Below, piece after piece: positions 1-34,519 of a DNA stretch of 34,519 nt (positions are counted from its first letter, which is position 1; the number at the start of each line of letters is the position of its first letter). The DNA is from a virus. The notes under the pieces are model-generated. The model ran no database searches. It had not been told where the DNA came from and was given only the letters and a program-made list of their open reading frames with translations. Position numbers and translations under genes: made by a program. The stretch covers positions 1-34,519 of the IMG/VR virus record IMGVR_UViG_3300045996_000858; one strand, written 5' to 3'.

Positions 1-127
1 CTCAATACCGAGTCCGCGCTGTACCTCTTCGATGTACGGTAGTAGCAACTCCGCAATCTCTTTCGCTTTCGGCTGTACGAGTCCGCCCTTAACGTACAGC
101 GATTGGAAGTCGTCCAACTTCCCGTCC
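1..127. repeat. Terminal direct repeat, left copy (circularity)
   Basis: The first 127 bases are identical to the last 127 bases of the record. A perfect end overlap means the linear record is a closed circle of 34,392 bp. The length 127 equals a largest k-mer commonly used by de Bruijn assemblers, so this is most likely an assembly overlap of a circular or circularly permuted genome and not a true phage terminal repeat. Confidence 0.95.
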
Positions 128-204
128 AGTTGGAGAGCGGCGTATAACGCCTCCGCTACAACTCGCGCCTTAAAGAATTCGTATTGAACTTCCAACTTAC
201 TCAT
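1..204 (-). CDS. Hypothetical 87-aa protein, N-terminal 68 codons (gene crosses the record ends)
   Basis: The ATG at 204 starts an open frame that runs off the left end. Because the record is circular, it continues from 34392 down to a TAA at 34333-34335 and gives an 87-aa protein with a basic tail (ends PRKRTPLP). The start overlaps the end of the upstream 71-aa gene, so the two are probably translationally coupled. The product is helical and mixed-charge, with no motif I recognise. It lies in the packaging block between two HNH nuclease genes and just upstream of the large terminase, so a packaging or DNA-end role is possible but unproven. Confidence 0.75.
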   Translation of the reverse strand, partial: MSKLEVQYEFFKARVVAEALYAALQLDGKLDDFQSLYVKGGLVQPKAKEIAELLLPYIEEVQRGLGIE

Positions 205-412
205 TGTCTTCTCTCTCTTTCTCTTCCAACCAACGCGCCGCTTCTTCGATGGCTTCTTTCGTTGGCTCGTACGGGATCCCTCGTTTGATTTGCTCCGCCC
301 ATGCTCTCAACGTTTCGGTATCTCCGCTCCCGAGAGCGTCGTATACCTTTTCCAATTGGGTATCGACTTGCTTAAGCAATTCGCAATACTTGGTGCATTC
401 TTCTGGTGACAT
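197..412 (-). CDS. Small acidic helical protein (71 aa), unknown function
   Basis: Encodes a 71-residue, strongly charged protein predicted to be almost all helix (C-terminal half rich in Glu, Lys and Arg, ending WLEEKEREDNE). AAGG and AAGAAG stretches stand shortly upstream of the ATG. The stop overlaps the start of the next leftward gene (ATGAGTAA). It is the first gene after the non-coding gap that follows HNH nuclease 1 and is part of the packaging cluster. No family is recognised. Confidence 0.75.
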   Translation of the reverse strand: MSPEECTKYCELLKQVDTQLEKVYDALGSGDTETLRAWAEQIKRGIPYEPTKEAIEEAARWLEEKEREDNE

Positions 413-659
413 ATCTTCTTAACCTTACAACCCTTACGAACACCTAATAGGAAAACTGGCAAAAAACGCATGACAGACGCGGGGCGGTCTGTAGGGTACT
501 ATGCCTAGTGTTTCACCCTACCCCCGTCCCATCAACCCATGCCAATCTGTCACCCTTGCTACAAATGCCTTATAAGCCGCGATAGCGGTTAGACGGCTCC
601 GTAGTCGTCTACGCGGCTCCGATGCGTCCTGGGGCTTTCTAGCCGTACTGGACGGCTCG
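413..659. other. Non-coding gap in the packaging region with several inverted repeats; candidate cos region
   Basis: There are 247 bp without a gene inside an otherwise gapless late operon. They hold inverted repeats: ACAGAC/GTCTGT around a G-rich loop (473-492), GTAGGGT/ACCCTAC (491-497 and 515-521), a CCGC-GATA-GCGG hairpin near 577, and repeats of GACGGCTC between 590 and 660. Phages that carry an HNH nuclease beside the terminase genes commonly use cohesive ends, and cos normally lies near the terminase genes. This is the largest gap between the two terminase genes, hence the candidate. The cut site itself cannot be read from sequence. Confidence 0.35.
461..492 (-). terminator. Possible weak leftward terminator
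   Basis: On the minus strand a 6-bp GC-containing stem (473-478 pairs with 487-492, loop of eight) is followed after about six bases by six U residues (461-466). It lies downstream of HNH nuclease 1 and upstream of the 71-aa gene. The distance between stem and U tract makes it a weak candidate. Confidence 0.35.
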
Positions 660-1052
660 TTACTCAAGCCATCTCATTCCGCCTTGCGGTTGGTACTTCT
701 CTCCCTCTACGATGCTATGGCATGGTTTGCAGTAGGCGATTAGGTTGCCCATATCTAACCGTCTGTCCCAATGCGTACGGAGCGGTTGCCTATGGTGTAC
801 TTCCGAAGCGAAGGCTTTAGTACATCTCTCGCATAAGGGATTGAGCGAGAGTTTGTTGATACGGGTTTGCTTCCATGCCTTACTGTTGTAGAAGGCTTTA
901 CTTCTCTTGTCTCTCTTCTCTTTGTCGTACCGCTTATCCGCTTGAGCCTTGTTGCTGTTGGATGCTCTACCCATTGCGGTACAGGAGGGACAGTAGCCGC
1001 GAGACGGGAGGAGCGTTGGGCACGTAGGATGTTGACAGCGGTAAGAGGGCAT
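660..1052 (-). CDS. HNH endonuclease 1
   Basis: A 130-residue HNH nuclease. Visible elements are an N-terminal Cys pair region (RCQHPTC, GYCPSC), a basic linker, a FYNSKAWK motif, then LCERC, the catalytic EVHHRQPL, NLIAYCKPCH and HS. The two CxxC pairs are the zinc knuckle typical of phage HNH enzymes. I start it at the ATG at 1052 because AAGGAAG stands five bases upstream and because the preceding 57-aa gene ends at 1060; an ATG at 1079 would overlap that gene. HNH proteins beside terminase genes are known in HK97-type phages to be needed for cos cleavage in packaging, which fits its place between the terminase genes. Confidence 0.9.
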   Translation of the reverse strand: MPSYRCQHPTCPTLLPSRGYCPSCTAMGRASNSNKAQADKRYDKEKRDKRSKAFYNSKAWKQTRINKLSLNPLCERCTKAFASEVHHRQPLRTHWDRRLDMGNLIAYCKPCHSIVEGEKYQPQGGMRWLE

Positions 1053-1059
1053 TACTTCC

Positions 1060-1233
1060 TTACTCTGCTTCAATCCCATTCATTACGTCTTCAATGAAAT
1101 GATTGGGAGTCTCTTGATGGTTGCGCGGTATGGCCGGTTTCATTTCGTCAAACATCCAGACTGTATCCGTCGGGGGCAATTTGCTTAATGCGTCAATCAA
1201 CGCGGCAACGGTTGGGTATTGCATGATGAACAT
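1060..1233 (-). CDS. Small protein (57 aa), unknown function
   Basis: A short gene that starts at an ATG overlapping the stop of the 31-codon gene before it (TGAATG) and ends eight bases before the HNH start. The product begins MFIMQYPTVAALIDALSKL and ends FIEDVMNGIEAE, with one amphipathic N-terminal helix and an acidic C-terminus. The second ATG (fourth codon) is an alternative start. Coding is supported by the tight fit between neighbours and the way its 3' end carries the HNH ribosome-binding site. Confidence 0.6.
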   Translation of the reverse strand: MFIMQYPTVAALIDALSKLPPTDTVWMFDEMKPAIPRNHQETPNHFIEDVMNGIEAE

Positions 1234-1329
1234 TCAGATTATTCTGTTATGTAGGCAGTACAGAGCCGCCATGAGGAGAGCGAAGGCTATCCATATCGCG
1301 GCGAGTAGTAGGCGGTAGACGCGGGGCAT
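1234..1329 (-). CDS. Tiny membrane protein (31 aa)
   Basis: The ATG at 1329 overlaps the stop of the 65-aa gene (TAATG), and the TGA overlaps the next ATG. The 31-residue product starts MPRVYRLLLA, has one hydrophobic span of about 20 residues containing IWIAFALLMAALY, and ends in a short basic tail. It is a single-pass membrane peptide by inspection. Tiny membrane proteins near phage late genes can act in lysis, but nothing here shows that. Confidence 0.55.
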   Translation of the reverse strand: MPRVYRLLLAAIWIAFALLMAALYCLHNRII

Positions 1330-1526
1330 TAGATATTCCCCGCCATATTGGCGTCTCCGCCTTCGTCCGTCTTCGGTTTGAATAGGTTAGGGTTGATGCG
1401 GTTAGCGGCGAGGAGTTCCCTTACCTTCACCATCGTTACGCCGCCGACTATTCCGCTAACCAACTCGTTTCGTTTCTGCGCTATGCGCGCCAATACTTCT
1501 TTTAGCCGCTCGTCTTCGCTCATCAT
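1329..1526 (-). CDS. Small protein (65 aa), unknown function
   Basis: Directly follows the small terminase gene with a five-base gap and a GGAGAG ribosome-binding site that overlaps the terminase 3' end. The protein has a charged N-terminal helix, a central Gly/Val-rich stretch (SGIVGGVTMVKV), and a helix around RELLAANRINPNLF. There are two consecutive ATG codons (1526, 1523). No family is recognised; position suggests a terminase accessory or a spacer gene. Confidence 0.7.
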   Translation of the reverse strand: MMSEDERLKEVLARIAQKRNELVSGIVGGVTMVKVRELLAANRINPNLFKPKTDEGGDANMAGNI

Positions 1527-1531
1527 TGCCG

Positions 1532-1858
1532 TTACTCTCCGTCCAACTCATCGAAGGTTTCTTCTTTCGCGTCCGCCTTCAGTTTCGGCGCGAGTTTCTT
1601 CCATATCCTTTCCATCGCGGTTTGCGTCTTGAGGAGGACGTTGACGGCGGCAATGGGTTGTTGGGTCCCGTTCGTCCCTATCGTAATGGTGAGTTCCGTT
1701 GCGGCTTCTATCTCTTTTTGCGCCCTCGCGTACGTATCCGCGAGTTCGCAGTATTGGCAAGCCAAGTCGATGTCCAGGGGGTTGTCGGAGTTGAGGGTGG
1801 TGAAGACTTCAACCCATTTCTTCCGCGCGTCGTTCTTTAATCTCTTTGGGGGTTTCAT
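1532..1858 (-). CDS. terS: Terminase small subunit, P27 family
   Basis: A 108-residue protein with the pattern of P27-family small terminases: an N-terminal basic segment (PPKRLKNDARKKW), a helical core with DIDLACQYCELADTYARAQKEI, then the characteristic TNGTQQPIAAVNVLLKTQTAMERIWKKL segment in which an NG(x)xxP turn is followed by a long helix. The small subunit recognises phage DNA and loads the large subunit. It overlaps the upstream gene by ATGA. It is unusual in being separated from the large subunit by six genes, including two HNH nucleases; in many related phages the two subunits are adjacent. Confidence 0.85.
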   Translation of the reverse strand: MKPPKRLKNDARKKWVEVFTTLNSDNPLDIDLACQYCELADTYARAQKEIEAATELTITIGTNGTQQPIAAVNVLLKTQTAMERIWKKLAPKLKADAKEETFDELDGE

Positions 1859-2208
1859 GGCTTTATTTTCTCCGCGAGGTACTCGCTGTTGTTCATTAAG
1901 GACGCGGCCTCTTCGTAAATGACGGCGAATAGTCCCGCGTCTTTCGGCCCGCAGAAATGGACGTGTCCTTCGTCGTCGCCGGTTTTCCAGTTAAGACAGC
2001 CGTCCCATTTAATCCAACCTTCGATTAAGGGATTGGTTTCTTCGTCGTCGTAGATTTCGAAATGGAGCCAGTAGTATCCCGGGCGGTATGGATCTTCCCC
2101 GAGTTCCATCAACTGGTCCGCGCCGGGTTTCAGGAAGCATACCGCCCAACTGTTTTCGAATTTGACGCGGCGGACGCGGAGGTAGTCGGCTTCTTTAATC
2201 ACTTTCAT
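1855..2208 (-). CDS. Hypothetical protein (117 aa), beta-rich
   Basis: A soluble protein with alternating hydrophobic and aromatic residues (NSWAVCFLKPG, GYYWLHFEIYDD, GWIKWDGCLNW, GHVHFCGP), suggesting a mostly beta fold, followed by a C-terminal helix. The stop overlaps the terminase small-subunit start and the start overlaps the end of the gene upstream, so it belongs to the same transcript. I do not recognise the family. Confidence 0.75.
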   Translation of the reverse strand: MKVIKEADYLRVRRVKFENSWAVCFLKPGADQLMELGEDPYRPGYYWLHFEIYDDEETNPLIEGWIKWDGCLNWKTGDDEGHVHFCGPKDAGLFAVIYEEAASLMNNSEYLAEKIKP

Positions 2209-2398
2209 GTTCGTACTCCATTGCCGCCGCCGCGTCTCTGTAGGTGTACGTTGCTATTAGTCTGCTCGCGCGATTGCCGTTGGGGTTATTGCGTATCGAA
2301 AAGCCTATCCAACCCTTACTCCTGTCGCGCTCATCAAACCGCTGCCATTCGGCTTCCGCTTGTTTGATGCTTAGTGATGTTTCAACTGTTACCGTCAT
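2195..2398 (-). CDS. Small hypothetical protein (67 aa)
   Basis: A 67-residue protein with a Gln/Glu-rich helix (SIKQAEAEWQRFDERDR), a central strand region (GWIGFSIRNN), and an acidic C-terminus ending YEHESD. It overlaps the next gene by 14 bp. It lies in the block of small genes upstream of the small terminase. Function unknown. Confidence 0.65.
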   Translation of the reverse strand: MTVTVETSLSIKQAEAEWQRFDERDRSKGWIGFSIRNNPNGNRASRLIATYTYRDAAAAMEYEHESD

Positions 2399-2404
2399 TC
2401 GTTC

Positions 2405-2740
2405 TCAATACTTGAAATACTCTTTGCCGCCCGTCTTGACTTCTTTACCGCCTTCGCTGGTCCCGCCTATCAGTTGCTTCGCCTCTTCGGCGTCGGCTAC
2501 TTCTACTTGGCGTCCGTCGGGGAAGCATACGGTTACGGGTTTCGGCGTCTTCTGGGGCGCGTCTTTCGGCTCGTTGGCTCGTTTGACTTCGTCGTGAACC
2601 CATATCGGGGCCGATGGGTTGTCGCGTACCGATTGGGCGGCGGGACTGTCTACGCCGTACATGATTTCCCATACATGTACGCTGCGCCCGAGTTCAACCG
2701 AGAGTCTACGCGCTTGGCAGTTGGGACAGTCGCAAGGCAT
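2405..2740 (-). CDS. Small Cys-motif protein (111 aa), unknown function
   Basis: I start it at the ATG at 2740, which overlaps the TAA of the upstream gene (TAATG); the frame is open further upstream only inside that gene. The N-terminus reads MPCDCPNCQARR, a possible metal-binding Cys cluster, and the C-terminal part contains PVTVCFPDGRQVEVADAEEA, a short beta-hairpin-like segment often seen in small phage proteins. It is probably co-translated with the 122-aa virion-like protein before it. Confidence 0.7.
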   Translation of the reverse strand: MPCDCPNCQARRLSVELGRSVHVWEIMYGVDSPAAQSVRDNPSAPIWVHDEVKRANEPKDAPQKTPKPVTVCFPDGRQVEVADAEEAKQLIGGTSEGGKEVKTGGKEYFKY

Positions 2741-3108
2741 TAGTCTTGAAGGATGGTGTATTGGAGTACGACGGCGGCGGTATTGGCTCTCGCGTACGGG
2801 GCGTTTGTCCCGAGGCGTCCAACCCAATACTCCCCCGGTTTCAACTTGACGAAGGCGTAGAAGACGCCGCCTTGCTGAATGCCGACTTCCACGTAATTCG
2901 TAGCGTCGGTATTAACCATGTATGACCATCCGGCGGTTGTTACGCTGCCCATTGCGAGGGCGGTACCCGTTGACGTCGTCGGGATGCTCGGGGCTCCCGC
3001 CGCGTAGACGGTTCCCGAGAGCGTCGCGTTAATCGTCCGCTGGTGCTGGACGGATAAGTTACTCTTGTCCGCCTTGAAGTTGGTATTGACGTATATTTCG
3101 TTAGCCAT
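2740..3108 (-). CDS. Probable minor virion protein (122 aa), beta-sandwich type
   Basis: A 122-residue, beta-rich protein without charged helices. The pattern NATLSGTVYAAG, a Ser/Thr/Gly-rich middle, WSYMVNTDATNYVEVGI, VFYAFVKLKPGEYWVGRL and NTAAVVLQYTILQD is like small phage surface or tail-associated proteins in which a DATNYVEVG-type strand is followed by a LKPGE turn. AAGGA precedes the ATG by about eight bases. It may decorate the virion or join the fibre. Family assignment is from memory of similar sequences. Confidence 0.6.
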   Translation of the reverse strand: MANEIYVNTNFKADKSNLSVQHQRTINATLSGTVYAAGAPSIPTTSTGTALAMGSVTTAGWSYMVNTDATNYVEVGIQQGGVFYAFVKLKPGEYWVGRLGTNAPYARANTAAVVLQYTILQD

Positions 3109-3140
3109 TGTTTTTCCTTATTTCTTTTACGCGATGGGCG

Positions 3141-3335
3141 TTAGTCCCGAGTGTTGAAGGCTTCGGCGCAGTCGTCCAGCAACTCCCTTACGGCGCGCGT
3201 TAAGTCTTTGTTGCGCCTTTCCAAAACTGCTTCCCGTCCTGATATCGATACTACTTCCCATTCCGCGCTGGCCTCTTCGACGGTAATACCTTCGCTCCGG
3301 GCGAAGGCTTCTATGATTTTCTGTGCGTTATCCAT
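3141..3335 (-). CDS. Small hypothetical protein (64 aa)
   Basis: Preceded by AAGGAACAACAACA before the ATG, a good ribosome-binding site. The product is acidic and helical (IIEAFARSEGITVEEASAEW; LTRAVRELLDDCAEAF). Its start overlaps the end of the MerR-type gene by eight bases, so the two are coupled. It could be a partner of that DNA-binding protein, but only by position. Confidence 0.65.
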   Translation of the reverse strand: MDNAQKIIEAFARSEGITVEEASAEWEVVSISGREAVLERRNKDLTRAVRELLDDCAEAFNTRD

Positions 3336-3672
3336 TGTTGTTGTTCCTTATTTCTTTCACGCGCGCTTCCCATTTCGCGGAGACGTTGTTGAGCGTAGTA
3401 CGTAGAACACCCTTCGCCCCAATCCATTTGCGGCGGAAGGCTTCGCAGTCGGCGAGCGTCTTACATGCTTTGAGTTCGGCCCAAGGGTCTTCGGTTCGCG
3501 GCCGGACGATTGGCGAGCGTAGCCGCTCAATATCGGCGAGACGGTAACGCCGATGTCCGCCCGCAGTCTTGAAGGCGGGTAGTAGCGTTCCGTTGTCTTC
3601 CCAGAGTTTTAACGTTGAAGGGTGGACGGATAGCAACTTGGCCGCTTCCGTCGTTGGTATTAATTTCCTCAT
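3328..3672 (-). CDS. MerR-type helix-turn-helix DNA-binding protein (114 aa)
   Basis: Residues 5-55 form a MerR/excisionase-type winged helix: IPTTEAAKLLSVHPSTLKLWEDNG, then FKTAGGHRRYRLADIERL, where GGHRRYR is the wing signature. The rest is a charged helical tail. Such domains occur in transcription regulators, excisionases and the accessory protein of IS607-like elements. It sits in the late operon, so it could control late genes or act as the directionality factor for the serine integrase; neither is shown. A TAATGTCGAA sequence lies about 15 bases upstream of its start and recurs at the HNH 2 gene. Confidence 0.85.
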   Translation of the reverse strand: MRKLIPTTEAAKLLSVHPSTLKLWEDNGTLLPAFKTAGGHRRYRLADIERLRSPIVRPRTEDPWAELKACKTLADCEAFRRKWIGAKGVLRTTLNNVSAKWEARVKEIRNNNNG

Positions 3673-3735
3673 ACGTTCACTTCGACATTACCAACTCTTA
3701 ACCTTCAACGACTTTCGGGATTTTCGAATATTCCG

Positions 3736-4107
3736 TTATTCGCTCAATACCGCGATACAAGCCAAGTCCCAAAGGACGTAGAACGCGCTACCGAGCGTAG
3801 GGGTAAAGAGGGCTTCTACGCGGTACGTCCTATCGCCGTCGGGGAAGTTGCTGCCCGCGAGTTTGATTTCGACGTTGTAGCCGTCGTCGTCTTCGGTCCA
3901 GCGCGGCCCCGTCTGTAGGGTATCGTAGACGGCTTCTAGAGGGTCAACCGCCGTCGTCGATACGAGGGTGCCCTCTAGTTTGTCCCAAACTTTTACGCTG
4001 ATGCTTTCGACGTCGGCGGCAACGATAACGTCGCCGTCGTCGTTGCGGACGCGGGAGAGCAACGCTACCGCGCTGTTTTCGATGATGGTGTCTTTATAAA
4101 CTTTCAT
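3736..4107 (-). CDS. Hypothetical virion-associated protein (123 aa)
   Basis: Started at the ATG at 4107, which has AGGAT upstream and follows the stop of the previous gene after five bases; longer in-frame starts would overlap that gene fully. The protein has alternating strands (VKVWDKLEGTLVSTT, YRVEALFTP, FYVLWDLACIAVL) and acidic loops. It reads like a small beta-rich phage structural or tail-associated protein. No firm family. Confidence 0.65.
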   Translation of the reverse strand: MKVYKDTIIENSAVALLSRVRNDDGDVIVAADVESISVKVWDKLEGTLVSTTAVDPLEAVYDTLQTGPRWTEDDDGYNVEIKLAGSNFPDGDRTYRVEALFTPTLGSAFYVLWDLACIAVLSE

Positions 4108-4112
4108 TTCTA

Positions 4113-4367
4113 TTATCCTGCGGTAAATGGTTCGCTGTCGTCGTCGAGGAGGTTTGCTTGGGCCGCGACGGCTCCCGCCGCGAAGGCCGCCAGAGCATCG
4201 ACGTAGCCGTGGGCGGCTACGGCTTGCCCTCCCGCGCAAAAGACGCCCAGACGCTCCGCATGGAGCGTTAAACCCTCCCCGGCGGGGTCCAGTAGGAACG
4301 TATCCCAATGGTTGAGGGTAAAGCCGTTCCATTCGTCTAACGTAAATGTTGCCCAATCGAGAGCCAT
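4113..4367 (-). CDS. Hypothetical protein (84 aa) with tryptophan repeat
   Basis: An 84-residue protein whose N-terminus has repeats of the form DWxxFTLDxWxxFxLxxW (residues 4-25), followed by an Ala/Gly-rich helical region (AGGQAVAAHGYVDALAAFAAGAVAAQA). It lies among small genes between the LamG-like protein and the MerR-type gene. The first part may be a virion-binding motif. Function unknown. Confidence 0.6.
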   Translation of the reverse strand: MALDWATFTLDEWNGFTLNHWDTFLLDPAGEGLTLHAERLGVFCAGGQAVAAHGYVDALAAFAAGAVAAQANLLDDDSEPFTAG

Positions 4368-4389
4368 AGTCGGTTACTCTTTCCGTCCC

Positions 4390-4623
4390 TTAACTCAACT
4401 GAATATCGGTATCAACGTCCGCCGCCGCCGCCGCCCTCGCGGCGTCTTCGGCTTCGAATATCTCTTGTTTCTTGACGGCGTCCTTAACGAATTCGATTAT
4501 CTTCCGCTTCGCGAATTGCTGTTTGGTTTCGCCTTGCGCGCCGGTGTAGTTGTAATACGCCGCGAACTTGTTAAGGACGCGGGTAGCGACTTCGTCGGGT
4601 ATTGTTATTGTCATTGTAGCCAT
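4390..4623 (-). CDS. Small helical phage protein (77 aa)
   Basis: AAGGAAG stands about ten bases before the ATG. The protein reads MATMTITIPDEVATRVLNKF, then ETKQQFAKRKIIEFVKDAVKKQE, and ends in an Ala/Asp-rich tail. The pattern of an initial TITIPDE strand and a long basic helix is common in small phage proteins encoded beside fibre or tail genes, with no known role. It may be a chaperone or connector for the fibre proteins upstream, by position only. Confidence 0.65.
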   Translation of the reverse strand: MATMTITIPDEVATRVLNKFAAYYNYTGAQGETKQQFAKRKIIEFVKDAVKKQEIFEAEDAARAAAAADVDTDIQLS

Positions 4624-4638
4624 AATTATTCTCTTCCT

Positions 4639-5319
4639 TTATGCGCCTTTGTTGTAATGCGCTAGAACCGTAGAAGCGTCGAGAACGACGTTATAGATTG
4701 CGATTTCGTCCAGTTTGCCGTTGAAGTAATAACCGCCCCCGAAGTCGCCGTACCTTCCGAAGTCCAAATCCCGCGCGCCCGTTACGCCGCTCAAGTCGTT
4801 TCCGTCCGCGTCCGCCGCAAGGCTCCCGTCCACGTAGAGTTTGACGTAACCCGTAGACGAAATCGTTGCGACGATATGGTGTTTAACGGAGACGGTAGGG
4901 GGAGTAATCGATACCGTAGCGCCAACCGAGTTGACGCGGACTTGAAACGTCCCCGACTCAATCAAGATGTTGAAGATTGAGTTAGTCGGTTGAGCGTTCA
5001 CGAATAACGCTGTGGCGTTGTCGTTGGATAGATACCAAAACTCAATACTCATCTCCGAATCGACTTGGAAAGACGAAACGCTAACGTACCCCGCCCCGCC
5101 CAAACTTAGGCAGGTATCCGCGTCTCCGTTAATCAGTCCCGTTGAGCCTTGAGTATACGTCCCCCCGTACGTTCCGTCGTACGTTGCGGTTTCGTCTTCC
5201 GCCGTCGTTCCGCTGCTCTCCCCGAGCCTCCAATAGCCGCGCAACCCCGACGTCGCCATTATCATTTGGCGGTACGTCTGACTTAGCGCGTCTCCGAAGA
5301 ATGTCATTGGTATTAGCAT
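4639..5319 (-). CDS. LamG/concanavalin-like carbohydrate-binding tail protein (226 aa)
   Basis: The start overlaps the stop of the giant fibre gene (TAATG). Residues 25-226 have the form of a LamG-type jelly roll: GLRGYWRLGESSGTTAEDET at the beginning, MSIEFWYLSND, HHIVATISSTGYVKLYVDGSL in the middle, and YFNGKLDEIAIYNVVLDASTVLAHYN at the end. This family binds sugars or proteins and is widespread in phage receptor-binding and virion surface proteins. With the fibre gene it probably forms the adsorption apparatus. An alternative ATG lies at the fifth codon. Confidence 0.85.
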   Translation of the reverse strand: MLIPMTFFGDALSQTYRQMIMATSGLRGYWRLGESSGTTAEDETATYDGTYGGTYTQGSTGLINGDADTCLSLGGAGYVSVSSFQVDSEMSIEFWYLSNDNATALFVNAQPTNSIFNILIESGTFQVRVNSVGATVSITPPTVSVKHHIVATISSTGYVKLYVDGSLAADADGNDLSGVTGARDLDFGRYGDFGGGYYFNGKLDEIAIYNVVLDASTVLAHYNKGA

Positions 5320-8300
5320 TAAGCAAACGCCTTCTGACAGACGCCGAATAGGGACGTACCGTCCGAGATAAAGGTGAGGATGTCTACCGCGTTCGCGGCA
5401 GTCGAGAGCGTCGGGTCCGTCCCGCCCGGGAACTTGTAGGCGGAGTTAAACGTCAACGTACGGCTCCCCGTCGCGTCCTGCTTAACGATGAGGATATACG
5501 TTGCTCCGTCAACGAGATTAGTAGGAGCGGCGAGCGTACGGTTGCCCCCGAGGGTAACGGTAGCCTTCGCGCCGCTATTCATGTTCCAGTTAATCGTGGA
5601 GCCGTCGGTAAGGGTTTGGGCCGTAGCGGCGTACTGCGGGGCCGTTATGACGCCGTCCTTATCGATTTTCGTTAGCGTCGTCCCGCCGCTCGTCTGCGCG
5701 TCGAGGAAGTCGCCCGTTTGTGACGCGCGCTGTTTGAGTAGCAGAGTCTTCGTACTATGCGGAACGAACGTTGTATCGGCCCCGAGCGTTACCACCAACG
5801 CCGCGTACTTCGTCGTATTCGTCGGGACGTAGTTGATACCGACGAAGCCGTTTTGGTAGATGCTCATCAACGTTTCGGTTGGCGTGAGCATGCCGTCTAC
5901 GCGCATGACGAAGTTCCAGTAGACTTTGTCGTCTGCCGTATTATCCGGCGTTACGTTGAGTAGCGCCTTGTTGTACTGGTTTCCGTGAGAACCGAACGCG
6001 GTGAAGTAGGCGCTAGAGTACGGAGACGGCTGAAACTGTAGCGTACCGCTGGGGTACCCCGCTCCCACGCCCGTGGCATCGGAGACGCGGGTAATAATCA
6101 TCTCGTTCTCGAAATTGTTCTGTCCCGCTTTGAAGTAAATAGCGTCGGCGTTGAAGTCGATACGTCCCCCGCTTCCCGCCCAACTGCCGGCCCAGTACCG
6201 CGTATAACCGCTAGACTCCGTCAAAACGATATCTAGGTAGTCGCCAGCGCCCGCGCCGCGACGGGGGATAATCTGATAGAACTTGTTACCCGTACTTAAG
6301 TCGGTAATGTACGACGTCGGTACGCCGGTGAATCCCGTCGTAAGCGTTTGCTTGTATTCGATATGTCCGCCGTCCGAGACGACGACGTTACCCGCCGTTA
6401 CGGTATCGGTTGTCTTATCGTAGACGAAACCAGCGTCGCCGTTGAATGCGCCCGCGTCGTTGAATTGGACTTGCGTAGTAGAGCCGCCCGGGGTACCCGA
6501 GAAACCGGAGTATCCACTAAAACCGCTTACTCCGCTAAATCCAGAGTAGCCGCTTGCGCCCGCAGCGCCCATTGGGCCGCCCGCTCCGCTGAACCCTGAA
6601 TATCCGCTTCGTCCAGATATTCCGCTGGTCCCGGAGAATCCAGAGTAGCCGCTAAAGCCGCTTACCCCACTAAATCCAGAGTAACCGCTTGCGCCTTGTA
6701 CCCCGTTACTTCCCGAGAAGCCGCTATATCCGCTTCGGCCCGAGAAACCGCTATAGCCACTAAAGCCGCTTACCCCGCTAAAACCAGAGTAGCCGCTTGC
6801 GCCTTGTACTCCGTTACTTCCGGAGAAGCCGCTATAGCCGCTTACTCCAGTCGCCCCAGAGAATCCGCTATAGCCGCTTCGGCCGCTGGTCCCGCTGAAA
6901 CCAGAGTACCCGCTTATTCCGCTGGCTCCGCTGAACCCAGAGTATCCGCTTATTCCAGACGCGCCAGAGAAGCCGCTATATCCGCTCCGTCCAGATACCC
7001 CGCTAGTCCCCGAGAACCCGCTGTACCCGCTTATTCCGCTGGTCCCCGAGAAGCCGCTATAGCCGCTAAAGCCGCTGGTACCATTCGCGCCCGAGAAACC
7101 AGAATAGCCGCTTGTCCCCGTTAGCAGCGAAGCCGCTACCCACGTCGCGTTACCGCTCGCGTCCGAGCGCAATACCTTGTCTACGCCTGGACTGCCGCCC
7201 GTAATCTTGAGCGTCGCGTTGTTTTCGAGCGAGAGGTTTCCGTAGACGGAGCCGCCCGCCTGGTCAATCGCGCCGATACCCTCTGCGGGGCCGTACGCGG
7301 GGCGGCAGTTGACGAGCATTAGGCGAGCAATCCAGAGGTTGACGCCGTCGATTCCCGACGCCGTAGCGCCCGTAATCGTAAACCTAATACCCTTACAATA
7401 GTCGTAGTTGGCGCTCCCCGAGGACTTCACCAAACCGTCTTGATAGAACGTTGAGCAAATGAACGGGAGCGAGTCGCTAACCCCCGTCCGTTGGATACAG
7501 TAATGCCAAGTCCCCGCGTTGTCTTTGTATTCGAGCGTCCAATCCGTGAGCGTCCCCGTACTGCCGCCGAGGCGATGCTGTAGCAGGACGAAGCGTAGGA
7601 CGTCCGTCATGTCGATGTTGCTGGACGACTCTACCGTTAGCGTATACGGGAGGTTGGCAATCGGGATGAGGATGTTGCTTGACAAGTCGTTGTCAAACAG
7701 ATTGTCCGCCGACAGCGTACCCGCAGACGTCGTAGACGTAATCGTGTATTGGCTCTTTCGGTTCGCTAGATAGAGTCTGTCCGCCATCCCCGTTACCGCG
7801 AATAGTCCGTTAATAGCAGAGCTGCGGGTATTCTGGTCCAGCAGTTTAATCGACGTCGGCGCGGTATCGATGGCGCTGCTCCAAGACGGAGTAGCCGTCC
7901 CGAGATTGACGGTACCCGAAAGGTTGCTTGTTCCCGTCGCCGCAAGCGCGGACGTCCCAACCGTTCCCGCCGCGATAGTCCCCGTCGTCAACGTATCCGT
8001 CGTCTTGCTGTAGGTAAGCCCCGCGTCTCCCGCTACGGCCCCGCTGTCGTTGAAGAATACTTGGGTATTGGATCCCGTTACGGTAAACCCAGCGCCAGAG
8101 TAGCCGCTAAAGCCGCTGGTACCAGCCGCGCCCGAAAATCCAGAATAGCCGCTCCGCCCCGATGTTCCAGAGAATCCGCTTGTTCCAGAAATTCCGCTGG
8201 TCCCCGAGAATCCGCTGTAGCCGCTTATCCCTTGGATACCCTGTACGCCTTGAGCGCCCGAGAATCCGCTGTAGCCGCTAAAGCCGCTGGTGCCTATTCC

Positions 8301-9833
8301 CGAATAACCGCTCCGTCCAGACGCGCCCGATACCCCGCTAGTACCCGAGAAACCGCTTACTCCGCTGGTCCCGCTGGTCCCCGAGAATCCAGAATAACCG
8401 CTCCGTCCAGACGCGCCAGAAATTCCGCTTGTTCCAGAGAAGCCGCTATATCCGCTAGTCCCCGTCAACAACGAAGGATCTACCCACGATGCGTTGCCGC
8501 TCGCGTCCGAGCGGAGGACTTTATCGACGCCAGGACTGCCGCCCGTAAGTTTGAAACCCGTAGCCGTTATGTTGCCAACGGAGAAGATGCCGCCGCTGTA
8601 AACGCGGAATTGCCAGAAGTCGTTAAGGACTCCGCCCGTCGTCGCGGAGAAGGTAACGGTAATGCCGTAGTTGAGCGTTTGGGCCGCGCCCGTAATAGAT
8701 ACGCCGCTCGCTTGAACGTTCGTACCGTTCGGCCCCAAACCCCAAGTAAAGGTGTTGGGACTTCCGGTCCCGTCAATCTTCACCCAAATGACGCGGCTCG
8801 CGTCCATCTCGTTGTACCCCGATACGTCAACCGTCATGTTGACGGTACCCGTCTTACTCGCGTAAACGGTATTCGGCGTAACGGTATCCGCCGTCGCGCT
8901 GCTGCCGCTGGTCCCGTCGCTCGCGGTATAGAACGGCGTCGGCGAAACGTAGACGTTACCGTAGAGGTCCAGCCGCTTCGTTATCATCCGTCCGGCGACG
9001 CCGTTAAACTTCAGCGGCTCCCATGCGCCGCCCGCTCCCTGATAATCGGTGTAAAACCAATTGAAGATGTCTTGAGCGGTATCGGGGTTGTCGCTCATGA
9101 AAAACGTATAGCGCGTGTTGTCGCTCGCGTACTCCGTAACGCGAATCTGCGCGGTGTCGCTCGTTTTCACGAAGCGAATAAGCGAAGTGCTACCAACGCC
9201 CGGATTGCTCAAGTCGAGTTGCGTACCCGTTATCGCTCCGCCCGCGACGATTGTACTAACCGTAGTAAGGGAACCCGTAGCCAACGTATCCGTTGTCTTG
9301 TTGTAGGTTAGCCCCGCGTCTCCCGCTACCGCGCCGCCGTCGTTGAAGAAGACTTGGGTATTGCTTCCCGTTACCGTAAACCCCGCGCCCGAGAAACCAG
9401 AATAGCCGCTCCGCCCCGACGCGCCGCTCGCTCCGCTGTATCCGCTAAAACCGCTTACCCCACTAAAACCGCTGTATCCGCTGCGCCCGCTCGCGCCCGA
9501 GAAACCGCTGTAACCGCTGGTCCCCTGTACTGCGGAAGCCGCTACCCACGTAGCATTTCCGCTCGCGTCGGAGCGGAGGATCTTATCGACGCCAGGACTG
9601 CCGCCCGTAAACTGTAGGGAGTCCGCTACGAGGCCGCCCGTAAAGGTGGAAGCGTTGATTCCGCCGCTGCCGTCCCGCTTGACGAGGGAGTCCGCGACGG
9701 GGTTAACCGCCGCGCTCAAGATGAAGTCGGCGATGAAGCGGAAGTTGTCGTTGAGTCCGACGCCGCCCGGTTGGGACGGTTCGGGACTGAGGACGTAGAT
9801 ACCGCTGTTGTTGTAGTTGATTAACTCTGACAT
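5319..9833 (-). CDS. Collagen-like tail fibre (1504 aa)
   Basis: A giant fibre with three collagen-like stretches of Gly-x-Ser-like triplets (GYSGFSG, GTSGISG, GRSGYSG) at about residues 103-153, 454-580 and 903-1118. Between them are repeated modules: GGSPGVDKVLRSDASGNATW (three copies, near 75, 430 and 880) and a TQVFFND...GDAGLTYxKTTDTL module (three copies, each just after a collagen stretch). The C-terminus (AQTLTDGSTINWNMNSGAKATVTLGGNRTL onward, to about 1504) is a beta fold often seen at phage fibre tips. Triplets trimerise to make the shaft; the interspersed domains probably bind receptor. The N-terminus (MSELINYNNSGIYVLSPE) would attach to the tail. Confidence 0.9.
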   Translation of the reverse strand: MSELINYNNSGIYVLSPEPSQPGGVGLNDNFRFIADFILSAAVNPVADSLVKRDGSGGINASTFTGGLVADSLQFTGGSPGVDKILRSDASGNATWVAASAVQGTSGYSGFSGASGRSGYSGFSGVSGFSGYSGASGASGRSGYSGFSGAGFTVTGSNTQVFFNDGGAVAGDAGLTYNKTTDTLATGSLTTVSTIVAGGAITGTQLDLSNPGVGSTSLIRFVKTSDTAQIRVTEYASDNTRYTFFMSDNPDTAQDIFNWFYTDYQGAGGAWEPLKFNGVAGRMITKRLDLYGNVYVSPTPFYTASDGTSGSSATADTVTPNTVYASKTGTVNMTVDVSGYNEMDASRVIWVKIDGTGSPNTFTWGLGPNGTNVQASGVSITGAAQTLNYGITVTFSATTGGVLNDFWQFRVYSGGIFSVGNITATGFKLTGGSPGVDKVLRSDASGNASWVDPSLLTGTSGYSGFSGTSGISGASGRSGYSGFSGTSGTSGVSGFSGTSGVSGASGRSGYSGIGTSGFSGYSGFSGAQGVQGIQGISGYSGFSGTSGISGTSGFSGTSGRSGYSGFSGAAGTSGFSGYSGAGFTVTGSNTQVFFNDSGAVAGDAGLTYSKTTDTLTTGTIAAGTVGTSALAATGTSNLSGTVNLGTATPSWSSAIDTAPTSIKLLDQNTRSSAINGLFAVTGMADRLYLANRKSQYTITSTTSAGTLSADNLFDNDLSSNILIPIANLPYTLTVESSSNIDMTDVLRFVLLQHRLGGSTGTLTDWTLEYKDNAGTWHYCIQRTGVSDSLPFICSTFYQDGLVKSSGSANYDYCKGIRFTITGATASGIDGVNLWIARLMLVNCRPAYGPAEGIGAIDQAGGSVYGNLSLENNATLKITGGSPGVDKVLRSDASGNATWVAASLLTGTSGYSGFSGANGTSGFSGYSGFSGTSGISGYSGFSGTSGVSGRSGYSGFSGASGISGYSGFSGASGISGYSGFSGTSGRSGYSGFSGATGVSGYSGFSGSNGVQGASGYSGFSGVSGFSGYSGFSGRSGYSGFSGSNGVQGASGYSGFSGVSGFSGYSGFSGTSGISGRSGYSGFSGAGGPMGAAGASGYSGFSGVSGFSGYSGFSGTPGGSTTQVQFNDAGAFNGDAGFVYDKTTDTVTAGNVVVSDGGHIEYKQTLTTGFTGVPTSYITDLSTGNKFYQIIPRRGAGAGDYLDIVLTESSGYTRYWAGSWAGSGGRIDFNADAIYFKAGQNNFENEMIITRVSDATGVGAGYPSGTLQFQPSPYSSAYFTAFGSHGNQYNKALLNVTPDNTADDKVYWNFVMRVDGMLTPTETLMSIYQNGFVGINYVPTNTTKYAALVVTLGADTTFVPHSTKTLLLKQRASQTGDFLDAQTSGGTTLTKIDKDGVITAPQYAATAQTLTDGSTINWNMNSGAKATVTLGGNRTLAAPTNLVDGATYILIVKQDATGSRTLTFNSAYKFPGGTDPTLSTAANAVDILTFISDGTSLFGVCQKAFA
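6480..7125 (-). repeat. Collagen-like coding repeat, third and longest block
   Basis: About 645 bp of degenerate 9- to 18-bp units coding for GxSG triplets such as SGYSGFSG. Units are nearly identical at protein level but vary at synonymous positions, so the block is old and not a recent slippage product. One 54-residue portion containing GSNGVQGASGYSG occurs twice in a row. Confidence 0.85.
8090..8470 (-). repeat. Collagen-like coding repeat, second block
   Basis: About 380 bp of GxSG-coding units within the fibre gene, with a short GAQGVQGIQGI insertion near the middle that resembles classic collagen-like triplets. Confidence 0.85.
9375..9525 (-). repeat. Collagen-like coding repeat, first block
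   Basis: About 150 bp of GxSG-coding units near the fibre N-terminus, followed by the first TQVFFND module. Confidence 0.8.
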
Positions 9834-9848
9834 TAACTGTTTACCCTA

Positions 9849-10193
9849 TTAAGGAACGAGCAACTTCTTAACCGCGAAGACGACGGCCCCCGCTACGGCC
9901 GTAAGGAACGAGCCGAAGAAAACGCGCGTCGCCCATTTCTTCCAATCCTCTATCGCGCGGAACTTCTCGTTATGGCGCTCCAACTCAATACCGTGTTTCG
10001 TAATCTTGACGATTAGGCCGCTGTCGGGCGCTTGTAGCAGTTGGTTAATCGCGTCGATTTTCGATTGGACGTTTTGGTTTGCGGCTACGATTTGCGAATT
10101 AAGCAAATCGTACTTCTCTTCCAACCCTTCCAACTTGGTGCTTATCTTTGCGAGTTCGGTGAGGATGACGTTTTGGCTATTGTCGGTTGGCAT
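9849..10193 (-). CDS. Coiled-coil protein with C-terminal membrane span; possible holin or lysis accessory (114 aa)
   Basis: Residues 8-75 form a long coiled coil (ILTELAKISTKLEGLEEKYDLLNSQI), then DWKKWATRVFF leads into one membrane span (GSFLTAVAGAVVFAVKK) near the C-terminus. This layout matches XhlA-like and related phage membrane proteins that help holins. It is the first gene of the leftward fibre block, with AAAGGGA before the ATG. No endolysin is visible next to it, so the lysis role is an inference from architecture alone. Confidence 0.6.
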   Translation of the reverse strand: MPTDNSQNVILTELAKISTKLEGLEEKYDLLNSQIVAANQNVQSKIDAINQLLQAPDSGLIVKITKHGIELERHNEKFRAIEDWKKWATRVFFGSFLTAVAGAVVFAVKKLLVP

Positions 10194-10266
10194 TTACGAG
10201 AGTCCCTTTGTGATATCGGTATCTCGTTATCTTCGTCGGCAGACGCGGCGAATCCTCTAACGAAGA

Positions 10267-10299
10267 AACGCCTACGGCAGCATAAGTGCCGTAGGCGTT
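10267..10299. terminator. Hairpin copy 1, terminator-like
   Basis: Perfect 12-bp arms AACGCCTACGGC (10267-10278) and GCCGTAGGCGTT (10288-10299) enclose a nine-base loop. It has no strong U tract on either side, so it may be a bidirectional terminator of low strength, a transcript-end protector or a protein site. Confidence 0.5.
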
Positions 10300-10379
10300 T
10301 ACGCAGCGCAAACTGCGGGGCCTGAAAATTCTCTCTCGTTATCTTCGGCGGCAGACGCGGGCAGTCCTCTAAATGAAGA

Positions 10380-10422
10380 AACGCCTACGGCGACAATAGA
10401 AGCATTCAAAGCCGTAGGCGTT
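10380..10422. terminator. Hairpin copy 2, terminator-like
   Basis: The same 12-bp arms as copy 1 (10380-10391 and 10411-10422) with an unrelated 19-base loop. Conservation of the arms and not the loop means the stem is what matters. Confidence 0.5.
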
Positions 10423-10594
10423 CGTGAAAATGATTTACTCCCATCCGAGGAGCCATCATTAGCGGCGTTTACGTAGCCGCTGTATTAGATGGGTAATCGC
10501 GTTTGTTTCATGACGAGGGGGAGGGAGAACATGCCGAAACCCTCGCGCCCTCTTATCGGCGGCTCTCCCGCCGTACCATTCCGCGACTACCCGA

Positions 10595-10924
10595 TTACTC
10601 GTACTGCCCTTCGTCTTCGTTTACCGCGCTCTCGTTAAACTCACCGAACTCCGCGCGGCCCAACTCGTCTACGTCCACTTCGACGTTCGCGCGCTTCAAC
10701 AACCAATACAGCCGCGCGAGGTCCCGCAAGTTGCGCCACGTCCTGGCCGAGATGCGCCCTACGGTATTGTTGGCGCGGAGGCGGCAATACTGCTCCCAGT
10801 AAGTATCGGGGTCAATCTCGGTAACGCCTTCGTCAATGAGGTGGTAGGCGATGGCGTAGAGGAGTTTAGCGCTGTCGAATTCGTAAACGGATGGCTCTAT
10901 TGGGGTTTCGTCCATACCCATCAT
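10595..10924 (-). CDS. Hypothetical protein (109 aa)
   Basis: An acidic, mainly helical protein with YEFDSAKLLYAIAYHLIDEGV near the start, ARTWRNLRDLARLYWLLKRAN in the middle and a very acidic tail (FGEFNESAVNEDEGQYE). It is divergent to the next rightward gene, with about 50 bp between them containing an inverted repeat. ATG codons at 10924, 10921 and 10915 are all possible. The divergent arrangement is one seen for switch regulators, but no DNA-binding motif is obvious. Confidence 0.6.
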   Translation of the reverse strand: MMGMDETPIEPSVYEFDSAKLLYAIAYHLIDEGVTEIDPDTYWEQYCRLRANNTVGRISARTWRNLRDLARLYWLLKRANVEVDVDELGRAEFGEFNESAVNEDEGQYE

Positions 10925-10934
10925 TTTCGACGAA

Positions 10935-10972
10935 TAAAGGGTTGTACCCTTCGCGCTGTCGATATGTAGGGT
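10935..10972. promoter_or_regulatory. Divergent intergenic region with operator-like inverted repeat
   Basis: AAGGGT-TGT-ACCCTT is a perfect 6-bp inverted repeat between two divergent genes, followed by TGTAGGGTATG. The ten-base word TAAAGGGTTG (10935-10944) also occurs in the other divergent gap at 19196-19205. A regulator site is a reasonable guess. Confidence 0.4.
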
Positions 10973-11185
10973 ATGAGTAGCGTTATGGATAAATGGTCAA
11001 TCCCCACCCCCGTTCGGATGTCTACGACGCGCCAGCGCGGAGGCCTCTACAAATGGGGCGATATCCGCGCGCTTTACAAATACATGACGGTGGAAGAAAT
11101 CAGCGGCGTAATGGAAGCCGTCGTAGCCGCCGCCAAACGGAAGGCCGAAGACGAAGCCGCGAAGGCTATCGGAGAGAACGTTTAA
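10973..11185 (+). CDS. Small hypothetical protein (70 aa)
   Basis: A small protein with a basic N-terminal half (RMSTTRQRGGLYKWGDIRALYKYMT) and an Ala/Lys-rich helix at the end (EAVVAAAKRKAEDEAAKAIGENV). A second in-frame ATG at 10985 is also plausible. An opposing open frame on the minus strand lacks a ribosome-binding site and overlaps it completely, so I prefer this strand. Basic charge would suit nucleic-acid binding. Confidence 0.5.
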   Translation: MSSVMDKWSIPTPVRMSTTRQRGGLYKWGDIRALYKYMTVEEISGVMEAVVAAAKRKAEDEAAKAIGENV

Positions 11186-11265
11186 TCTGTCACGTTTAAG
11201 TCCGCGCGCAGTACCCGCCATCTGGCCCCCGTTGCCCCTTCTGGTCCCGTTGGGGGTAATCGTTG

Positions 11266-11490
11266 TGCCGCTATGAGTACATAGCGGAGAGACGTTAACT
11301 CCTACGTCGTTAACGTACTCTATGTATTGTTCAGAAGGTTTGTTCATTCGGATTTAACGAACTCCGAAACCAATACATTATCCGTCGTCGTCGCGTAGCA
11401 GACGACGGATTGGCCGAGCGGTTGAGCGGAGCGGTTGTACTCAATCCGCGAACGCTCATACCGCGAGGCCCCAACCGCTACCCCGTTTGA
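11266..11490. ncRNA. Candidate structured RNA or multi-hairpin control region
   Basis: Successive perfect stems are seen: CCGCTATG/CATAGCGG (11268-11287), TACATAG/CTATGTA (11278-11326) enclosing ACGTTAAC/GTTAACGT (11292-11316), TTCGGA/TCCGAA (near 11346-11367), ATCCGTCGTC/GACGACGGAT (near 11389-11419) and AGCGGTTG/CAACCGCT (near 11430-11480). The first two compete for the same CATAG bases, so two alternative folds exist, as in attenuators or switches. No gene is convincing here. The strand cannot be decided by eye. Confidence 0.45.
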
Positions 11491-11839
11491 CCGTTTGCGC
11501 AATGACCCCTACTGACAAAGTTTTTTGGGGTTACAAGGCTATCTTTTGTTAACCTTCGCTATGGACGTACTCTGAGTGTCCAACCCAACCAGCCCGTCAT
11601 TATCGCTCTATTTCAAGACGCCTTTGACAGTAACCATGTTGGTACGCTTAACCCTTGCATCCATGCTTAACGGCTTCGGGGATTCGTTAGTAGTCTGACT
11701 ACCAACGCCGATTCTCTCGGACAAGCCTACGGCCGTTCAACTCCCATGAGTCCAACCGCCGCCGAAGTTTTCGTAGTCCCTTTGGGATTTGCCCTCAAGC
11801 GTCCATCGGCTACTACTGTCGTCGAATTGTCAGACGCCC
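11491..11839. other. Non-coding stretch, nothing recognised
   Basis: No convincing gene. A rightward 54-codon open frame from the ATG near 11746 looks protein-like but has no ribosome-binding site and overlaps the end of the 68-aa leftward gene. Base use is more mixed than in neighbouring genes. Confidence 0.4.
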
Positions 11840-12046
11840 TTACTTCTGCCGACGCTCCCTCTTCAACTTATGTATCAGTTGGTTTGCGACTACGAAACGA
11901 ATGCTTTTGAGGTTCTTACTCGGACAACCGAGGAGCGCAAGTTGCTTCAACTGCCAATCCTCTGCGGGCGCGTTCTTACTGCGCCAGTTCCTACCGAGCG
12001 GCCGATTGTCCAACGCGAGTTCCAATACTCTTCTTTTCTTTCTCAT
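11840..12046 (-). CDS. Small very basic protein (68 aa)
   Basis: A GAGGAG ribosome-binding site stands six bases before the ATG, and the gene directly follows a terminator hairpin. The product is rich in Lys and Arg at both ends (MRKKRRVLELAL; HKLKRERRQK) and contains NWRSKNAPAEDWQLKQLALLG. It may bind nucleic acid. It is probably expressed at a low level by read-through or from its own promoter. No family is recognised. Confidence 0.6.
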   Translation of the reverse strand: MRKKRRVLELALDNRPLGRNWRSKNAPAEDWQLKQLALLGCPSKNLKSIRFVVANQLIHKLKRERRQK

Positions 12047-12064
12047 GGTTGCTCCTCAAACGAA

Positions 12065-12097
12065 AACAACCGAACGGCTTGCCGCCGCTCGGTTGTT
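12065..12097 (-). terminator. Leftward intrinsic terminator or attenuator
   Basis: Arms of 13 bases (12065-12077 with 12085-12097, 12 pairs match) and a GC-rich stem, followed on the minus strand by a U-containing run (UUUUCGUUU). The stem overlaps the stop codon of the 71-aa gene and shares CCGCTCGGTTG with the hairpin after the capsid gene. Confidence 0.65.
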
Positions 12098-12311
12098 AGA
12101 ATTCCAAATCTCCCAATGCCTCTTCAAATCCGCGCTGCCGCTTCGTCGTAACGATTAGGCGAAACTCTTTCGCGAACGACTTCCATTCCGTCTTTCCGAG
12201 TTGCTTCGCGATGTCATGGTAAACGGAGTCGGCGTCCTCCGCTTCCGCGATACCAACGGGGAGATACTCGTTATCCCCCTTCGTTTGTTTGTATACGTAG
12301 AACTTGGGCAT
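12096..12311 (-). CDS. Small hypothetical protein (71 aa)
   Basis: Starts at an ATG that overlaps the stop of the membrane-protein gene. Reads MPKFYVYKQTKGDNEYLPVGIAEAEDADSVYHDIAK, a strand-turn-strand-helix arrangement, then a helical C-terminus. Last gene before a terminator. Possibly a small alpha/beta regulatory protein; function unknown. Confidence 0.7.
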   Translation of the reverse strand: MPKFYVYKQTKGDNEYLPVGIAEAEDADSVYHDIAKQLGKTEWKSFAKEFRLIVTTKRQRGFEEALGDLEF

Positions 12312-12526
12312 TACTTCCCCCTCTTCGCGTTCGCTTGTTCAACTTGGTTGGCAATCCGCTCCGCCGCAGCGAACGACTCCCAACAAACGGAGCCGACAAT
12401 CATGCTGATTGCGCATTCGGCGATGGAAAGAGGGTTAGGTATCAATTGCGTTAGGACGTACCCAATCCCCAAGAGCGTCCCCAAGTTGAGGACTATTAAT
12501 ACCGCAGATGCAAAGATTATCTTCAT
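12311..12526 (-). CDS. Small membrane protein (71 aa)
   Basis: I start it at the ATG at 12526, which has GGGGCGGAG a few bases upstream; longer in-frame starts lie inside the previous gene. There are two hydrophobic spans: IIFASAVLIVLNLGTLLGIGYVLTQLI (about residues 3-29) and SIAECAISMIVGSVCW (about 33-50). The polar C-terminus (ANQVEQANAKRGK) is probably cytoplasmic. It could be a holin, an exclusion protein or a membrane anchor; its place in the control region fits lysogenic conversion or exclusion at least as well as lysis. Confidence 0.65.
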   Translation of the reverse strand: MKIIFASAVLIVLNLGTLLGIGYVLTQLIPNPLSIAECAISMIVGSVCWESFAAAERIANQVEQANAKRGK

Positions 12527-12789
12527 TACTCCGCCCCTTTCGTCTCTGCGCCGTCCCAATCGAGCGGCCTTTCGTTCCATGAATAACCGCAGTTGCAGCA
12601 TTCGCGGCGGATATGTTCGAACTCCATCGCGTTCCCTTCGCCGTAGATGAAGGGTTCGGGATGGTACTTCGCCCATGCGGGGACTTGATGGCATTTGACG
12701 CAATACCCTACGGAGCCGTAGGGCGGTAGCGCCGCCGTCCAACGCATCGCGTCCGCGCGGTACTGTTGCGACTCTTTCGACTCGTTCAT
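12526..12789 (-). CDS. Zinc-ribbon-like small protein (87 aa)
   Basis: Starts at the ATG at 12789 behind GGGGCGGAG. Two Cys pairs, YCVKCHQ (about residue 29) and ECCNCGYSW (about residue 65), form a probable zinc ribbon. The 3' end codes for ETKGAE and, with the following ribosome-binding site, is a 29-bp exact copy of the end of the gene upstream. Zinc ribbons of this size in phage early regions usually bind nucleic acid or protein; the target is unknown. Confidence 0.7.
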   Translation of the reverse strand: MNESKESQQYRADAMRWTAALPPYGSVGYCVKCHQVPAWAKYHPEPFIYGEGNAMEFEHIRRECCNCGYSWNERPLDWDGAETKGAE

Positions 12790-12983
12790 TACTCCGCCCC
12801 TTTCGTCTCTGCGATTGCGGCTTGTTCGATAAGGGTTGTCGCTTGTCCGAGGACGGTACAAGCGGCAATAATCAACTGCCTCGCGTCGTCTTCTGTCTCC
12901 CTTGATAACTTCAACCCTTTTACGCTATCGCGGAGAATGGCGACGGCTTCGTTAACCTTCGTTAGTCGTTCTCTGTTTGTCAT
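12789..12983 (-). CDS. Small helical protein (64 aa)
   Basis: A GAGGAG site precedes the ATG by about ten bases. It is helical throughout (VNEAVAILRDSVKGLKLSRETEDDARQLIIAACTVLGQATTLIEQAA) and ends ETKGAE, like the next gene. It is the first gene of the leftward 12.98-11.84 kb group, and a strong terminator lies just upstream, so transcription must start in the short gap between the terminator and the gene or depend on read-through. Confidence 0.7.
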   Translation of the reverse strand: MTNRERLTKVNEAVAILRDSVKGLKLSRETEDDARQLIIAACTVLGQATTLIEQAAIAETKGAE

Positions 12984-13016
12984 GTTCTCTGTCTCCTCGC
13001 GCCGTCATAGGCGCAT

Positions 13017-13058
13017 AAAAAAACCTACAGCCGAGACTTTTGCGAAGTCGGCTGTAGG
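13017..13058 (-). terminator. Strong leftward intrinsic terminator
   Basis: On the minus strand an 11-bp stem (13048-13058 with 13024-13034) is followed directly by seven U residues (13017-13023). Its arm sequence resembles the duplicated hairpin at 10.27 and 10.38 kb. It lies upstream of, not after, a gene, so it probably ends a short leftward leader or antisense RNA. Confidence 0.75.
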
Positions 13059-13235
13059 CGTTGATTGAGGGGGAAACCCAGAGACAAACAAACTTGCGGC
13101 GTTGCGCCGCGAATACTGTTTCAGTTGTCTGTCATAAAGACTTCTTACCAATCAACTCCCCAAGCCGCTTCGCATTCGGCTACTTCTATTTCGTCATGTC
13201 GTCATTTCATTCCTTCAACCAACACGCAGGACCGC

Positions 13236-13276
13236 AAAAAAAAACGGCCGCCCGTCTTCACAACAAAACGAGCGGC
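13236..13276 (-). terminator. Strong leftward intrinsic terminator
   Basis: On the minus strand a GC-rich 9-base stem (13268-13276 with 13247-13255, eight pairs) is followed by nine U residues (13236-13244). Nothing coding ends here, so the terminated transcript would be a short RNA starting somewhere in 13.3-13.5 kb. Confidence 0.65.
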
Positions 13277-13359
13277 GCGCTTCTTCAGGAGCCTTCGTCT
13301 CATGGCAGACGAAGTAAATGCAACTCCCATATCGACATTCGGGCACGGTTGCCCTCCGT

Positions 13360-13438
13360 CTGGACCGCTACCCAATAGGTTTTTTCTGGTCCGGTCCTGG
13401 ACCGGGATTCCTACAAACCTACTCGTATCTGGTCCAGA
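13360..13438. promoter_or_regulatory. Operator-like cluster of TGGWCC palindromes
   Basis: Four copies of the nine-base theme CTGGWCC(R)G fall within 80 bp: 13360-13368 (CTGGACCGC), 13386-13394 (CTGGTCCGG), 13397-13405 (CTGGACCGG; with 13391-13405 it makes a perfect CCGGTCC-T-GGACCGG palindrome) and 13428-13438 (the perfect palindrome TCTGGTCCAGA). Spacing is 26, 11 and about 31 bp. Repeated near-palindromes in a long control gap are typical of repressor operators. Confidence 0.55.
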
Positions 13439-13744
13439 CAGAGCAACGAAACGGTACCTACGCCTATTAGCCTTCCTAATGCGTTTTACGCGACGTTCTT
13501 TGAAATCGGCTCCCGAGTAGCGGAGACGGAGAAACGTTCGCCGTTTTGCGTTTTCAAACGATTGCCCGTTGATGGCTAAATTAATTGGGAATCTCGCGAA
13601 ATAGTAGTTGCGAGTGCTTTCAACAGTCGTACAACGCTCATCGAAGTAGGGCGGATAGGATGCTTTCGGCCCTGCTTTAAGCCGTTAGTCGTTGCTTCCC
13701 GGTTGACGGCTACTCACCCAGAGAAGCATGAAAGTAGGTTGGTT

Positions 13745-14161
13745 ATGGATACCCCATTCGGGGCATTGCTCGATGAGCAATCCAAACTCGTGGCGTCGCT
13801 CAAGACGCAAGCGGGCGCGTATCTGTTTGACGAGAGCAATCACACGTTCGTCGTCTACAGGAAGTCCAATGCGGCGCTCGCGGAGAAACGAGCGTCATTG
13901 GCAAACGCCGTTGAAGCCTTGTCCTATTTGGACGACGTCTTCATTCTCGGAATGACGACGGACTGGGACGGGGACGACTGGACGAGTTGGGTCCTGCTCG
14001 TCCAACTCGGTCCCGACGCCGTAGGCCAATACAATCTCGGGACGCTCATCAACATTGCGAAGCGAGCGAACGAGATTACCCCTGCGGAGTTGGCCGAAAG
14101 GTTGCTCGCCGACGAGGCCCAAGTGAACGCCGACAATCGCGATAGCGGCGTTAACGTCTAA
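13745..14161 (+). CDS. Hypothetical accessory protein (138 aa)
   Basis: I start it at the ATG at 13745; a TTG at 13703 would add 14 residues. It has a helical N-terminus (LLDEQSKLVASLKTQAGAYL), strands around HTFVVYRKS and VFILGMTTDW, WTSWVLLVQLG, and a helical end. First of four rightward genes each followed by a hairpin. No family is recognised. Possibly a lysogeny-expressed accessory gene. Confidence 0.7.
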   Translation: MDTPFGALLDEQSKLVASLKTQAGAYLFDESNHTFVVYRKSNAALAEKRASLANAVEALSYLDDVFILGMTTDWDGDDWTSWVLLVQLGPDAVGQYNLGTLINIAKRANEITPAELAERLLADEAQVNADNRDSGVNV

Positions 14162-14221
14162 ATCCCCCTCGCAAAATATACGTTGAGGCGAATGGTTCTC
14201 GCCTTGTCGTACGACTCCCTG

Positions 14222-14268
14222 GAACGGTGGCGCGTTTGCTGAACCATAGCGGCGCGCCGCCGTTCTTT
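14222..14268 (+). terminator. Rightward intrinsic terminator
   Basis: A 13-base GC-rich stem (14222-14234 with 14253-14265, one G-U pair) is followed by a short U run (CUUUCG). It lies between two rightward genes, 61 bp after the first. Confidence 0.65.
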
Positions 14269-14286
14269 CGTTCAGGAACTCGCATC

Positions 14287-14592
14287 ATGGTTGCGACTAC
14301 GAAGCCGCGAACGCTCGCGGATTTGAAGGCAAAGGACTCGGACTTTCAGGACTTCGAACGACGGGGCATTTACAAACTGCTCTCGCGTCCCGAGTTTGCC
14401 AAAGAGTACCCGCCCCAGGACTGGGGCAAACTTCACCCCAATGACCTCTGCGCGTTCTCGCTCAACTACTTACTCGGACTCCGCAAGCCGCCCGCGATTA
14501 GCGCGGCAGTAGAGAAGTTAATGGAGATGCACCCCGACGCGCTCCAACGAATGCTCCTCAAGACGCGAGACGCAATCGAATACGTCGGTTGA
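14287..14592 (+). CDS. Hypothetical accessory protein (101 aa)
   Basis: The ATG at 14287 has AGGA ten bases upstream; an earlier frame start at 14227 lies in the terminator hairpin. It is helical and basic, with TLADLKAKDSDFQDFERRGIYKLLS and an FSLNYLLGLRKPPAISAAVEKLMEMHPDALQRML region. Flanked on both sides by hairpin terminators, so it is probably transcribed alone. Function unknown. Confidence 0.7.
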   Translation: MVATTKPRTLADLKAKDSDFQDFERRGIYKLLSRPEFAKEYPPQDWGKLHPNDLCAFSLNYLLGLRKPPAISAAVEKLMEMHPDALQRMLLKTRDAIEYVG

Positions 14593-14613
14593 ACGGAATA
14601 GGGAGTTGGCCCC

Positions 14614-14654
14614 GGCGGCGGTACCGCGCATGGACGATGTTACCGCCGCCTTTA
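14614..14654 (+). terminator. Rightward intrinsic terminator
   Basis: Perfect 10-bp stem GGCGGCGGTA (14614-14623) with TACCGCCGCC (14641-14650), followed by UUUAUU. Confidence 0.75.
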
Positions 14655-14683
14655 TTCGTGGCATACGAAAGGAAAACACTACA

Positions 14684-15166
14684 ATGCGGTACGATGAGTT
14701 ATTGGCTCTGACGCGCGATTACGACGATAAGGGCGGCTCTGTAGGAGTTAACGAGTTATGCGAGTTCATACGACTGATTTGCCGTCTCGGTTTCCGGACC
14801 GGCGGACGACAACGCATGCTCGCATGGTTGGAGTTGACGTCGATGGCGGCGCGGGGCCTCGTATCACGCCTCTCCGACGAACAAATCAAATCGATTGAGC
14901 GAGAGGGTATCGTTGCCGAAGACGCCGACGACAACATCAAAGTAACTCTGTCGTTGAGCGCAGACGAAATCGAATGGTTGGACGTCCTCGCTACTCACGT
15001 CCAAATGAACCCCGACAACTACGACTTGAACAGTAAGTACGAAGTCGGGACCTACGGCGAAGCGTACCAAAAGGCTTATCGCGTACTCATGGCGATATCC
15101 AAGACGGCGAGCGCGGCCGAACGCAAACAGCAACAGAAGGACTACGACGCCTTATCGCCCTTCTGA
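14684..15166 (+). CDS. Hypothetical accessory protein (160 aa)
   Basis: The ATG at 14684 follows GAAAGGA by about ten bases; the earlier TTG start at 14606 lies before the terminator and is unlikely. It is mainly helical with RYDELLALTRDYDDKGG at the start, ARGLVSRLSDEQIKSIEREGI in the middle, a short strand (NIKVTLSLSADEIEWL), and a Gln/Lys-rich end. Flanked by terminators. No family is recognised. Confidence 0.7.
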   Translation: MRYDELLALTRDYDDKGGSVGVNELCEFIRLICRLGFRTGGRQRMLAWLELTSMAARGLVSRLSDEQIKSIEREGIVAEDADDNIKVTLSLSADEIEWLDVLATHVQMNPDNYDLNSKYEVGTYGEAYQKAYRVLMAISKTASAAERKQQQKDYDALSPF

Positions 15167-15203
15167 CGCATCGGAATAACTCGGAAGGGTAACGACTACC
15201 CCA

Positions 15204-15239
15204 ACGCAAAACGGCGGCTCAATGAGCCGCCGTTTGCGT
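15204..15239. terminator. Bidirectional terminator between convergent genes
   Basis: ACGCAAA-ACGGCGGCTCA pairs with TGAGCCGCCGTTTGCGT, 17 pairs with one bulged A. It lies between the ends of two convergent genes and has A-rich and T-rich sides on both strands. Confidence 0.8.
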
Positions 15240-15261
15240 CTAATGGGGTTGTCGCTCGCGG

Positions 15262-15825
15262 TTACTTGAGGACGTACCGCGACAAGGCTTTCTCTTTGCC
15301 GTTGGTCCCGATTTTATGGCTCGCGTTCTCCGCGTTCCAACGCTCAATCAACTTCGGGACATGAGCGGCCCATTTGTCCCCGAGTTGCCCCAAGATGTCC
15401 TTACGCGAGAACTCGTTGTGCTTCCCAACCTTCGTCGCGTACGAGCCTAACGCCTTCGCCGCGTCGGCAATCTCGTCTTCGCTCGGACGGAAGCGCTTAC
15501 CGCCGCCGCTGCCGCCGCGAGACGGGCGCTCTTTCTGCCCCGTCAACTTCGCAATCTCCGCGTCAATCTCTTTAATGCGGATGTTGGCTTCGTTGATGCT
15601 CTGCGCCAACTCGGAACGCTCTTTCTTCATCGGCTCCAGGACGTTCGCCAAAGCCTTCTCCCGCTTCTCGCGTTGGGCGGTTTGGAACTTCTCGAATGCT
15701 TCGTTTTCTTCCCGCTCCAGTTGCTTGAGAATGTCGGCGGCGGAGTCGCCGTTGCTCCCTTTCAGAGCCGCCAAGCCTTCGCGCTGCCGCTTCGTCTTCT
15801 CGGGGGTAGCCGTTCCCTTTGCCAT
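15262..15825 (-). CDS. Coiled-coil protein with C-terminal DNA-binding-like domain (187 aa)
   Basis: Three parts are visible: a long charged coiled coil (about residues 28-100, LKQLEREENEAFEKFQTAQREKREKA and ERSELAQSINEANIRIKEIDAEIAKL), a Gly/Ser/Arg linker (PSRGGSGGGKRFRP, about 103-117), and a compact helical C-terminal domain (SEDEIADAAKALGSYATKVGKHNEFSRKDILGQLGDKW). This order of oligomerisation coil, flexible basic linker and C-terminal domain is that of H-NS-type nucleoid proteins and silencers, but I see no H-NS sequence motif. It is monocistronic and convergent to the accessory genes. It could silence or regulate phage genes in the lysogen; that is inference. Confidence 0.75.
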   Translation of the reverse strand: MAKGTATPEKTKRQREGLAALKGSNGDSAADILKQLEREENEAFEKFQTAQREKREKALANVLEPMKKERSELAQSINEANIRIKEIDAEIAKLTGQKERPSRGGSGGGKRFRPSEDEIADAAKALGSYATKVGKHNEFSRKDILGQLGDKWAAHVPKLIERWNAENASHKIGTNGKEKALSRYVLK

Positions 15826-15964
15826 AGCCGTATCCTTTCGCCGCTCTCGCGGCAGTTGAGTTGTGAAGCGGGATACTCGGGAACGGCGTAAGAGTCAAAT
15901 AAAAGATAAGGGGATACCCCTTTTCCCCTTGCCAAGCGTTGCCGTTTATGTCCTGAATAGCGGC

Positions 15965-16153
15965 ATGATGAAACCTACTGAACAACCGAAGGCCGCTCAT
16001 ACCGTCCGCGTCGGCGACGCCGTCCGCCTCGCGGGGTTCGCAGCACATAAAACCGTCATCTCCGCGACGCGAGAAGCGGACGGCTATATCCGCCTTACGT
16101 TCGCGGACTACGCCGCCCGCGTCCGCCCCTACCGCCAAGTCAAAACCATCTGA
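15965..16153 (+). CDS. Small beta-rich protein (62 aa), SH3/KOW-like
   Basis: I start it at the ATG at 15965 (another ATG follows at 15968); a start at 15863 would add a segment without protein-like composition. The sequence HTVRVGDAVRLAGFAAHKTVISATREADGYIRLTFADYAARVRPYRQV has the VGDxVRL...GxVxxxR strand pattern of small SH3-like barrels. It is followed by a strong terminator. Function unknown; small barrels of this type often bind nucleic acid. Confidence 0.6.
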   Translation: MMKPTEQPKAAHTVRVGDAVRLAGFAAHKTVISATREADGYIRLTFADYAARVRPYRQVKTI

Positions 16154-16174
16154 CGCCGTAACCCCTACTAAACG

Positions 16175-16213
16175 AGAGAAGGCCCAGGAATCGCTCCTGG
16201 GCCTTCTCTTTTG
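16175..16213 (+). terminator. Rightward intrinsic terminator
   Basis: Perfect 15-bp stem (16175-16189 with 16195-16209), five-base loop, then UUUUG. It also lies just beyond the convergent end of the integrase gene. Confidence 0.85.
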
Positions 16214-16241
16214 CCTTATGCGGCGTCGGAGCCGCCTACCC

Positions 16242-18035
16242 CTACCGCCGCCTACCCTTCGCCCTCTTCGCGGCTTGGGCGGCTTCGTACGCCTTGCCGC
16301 TCGCGGCGTACCATCGCTCCAACTCCGCCGCCGTCCGCTTCGGCTTCGTCAACGGGGCCGCTTGGCCGAAGTTTTCGCCGAAGATGTTATACGAGAGCGT
16401 CGCCAACGGACTACCGCTCGCGGCGTTCCGACGGGCGCGGTAGGCGAAGCGGACTTGGAACGCTTCGCCGATGAACAACTCAACCGTCGCCGTCCCTTCA
16501 ATCGTAAACGGCAACGTAGACGTCCGCTCCGCCGTCATGACGATACGCTTGACGATGAGACGAAGGGTAGCCGCCATCTCCTCCCGCGCGGCGTACGACG
16601 GCTCATCGGATAGAACTTGCTCTAGGCGCTCAATTAACTTCGTCGCGCGCCCCTTGTCGGAGACGAGCGCCCGCGCCTTCGATGCGTTGTACTCCCGCTC
16701 CAACCGCTCCCGCTTGGACTCAAGAGCGGCGGCGGCTTTCGCCAACGTCTTAACGTTGCCGCCTTCCGCCATCGCCTCCCCAATCTCCGCGAGCCGCGCG
16801 TCTACTTCCGCAATCTGCGCCCGCAGATTATCGCCGTCCGCTTTGACTTCGCGCGGGGCGAAATGCTCCGCATGGTACTTCAATAGCGCGTTGAACATGA
16901 CATGTTCGAAGACGGCAAGGTTGACGTACGTTCGCGGCTTCGTCCCCAATGTCTCCCCGCTGTTGTTAACGAGCCGCCTATCTCCGCTCGCGTTCTGGTG
17001 GATAGTCCAACTCTCCCCTTCGTCGTCAACGAGCAAGCCGTTGAAGAGGTTTACCCAAGCGGCCTTCGGGCCCCGCGTACCCTTGAACGTCTCGGGAGAG
17101 TCGTTGCGGCGTTGCGCGAGTACCGCGTTGGCTTCGTCCCATTGCTTGACGGAGACGACAGGGGGGTAATACCCCTCAACCGTACCGACGACGACGCCGC
17201 CCTTACGCTGGACCAACTCCCCCAGTACCGCGCGCCCGCTGACGATTTGGTGGACGTAGGTTTTGCTCCATCGTCCGCTCGTACCGAACGAAGCAACCTT
17301 CTCGCGGTTGAGCAAGCGAGCGACAGCGCCGATACCGTAGCCGTCCGTAATCAACGCGAAGATGCGGCGGACGATTGCCGCGTACTCCGCGACGACGACA
17401 ACCTTACCGTCGCGGACTTTGAGCCAACGCGGCGTCCAGTTGCGGACGACTTCGCCGCGAGCCGCGCGCTCCCGCGTCTGCTCCCAACTCGCGCGCATCC
17501 GCATACCCTTAATGCGGCTCTCGTCATTCGCTCGCGCCATGACGGAGATACTGATAATCAATTCGCTGAACTCCAACGGCTTGTCGCCGTCGTTGCTGTA
17601 CTCGCGCCCGTCGGACAAGGTAACGATGCGAACGCCGTTGTTGATGATCCCGAGAAACTGTTGGAGCGCCAACGTAATCTCCGAACGCGAGAGGCGGTCC
17701 AGAGATTCGACAATCAAGACGCTCCCTTTGGGTATCGCGCCCGACTCAATCAATCGGAGCAACCGTCCCAACGCGCCGCTCGCGGCGTTCTTGCCGCGAT
17801 ACGCGCTAACCCCTTCGTCGCGGTAACTGTCGTCAATCTTCAAGCCGCGCGCTTTCGCCCATTCGGCGGACGCCGCCAACTGTCGGCGCGTTGAGTCGCC
17901 TTCGCTCTGTTGCGGCGTAGAGAAGCGGAGATACGAGATACAGAGGGGGGCGGCTCCGCCGTCCTGGCCCCGCTGCCGTTTGCCGCCGCCGTTCGCTCCG
18001 CGAAGGGATTTGAGTTGGACATTCATGCGTAACAT
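16242..18035 (-). CDS. int: Large serine recombinase (phage integrase), 597 aa
   Basis: The N-terminal resolvase domain begins ISYLRFSTPQQ (catalytic Ser near residue 39) and includes ESLDRLSRSE (about 110-119). The recombinase domain (about 215-330) follows, then a long coiled coil (AQIAEVDARLAEIGEAMA; ALESKRERLEREY; about 400-455) and a C-terminal basic tail ending KRAKGRRR. This enzyme joins attP to attB and needs a separate directionality factor for excision. It is odd in having no zinc-ribbon cysteines: the only Cys is near the N-terminus, and the usual ribbon position reads NLFNGLLVDDEGESWTI. Starts at 18035 or 18026 are both possible; a start at 18110 would run through the attP-like palindrome that lies just upstream. 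Confidence 0.93.
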   Translation of the reverse strand: MLRMNVQLKSLRGANGGGKRQRGQDGGAAPLCISYLRFSTPQQSEGDSTRRQLAASAEWAKARGLKIDDSYRDEGVSAYRGKNAASGALGRLLRLIESGAIPKGSVLIVESLDRLSRSEITLALQQFLGIINNGVRIVTLSDGREYSNDGDKPLEFSELIISISVMARANDESRIKGMRMRASWEQTRERAARGEVVRNWTPRWLKVRDGKVVVVAEYAAIVRRIFALITDGYGIGAVARLLNREKVASFGTSGRWSKTYVHQIVSGRAVLGELVQRKGGVVVGTVEGYYPPVVSVKQWDEANAVLAQRRNDSPETFKGTRGPKAAWVNLFNGLLVDDEGESWTIHQNASGDRRLVNNSGETLGTKPRTYVNLAVFEHVMFNALLKYHAEHFAPREVKADGDNLRAQIAEVDARLAEIGEAMAEGGNVKTLAKAAAALESKRERLEREYNASKARALVSDKGRATKLIERLEQVLSDEPSYAAREEMAATLRLIVKRIVMTAERTSTLPFTIEGTATVELFIGEAFQVRFAYRARRNAASGSPLATLSYNIFGENFGQAAPLTKPKRTAAELERWYAASGKAYEAAQAAKRAKGRRR

Positions 18036-18062
18036 CTTATTTGGAGCCAGTTTACCGGGCAA

Positions 18063-18107
18063 GTGTTGAATCGGAAAATATGGCTCAACGATTTGCCGAA
18101 TCAACAC
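18063..18107. other. attP: Predicted attP site (45-bp imperfect palindrome)
   Basis: Arms of 17 bases, 18063-18079 and 18091-18107, match at 15 of 17 positions when one is reverse-complemented. The 11-base centre is ATGGCTCAACG. It begins 28 bp upstream of the integrase ATG at 18035. Large serine integrases use attP sites of about 45-50 bp, with imperfect inverted arms around a short crossover, typically beside the int gene; all three criteria are met. The site lies inside the ligase-fragment reading frame. Confidence 0.75.
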
Positions 18108-18626
18108 CATCCGACGGAGTCCGCCAAACCCCTTAAAAACAAGCGTCTTTTCAGCGGTTGGCTCAAGTTAAAGACGCATCTCCCTACCCTGGATTGCGTC
18201 GTTACGGCGGCGGAGTTGGGACATGGGAAGCGGCGGGGCGTCCTCTCGGACTTGACGTTTGCCGTATGGGCGGACGACGGCTCAACGCTCCTCAACATCG
18301 GCAAAGCCTACAGCGGATTAACGGACGCGGAGATTGCGGACATGACGGGGCGGCTACGCTCCCTCGCGGTAGCCGACGACGGGCGGCGGTACGTCGTCCG
18401 CCCCGAGATAGTCGTTGAGATTGCCTTTGACCAAATCCAAAAGAGCGCCCGCCATGACAGCGGGTACGCGCTCCGCTTCCCGAGAATCAAAACCATCCGC
18501 AACGACAAGCCGCCGTCCGAGGCCGATACGCTGGCGCGCGTCCGAGAGATTTACGGGAGCGACGCCAATACCGCGCGCGAAGTCGAAACGGACGCGGAGC
18601 CGAACGAGCCTACCCTTTTCGATTGA
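18063..18626 (+). CDS. 5'-truncated ATP-dependent DNA ligase: motif V and C-terminal OB domain (187 codons)
   Basis: From codon 33 the protein is clearly the C-terminal part of a bacterial ATP-dependent DNA ligase: WLKLK (motif V), LPTLDCVVTAAELGHGKRRGVLSDLTFAV, GKAYSGLTDAEI, RPEIVVEIAFDQIQKSARHDSGYALRFPRI and DKPPSEADTL. The nucleotidyltransferase part with the catalytic Lys (KxDG) is absent. The frame is open from 18033, has only GTG (18063) or TTG starts, no ribosome-binding site at a proper distance, and its first Met is codon 94, inside the domain. It therefore looks like the 3' end of a gene meant to be joined to something upstream. Codons 1-32 cover the attP and a spacer. It is divergent to int, the geometry needed for fusion with a host gene on integration. 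Confidence 0.85.
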   Translation: MLNRKIWLNDLPNQHHPTESAKPLKNKRLFSGWLKLKTHLPTLDCVVTAAELGHGKRRGVLSDLTFAVWADDGSTLLNIGKAYSGLTDAEIADMTGRLRSLAVADDGRRYVVRPEIVVEIAFDQIQKSARHDSGYALRFPRIKTIRNDKPPSEADTLARVREIYGSDANTAREVETDAEPNEPTLFD

Positions 18627-18679
18627 GCGCGCGCGACAGAGGGAAACTGCGGCGGAATGACGAATAGAACATTAGTCAA

Positions 18680-18797
18680 CTGATTGTGCTTGGAACGGCA
18701 TACAGCCCCGTAAAGCCCCGTAGGACAATGACGGACCAGCATACGGGGGCGGCAACCGAAACAGGACCGCTTGCGGGTTCGAATCCCGCCAGTCAGA
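18680..18797 (+). other. tRNA-like element (118 nt), possibly degenerate
   Basis: A T-arm is exact: GCGGG-TTCGAAT-CCCGC (18773-18789), followed by CAGTCAG, which pairs fully with CTGATTG at 18680-18686 as a 7-bp acceptor stem (one G-U). Next come TG and a D-arm-like segment containing AACGGCATAC, then CCCCG (18706-18710) and CGGGG (18744-18748) as an anticodon stem, and GCGG/CCGC as a long variable arm. The anticodon loop would be 33 nt, far too long, and no CCA is encoded. It includes a tandem copy of AGCCCCGTA. A broken tRNA, a tRNA-derived attachment remnant and a tRNA mimic are all possible. Confidence 0.45.
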
Positions 18798-18805
18798 TTC
18801 CCGCG

Positions 18806-18835
18806 CAAAAGAAAGAGCCGCGATTGTCTCGCGGC
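18806..18835 (-). terminator. Leftward intrinsic terminator
   Basis: On the minus strand a 7-bp stem GCCGCGA/TCGCGGC (18817-18835) is followed by a pyrimidine-rich run with CUUUCUUUU (18806-18816). It follows the end of the small membrane-protein gene by about 35 bp. Confidence 0.65.
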
Positions 18836-18868
18836 CCATGTCGGCAGGGGGGGTAATCGTTCGCGGCG

Positions 18869-19177
18869 CTATCGGCTCTCTCGCGTCGTCGCCTCCGCCT
18901 TCTCTTTCTCTTCCTCCGCCTTCCGCCGCGCTTCGATTGCCTTTAACCGCGCGGCGAAGTCATCCCCCATACTCTTCCGCGCGTCGCCGCTCGCTTTGCG
19001 GAACGCCGCGCCCATGTCGTCAACTCCCTTCTGAAGCGCCGTCCGCAACTCCCATTTCAGATACTCGCGCCCCGCGACGAAGCCGACGCCGCCGAACAAC
19101 GCCGCGACGACGACGACGGCAACGAGCCAACGGCGGACGCTCATACGCTCCAACAACCAACCTTCAACGTTACTCAT
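18869..19177 (-). CDS. Membrane-anchored coiled-coil protein (102 aa)
   Basis: The ATG at 19177 follows GGGAG by eight bases; longer frames lack this. After a short N-terminus comes one membrane span (WLVAVVVVAALFGGVGFVAG, about residues 15-34), then a charged helical region ending in a Lys/Glu/Ala coiled coil (RLKAIEARRKAEEEKEKAEAT). The topology is a cytoplasmic or periplasmic coil on a membrane anchor. It is transcribed alone, with a terminator after it and a divergent gene on the other side. It may be a superinfection-exclusion or lysis-timing factor; this is only by analogy. Confidence 0.75.
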   Translation of the reverse strand: MSNVEGWLLERMSVRRWLVAVVVVAALFGGVGFVAGREYLKWELRTALQKGVDDMGAAFRKASGDARKSMGDDFAARLKAIEARRKAEEEKEKAEATTRESR

Positions 19178-19291
19178 GTCCGTACTCCCATAGGGTAAAG
19201 GGTTGAGCCGTACTGGGATCCAAAAGGCGGCGGGAGTCAATCCGAAAATCTCGGAAGGAAGGATGAACCGTGCCCGTTGAAAAGCAACGGT

Positions 19292-19843
19292 ATGGATTTC
19301 AAAAGGGACTTGGGGAACCAACAATTGAGTTGGCATCAATCGCGCTTGGCCGCGATGGGTTTCGAGACGACAAACATAGCCGACGACAGACAGCGGCTAC
19401 GCGACTTATTCGACGCGCGGACGGGGACTTTCTTCGAATGTAAAACCGACAGCCATTACCCGCGAAACGCTTGCGTCGAATTAGTCGCCAACGTCTACGC
19501 GCTGCCGCGAGAGATTACCGAACGAAGTAGCATCCAACCCCACGAACGAGAACGGTACGAAGCGGCAATAAGATTCATGAAACAGACGGGACGCGAACAC
19601 CGAAACCGCTTATCGCTAGGACTGTCCCCCGACTTGGAAGAAAACCATTACCTCTCTTACGGCTTCCCCTCCTACGACTCCCATTTCTGCGCGAGCATCA
19701 AGCAACTACAAAACGAAATCATCTTCCCGCGCCTGGCGCTGGGTACGCTGCCGCTCGTCTGGTCCGAGTCGCGAGACGGGAGCCGACAATGGTACTCCCT
19801 CTCCGCGCTCGTTCCCGTCGGCGCGATAGCCGAACTCAATTAA
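19292..19843 (+). CDS. Possible PD-(D/E)XK nuclease-like protein (183 aa)
   Basis: Contains LFDARTGTFFECKTD (Asp 41, Glu 49, Lys 51), followed by CVELVANVYALP with Glu 63. A strand with ExK about eight residues after an Asp, and a helix with Glu after it, is the core of PD-(D/E)XK nucleases. The rest (HYLSYGFPSYDSHF, PRLALGTLPLVWSESRDGSRQWYSLSALVPVG) is beta-rich and unrecognised. The ATG at 19292 is chosen; a TTG at 19277 has better AAGGAAGG spacing. It converges on and overlaps the end of the tail block by four bases. Whether it cuts DNA cannot be told from sequence. Confidence 0.6.
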   Translation: MDFKRDLGNQQLSWHQSRLAAMGFETTNIADDRQRLRDLFDARTGTFFECKTDSHYPRNACVELVANVYALPREITERSSIQPHERERYEAAIRFMKQTGREHRNRLSLGLSPDLEENHYLSYGFPSYDSHFCASIKQLQNEIIFPRLALGTLPLVWSESRDGSRQWYSLSALVPVGAIAELN

Positions 19844-20088
19844 CCCTTCCGCTTCCGCGAACAACCGCAACCCTTACTTGATGTTTCGCCAACGGCGGCG
19901 GACTTCGCTACGGCTTTCGGTTTCTCCGCAGCGACTTTGAATTTACCTTTGGGACATTCGCCGCTAATCGCGTGTTCGTTGATACTGCGGTTACTAAACG
20001 GACAGGCACAGAAGCCGTTACACTTCGGCAACCCTTCCGCCGCGCGGCAGTCCAAGCAAATCGGTAGATGCATCAACGTATTGCTCAT
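19840..20088 (-). CDS. Small cysteine-rich protein (82 aa)
   Basis: The start overlaps the stop of the large Cys-rich protein. Cysteines come in the pattern CLDCRAAEGLPKCNGFCACPFSN, ECPKG and a terminal CGCSRKRKG, so a metal-binding or disulfide-rich domain is likely. It is the last gene of the late transcript. It may be a small tail-tip component or a partner of its Cys-rich neighbour. Confidence 0.7.
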   Translation of the reverse strand: MSNTLMHLPICLDCRAAEGLPKCNGFCACPFSNRSINEHAISGECPKGKFKVAAEKPKAVAKSAAVGETSSKGCGCSRKRKG

Positions 20089-21188
20089 TAGCAGGGGACT
20101 CCCGTAATCGTTCCGTTACCGAAGGTATACCACGTCTCAAAGCCATCAAAGTCGGCGTAAGTAATCTCCCACGGCTTACAGCAGTTTTGCCATTCGACGG
20201 AAGTTACCGCAGTCAAGTCTATGAAGAAATCTCCGAGGAGCGGGTCCGACGAAATATGGTACAGAGAGAACGACGCCCCGCCGCCGCCCAAGACTAACTC
20301 TATTTGCACCGTCGTCGTTTGACTAATGTCGGGTTCGCAAGCGTCGCAATCATGATCCTCTTCGGTACCGAAGCATTTCTTAACTGTCATAAACGATATC
20401 TCCCCGACGTACGCGCACGGCGCGCCGGGCTTTTGCGTCAACGTTACCGTCCCGCCGCCGCCGAATAACTTGCTTACCGTCCACGGCTCTCCTGTCTGCG
20501 TTTGACACTTCGTCGTCGGCTCAAGGTTGAACGTTAACGTTATGCTTGACGGGGTACGCCCCGGCGTTACGCCGCAATTAAAGCAATCGTCCTCGCTGGA
20601 GCATTCGCAGTTACAACAGTCGGTAGGCGTCTCGGAAGGCGGGGACGGCGTGACTCCCCCGCCGTCGCAACCGTCGCAATCGAAAACGTCGTCGCAACAG
20701 TTACAGGGCGGGCCGCACGATTCGTACATCTCTGCATTGCATTCGTCTATGAGCCAGGTATCGGTTGGCCTAGTCGTCGATTCGCAACCGATGCCGCCGG
20801 AGACTGGCGTTGACCAGGACTCTGTATCGCAGTCATAAGACGAAGTCCAAAGCTTCGTACACTTCTTCGCGGACGCGCAACAACAGCAGTCATCCGGAAT
20901 CCCGGTGGGTAGTACCGGCGGAGTCGGCTCGGTTATCCCGCTACTGCAATCGCTGTTTTCCGTACAACATTTGTTGAGCGGGACGTGAATCTTGTACTGA
21001 CAGTTAGTAGCCCCTTCCGCGTCTTTCGTCCACCCGGTTAGTACGTCTCCCGGTGCCAGACAAACGTTGTTATCCGGCGTTGGCCCCGCCCACGTCTCCG
21101 TCGAGCAGGTATAGGTGCAGAAATACTCTCGGTAACAGAGCTTGCCAGTATTACAGCAGCATGAACATGGGAACGTTTCGGTTGGCAT
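20088..21188 (-). CDS. Large cysteine-rich tail-tip protein (366 aa)
   Basis: I start it at the ATG at 21188, which overlaps the stop of the previous gene. About 40 of 366 residues are Cys, arranged in clusters such as PCSCCCNTG, DDCCCCASA, PPCNCCDDV and DCCNCECSS, joined by Pro/Thr linkers (TEPTPPVLPTG; TPSPPSETPT). The N-terminal part has two diverged repeats containing CSTETWAGP and CDTESWSTP. The C-terminal 130 residues form a beta domain (ITLTFNLEPTTKC to the end). Position after the tape measure and tail-tip genes suggests a distal tail or host-binding protein, stabilised by disulfides or metal. Confidence 0.75.
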   Translation of the reverse strand: MPTETFPCSCCCNTGKLCYREYFCTYTCSTETWAGPTPDNNVCLAPGDVLTGWTKDAEGATNCQYKIHVPLNKCCTENSDCSSGITEPTPPVLPTGIPDDCCCCASAKKCTKLWTSSYDCDTESWSTPVSGGIGCESTTRPTDTWLIDECNAEMYESCGPPCNCCDDVFDCDGCDGGGVTPSPPSETPTDCCNCECSSEDDCFNCGVTPGRTPSSITLTFNLEPTTKCQTQTGEPWTVSKLFGGGGTVTLTQKPGAPCAYVGEISFMTVKKCFGTEEDHDCDACEPDISQTTTVQIELVLGGGGASFSLYHISSDPLLGDFFIDLTAVTSVEWQNCCKPWEITYADFDGFETWYTFGNGTITGVPC

Positions 21189-22465
21189 TAGGACGAACAC
21201 CCCGCTATTACCTTAACAGTCTCTTTCGTTACTGATATCGTCCCGTCGCCGTTACAAACTACGTTCGTAACGACTTCCTTTTCCTCGTAACAGACTTCTA
21301 CTTTCAAACCGCAGAGGGAGCCGCCGATGATGCGCGTATAGTCGGTATCCTGTAACAGCAATTCGACTTCTAACTTGCTGGTACCCGAGTTGTAGACTGC
21401 GCGGAAGCCGTCTTTGAATTCGATTTCTTTTATTTTGTTACTCTCTACGACGCCCTCCGCGTTACAGCCCCCGCCCTTTACGGCGGGGACGGACGCGGTA
21501 ACGGTGACGTTCGGAGTCGCGACGCTCGGGCAAGTCCCTTGCGTTACGCTGCTGCTCCCGCCCGCCCCTTCGAACGCAACCGGCCAACTGTCCGCGACGG
21601 CGTACGGTTGGGTAGCGGGGTCAAAGATTACCCGCTTCGCGAGCGTATCCCCGGAAGCGCCGTACCAAGTGAACCGCATCCCCGCCCAATCGACTTTACC
21701 GTAACTCTGAATGTACGTCGTATCCGCCTCGTTGTCGCAAGCGGGGTTGCCGTCGGAGTTGAGGTTGAAATCGTACCAGTTGAATTCCAACCGCGATAAA
21801 TCGTGTACGACGTTGGACGCTTCGGGGGAGGCGCAATGGTAGCCGAACGAAATGTATTTGTAGGGGTTAACTTGGTAATGGTTGTCGTCGTTGTCCGACA
21901 GGAACGGTACGACGTCGTCAACGTCGATGCGGTACCCGAGCGGCGGCGCGTCGTCGAATTGCGTAGGCGTCCCCGTATAAACGGTTAGCGTCGTCGTCGT
22001 ATCGACGTTGGAGCCGTCCGCGTCGCAAGGGTTAACCTGAAACATCCGGCGGCAGTTGTAGACGGACGTAACTTTCCCGTAGCGGATTAAGCCGCCGCCC
22101 AAAGAGAACGTCCAACCCATGACTACGGCGTTGCCGCCCGCCGTATCGCGAATCGGCATGCGCGACAGTATCACCCTGTCGCCGACGCTAGGCGTACCCT
22201 CGTTAATCTCGTAAGCGGGGTTGTCCGCGAGCGTACCGATTAACTGCCCGTCGCTCCACGTCCCGTCCGCGTTCCGCGTTACTTGCTTCCAAGCAACCTT
22301 GAACTTGTCGGTTGAGTCTACGTCGGTGACTTCGGCGAAGAGGGTAGGGAGTTGATAGACGTTGGGGTTGACGCCGCCGCCCAACGACTGCGCCTCGCTC
22401 GCGCGTACCGCCTTGCCGATGCGCTTGACGTCCCGCTCCCCGAAACCGAATACGTTTTCTGCCAT
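21188..22465 (-). CDS. Tail-tip protein (425 aa)
   Basis: A soluble, beta-rich protein. It starts MAENVFGFGERDVKRIGKAV, a short basic helix, then has a domain with LPTLFAEVTDVDSTDKFKVAW and GDRVILSRMP that resembles barrel-type phage tail modules, a long middle domain with acidic loops, and a C-terminus including VVTNVVCNGDGTISVTKETV. The gene follows the 300-aa tail protein with an AAGGGG ribosome-binding site. Position, third after the tape measure, suggests a baseplate hub or tip component. The family is not certain. Confidence 0.7.
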   Translation of the reverse strand: MAENVFGFGERDVKRIGKAVRASEAQSLGGGVNPNVYQLPTLFAEVTDVDSTDKFKVAWKQVTRNADGTWSDGQLIGTLADNPAYEINEGTPSVGDRVILSRMPIRDTAGGNAVVMGWTFSLGGGLIRYGKVTSVYNCRRMFQVNPCDADGSNVDTTTTLTVYTGTPTQFDDAPPLGYRIDVDDVVPFLSDNDDNHYQVNPYKYISFGYHCASPEASNVVHDLSRLEFNWYDFNLNSDGNPACDNEADTTYIQSYGKVDWAGMRFTWYGASGDTLAKRVIFDPATQPYAVADSWPVAFEGAGGSSSVTQGTCPSVATPNVTVTASVPAVKGGGCNAEGVVESNKIKEIEFKDGFRAVYNSGTSKLEVELLLQDTDYTRIIGGSLCGLKVEVCYEEKEVVTNVVCNGDGTISVTKETVKVIAGCSS

Positions 22466-22476
22466 AGTTTATCCCC

Positions 22477-23379
22477 TTACAGGAACGGGTTAGCGATAGA
22501 GAGCGACGCGAAATCCGACTCCTCGTAAACCTTAAACCCCGTCGCGGGAGTCGTAGGCCACTCTACGGCGTTCGCCGTCTGGTCCGAGAGTCTGCCGCCG
22601 TTGCCGTCCAACTTAACCGGCGTCGGAGTCGGCGTACCGTTCTTATCGAAGTCGCAAATGAGTTCGTCGTTATCGTCTAAATACTTGTAGCCAATGTCGT
22701 ACGTCTTGAATCCCCAACCGTCCCGACGGAACGCGATAGGGTACGATACGCGCCAGTAAGTTATCTCGTTACCGTCGTACGTCTCCGTTACCTTGTCGGC
22801 TTCAATCTTCCCGATGAGCGCGTTACCCGCCGCGACGCCGTACCACGTCCCGTCGTTCGTGGTATACGAGTAGGTTACGCATTTCGTAGCGGGGTTCGCC
22901 GCTTCGTTCTGGGTAATGCGGACTTCCCCGCCCCTGATAAAGAACTCGGGTAAGTCTTCGAAGAATTGTCCGGCGCTGTTACAGAGGGCGTTACCGTCTA
23001 CGTCGTACCGCCGTACTTCGGTAATCTCCGCTCCGCCCCAACTGATGTCGGCGGGACGGGAGAGCGGATGGATCTCTTTCGCGTTGCCGCCCAAGTTCTT
23101 TGTCTCGTAATGGACGGTATACGTCGCGACGCCCTGTAACCCCGTCGGCGGAGTAGCCATTCCGTCCGCCAACTCCGTAGTAGTCTCTTTCGCGTAGAGT
23201 TGGGACGACGTCGGGTAGTCGTCGTTGCGGTTGGGAACGAGTCCGCTTGAGAGGAGTGCGACGGGGTCAAACGTACCGCCGCTGAATAGGACGACGTAAG
23301 TAACGTCAACCGTTATTCCGTCTTCGCCGTCTACCGCCCTACTGTCTTTGATGTACGCCGCGTCAACTGTAAAAGCCAT
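22477..23379 (-). CDS. Tail-tip/distal tail protein (300 aa)
   Basis: Directly follows the tape measure gene with a TAATG overlap, the usual place of the distal tail protein in siphoviruses. The sequence is beta-rich with INGREDIENTS of a strand-rich fold: GITVDVTYVVLFSGG, ATYTVHYETKNLGG, EITYWRVSYPIAFRRDGWGFKTYDIGYKYLD and PATGFKVYEESDFASL. No Dit signature is certain by eye. Function inferred from gene order. Confidence 0.7.
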   Translation of the reverse strand: MAFTVDAAYIKDSRAVDGEDGITVDVTYVVLFSGGTFDPVALLSSGLVPNRNDDYPTSSQLYAKETTTELADGMATPPTGLQGVATYTVHYETKNLGGNAKEIHPLSRPADISWGGAEITEVRRYDVDGNALCNSAGQFFEDLPEFFIRGGEVRITQNEAANPATKCVTYSYTTNDGTWYGVAAGNALIGKIEADKVTETYDGNEITYWRVSYPIAFRRDGWGFKTYDIGYKYLDDNDELICDFDKNGTPTPTPVKLDGNGGRLSDQTANAVEWPTTPATGFKVYEESDFASLSIANPFL

Positions 23380-25181
23380 TAGCCGTCAATCGTCGCGAGT
23401 CCAATCGCGCCGCCCTTTCGTTCGATACGTTCGAGGATTTTATTGGTTTGCTTCTGCTGGGTTAGCTGCTGCTCCGGTACCTTGTTCGCCCCCGTTGCCT
23501 TGTTCGTTATCTCGTTAATGAGCGCGAAGGCCTCGTTGCTGTTACGCGCCAAGAGTTTCGGATTGGAGATGGTTACTTCCTTCGCCGCCTTGTCTTTGCC
23601 CTTGTCCATCGCGTCGGCGGCCTTCTCCAATAAGTTGTCCTGCGCTTTGGCGAATTGTTCGGCGGAGAGTTTCCCCGCCTCGTAAAGCGTTATGAGTTTG
23701 TCGATTTCGTCCTGCGCCTTTTCGAGCGGCGTCTTAATGTCTTCAAGCACCTTCGCCGCGTCTTTGTCCATGTCTTCGGCGGCCTTCTTCGCGGACTCCA
23801 ATTTCTCGTACGTCTCCGCGAGTTGCTGCGCTTGCGCTATCTGCTCTTCGGTTGCGCCTACCGATTTCAATTGGGCGGCAACCTTCTCGCTCTCGGACAT
23901 GCCGAACTCGTCTACCTTCTGTTTGAGGTTGCCGAGGGTGGACGCAACTTTCTCCTGCGCCTTCCGCTGCTCTTCGGTAATCTTTTCCAAGTCGCGGATT
24001 GAGTTTCCGATTTTCTCGTTCTCCGCTACCGCCGCTTCGGACGTCTTCTTTGCTTCGTCGCGGACGCGCTGGAAGTATTCGGTTACGGCCTTACTGCTCT
24101 TGCCTTCCGCGAACTTCTGCGCGGCTTCGTCCATATTCTTAAAAGAGTTTGTCGCGGCTTCGTCCAACCAATTCTGGATGTCCTGCGCGGTAGACGCGAA
24201 CGCGGGGCGGGTACCCGTAACCGCTTGGACGACGTCGCCAACCTTCTGTACGATGTGATTTAACGCGCCCGTTATGAACGAGACGGCTTTGAGCGCGGCC
24301 CCTTGGAGCGCGTACCACGCCGCTTGTCCGAGATACAAGTAGTCCGACGCAATCGCTACGGACTTGGCTACCATTTCAACGGCAGTCGTTACCTTGCCGC
24401 CGACGCCTTCGCCGCTCGCGCCCCATTCGGTTAGGTTGTCACTCGCGTCTTCGATGAGCGGGGACAGTTGTATCGCGATACTGTTGCCAATCCCCTTCAC
24501 CATTTGCCAGACGTTACCGAGCGCGTCGCCGGCCCTGTCTACCGTCTCCGCGTCTACCGACGAAACCGTTACGCCGAGTTTGTCGGCGGCGGTTTCCATC
24601 TCGGACAACCCATCGGCCCCGCCCTTGAGGATGGGGATAAGTCCCTTGCCGCTCTTCCCGAAGATGTCCATTGCGAGCTGTACGCGCTGCGCGGGGTTCT
24701 CTATCCCCTTCATCGCGTCGGCAATCGTCTTGAATGCTTCGTCGGGGGACTGCTGCGCCAGTTGGGCCGCGTCCAGTCCGAGCGTCGCGAAGGCTTCGGC
24801 CGCCGCGCCCGCGCCGCTCCTGGCTTCGGAGATGTTGTTAAGCATTTTCCCAAGCGAAGCGTTAAGGGATTCCGCGTCTACCCCCGCGAATTGGGCCGCG
24901 TACTGGAGCCGCGAGAGGGCTTCGGTAGTAATCCCCATCGCGTCGCTTTGATCCTTCAGCGCGCCGATGTTGTCCATTGCGGAGTTAGTAAGCGCGACGA
25001 TACCGCCGATTGCGCCCGCCGCCCCGAGTCCCGCGAACATAGCGCCCATCCCCGTAAAGGCTCCCTTGACGGACGACGACAGCGACGTAACCGCGCTGTC
25101 CGCCGCCTTGAAGGTGTTAACGAGTCCGTTAGCGGATGCTTTTAGTAGGATGTTGAGCGTTGCGATATTCGTTGAAGCCAT
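23379..25181 (-). CDS. Tail tape measure protein (600 aa)
   Basis: The longest gene in the tail block, located just after the tail-assembly chaperones. It has a Gly/Ala-rich N-terminal region (FTGMGAMFAGLGAAGAIGG, about residues 41-60), a segment SDAMGITTEALSRLQYAAQFAGVDAESLNASLGKML typical of phage tape measures, an amphipathic middle, and a long coiled coil (about 380-530; EEQRKAQEKVASTLGNLKQKVDEF). The protein sets tail length; at roughly 0.15 nm per residue, 600 residues would suggest a tail of about 90 nm. It is overlapped by the next gene at its stop. Confidence 0.92.
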   Translation of the reverse strand: MASTNIATLNILLKASANGLVNTFKAADSAVTSLSSSVKGAFTGMGAMFAGLGAAGAIGGIVALTNSAMDNIGALKDQSDAMGITTEALSRLQYAAQFAGVDAESLNASLGKMLNNISEARSGAGAAAEAFATLGLDAAQLAQQSPDEAFKTIADAMKGIENPAQRVQLAMDIFGKSGKGLIPILKGGADGLSEMETAADKLGVTVSSVDAETVDRAGDALGNVWQMVKGIGNSIAIQLSPLIEDASDNLTEWGASGEGVGGKVTTAVEMVAKSVAIASDYLYLGQAAWYALQGAALKAVSFITGALNHIVQKVGDVVQAVTGTRPAFASTAQDIQNWLDEAATNSFKNMDEAAQKFAEGKSSKAVTEYFQRVRDEAKKTSEAAVAENEKIGNSIRDLEKITEEQRKAQEKVASTLGNLKQKVDEFGMSESEKVAAQLKSVGATEEQIAQAQQLAETYEKLESAKKAAEDMDKDAAKVLEDIKTPLEKAQDEIDKLITLYEAGKLSAEQFAKAQDNLLEKAADAMDKGKDKAAKEVTISNPKLLARNSNEAFALINEITNKATGANKVPEQQLTQQKQTNKILERIERKGGAIGLATIDG

Positions 25182-25187
25182 AGCGGA

Positions 25188-25547
25188 TTACCCCTTGGGT
25201 TTTTCTTTTACCTTAATCCCCGCTTTGTTCTGCGGATTCGCGGCTCTTGCCCAAGCGAATAGGTTGGCTTTCATCTCTGCGGGGGATTGCGGTTGCGTCC
25301 GTACCATTTCGGGTAGGACGAAGTCGGACAGTTTCAATCGTTTCTTCGGACTATGGCATTGCGCCGTGGTGAGCGAGACGTACGCCGCTCGGAAGTCTTC
25401 GCGCCTATCCCCGAACGGGCATAGGTTGTAATAGGCTTCCCATTCCGCTATCTGCCTACTGTCTAACTGCTCAAGTAGGAAGTCGGGATGTAGGACGCCA
25501 AGCGCGAGACAGAGTTGGAAGTAAAGCCGCCGCTTCGGGCGGCCCAT
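25188..25547 (-). CDS. Tail-assembly chaperone, downstream frame (gpT-like; 119 aa)
   Basis: Its start codon overlaps the stop of the upstream chaperone, and it is in the -1 frame relative to it. The sequence contains LDSRQIAEWEAYYNLCPFGDRREDFRAAYVSL, which is the typical pattern of the T part of lambda gpG/gpGT-type chaperones (xAEWxAYxxLxPFGxxRxDxR). These proteins bind the tape measure and help the tail tube assemble. It is most likely made mainly as a fusion by frameshifting (see the site at 25526-25556), although the ATG could also start it alone. Confidence 0.85.
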   Translation of the reverse strand: MGRPKRRLYFQLCLALGVLHPDFLLEQLDSRQIAEWEAYYNLCPFGDRREDFRAAYVSLTTAQCHSPKKRLKLSDFVLPEMVRTQPQSPAEMKANLFAWARAANPQNKAGIKVKEKPKG

Positions 25548-25556
25548 TAGTTTTTT
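25526..25556 (-). promoter_or_regulatory. Programmed -1 ribosomal frameshift site
   Basis: On the minus strand the end of the upstream chaperone reads GAA AAA AAC TAA. A AAA AAC (25556-25550) is a standard -1 slippery heptamer in the correct phase. Slipping back one base gives CTA ATG GGC, which enters the downstream chaperone frame at once and makes a fusion of about 237 residues. Six bases after the heptamer is a perfect 6-bp GC stem, GCCGCC/GGCGGC (25538-25543 with 25526-25531), the usual stimulator. Confidence 0.85.
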
Positions 25557-25900
25557 TCGATAGCCTCAACTTCGGCTTGGCCGATGGCGTTTACCTTCGT
25601 CGCCGTCGTGAACAACGACGCTACGACGTTCGCGGGCAACTCCCCCAACTGCTCCGCGTCTGCGGCGGAGAAGAGGAGGGTACCCGCTTCGTCGCAAAGG
25701 CAACGAACGAGCAACCGACAGCGCCAATTGCGGAGGGCGGACGCGGTACCGCGCTTGTTCGCCTCTACCGCTTCGGCCTCCCAAGCGTCCCGCTCCTTCG
25801 CGCTCATGACGCGAACGTTAACGGAACCGCCAAGTTCTTTTACTTCTACCGTCTCCATTTTCGCGGGGACGGGTTTAAGGAAATCTTCTTTCTTAAGCAT
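25547..25900 (-). CDS. Tail-assembly chaperone, upstream frame (gpG-like; 117 aa)
   Basis: A 117-residue protein with an N-terminal strand region (METVEVKELGGSVNVRVMSAKERDAWE), a helical middle, and LLFSAADAEQLGELPANVVASLFTTATKVNAI, the standard ending of phage tail-assembly chaperones of the gpG class. It lies between the tail tube and tape measure genes. It ends at a slippery A AAA AAC sequence. The short form should be made in excess over the frameshifted form. Confidence 0.88.
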   Translation of the reverse strand: MLKKEDFLKPVPAKMETVEVKELGGSVNVRVMSAKERDAWEAEAVEANKRGTASALRNWRCRLLVRCLCDEAGTLLFSAADAEQLGELPANVVASLFTTATKVNAIGQAEVEAIEKN

Positions 25901-25979
25901 ATTCTCTCTTCTTTCTGTCTATCCCCTTTGCGAGCGGAGTAGGGAATAACTCCCTACTCCGCCCCACCCTTAATCGTCA

Positions 25980-26420
25980 TTAGGCGGAGATGTCGCTATC
26001 AAGGACGGGGAGCGAAGTTACCTTGACGACGATGGTGCATTCAATCAACCCTTCCAAATCGATAGCGGGGCTGATGGACTTAACGTAACCGACGAACAAA
26101 AGCCCGGAGTCCGCCGTAGTCGTAGAGTCGTTGAACGAAATACGCCAAGTCTTCGACGTCTTGAACAGCGTAGACAGCAGCGTAGCGAATTCCGTCTTGT
26201 CGTAATGAGCGGTAATGCTCAATTCGCCCGGCTCCGTCCATCCCGCGATAGTCTCTTTGACTTGGTTCGTGGTATTGAAGTGGTAGACGGGGACGTCGTC
26301 CGCTTCGATGTTCGGCGGGGTAATCGAGATGATAGCCGCCGCGAGAACCGTAGGAGTCGTAATGGTTGGGGGAGTCCCCGTCCCGTAATGAACGTTAGCG
26401 CCGTAACCTAGTGATGCCAT
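25980..26420 (-). CDS. Major tail tube protein (146 aa)
   Basis: A Thr/Ser-rich, beta-rich protein with GELSITAHYDKTEFATLLSTLFKTSKTWRISFNDS and a C-terminal GLIECTIVVKVTSLPVL. The pattern of a middle helix between strands and SITxxYD is common in siphovirus tube subunits. It is preceded by a strong purine-rich ribosome-binding site (GGAAGGGAAGAAAG), suiting high expression, and lies between tail completion and chaperone genes, as in other siphoviruses. Confidence 0.85.
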   Translation of the reverse strand: MASLGYGANVHYGTGTPPTITTPTVLAAAIISITPPNIEADDVPVYHFNTTNQVKETIAGWTEPGELSITAHYDKTEFATLLSTLFKTSKTWRISFNDSTTTADSGLLFVGYVKSISPAIDLEGLIECTIVVKVTSLPVLDSDISA

Positions 26421-26441
26421 CTTTCTTCCCTTCCGCCCGTC

Positions 26442-26852
26442 TTAAGCCGGGCGATACATAATCAAGTAATTACTAGACAACCGATGAATGGGCTTTTCGT
26501 CGCCTACTTCGGGCGGCTCCATCAAGTCGGTATCTTCTTTATGTTTCGCGAAACCGATTTGGATACCTTCAACCGTCCCGCTGTAGTTATGGAGTAGGCC
26601 GCGAACGATAGCGCCAATCGCTTTGGTATCGGCGTACGATTCGCCGAATACCGCTACCTCCATCTGGATACGGAGCCAATCGGCGCTACCCGTAAACGTA
26701 TCGAAACTTTCGGTAGACTGGACCTGATAGGCGACGCAAGGCATAACGTCCAACTCGGTAAACGCGAGCGGACGTACGCGGTTCTTTACCTTCGCGGTTA
26801 GCGGCGCAGAGGCTTTCAGGATTGACGTTATACTTTCTTCGATGCTGGCCAT
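26442..26852 (-). CDS. Tail completion protein, DUF3168-like (136 aa)
   Basis: Starts SIEESITSILKASAPLTAKVKNRVRPLAFTELDVMPCVAYQV, followed by a strand region (WLRIQMEVAVFGESYADTKAIGAIVRGLL) and a C-terminus (HRLSSNYLIMYRPA). This is the order found in the DUF3168/gp17-like tail terminator family: an N-terminal helix with the xLTxLxxxRVxP theme, a central QVxxx(AF)xxxY strand-helix, and a last strand. It ends the tail tube at the neck. The order between gp10-like and tube genes agrees. Confidence 0.82.
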   Translation of the reverse strand: MASIEESITSILKASAPLTAKVKNRVRPLAFTELDVMPCVAYQVQSTESFDTFTGSADWLRIQMEVAVFGESYADTKAIGAIVRGLLHNYSGTVEGIQIGFAKHKEDTDLMEPPEVGDEKPIHRLSSNYLIMYRPA

Positions 26853-26858
26853 ATCGCG

Positions 26859-27362
26859 TTACCCCTTCTTTGCCTTCGCCTTCAACTTCACGGCTTCCGC
26901 CTTGAAGGTTTCGAGTAGTACCTTTCGAGCCGCCGCTACCGCCTTCGTCGCGTTCGCCGCGTACGCGGGCGCAAGGAAACGATGCGGCCTCGCGGGATGG
27001 GGTCCCGCATGTCCGCCCTCAACGAGGTGCGCGTACTTATGCGGGATCCGCAGCGGACGCCGCTTAACCTTGACGTCCTTACCGCTGCCCAAATCCGCCT
27101 TCGGTTTGCCGACTACGTTCCGGTCCGGACCGATTACCGCTACCGTTACGCCGCTCGGGTACGTCTTCACCTTCCGCTTGATACTCCGCTTCAACCAACC
27201 GAATTGCTTCGGCGCGAGGGCGCGAGCCATCTTGACGATTGGCGTTGCCGCTATCGACAGCGCGCGGCGCATGCTCTTCTTGATGATGCGGGGCGGCAAC
27301 TCACCGAGAAACTTCTTTATCTGTTTATCGCCGTGAAACTCTACCTTGAAGTAGTTGCCCAT
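26859..27362 (-). CDS. HK97 gp10-like tail/neck protein (167 aa)
   Basis: N-terminal GDKQIKKFLGELPPRIIKKSMRRALSIAATPIVKMARALAPK and WLKRSIKRKVKTYPSGVTVAVIGPDRN, and a later YAHLVEGGHAGPHPARPHRFLAPA. This is the standard layout of the HK97 gp10 family: helical start, xAPxxxGxLKxS, beta middle and xVExGTxxxxPxPFxxPA. It acts at the head-tail interface. It overlaps the next gene by one base at the stop/start. Confidence 0.88.
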   Translation of the reverse strand: MGNYFKVEFHGDKQIKKFLGELPPRIIKKSMRRALSIAATPIVKMARALAPKQFGWLKRSIKRKVKTYPSGVTVAVIGPDRNVVGKPKADLGSGKDVKVKRRPLRIPHKYAHLVEGGHAGPHPARPHRFLAPAYAANATKAVAAARKVLLETFKAEAVKLKAKAKKG

Positions 27363-27694
27363 TACTTCGTTATCTCGCTACAGAGGAGTTGTAATTCGGC
27401 GTTGCGTTCGCCGACGTTGAGGAGCGACGCAATCGCCAACGTCCGCGTACGGAAACCGTCGAACCATTCCAGCCGACAGTCGGCGGTAACGGAGTCCGTA
27501 TAGCGCATCGTTACTTGGTGCGTCGTGACGAGTCGTACCGACTCCGCCTTAATCGCTTCGGTTGCCGCGAGCGGGACGATAGCGGCGTAGACTTCGGCTA
27601 CGTCCTTCCAATCGTTCGCCTCTTCGCCGAACGAGTTGGATACCCGCTTCCGCTTCTGTACCGTTACCCTATTTCGTAGCGCTCCCGCTTGCAT
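27362..27694 (-). CDS. Head-tail adaptor/joining protein (110 aa)
   Basis: Starts MQAGALRNRVTVQKRKRVSNSFGEEANDWKDVAEVYAAIVPL, the typical beginning of the SPP1 gp16/phage head-tail joining family (GxLRxRVxxQxx...DxxGxxxxxWxxVxxVWAxIxP). A HQVTMRYTDSVTADCRLEWFDG section and a C-terminal NVGERNAELQLLCSEI complete it. The product closes the head portal and joins it to the tail. Located between the connector and gp10-like genes as expected. Confidence 0.9.
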   Translation of the reverse strand: MQAGALRNRVTVQKRKRVSNSFGEEANDWKDVAEVYAAIVPLAATEAIKAESVRLVTTHQVTMRYTDSVTADCRLEWFDGFRTRTLAIASLLNVGERNAELQLLCSEITK

Positions 27695-27699
27695 CTCTG

Positions 27700-28236
27700 T
27701 TACCCCACCATCGGCTCGCGCCGGAACATTTCGTATACGCGCTTAAGGCCGTTCTCTAACTCGTAACTAATTGGGCGCGTCATGCTCTCTCGGTTCTCGT
27801 AAAGCGTCCCGATATGAAGCAAGAGGGCGCGGCGGAGGGCGGCGGGTATCGTCGAATACCCGGCGGTATAAACGACAACGACGGGGTCATTCGCGCCCGC
27901 GCTGAAGTCGAGGTAGTCCCAATTACCTACCCGTTTAAGTTCGTAGTTGTCCGTTGATTGGAGTACGCCGTTGGCGGTAACGGAAGTAACGGAGTTGACG
28001 GGGCCGCGCGGGAGCCACAACTTGTCGCCGCTCCTGGCAACGTCCTCTTCGTAGTAGGTTGCGGTAATCGTCTGCGCGCCGAGCGAGCCCTGTATCTCGG
28101 ACTCCGCGTAGTTAACCGCGTCGTCGATTACCGTCTCTACGTAAGACTTCTCCGACTCATCATTGAGGCGGAGGTGAGTCTTAACGGTATCGAACGAGAT
28201 AGGCCGCGTTTGCGGCGTAGTTACTTCCCAACGCAT
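27700..28236 (-). CDS. Head-tail connector, gp6-like (178 aa)
   Basis: The sequence includes PISFDTVKTHLRLNDESEKSYVETVIDDAVNYAESEIQGSL and a later LRRALLLHIGTLYENRESM, the two helical signatures of gp6/gp15-type connectors (VKxHLRVDxxxxDxxxxxxIxAAxxxxE; AIxLLVGxxYxNRE). A beta insertion lies between them (WLPRGPVNSVTSVTANG). It forms a ring under the portal. Follows the capsid and two small genes. Confidence 0.9.
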   Translation of the reverse strand: MRWEVTTPQTRPISFDTVKTHLRLNDESEKSYVETVIDDAVNYAESEIQGSLGAQTITATYYEEDVARSGDKLWLPRGPVNSVTSVTANGVLQSTDNYELKRVGNWDYLDFSAGANDPVVVVYTAGYSTIPAALRRALLLHIGTLYENRESMTRPISYELENGLKRVYEMFRREPMVG

Positions 28237-28249
28237 TAACGTTACTCTC

Positions 28250-28477
28250 TTACTTGTTTGACTTGTCGGACTTCGCCTTGTCGGCGGCTTTGTCGTCTTC
28301 GGCCTTCTTCGCTTCTACGGCTACGGCAATCTTCGCCTTGATGAATTCGGCGGCGGCTTCGTCGTTGACGTCGTACGTCTTACCGTTCTGGAAGGAACCG
28401 ATGAGGGACGAAACGCTATCGTTAAATTGGATCTTCATACGGCGGCTATCTACCATTCTTTCGATTTTGGGTTTCAT
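28250..28477 (-). CDS. Small paralogue A (75 aa)
   Basis: Similar to the neighbour at 28485-28682: MKIQFNDSVSSLIGSFQNGKTYDVNDEAAAEFI against MKIKMKENVSSIHGTFCLGKWYDVSDEVGKDFV. The pair arose by duplication. The homologous start would be the ATG at 28438; the ORF is open to 28477. It ends in a Lys/Asp/Ala-rich tail. Short domains with a GKxYDVxDExAxxFIxxxxA pattern are known beside capsid genes in many phages, sometimes near the connector; the role is not settled. Confidence 0.7.
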   Translation of the reverse strand: MKPKIERMVDSRRMKIQFNDSVSSLIGSFQNGKTYDVNDEAAAEFIKAKIAVAVEAKKAEDDKAADKAKSDKSNK

Positions 28478-28484
28478 GTTGGTG

Positions 28485-28682
28485 TTACTTCGTTTCGGGG
28501 GTAATCTTGGACGTTACTACTTTGAAGTTGGCTTTCGTCTCTTTCTTCGCTTCGTCCTTAACGTCTTCGGCGTACTTCGCGTTGACGAAGTCTTTACCGA
28601 CTTCGTCGGATACGTCGTACCATTTACCGAGGCAGAACGTCCCGTGGATGGACGAAACGTTTTCTTTCATTTTGATTTTCAT
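28485..28682 (-). CDS. Small paralogue B (65 aa)
   Basis: A 65-residue homologue of the next gene, with the core VSSIHGTFCLGKWYDVSDEVGKDFVNAKYAEDV and a Lys-rich tail. A GGAG site lies eight to ten bases before the ATG. It is the first gene after the terminator that follows the capsid gene, so it is expressed from read-through or its own promoter. Minor head or neck role possible. Confidence 0.75.
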   Translation of the reverse strand: MKIKMKENVSSIHGTFCLGKWYDVSDEVGKDFVNAKYAEDVKDEAKKETKANFKVVTSKITPETK

Positions 28683-28700
28683 ATGCGGTTATCTCCGTAG

Positions 28701-28738
28701 AGAAAAGCCAACCGAGCGGCTATTCACCGCTCGGTTGG
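28701..28738 (-). terminator. Terminator/attenuator after the major capsid gene
   Basis: A perfect 12-bp stem CCAACCGAGCGG/CCGCTCGGTTGG (28708-28738, seven-base loop), followed on the minus strand by CUUUUCUC. Phages often attenuate transcription here to make more capsid protein than tail protein. Confidence 0.8.
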
Positions 28739-28751
28739 TTGTTAGATGCTA

Positions 28752-29921
28752 TTAAGCCATCTTGATGACGCGGACGCCGTTGGAGTTACCGGCGAAAGCG
28801 CAGTCCTGGAAGACGTTGATACCGAACTGGTCCGCGTACGCGGGTACGTTGACGTACCGCGTAAGGCGCGGGTCCTCTTCGCGGATGTACAGCGAGTCCG
28901 CGTTGACGAGAGCGCCAACCTTGTTGGTGGTCGCGACGGCGGAGAGGTATTCCGAGACGAAGATGGGGATACCGTGAATCGTCTGCTGGAATACGTTAGT
29001 CGGATCTACGTCCATGATGGGACGGCCGTTGCTGTCGGCGAGGCCGCGAAGCAACTTGTAGAAGCTGTCGCTTACTACCATCGCCATGTTGTAGCGGTAG
29101 GCGACGGGGAGGGAGTGTTCCCAAGTCAGGACTTCCGCGTAGGTAACGGCGGTGGCCGAAGCCGTCGTAACGGTACCAGTCGTAATCGCCTTGACGACGG
29201 TATCCATCGCGCTGTGCTTCGCGCGCTCAAGGCGCTGCGAGATGGACGGAAGGCAGTAACCGAGAAGGTCAAAGCCGTTCGCGTTCTGGACCGTGTTCGA
29301 GAACCAACTTGGCTTGCTCTCGTACAGCGAGGTGTTGAGCGAGATGGCGGTAGGAGTCGGATCTACCGGAGTCGTCTCCGAAGTCGCGCCTTCCGTCTTC
29401 GTCGCGCCGACGTTCGCGCTGTCGTCAATCTGCGGGAGGGTCAACTGCGAGGTTGAACCGAGGCGGATAGTAGACAGTCCGTAACGCGCGAGAACGGCCT
29501 TATAAGGGTTCTGCGGGGTAAGGACGTTGACGGGAGGAAGTACGGCCTTCGGCATGAGGGCGCTTGAACCGCTCGTGCTGATGGTACCGAACAACTCGCG
29601 GCTACGGACTTCGCCGTAGAGGGCGAATTCGTTAGCGGCGCGCTTGTAGTCGGCGGCGCTGAACTCGCGGGGAGCGGCGGTAAATTCCGCCTTGCCCTTG
29701 GGCTCGCTCTGCTCAATCTTGTTTTCGGAGAAAGCGTAGGAGGCGAGTTTCTGGCTCTCGTCTACGAGCGCCTTAATCTCGTCCATCCGAGCGTAACGCC
29801 TATTGTTCTGCTCAGTCTCTTCTGCGGTGATGGCGCGCTTTTCCGTAGCGGCCTTCTCAATTACCTTCCCCGCCTCAGCGTGAAGGTTCGCGAACTCGTC
29901 GCGCATTGCCTTAATGTCCAT
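28752..29921 (-). CDS. Major capsid protein, HK97 fold (389 aa)
   Basis: An N-terminal coiled coil of about 80 residues (RDEFANLHAEAGKVIEKAATEKRAITAEE) is the delta domain cleaved by the protease. Then come AADYKRAANEFALYGEVRSRELFGT, RYGLSTIRLGSTSQLTLPQIDD, ANVGATKTEGATS, SKPSWFSNTV, and IHGIPIFVSEYLSA near the end, all in the order of HK97-like capsids. The gene overlaps the protease gene by 11 bp and is followed by a terminator. Cleavage site not readable with certainty. Confidence 0.95.
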   Translation of the reverse strand: MDIKAMRDEFANLHAEAGKVIEKAATEKRAITAEETEQNNRRYARMDEIKALVDESQKLASYAFSENKIEQSEPKGKAEFTAAPREFSAADYKRAANEFALYGEVRSRELFGTISTSGSSALMPKAVLPPVNVLTPQNPYKAVLARYGLSTIRLGSTSQLTLPQIDDSANVGATKTEGATSETTPVDPTPTAISLNTSLYESKPSWFSNTVQNANGFDLLGYCLPSISQRLERAKHSAMDTVVKAITTGTVTTASATAVTYAEVLTWEHSLPVAYRYNMAMVVSDSFYKLLRGLADSNGRPIMDVDPTNVFQQTIHGIPIFVSEYLSAVATTNKVGALVNADSLYIREEDPRLTRYVNVPAYADQFGINVFQDCAFAGNSNGVRVIKMA

Positions 29922-30588
29922 TGTGTTTATTGCTTTCGCATTCGGCTTCTCCGTTAAAAGGCTGATGCTCTGCCAACCACAACGAGTAAACCCTATTTCT
30001 GTATTGTTCTTGTTTCAGTAGAGCGGCATCGTATTCCTTTGCGACGTCGCTTAAATTGTTATCGGCTTTATCTTCCGCTACCCCGATAGACGTCTCGTTA
30101 AACGCGGGTATCGCGGTAATCGTGACTTCGTCTACGTTGTATTCGGAGTAATTCTTAATCCGCTGCCCGTTCTCGTTCGTTTCGTTGAACTTCCCCGGGA
30201 TCATCGCGAACGACATACCCCTTACCTTGCGGTTGGATACCAACCACTCCAAGTCCCTACCGAGTTGCGTATCGGGCAAGTCGATTTCTACTTTCGCCCC
30301 GATATCGTCCATCGTAATCCTTAACGAGCCGTCGTCATTACGCGCGAGAACGTCGCGGAACGAGTGGTGGTAGAGGGCAAAGGTAGGAGTCAGGAACGTA
30401 GCGGAGTTGGGCAAAAGCCGAACGCGGTACCCGCCCCTGTCGTTGGAGACAGCGCCCCATACCATCGCGTACCCCGAGAGGGTAGCGCGCTTGCCTTCGT
30501 TGGCGACAACGGAGAATTCGGTTTCAGCGGCGAAGCGGATACGGTTGTCCGCCCCTTCGATTTCAGTAAAGGTAAACTTCTTATCCAT
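29911..30588 (-). CDS. Prohead (capsid maturation) protease (225 aa)
   Basis: I start it at the ATG at 30588, just before the portal stop. Residues include ATLSGYAMVWG (beta strand), YHHSFRDVLAR (His 74/75, catalytic) and VRGMSFAMI (Ser 126, catalytic), the HK97 U35-type signatures. The C-terminal 60 residues, after VDEVTITAIPAFNETS, are a charged extension. It cleaves the capsid delta domain during maturation. A longer frame up to 30840 lies inside the portal gene and is not likely. Confidence 0.92.
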   Translation of the reverse strand: MDKKFTFTEIEGADNRIRFAAETEFSVVANEGKRATLSGYAMVWGAVSNDRGGYRVRLLPNSATFLTPTFALYHHSFRDVLARNDDGSLRITMDDIGAKVEIDLPDTQLGRDLEWLVSNRKVRGMSFAMIPGKFNETNENGQRIKNYSEYNVDEVTITAIPAFNETSIGVAEDKADNNLSDVAKEYDAALLKQEQYRNRVYSLWLAEHQPFNGEAECESNKHNGH

Positions 30589-32233
30589 AGAATATCTCTT
30601 TGGCGATGTCCGCCAAATCCCTCTTTTGTTTGGTAGTCGCGTAGCGGCGGACTTCTGCGGCGTACGCCGTCCCAATCTTCCGCGTATCAATCGCTCGTTT
30701 GTTGAGTGAGTACATTGCCGACGCGAGCGGCGCGAACGCCTCCGCCGCGTACTCCGCTTGCTCGGACGCGAACGACTCCGCCCAGTCCCCGAGCGGCTTA
30801 CCCTCGCGCTTCTCAAACGCCTTCGCCGTCTTGTTCTCAACGCGCGTCGCGGCGTCGATTAGCAGCGGTTCGAGGACGGCGGCATAGTCCGCCCCTGCGG
30901 CGTCGTTCTCCTCGGGGGCGGTAGCGGTAGCCTCCGCCGCTTCCGCTTCGCCAGGATCGGCGGGAGCCGCCGTAGCGAAGGCCTCCGCCGTAGTCGCTGC
31001 CGACGCCGTTACGGGCGCTTCGGCGGGAGCTGCCGCCTTCGGGGCCTCCGCGATGGGTTGCGAAACCGCGACGGGTACGCGCAACTTGTCGCCGTCTGGA
31101 CCCAACGGCGGGACCTCAAGCAACGCCGCTCCGTTGTTGGGAGTCATCAAGCCGTTGTTGACGAGCGCGATTACGTTCGAAGTACGCGACGCCTGGTCAC
31201 CCCTCAACAAGCCGTCAACGTTGAAGCGGACGTAGTACCCGTCTTCGGCTTCGCTGTCGGTTAGCAACTTCGCCGTCAACTCTTGCTCCGCCTTGATGAG
31301 CCAAGACGTAAGCGAATACTTGATTACCTCTAACCCCATCTGTTCAACGTTCGCCCATTTGGCGTCGCTCATGAGGTAGACGATATGCGGCGGGACGCGG
31401 AGCATTTGGCATACTTCCGTTACTTGAAACTGCCGCGTCTGGATGAGTTGCGAGACGTCGTTATTGATTTGGGCCGTATTTAGCTTTGCGCCCGCCTGTA
31501 AAATCAGGAAGTCGTAGGCGGATGAACCGTTACCCTTGAAGTTTTCGAGGCTCTGCTTGAGCGTTGCCGCTTGTTCGGCGGTAAGACTCCCGGGGAGTTC
31601 GATACTTCCCTTTGCGAAGTTACCTTTAGCGAACGAGTCCGACGTATGCTTAAGGGTGTACTTCCCAACCTCAAGACTCTGTTTCATCAATTGTACGATG
31701 GGGTATCCCTTGATACCGTCGAAACCCAATACAGCGATATGGAGAAAGTCCGCGTCGGGGAATACGCGCTTTTCGGGGGGAATGCTCTTAACGTCCAGAT
31801 AGAACCATTTGCGCCCCTCGTAAACGAAGGGGGTTACTAGCTCGGGGTTGACGTTGAGTAGTCCGACAACCCTACCGCCGTCGTCGCGTTGGAGTTTGAG
31901 GTAGCCGTTGCCCCAAGTCGTCGCATGATGGATCCACGTTTCGAACGTCGTAAACGGGGTAGACACGGCGGACGTCTTACGGGACAGTATGGGGTTTAAC
32001 CAATGTCCGTCGGCTTTCGTCCGCGTCTCCCCAACCTTGCGGTATACCGCTTTGGGTAGGGCCGCGATGGTTTCCGAGATGAAGCGTACCGCGCTCCAGA
32101 ACGCGGGCACGGTCATAGCGGTGTATTCGTTTACGACGGTACTGCCCGTCGGCGGTACGTCGATTGAGCCGACAAGGGTAAACATCTGCGGCGCGGGTAG
32201 GTTGGTTGAGCCTTCGATAGTAGTTAATTCCAT
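30581..32233 (-). CDS. Portal protein (550 aa)
   Basis: The ATG at 32233 comes right after the large-terminase stop; the frame extends to a TTG at 32266 but that overlaps the terminase. Residues 30-375 are the HK97-family portal domain (PAFWSAVRFISETIAALPKAVYRK; WGNGYLKLQRDDGGRV; GYPIVQLMKQSLEVGKY; FQVTEVCQMLRVPPHIVYL). Then comes a low-complexity Ala/Pro/Glu linker of about 70 residues (about 390-460) and a helical C-terminal domain (AAVLEPLLIDAATRVENKTAKAFEK). The tail domain after the linker may be a fused accessory. The portal is the DNA gate of the head. Confidence 0.92.
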   Translation of the reverse strand: MELTTIEGSTNLPAPQMFTLVGSIDVPPTGSTVVNEYTAMTVPAFWSAVRFISETIAALPKAVYRKVGETRTKADGHWLNPILSRKTSAVSTPFTTFETWIHHATTWGNGYLKLQRDDGGRVVGLLNVNPELVTPFVYEGRKWFYLDVKSIPPEKRVFPDADFLHIAVLGFDGIKGYPIVQLMKQSLEVGKYTLKHTSDSFAKGNFAKGSIELPGSLTAEQAATLKQSLENFKGNGSSAYDFLILQAGAKLNTAQINNDVSQLIQTRQFQVTEVCQMLRVPPHIVYLMSDAKWANVEQMGLEVIKYSLTSWLIKAEQELTAKLLTDSEAEDGYYVRFNVDGLLRGDQASRTSNVIALVNNGLMTPNNGAALLEVPPLGPDGDKLRVPVAVSQPIAEAPKAAAPAEAPVTASAATTAEAFATAAPADPGEAEAAEATATAPEENDAAGADYAAVLEPLLIDAATRVENKTAKAFEKREGKPLGDWAESFASEQAEYAAEAFAPLASAMYSLNKRAIDTRKIGTAYAAEVRRYATTKQKRDLADIAKEIFYG

Positions 32234-32238
32234 AGTAG

Positions 32239-33864
32239 TTAAACCGCGAAAATCTTTCCGTCCCAATTGGCAAAGGCGTTGTCCGTAGTATCGAGTTCGC
32301 TCTTGAGGACTTCCGCGAGCGCGATAACTATTGAGAGTATTCCGTCAATCTTGGCCGTACGCCTTCCCGCATATCTCCCCTTCGCCGACTCTTTGACGGG
32401 GCGTATGCTGCCGAACTCGTTAGCGCGGCATTCGACGTTAGCGGCTTGCCATCTCAAGCAAGGGTTATCGGGAACGACAATCGTGCCCGCCTTCAACCGC
32501 CGCTCCAACTCCGCCGCCGCCCCGCCGATACCCTCGTAACTCTGCTTAACGGGTACGCATGTAACGCCTTGTTTCTCCAACCGAGCGACTAATAGGTTGG
32601 CGCGGTAGGAGTCATAACCGAGCGTCTTAAGTTGGTACTTCTCCTGTAGCCGCGCTATCAGTTTGGCAAACCGCTTGTGCGCGTCTTCGTCTACCGTATC
32701 GCTTTCGAGAAGCCGTAAATGCTTATCGGCTACCCAATCGGTAATCGGCAAACTCTCTTTGTCCTCTAGGTTGTACGCCGACGCTCGCGGGCAGTACGTC
32801 CATACCTTCGCGTAGAGTTTGTCTTTGCCCTTCCATACCCCCGCGATACTTGAGAAGTCGTCGCTTTGCGACAAGTCCATACCGAGATAGAGCGGTAGTT
32901 TCGACAAGTCCTCTTTCGGCTTCCCTACCGCGTCGTCCCATTGAGACATGTTCAACCATTTGTCCGCGCCTTGTACCCATTGGGATAGGTGGAGTCGGCG
33001 GAAGTTGGCTTCGGTTGCGCCGTTGGATTTGGCTTTGACGTAGAGCGTCCGTAAGTCGTCGATGGTAATTGTCTCCCCTATCGCGGGGTTGGCCTTCGCC
33101 CACGTCGCGGGGAGGCTCCAATCGTCGTCTTTGTCTGCCGCGTAGATACAAGGGTAAAGCGTCTCGTCTTTGCTACTGCCGTCCAGTACGCGCATCGCGT
33201 TTTCGTGGCGCTCCCAGCAAATCGTATCGCGGCTCGCGCCCGAGTTGGTTGCTACGAGTAGCAGCGGCTCCGAGCGTTTGAAGAGGTTACTTGTTATGAA
33301 GTCGTATATCTTCCGCGACTCCCATTCGTGGAGTTCGTCGGCGATGATGACGTTGGGGCGGAAGCCGTGTTTACCCTTCGCCGTACCGCTGACGACTTCC
33401 CATTTATTCCGCTTGCGGGGGTAGACGATGGGGTAATTCGTCTCCGTAAACTGCGGGGTATGGTGAATTAACTCTTTGAGTTTCGGAGACGCGAGGATAA
33501 ATGCTTTGGCGAAATCAAAAGTTATCTTGGCTTGTTTGACGTCGCTCGCGATACTGAATATCTGTTGCCCCTTGTACTTCTCCGCGAAGAAATAGTAGAC
33601 GCCTAGCGCGGCGAGAAAGGGAGACTTGCCGTTGCCCTTCGCGATTTCTAAGTAGAGTTCTCGGAAGCGTCGGCGGTTGTCTTCGCGGCGTTTCCATCCG
33701 AAGAGGTTACGCGCTACGGTACGCTGCCAGTCCATGAGTAGGAACGGCTTACCCGCGTATCTGTCTTCGCTGTGGAATAGGTACGATTCGATAAACTTAA
33801 CGGGACGCTCTGCGGCCTTCTCGTCAAAGTAGTACCGTTCGTTTTCTTCTAGCTTAAACGCCAT
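32239..33864 (-). CDS. terL: Terminase large subunit (541 aa)
   Basis: An ATPase domain with AKGNGKS (Walker A variant, about 75-81), NVIIADE (Walker B, 171-177) and LLLVATNSG (motif III, about 201-209). A nuclease domain has GMDLSQSDDFSS (Asp 330), a GYDSYRAN region and a later KIDGILSIVIALAE. The layout and the AKGNGKS motif are those of the HK97-type Terminase_1 family. It packages phage DNA and cuts it. It overlaps the HNH gene upstream by one base (TAATG) and is followed by the portal. Confidence 0.95.
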   Translation of the reverse strand: MAFKLEENERYYFDEKAAERPVKFIESYLFHSEDRYAGKPFLLMDWQRTVARNLFGWKRREDNRRRFRELYLEIAKGNGKSPFLAALGVYYFFAEKYKGQQIFSIASDVKQAKITFDFAKAFILASPKLKELIHHTPQFTETNYPIVYPRKRNKWEVVSGTAKGKHGFRPNVIIADELHEWESRKIYDFITSNLFKRSEPLLLVATNSGASRDTICWERHENAMRVLDGSSKDETLYPCIYAADKDDDWSLPATWAKANPAIGETITIDDLRTLYVKAKSNGATEANFRRLHLSQWVQGADKWLNMSQWDDAVGKPKEDLSKLPLYLGMDLSQSDDFSSIAGVWKGKDKLYAKVWTYCPRASAYNLEDKESLPITDWVADKHLRLLESDTVDEDAHKRFAKLIARLQEKYQLKTLGYDSYRANLLVARLEKQGVTCVPVKQSYEGIGGAAAELERRLKAGTIVVPDNPCLRWQAANVECRANEFGSIRPVKESAKGRYAGRRTAKIDGILSIVIALAEVLKSELDTTDNAFANWDGKIFAV

Positions 33865-34316
33865 TAGTTACATTGCCCCTTATCCGCCGCGCATTCCTTC
33901 GTATGAGGGCAGTAGCCGTAAAAGCCGATTGCCGAGTTGCAGTTGTGGCATAGGACGCGGAAGCCGTCGGGGTAGTTGTTAGTAATTAACCATCTGGCGA
34001 TATTCGGTATGTTATCTTCCCGCCTATGCCTAACCCCGCCGCCGTCGATATGGTCAATCGCTAGGAACTCGTAACGGCTCTCTCCGCAGCAGTCGCATTT
34101 ACCGCCGTAATGCTCTATGGCTTGGAGCCGCTGCCTACGCTCCCATTCGCGGGTGTAACTCCTACGCTTCTCGCGCTGCTCTTCCGTCAGGTTCTTTTGC
34201 CGCGCGGAAACGGCCTCTTTAAGGCATGACTTACAGCGACTCTGTTTGCTCTTATGCGGGTAGTAGTCGGTTAGCGGCTTATCGACGCCGCATCTGTTAC
34301 ATGTTCTCTTATCCAT
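33864..34316 (-). CDS. HNH endonuclease 2 (150 aa)
   Basis: I start it at the ATG at 34316. There are four Cys pairs: CNRCG and CKSC near the N-terminus, CDCCGE (about residue 75), and CHNCNSAIG (about 126). The core is FLAIDHIDGGGVRHR ... YPDGFRVLCHNCN, the standard zinc HNH nuclease with DH catalysis. It sits directly upstream of the large terminase with a one-base overlap, as in cos-type phages where an HNH protein works with TerL. It is not closely similar to HNH 1. Its start codon overlaps a 20-bp palindrome. Confidence 0.92.
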   Translation of the reverse strand: MDKRTCNRCGVDKPLTDYYPHKSKQSRCKSCLKEAVSARQKNLTEEQREKRRSYTREWERRQRLQAIEHYGGKCDCCGESRYEFLAIDHIDGGGVRHRREDNIPNIARWLITNNYPDGFRVLCHNCNSAIGFYGYCPHTKECAADKGQCN

Positions 34317-34335
34317 AATGTCGATTTCGACATTA
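34316..34335. promoter_or_regulatory. 20-bp perfect palindrome at a gene junction
   Basis: TAATGTCGATTTCGACATTA has 9-bp arms and a two-base spacer. It spans the stop of the 87-aa gene and touches the HNH 2 start. The half-site TTCGACATTA is repeated upstream of the MerR-type gene (3681-3690), so a shared protein site or control of HNH synthesis is possible. Confidence 0.5.
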
Positions 34336-34519
34336 CGGGAGCGGAGTCCTCTTACGCGGATAGACAATCGCTTGCTTGCCGTCCCGCTTCACCTCAATAC
34401 CGAGTCCGCGCTGTACCTCTTCGATGTACGGTAGTAGCAACTCCGCAATCTCTTTCGCTTTCGGCTGTACGAGTCCGCCCTTAACGTACAGCGATTGGAA
34501 GTCGTCCAACTTCCCGTCC
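34333..34519 (-). CDS. Hypothetical 87-aa protein, C-terminal portion (gene crosses the record ends)
   Basis: The second part of the gene that starts at 204. In this copy the frame enters from the right edge and ends at the TAA at 34333-34335. The unique part codes for VKRDGKQAIVYPRKRTPLP; the rest duplicates the sequence at 1-127. The stop codon lies in the palindrome before HNH 2. Confidence 0.75.
   Translation of the reverse strand, partial: DGKLDDFQSLYVKGGLVQPKAKEIAELLLPYIEEVQRGLGIEVKRDGKQAIVYPRKRTPLP
34393..34519. repeat. Terminal direct repeat, right copy (circularity)
   Basis: Exact copy of 1-127. Remove one copy to obtain the 34,392-bp circle. Confidence 0.95.

Follow-up and report, generated by a model that had tools for sequence, protein, structure and literature searches.

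The attP site of an integrase usually carries a replacement for the gene that serves as its target, both for protein genes and for tRNAs (PMC10111431; similarly PMC12884075). The classical case of a gene-restoring attP is that of e14, which resides in the icd gene of E. coli (PMC6379469). There, attP and attB have a near-identical block of 163 bp in common; such blocks generally measure up to about 250 bp (PMC6379469, PMC10111431). The serine-integrase ICEs of streptococci target rumA, hsdM, mutT and traG, with a short common core located within the coding sequence, and their insertions disrupt the target or, in rumA, swap 3' ends, whereby the frame changes (PMC4701971). For actinobacteriophages, a tRNA-dependent lysogeny has been described, in which a complete tRNA gene of the phage complements in trans and a tyrosine recombinase is used (PMC10865867).

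Here, we analyze a viral sequence of 34,519 bases, to which we refer in its full length as the window, in which the 3' end of an ATP-dependent DNA ligase gene lies beside the gene for a large serine integrase. The best explanation for this arrangement is, very probably, that the phage integrates in a host ligase gene and restores its 3' end. The original prediction, that the phage integrates in a host ligase and supplies it with a new 3' end, is supported, because the homology boundary is sharp, an inverted repeat is present at the boundary codon beside the serine integrase, the 3' end is intact and in frame, it has been subject to purifying selection, and the host ligases occur in the same Phycisphaerae group as prophages related to the phage. 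Its label of an "integrate-and-repair" module goes too far, as the phage would restore a gene and carries no repair system.

The phage genome and its relatives

The window encodes terminase, portal, protease, capsid, tape measure, tail fibre and serine integrase proteins, and the same sequence is present at both of its ends:

1–127: direct repeat of 127 nt, repeat family D7, identical to 34393–34519

Because of these identical ends, the genome is read as that of a circular, complete phage of about 34.4 kb, and we take the window, from its sequence, to be a complete free phage genome rather than a prophage with host flanks. For the structural genes, matches are found among the prophages of five Phycisphaerae genomes, G029 (two copies), G065, G076, G012 and G002. 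Gene order is shared with these prophages and their terminases are around 33–42% identical to that of the window, with GenBank phages further off (about 32%). In G029, two divergent packaging and structural modules, both related to the window phage, are found within about 45 kb of a single contig (C18, about 234000–277000; L169–L171). The tail fibre of the window phage, of 1504 amino acids (5319–9833, minus strand), contains long collagen-like repeat arrays (repeat families D1–D6) and has collagen-like tail matches.

In IMG/VR, single-sequence scans that used the ligase end, integrase and terminase as queries did not retrieve a related phage, and neither did a profile scan of IMG/VR with the Phycisphaerae ligases or an exact search for attP. 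By these scans, the window is the single known example of a phage with such a ligase end.

The serine integrase

The integrase gene occupies the following position:

16242–18110, minus strand: large serine integrase, with Pfam domains Resolvase (PF00239) and Recombinase (PF07508); matches phrog_95 with an E-value of 1.6e-64

The protein has 622 amino acids if begun at 18110. The true start is likely the ATG at 18035 or that at 18026, because its relatives have only about 15–20 residues before the catalytic domain. The Resolvase catalytic domain is followed by the Recombinase domain, and Ser64 is invariant across seven relatives. Its nearest Phycisphaerae integrases are around 30–39% identical to it. 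Most large serine integrases carry a four-cysteine zinc ribbon, a common feature but not a universal one. This ribbon is absent from the integrase of the window, in which Cys57 is the sole cysteine of the reading frame; the related Phycisphaerae integrases have between three and ten. In a set of 42 serine integrases, ten were without the zinc-ribbon domain (PMC4701971).

Judging from the genome sequences, insertions made by related integrases show that these enter protein genes and that the 3' end of the target lands beside the 5' end of the integrase gene. In G126, the integrase gene (15766–17664, minus strand) is located inside a comM-like gene, of which the 5' part begins at 15058 and the 3' part at 18120. 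At this locus (L180, G126:C39, 15058–18821, comM parts included), there is little besides the serine integrase gene between the two parts. In G012 (L176, G012:C21), a related integrase adjoins the 3' part of comM, which runs from 97641 downwards and is divergent from it, and phage genes are found on the far side. The junction codon in comM is not the same in G012 and G126. Both genomes contain one copy of the comM 3' end, so these two insertions are apparently not restored. Their anatomy is as in the window, but the 3' end in the window belongs to a free phage genome. We also considered G065 as an insertion in a ligase gene and rejected it, as around 30 kb of host genes separate the ligase from the related prophage on the same contig.

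The ligase gene 3' end

A reading frame on the plus strand, 18033–18626, is open up to a TGA stop. Two features can be distinguished in its downstream part:

18159–18626, plus strand: 3' end of a ligase gene, last 155 codons and stop, with homology to ATP-dependent DNA ligases
18606–18623, plus strand: C-terminal tail EPTLFD, of a type shared with the host relatives

The ligase part contains motif V (WLKLK), the whole OB domain, RFPRIKTIRNDK near its end and the C-terminal tail. The Pfam model DNA_ligase_A_C (PF04679) is matched over positions 1–94 of its 94 (E-value 1.6e-14), and residues 42–175 of the frame align with the C-terminus of Thermococcus-type (archaeal-type) ligases from the PDB (E-value 3e-29). 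The best NCBIfam models for the frame are those of bacterial ATP-dependent ligases, covered only over about their last quarter. In the OB domain, motif V and the conserved RFPR...R.DK end are both present, with the invariant columns aligned with those of the hosts. The nucleotidyltransferase (adenylation) domain, with its adenylated lysine and motifs I–IV, is absent from the frame according to Pfam, PDB, NCBIfam and host alignments alike. The initial description of the frame, motif V and a full OB domain without a nucleotidyltransferase domain, is therefore correct, and as homology starts only at motif V, the phage piece alone is not a ligase.

The ligases of the relatives end in EPTLFD, QPTLFD, QMSLF, QLSLF or QLRLF, in each case after a variable linker. 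We take EPTLFD and the kindred host tails to resemble the beta-clamp-binding motif, and presumably they serve in binding the clamp. The tailed ligases form a clade (L092–L102 and L105, all from Phycisphaerae); the outgroup ligases are without such a tail.

The homology boundary and the candidate attP

Between the integrase gene and the ligase part, two further features are present:

18143–18177: candidate attP core, a perfect 8-bp inverted repeat, GCGTCTTT (18143–18150) and AAAGACGC (18170–18177)
18036–18158: phage arm of the candidate attP, also the region upstream of the integrase gene; in frame with the ligase end and without ligase similarity

Similarity to all twelve host genes compared begins abruptly at one codon, the TGG at 18159–18161, which encodes the motif V tryptophan. 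Against these twelve genes, nucleotide identity is 0.17, 0.19 and 0.25 in the three codons before the boundary, 1.0 at the TGG and mostly 0.6–0.9 from there on, with 0.36 at the fourth codon. The inverted repeat is centred on base 18160, in the middle of this same codon; inverted-repeat runs of at least 8 within 25 bp are found at 0.11% of the positions in the genome. The sequence of the left arm is from the phage, and that of the right arm is largely present in some of the host genes. Several of these have xAAGACGC at the corresponding position, and to that extent the symmetry derives from the host gene.

The onset of host homology coincides with the centre of an inverted repeat near the integrase gene, which makes this place the candidate location of the crossover. 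It is situated upstream of the integrase gene, at around 125 nt from the likely start (18035) and at 50 nt from the start of the longest possible frame (18110), and the region beside the integrase holds the ligase 3' part, in frame through its native stop. The frame is open up to the integrase start, as had been noted initially, but its codons 1–42 (18033–18158) are without ligase similarity. From its sequence, the stretch of the frame before the TGG, between the integrase start and the candidate crossover point, is DNA that is open by chance.

These observations bear on the possibility that the frame encodes a stand-alone phage protein with an OB domain and clamp-binding capacity, begun at an alternative start and occupying, for example, DNA nicks or the sliding clamp. 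The GTG at 18063 opens a frame of 187 amino acids, in which the OB domain and the clamp-like tail are intact. We regard such a protein as very improbable: counting from this GTG, the first in-frame ATG is codon 94, as originally claimed, leaving 93 codons without one, no ribosome-binding site was noted for the frame, and non-ligase DNA is found in frame upstream of the TGG. Such a protein would also leave unexplained why homology sets in at the midpoint of an inverted repeat next to the integrase gene. Once fused to a host 5' part, the piece of 155 codons would need no start codon of its own.

Further downstream, 54 nt past the ligase stop, a tRNA-like element is located:

18680–18797, plus strand: tRNA-like element of 117 nt, with acceptor CTGATTG/CAGTCAG and T-arm GCGGGTTCGAATCCCGC

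It scores 20.2 bits with the Rfam tRNA model, below the cut-off of 29, and ARAGORN makes no call. If the attachment site were elsewhere, for example in this element, the ligase piece would be cargo. This seems extremely improbable, as it would account neither for the inverted repeat nor for the sharpness of the ligase boundary, and attachment sites in tRNAs are typical of tyrosine integrases and not of serine integrases. This split in the use of tRNA sites has been reported for mycobacterial prophages (PMC10654092). A host tRNA-Arg gene is present 3' of the ligase gene in L012, and in L093 at a distance of about 600 nt. Co-acquisition of the tRNA-like element with the ligase end was rejected, as the sequences differ from host tRNA-Arg and the closest host is without the tRNA.

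Source of the ligase end

In a scan of 84,980 species genomes, the best match to the ligase end was found in a Phycisphaerae MAG (66%). Any such ligase is present in 42 of the 397 Phycisphaerae genomes, and a close one in a dozen; nine of the eleven best full-length matches, plus G051, belong to one order-level group, of which 26 genomes were searched. From the tryptophan codon to the stop, protein identity to six aligned hosts is 56–69%. A maximum likelihood tree places the phage copy within the Phycisphaerae ligase clade next to L092 as its sister (support 99/92); the phage branch is longer than that of the L092 host by a factor of about 1.5.

Matches to NAD-dependent ligase are found as well in all ten ligase-bearing hosts tested (broken over frames in G083, perhaps by an assembly error), from which the targeted ATP-dependent enzyme is likely an accessory repair ligase. 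G083 has the closest ATP-dependent ligase; its NAD-dependent one (G083:C3, 206462–207289) is split into four pieces, which fall in different frames and contain one TAG, indicating an assembly error or a pseudogene.

Fusion and selection

When joined in silico to positions 18159–18626 of the window, the 5' parts of all twelve host genes give in-frame, stop-free, full-length ligases. With the 5' part of L092, the product has 561 residues, compared to 560 for the native protein. Selection was assessed for 13 sequences with a GY94-type codon model, using a likelihood profile with restarts. Background omega is around 0.05 and the branch to the phage copy is fitted best with an omega of 0.01–0.02, rough values because dS is near saturation; an omega of 1 on this branch is worse by about 14 log-likelihood units. 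In this codon model, strong purifying selection is thus shown for the branch to the phage copy, part of which may predate capture from the host. As only one such phage is known, selection during the phage phase is inseparable from that in an unsampled host lineage before capture. A rare TTA codon was considered as a sign of constraint on the attachment site and is uninformative, TTA accounting for 9% of the leucine codons of the phage.

The selection result also weighs on the idea of a passive remnant, in which imprecise excision from a ligase gene carried off its 3' end, now functionless and not yet lost. The order of integrase, phage arm, host 3' end and phage is the expected leftover of such an event, and aberrant excision is also the preferred origin of the piece if the phage restores the gene. 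There is only one example in the IMG/VR scans, and the ligase piece and integrase are GC-rich (62%, versus 56% overall), which is compatible with recent acquisition. A remnant is nevertheless unlikely, given the strength of purifying selection on the branch and the fact that the 155 codons are still open to the native stop with the conserved tail retained. Past this stop, no trace of host DNA was found in a comparison with the flanks of the closest hosts, to which no likeness was seen, and the identity to the closest known host, 69%, does not point clearly to a recent copy.

Proposed integration and restoration of the host gene

If the phage does restore the ligase gene, its serine integrase would insert it into a chromosomal gene for an ATP-dependent ligase, in a host from the Phycisphaerae (Planctomycetota). 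Recombination would take place at the motif V tryptophan codon (TGG in attB), the presumed site of the exact crossover, and attP would be located upstream of the integrase start, with ligase coding sequence as its right half. The 5' part of the host ligase gene, from the adenylation domain to motif IV, would be joined in frame to the phage-borne end of 155 codons, and the lysogen would make a full-length ligase, a hybrid that is presumably expressed and active. The host's own 3' end would come to lie next to the integrase gene, at the opposite end of the prophage. The expected attL consists of host ...PGRRGxx codons joined to phage TGGCTCAAGTTAAAGACGCATC, and the expected attR of phage GCGTCTTTTCAGCGGT joined to host TGG-LKLKTH codons. 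Excision would return the native host gene. The piece was probably acquired when aberrant excision of an ancestor took the displaced host 3' end along, followed by retention under selection.

It is conceivable, and we propose it tentatively, that attP performs double duty, with one half made up of motif V codons and a diverged, functional gene end, clamp-binding-like tail included, kept under selection. Lysogens would then run a hybrid ligase of which the phage-borne DNA- and clamp-binding part evolves apart from that of the host. The near-invariance of WLKLKTHLP means that a single attP could suit many species of the order that possess the ligase.

A lysogen would contain the fused ligase at one end of the prophage and, at the opposite end, an orphan 3' part, the arrangement that the original prediction had suggested looking for. 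The 397 Phycisphaerae genomes, the 26 sampled members of the order and IMG/VR contain no example of it, nor an attL or attR, which is weak evidence given the small number of host genomes sampled. As no lysogen was found, integration is something we infer rather than see.

Comparison with known systems

The e14 and lambdoid prophages in icd are tyrosine-integrase systems. The phage of the window resembles them in its proposed insertion inside a protein gene, where an in-frame replacement 3' end keeps the gene functional, and in the displacement of the host 3' end to the other end of the prophage. It differs in having a serine integrase, in the length of the replacement (465 bp) and its divergence (about 56–69% protein identity to known hosts), and in that homology to the target starts at one codon. 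With the streptococcal ICEs it shares a large serine integrase and, as proposed here, a short common core and a target within coding sequence; unlike them, it carries a homologous, in-frame 3' end. As in the tRNA-dependent lysogeny of actinobacteriophages, the phage would supply what its integration removes from the host, but what would be supplied here, in cis and at the junction, is the part that a protein gene has lost.

In an actinobacterial prophage (L011/G399, L186–L187, IMGVR_UViG_2657245700_000001), a serine integrase gene (38393–39985, minus strand) is located at one end. At the other end, a LigB-like ATP-dependent ligase gene is cut at GKT, within the part encoding the OB domain. The target is like that proposed here, but the codon differs (GKT), the two systems are unrelated by our searches, the ligase is truncated and the contig is without a replacement. 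By its sequence, this apparently independent insertion shows that ATP-dependent ligases can be targets of serine integrases.

Restoration of a gene by attP is an established principle; what is unusual here, judging from the sequence comparisons, is the recombinase, the length of the replacement, its divergence and the ligase target. This novelty is judged on open-licence PMC texts, and a restoring serine-integrase case may exist outside these. If confirmed, the locus would provide a new set of integrase, attP and attB for Planctomycetota, for which few genetic tools are available, with attB in a conserved codon, and it would show that the C-terminal part of a host DNA-repair enzyme can come from a phage. 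The insertion of serine-integrase elements in protein genes is usually portrayed as disruptive; the window suggests that a long replacement, maintained by selection, is possible too.

Follow-up and report, generated by a model that had tools for sequence, protein, structure and literature searches.

The integrase of the E. coli prophage e14 is a tyrosine enzyme. The available part of the e14 report terms this integrase putative and places the prophage in icd, where 165 bp (54 residues) are replaced with two conservative changes (PMC11148124). The available text on integrases that act at the 5' end of dusA likewise describes a conserved gene as target and element ends that may restore its expression, and the locus studied here would resemble them in both (PMC4482086). 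Closer by its recombinase is phage JC1, for which the accessible portion of the report gives a large serine recombinase (LSR) with attP 41 bp upstream of it, integration into the 5' end of rimO, an attP/attB overlap of 18 bp that differ at 1 bp, and a phage ATG that keeps rimO in frame (PMC9144972).

We resolved a second case among the LSR relatives from the two ends of a prophage record, G461 (L173:500-620 and L093:100-200), integrated in the first codons of a gene that, by its sequence features, probably encodes an arsC-like reductase. METVI is replaced in frame by MSDERVVNLV, so that the host METVIYGIKNC... becomes MSDERVVNLVYGIKNC... (in the fuller reading of the junction, host METVIYGIKNCDTMKK... 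becomes MSDERVVNLVYGIKNCDTMKK...). The reconstructed attP has perfect 16-bp arms, a 20-nt spacer and an even dyad of 52 bp, and the core shared with attB, 16/17 bp, lies inside that spacer. In both LSR relatives, as far as the available JC1 text goes, the att core falls on conserved-motif codons near the start of a conserved gene whose frame is preserved by the phage, the phage start codon sits outside the shared core, and it is the 5' end of the target gene, not the 3' end, that is substituted.

The DNA that we analysed, hereafter the window, is the whole of IMG/VR virus record IMGVR_UViG_3300045996_000858 (34,519 bases, GC 0.564), in which the 3' part of an ATP-dependent DNA ligase gene lies beside an LSR gene. 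As in e14, we propose insertion in a coding sequence with in-frame replacement of its 3' end, the displaced 3' segment being kept on the other side; the e14 replacement is nearly identical to the displaced end, whereas the window carries a 156-residue domain about 60% identical to its known relatives, and it further differs by an extra linker and by a serine recombinase beside the fragment (PMC11148124, available part). With JC1 the window shares a related LSR (39% over the compared stretch) with attP just upstream, and JC1 has its attB in a coding gene kept in frame by phage sequence; JC1 differs in that the first codons are replaced and, in the accessible portion of the report, no target-protein domain is described at attP (PMC9144972). 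The G461 prophage is similar in its LSR (42-44% identical over the conserved part), its long dyad attP and its kept frame, and its shared core falls on the codons of a conserved motif, YGIKNC, a parallel to the motif V codons discussed below; the differences are its 5' replacement, its longer core, its even dyad and the lack of target-gene sequence beyond attP on the far side.

The integrase region and the ligase domain beside it

The window encodes an HK97-type packaging and head module, with terminase large subunit (TerL), portal and major head protein (PHROG E-values 2e-132, 4e-88 and 7e-21, respectively), and a tape-measure protein. Phage-type genes flank the integrase region on both sides, with terminase, head and tail genes on the right and, on the left, an HNH gene and a long gene for a collagen-like fibre, so that the region is internal to the phage and not a prophage edge. 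The 1504-residue protein with many SGYSGFSG-type collagen-like repeats (5319-9833, minus strand) is probably the tail fibre. In single-protein scans of IMG/VR neither the LSR nor TerL nor the ligase fragment had a close relative; the nearest relative found, record G460 (locus L092), is 56% identical in TerL, 44% in portal and 43% in head protein, its LSR is 47% identical over the first half, and it has no match to the ligase profile. This record (L092, L172, L174, L175) starts exactly at the LSR start codon, which suggests a provirus trimmed at the att site. A Cys-rich protein of the window with CCC motifs and without a Pfam match (20088-21200, minus strand) has a homologue near the LSR of the same record (40% over 116 aa).

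The features on which the argument turns are the following; the motif labels I, IV and V are those of the ligase literature.

16242-18026, minus strand: YbcK-like large serine recombinase, probable integrase (PF00239 1.3e-19, PF07508 1.2e-13)
17419-17426, minus strand: third copy of TGGCTCAA, inside the LSR gene (sequence match)
18063-18107, no strand: probable attP, an imperfect 45-bp dyad with arms 18063-18079 and 18091-18107 and an 11-nt spacer ATGGCTCAACG (dyad, and position upstream of the LSR as in relatives)
18063-18626, plus strand: whole open frame with a GTG start, 187 aa, comprising dyad, linker and OB domain
18081-18088, plus strand: TGGCTCAA in the middle of the dyad, read as W-L-N in the ligase frame, a candidate for the shared core (sequence match)
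18087-18155, plus strand: 23-codon linker NDLPNQHHPTESAKPLKNKRLFS between attP core and motif V, including the right attP arm (GC 0.49)
18156-18623, plus strand: C-terminal OB domain of a ligase, containing motif V (WLKLK) and a conserved stretch, RFPRI..IRNDKP (PF04679 1.5e-14)
18159-18166, plus strand: second TGGCTCAA, codons W-L-K of motif V (TGG CTC AAG of WLKLK; sequence match)
18279-18287, plus strand: GGCTCAACG, a 9-mer that repeats the attP centre out of frame, taken as chance-level control (sequence match)

The recombinase has the N-terminal resolvase domain, the catalytic Ser motif and the Recombinase domain of the LSR class, its motif SYLRFS aligning with four phage LSRs at 37-40% identity. 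Its start lies at 18026 or 18035; a 622-aa frame reaching 18110 would cross attP. A profile scan of IMG/VR gave 218 relatives, of which the best 80 were examined and are 35-47% identical to it. The catalytic motif was located in 75 of these 80 loci and lies at most 120 nt from the record or locus start in 36 of the 75, the pattern that a provirus edge directly upstream of the LSR would produce. A divergent rimO was recognised by sequence motif in 18 of the same 80 (one Pfam-confirmed), and the divergent ORFs adjoining nine LSR relatives gave no Pfam match, the rimO control being matched. Between the 3' end of the window LSR and a convergent plus-strand ORF stands a strong hairpin followed by a T-rich stretch (16172-16212), a probable terminator.

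The frame divergent from the LSR, open through the dyad, encodes a ligase OB domain. The PF04679 match covers residues 57 to 149 at 54.6 bits (cut-off 27.5), the alignment with solved archaeal ligases begins at about residue 32, just before WLKLK, and both motif V and the C-terminal motif are kept. AlphaFold gives block pLDDT values of 94-98 over residues 41-160 and 45-59 over residues 1-30, and the OB fold is found by Foldseek in archaeal ligases at 2e-15 and in human ligases too. The product is a linker and an OB domain without the adenylation domain (motifs I-IV), and not a complete ATP-dependent DNA ligase. Among cellular proteins it comes closest to ligases of the Chloroflexota, at 58-69% identity (69% being a partial match, full-length ligases 58-65%); outside the Chloroflexota identity is 45-50%. 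In the nearest class, 78 of 110 genomes match at E <= 1e-8, and in 65 of the 110 exactly one match reaches E <= 1e-41. From motif V onward the phage keeps 46 of the 48 columns that are conserved at 95% or more in 36 non-redundant host ligases, the two changes (V to L and V to I) being conservative, which we take as a sign of selection for function. A tRNA-like RNA of 118 nt with a 7-bp acceptor stem and a perfect T arm lies directly 3' of this frame (18680-18797, plus strand; Rfam tRNA 20.2 bits against a cut-off of 29, missed by ARAGORN, folding z -1.65). As a second att site it was dropped, its 3' end being present in 0 of 400 Chloroflexota genomes.

The probable attP and the octamer repeat

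The dyad is centred at 18085, with 17-nt arms that match at 15 of 17 pairs, and lies 37 bp from the LSR start at 18026, against 41 bp in the available JC1 text; it is here that loci of the LSR family end. With 17-nt arms, at most 2 mismatches and a spacer of up to 20 as the criterion, the window contains three such dyads and none of 8 first-order Markov sequences contains any; the other two in the window have short loops, one of them being the hairpin at 16172-16212. The dyad is odd in length with a spacer of 11, unlike the even attP of G461 with its spacer of 20. Just as the G461 core lies inside the attP spacer, most of the spacer ATGGCTCAACG is filled by the octamer TGGCTCAA, in frame with the W-L of motif V.

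The first-pass annotation had proposed that this octamer recurs in frame at ligase motif V, 78 bp downstream. Both plus-strand copies (18081-18088 and 18159-18166) are indeed there, and the 78-bp spacing is exactly 26 codons, both copies standing in the frame of the ORF at 18063-18626. How much weight this repeat can bear is another matter. Three copies of TGGCTCAA are reached in 4 of 100 shuffles, and the 9-mer GGCTCAACG at 18082 has a second, out-of-frame copy 197 nt further on, at 18279, a match longer than the octamer and without functional reading. We imagined 67,802 17-mers from elsewhere in the window at the dyad centre and compared them with the ligase ORF: 17.5% share any 8-mer with it, 6.4% an in-frame one, and 0.20% (136) give an in-frame 8-mer within 3 codons of motif V, while an out-of-frame 9-mer match of the GGCTCAACG kind is expected in 5.2%. 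The pairing of the octamer with motif V is thus unusual (about 0.002, judged after the fact); the in-frame repeat alone is not. When the ORF was recoded with phage codon usage and the attP centre held fixed, an in-frame match near motif V arose in 40% of 100,000 trials, since CTC is the phage's favourite Leu codon. The octamer repeat is a hint, not proof.

Motif V and other candidate integration sites

An in-frame ligase 3' part that adjoins the dyad is what a gene-restoring phage would carry, and the role of the fragment is likely to be the restoration of a host ligase. That the phage integrates through its LSR into the ATP-dependent DNA-ligase gene of its host and repairs that gene by domain replacement is a proposal whose chances we consider even. 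If a ligase is restored, motif V is somewhat favoured as attB. An attB few codons into a gene would allow the LSR-side half to provide a new start; with an attB deep in the gene, at motif V, the far side must provide everything downstream, which is what the phage carries. The recognisable captured part, judged by alignment, appears to start at motif V, some database alignments extending up to twelve residues upstream (query start 20-23) through a shared P and R. The linker resembles the host loop between motifs IV and V no more than its own shuffles do (35 distinct loops, nine lengths, all p >= 0.09; gapped test, p = 0.69). The phage would then carry exactly the part that the host gene loses by a cut at motif V, an argument independent of the octamer, although the linker may have diverged instead.

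The host sequences fit this proposal less well. The expected octamer is present exactly in only 6 of 38 host ligases, most having TGGCTGAA, and known hosts match attP at motif V over the octamer only. Because motif V must encode W-L-K, host-attP identity there is limited to about 8-9 contiguous bp at most, against 16-18 in JC1 (available text) and G461. In a sliding comparison of attP with 36 host ligases, motif V came 19th of 577, 11th of 574 and 9th of 578 in-frame registers in three windows, and other stretches, among them GLTD of the OB domain and KVWTEE, which immediately precedes motif I, scored higher in at least one of the three tests; without regard to frame, the median rank of motif V fell from 3 of about 1332 with an 11-nt window to 145.5 with a 41-nt window. 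Since the hosts compared are no closer than cousins of the true host, the poor match weakens the proposal without refuting it. The crossover at host motif V that the annotation put forward is partly supported, by the dyad, placed where LSR relatives have their att site, by the well-conserved OB domain whose homology begins at motif V, and by the habits of the relatives, and is held back by the weak host match, the odd dyad and the missing lysogens. We regard it as a good and plausible, if unproven, prediction.

An alternative is a cut elsewhere in the same gene, with attB between motifs IV and V (for instance in the DPxSPYTPGRRG loop), an insert of about 10-20 residues, and the motif V octamer a coincidence of codon usage. 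Any cut after the motif IV Lys and before motif V suffices for restoration, and the scarcity of the octamer in hosts, its rate in recoded frames and the existence of a chance 9-mer match all fit such a cut. We nevertheless find it rather unlikely: nothing homologous to the loop that precedes motif V could be detected in the phage, so that the loop would be lost rather than restored, and no loop site is prominent in the sliding test, in which the motif IV register scores well but at the cost of the motif IV Lys.

No lysogen of this phage was found in the ligase genes of 65 of 110 nearest-class genomes and of 82 of 400 Chloroflexota genomes drawn from the phylum (those with a ligase at E <= 1e-40), two sets that overlap, and the insert of about 26 residues predicted before motif V was absent from these ligases; nor did the 38 natural ligases that we compared show one between motifs IV and V. 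No match to the ORF starts before residue 21 in the class genomes or residue 20 in the phylum draw, and hence no genome searched contains linker residues 8-19. The window LSR has no match at E <= 1e-15 in the 400 Chloroflexota genomes, and Recombinase-domain (PF07508) proteins occur in 40 of the 110 nearest-class genomes. No other virus with the ligase fragment emerged from single-protein and alignment scans of IMG/VR, and the ligase profile matched none of 92 phage records (80 LSR relatives, the best 80 of 218, and 12 of 80 TerL relatives). The true host may lie outside the genomes searched. In the literature, searched at its loosest through titles and the openings of abstracts, no ligase gene appeared, among the papers listed, as target of a serine recombinase or of prophage integration.

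Three kinds of candidate were rejected during this search. One contig (G079 C62) carries a ligase and an LSR 44 kb apart, with host-like genes near both ends and one OB copy; the short ligase ORFs inspected in host genomes, considered as prophage remnants, are explained by frameshifts, runs of N, the ends of contigs or a different ligase subfamily; and near motif V the two MAGs G410 and G435 have a gap and a contig start, which were considered as signs of integration and dropped as assembly gaps.

The empty searches agree with the idea that the fragment is a passenger or relic, the LSR integrating elsewhere (compare rimO and the arsC-like gene) and the OB domain stemming from an old aberrant excision or forming a stand-alone protein from the GTG at 18063. 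No ligase gene searched holds a lysogen, none of the 92 LSR or TerL relative records (for the LSR, the best 80 of 218) has the fragment, and the in-frame GTG does exist. Retention of nearly all the conserved columns would be unusual for a relic, however, a frame open through the dyad is needless for a passenger, and a scan of 17900-18900 that knows only the sigma-70 consensus found no promoter-like site from which a stand-alone protein might be expressed; we therefore judge this reading unlikely. That the attP core is the start of another host gene (ATG GCT CAA CG at 18080, M-A-Q-R), with the phage replacing the upstream region as JC1 does at rimO, is highly improbable, for despite an ATG at 18080 with a frame open across the core, a possible ribosome site (GGA, 18073-18075) and relatives that provide a start on the LSR side (for JC1, in the available text), those relatives have their start codon outside the shared core and the in-frame ligase domain would be left unexplained.

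Predicted lysogens and their meaning

Returning to integration into the ligase gene, we infer a crossover within the dyad. At attL, the N-terminal part of the host ligase, which has motifs I to IV and its own promoter, would be joined to the right half-site, the linker and the OB domain of the phage, giving a full-length ligase with an extra linker; since the right half of attP (to 18107) becomes coding, some inserted residues are unavoidable. The crossover would most likely fall on the host motif V codons (TGG CTN AAR), with an insert of about 26 residues and a predicted in-frame fusion of ligase ...PGRRGxxWL followed by NDLPNQHHPTESAKP...WLKLK; elsewhere between motifs IV and V it would give a shorter insert. 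At attR, the LSR-side half with the in-frame GTG at 18063 would be joined to the displaced host OB remnant. The complete picture, in which the host ligase is cut at catalytic motif V, its whole OB domain replaced and some 26 residues added, partly from attP, so that lysogens live on a chimeric ligase while the displaced host OB domain comes under a phage start codon, can be offered tentatively.

What is new here is a gene-restoring integration that would swap a whole domain, with motif V as attB a good prediction. In the precedents that we found, gene-sparing phages replace a few codons or a short end of their target. If our proposal is true, a whole domain of a DNA-joining enzyme is exchanged, and the phage gains a hand in the DNA repair of its host. 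It is also an example of how the phage alone may suffice to predict an attB: the domain carried points to the gene, the edge of homology to the cut, and the attP spacer to the core.
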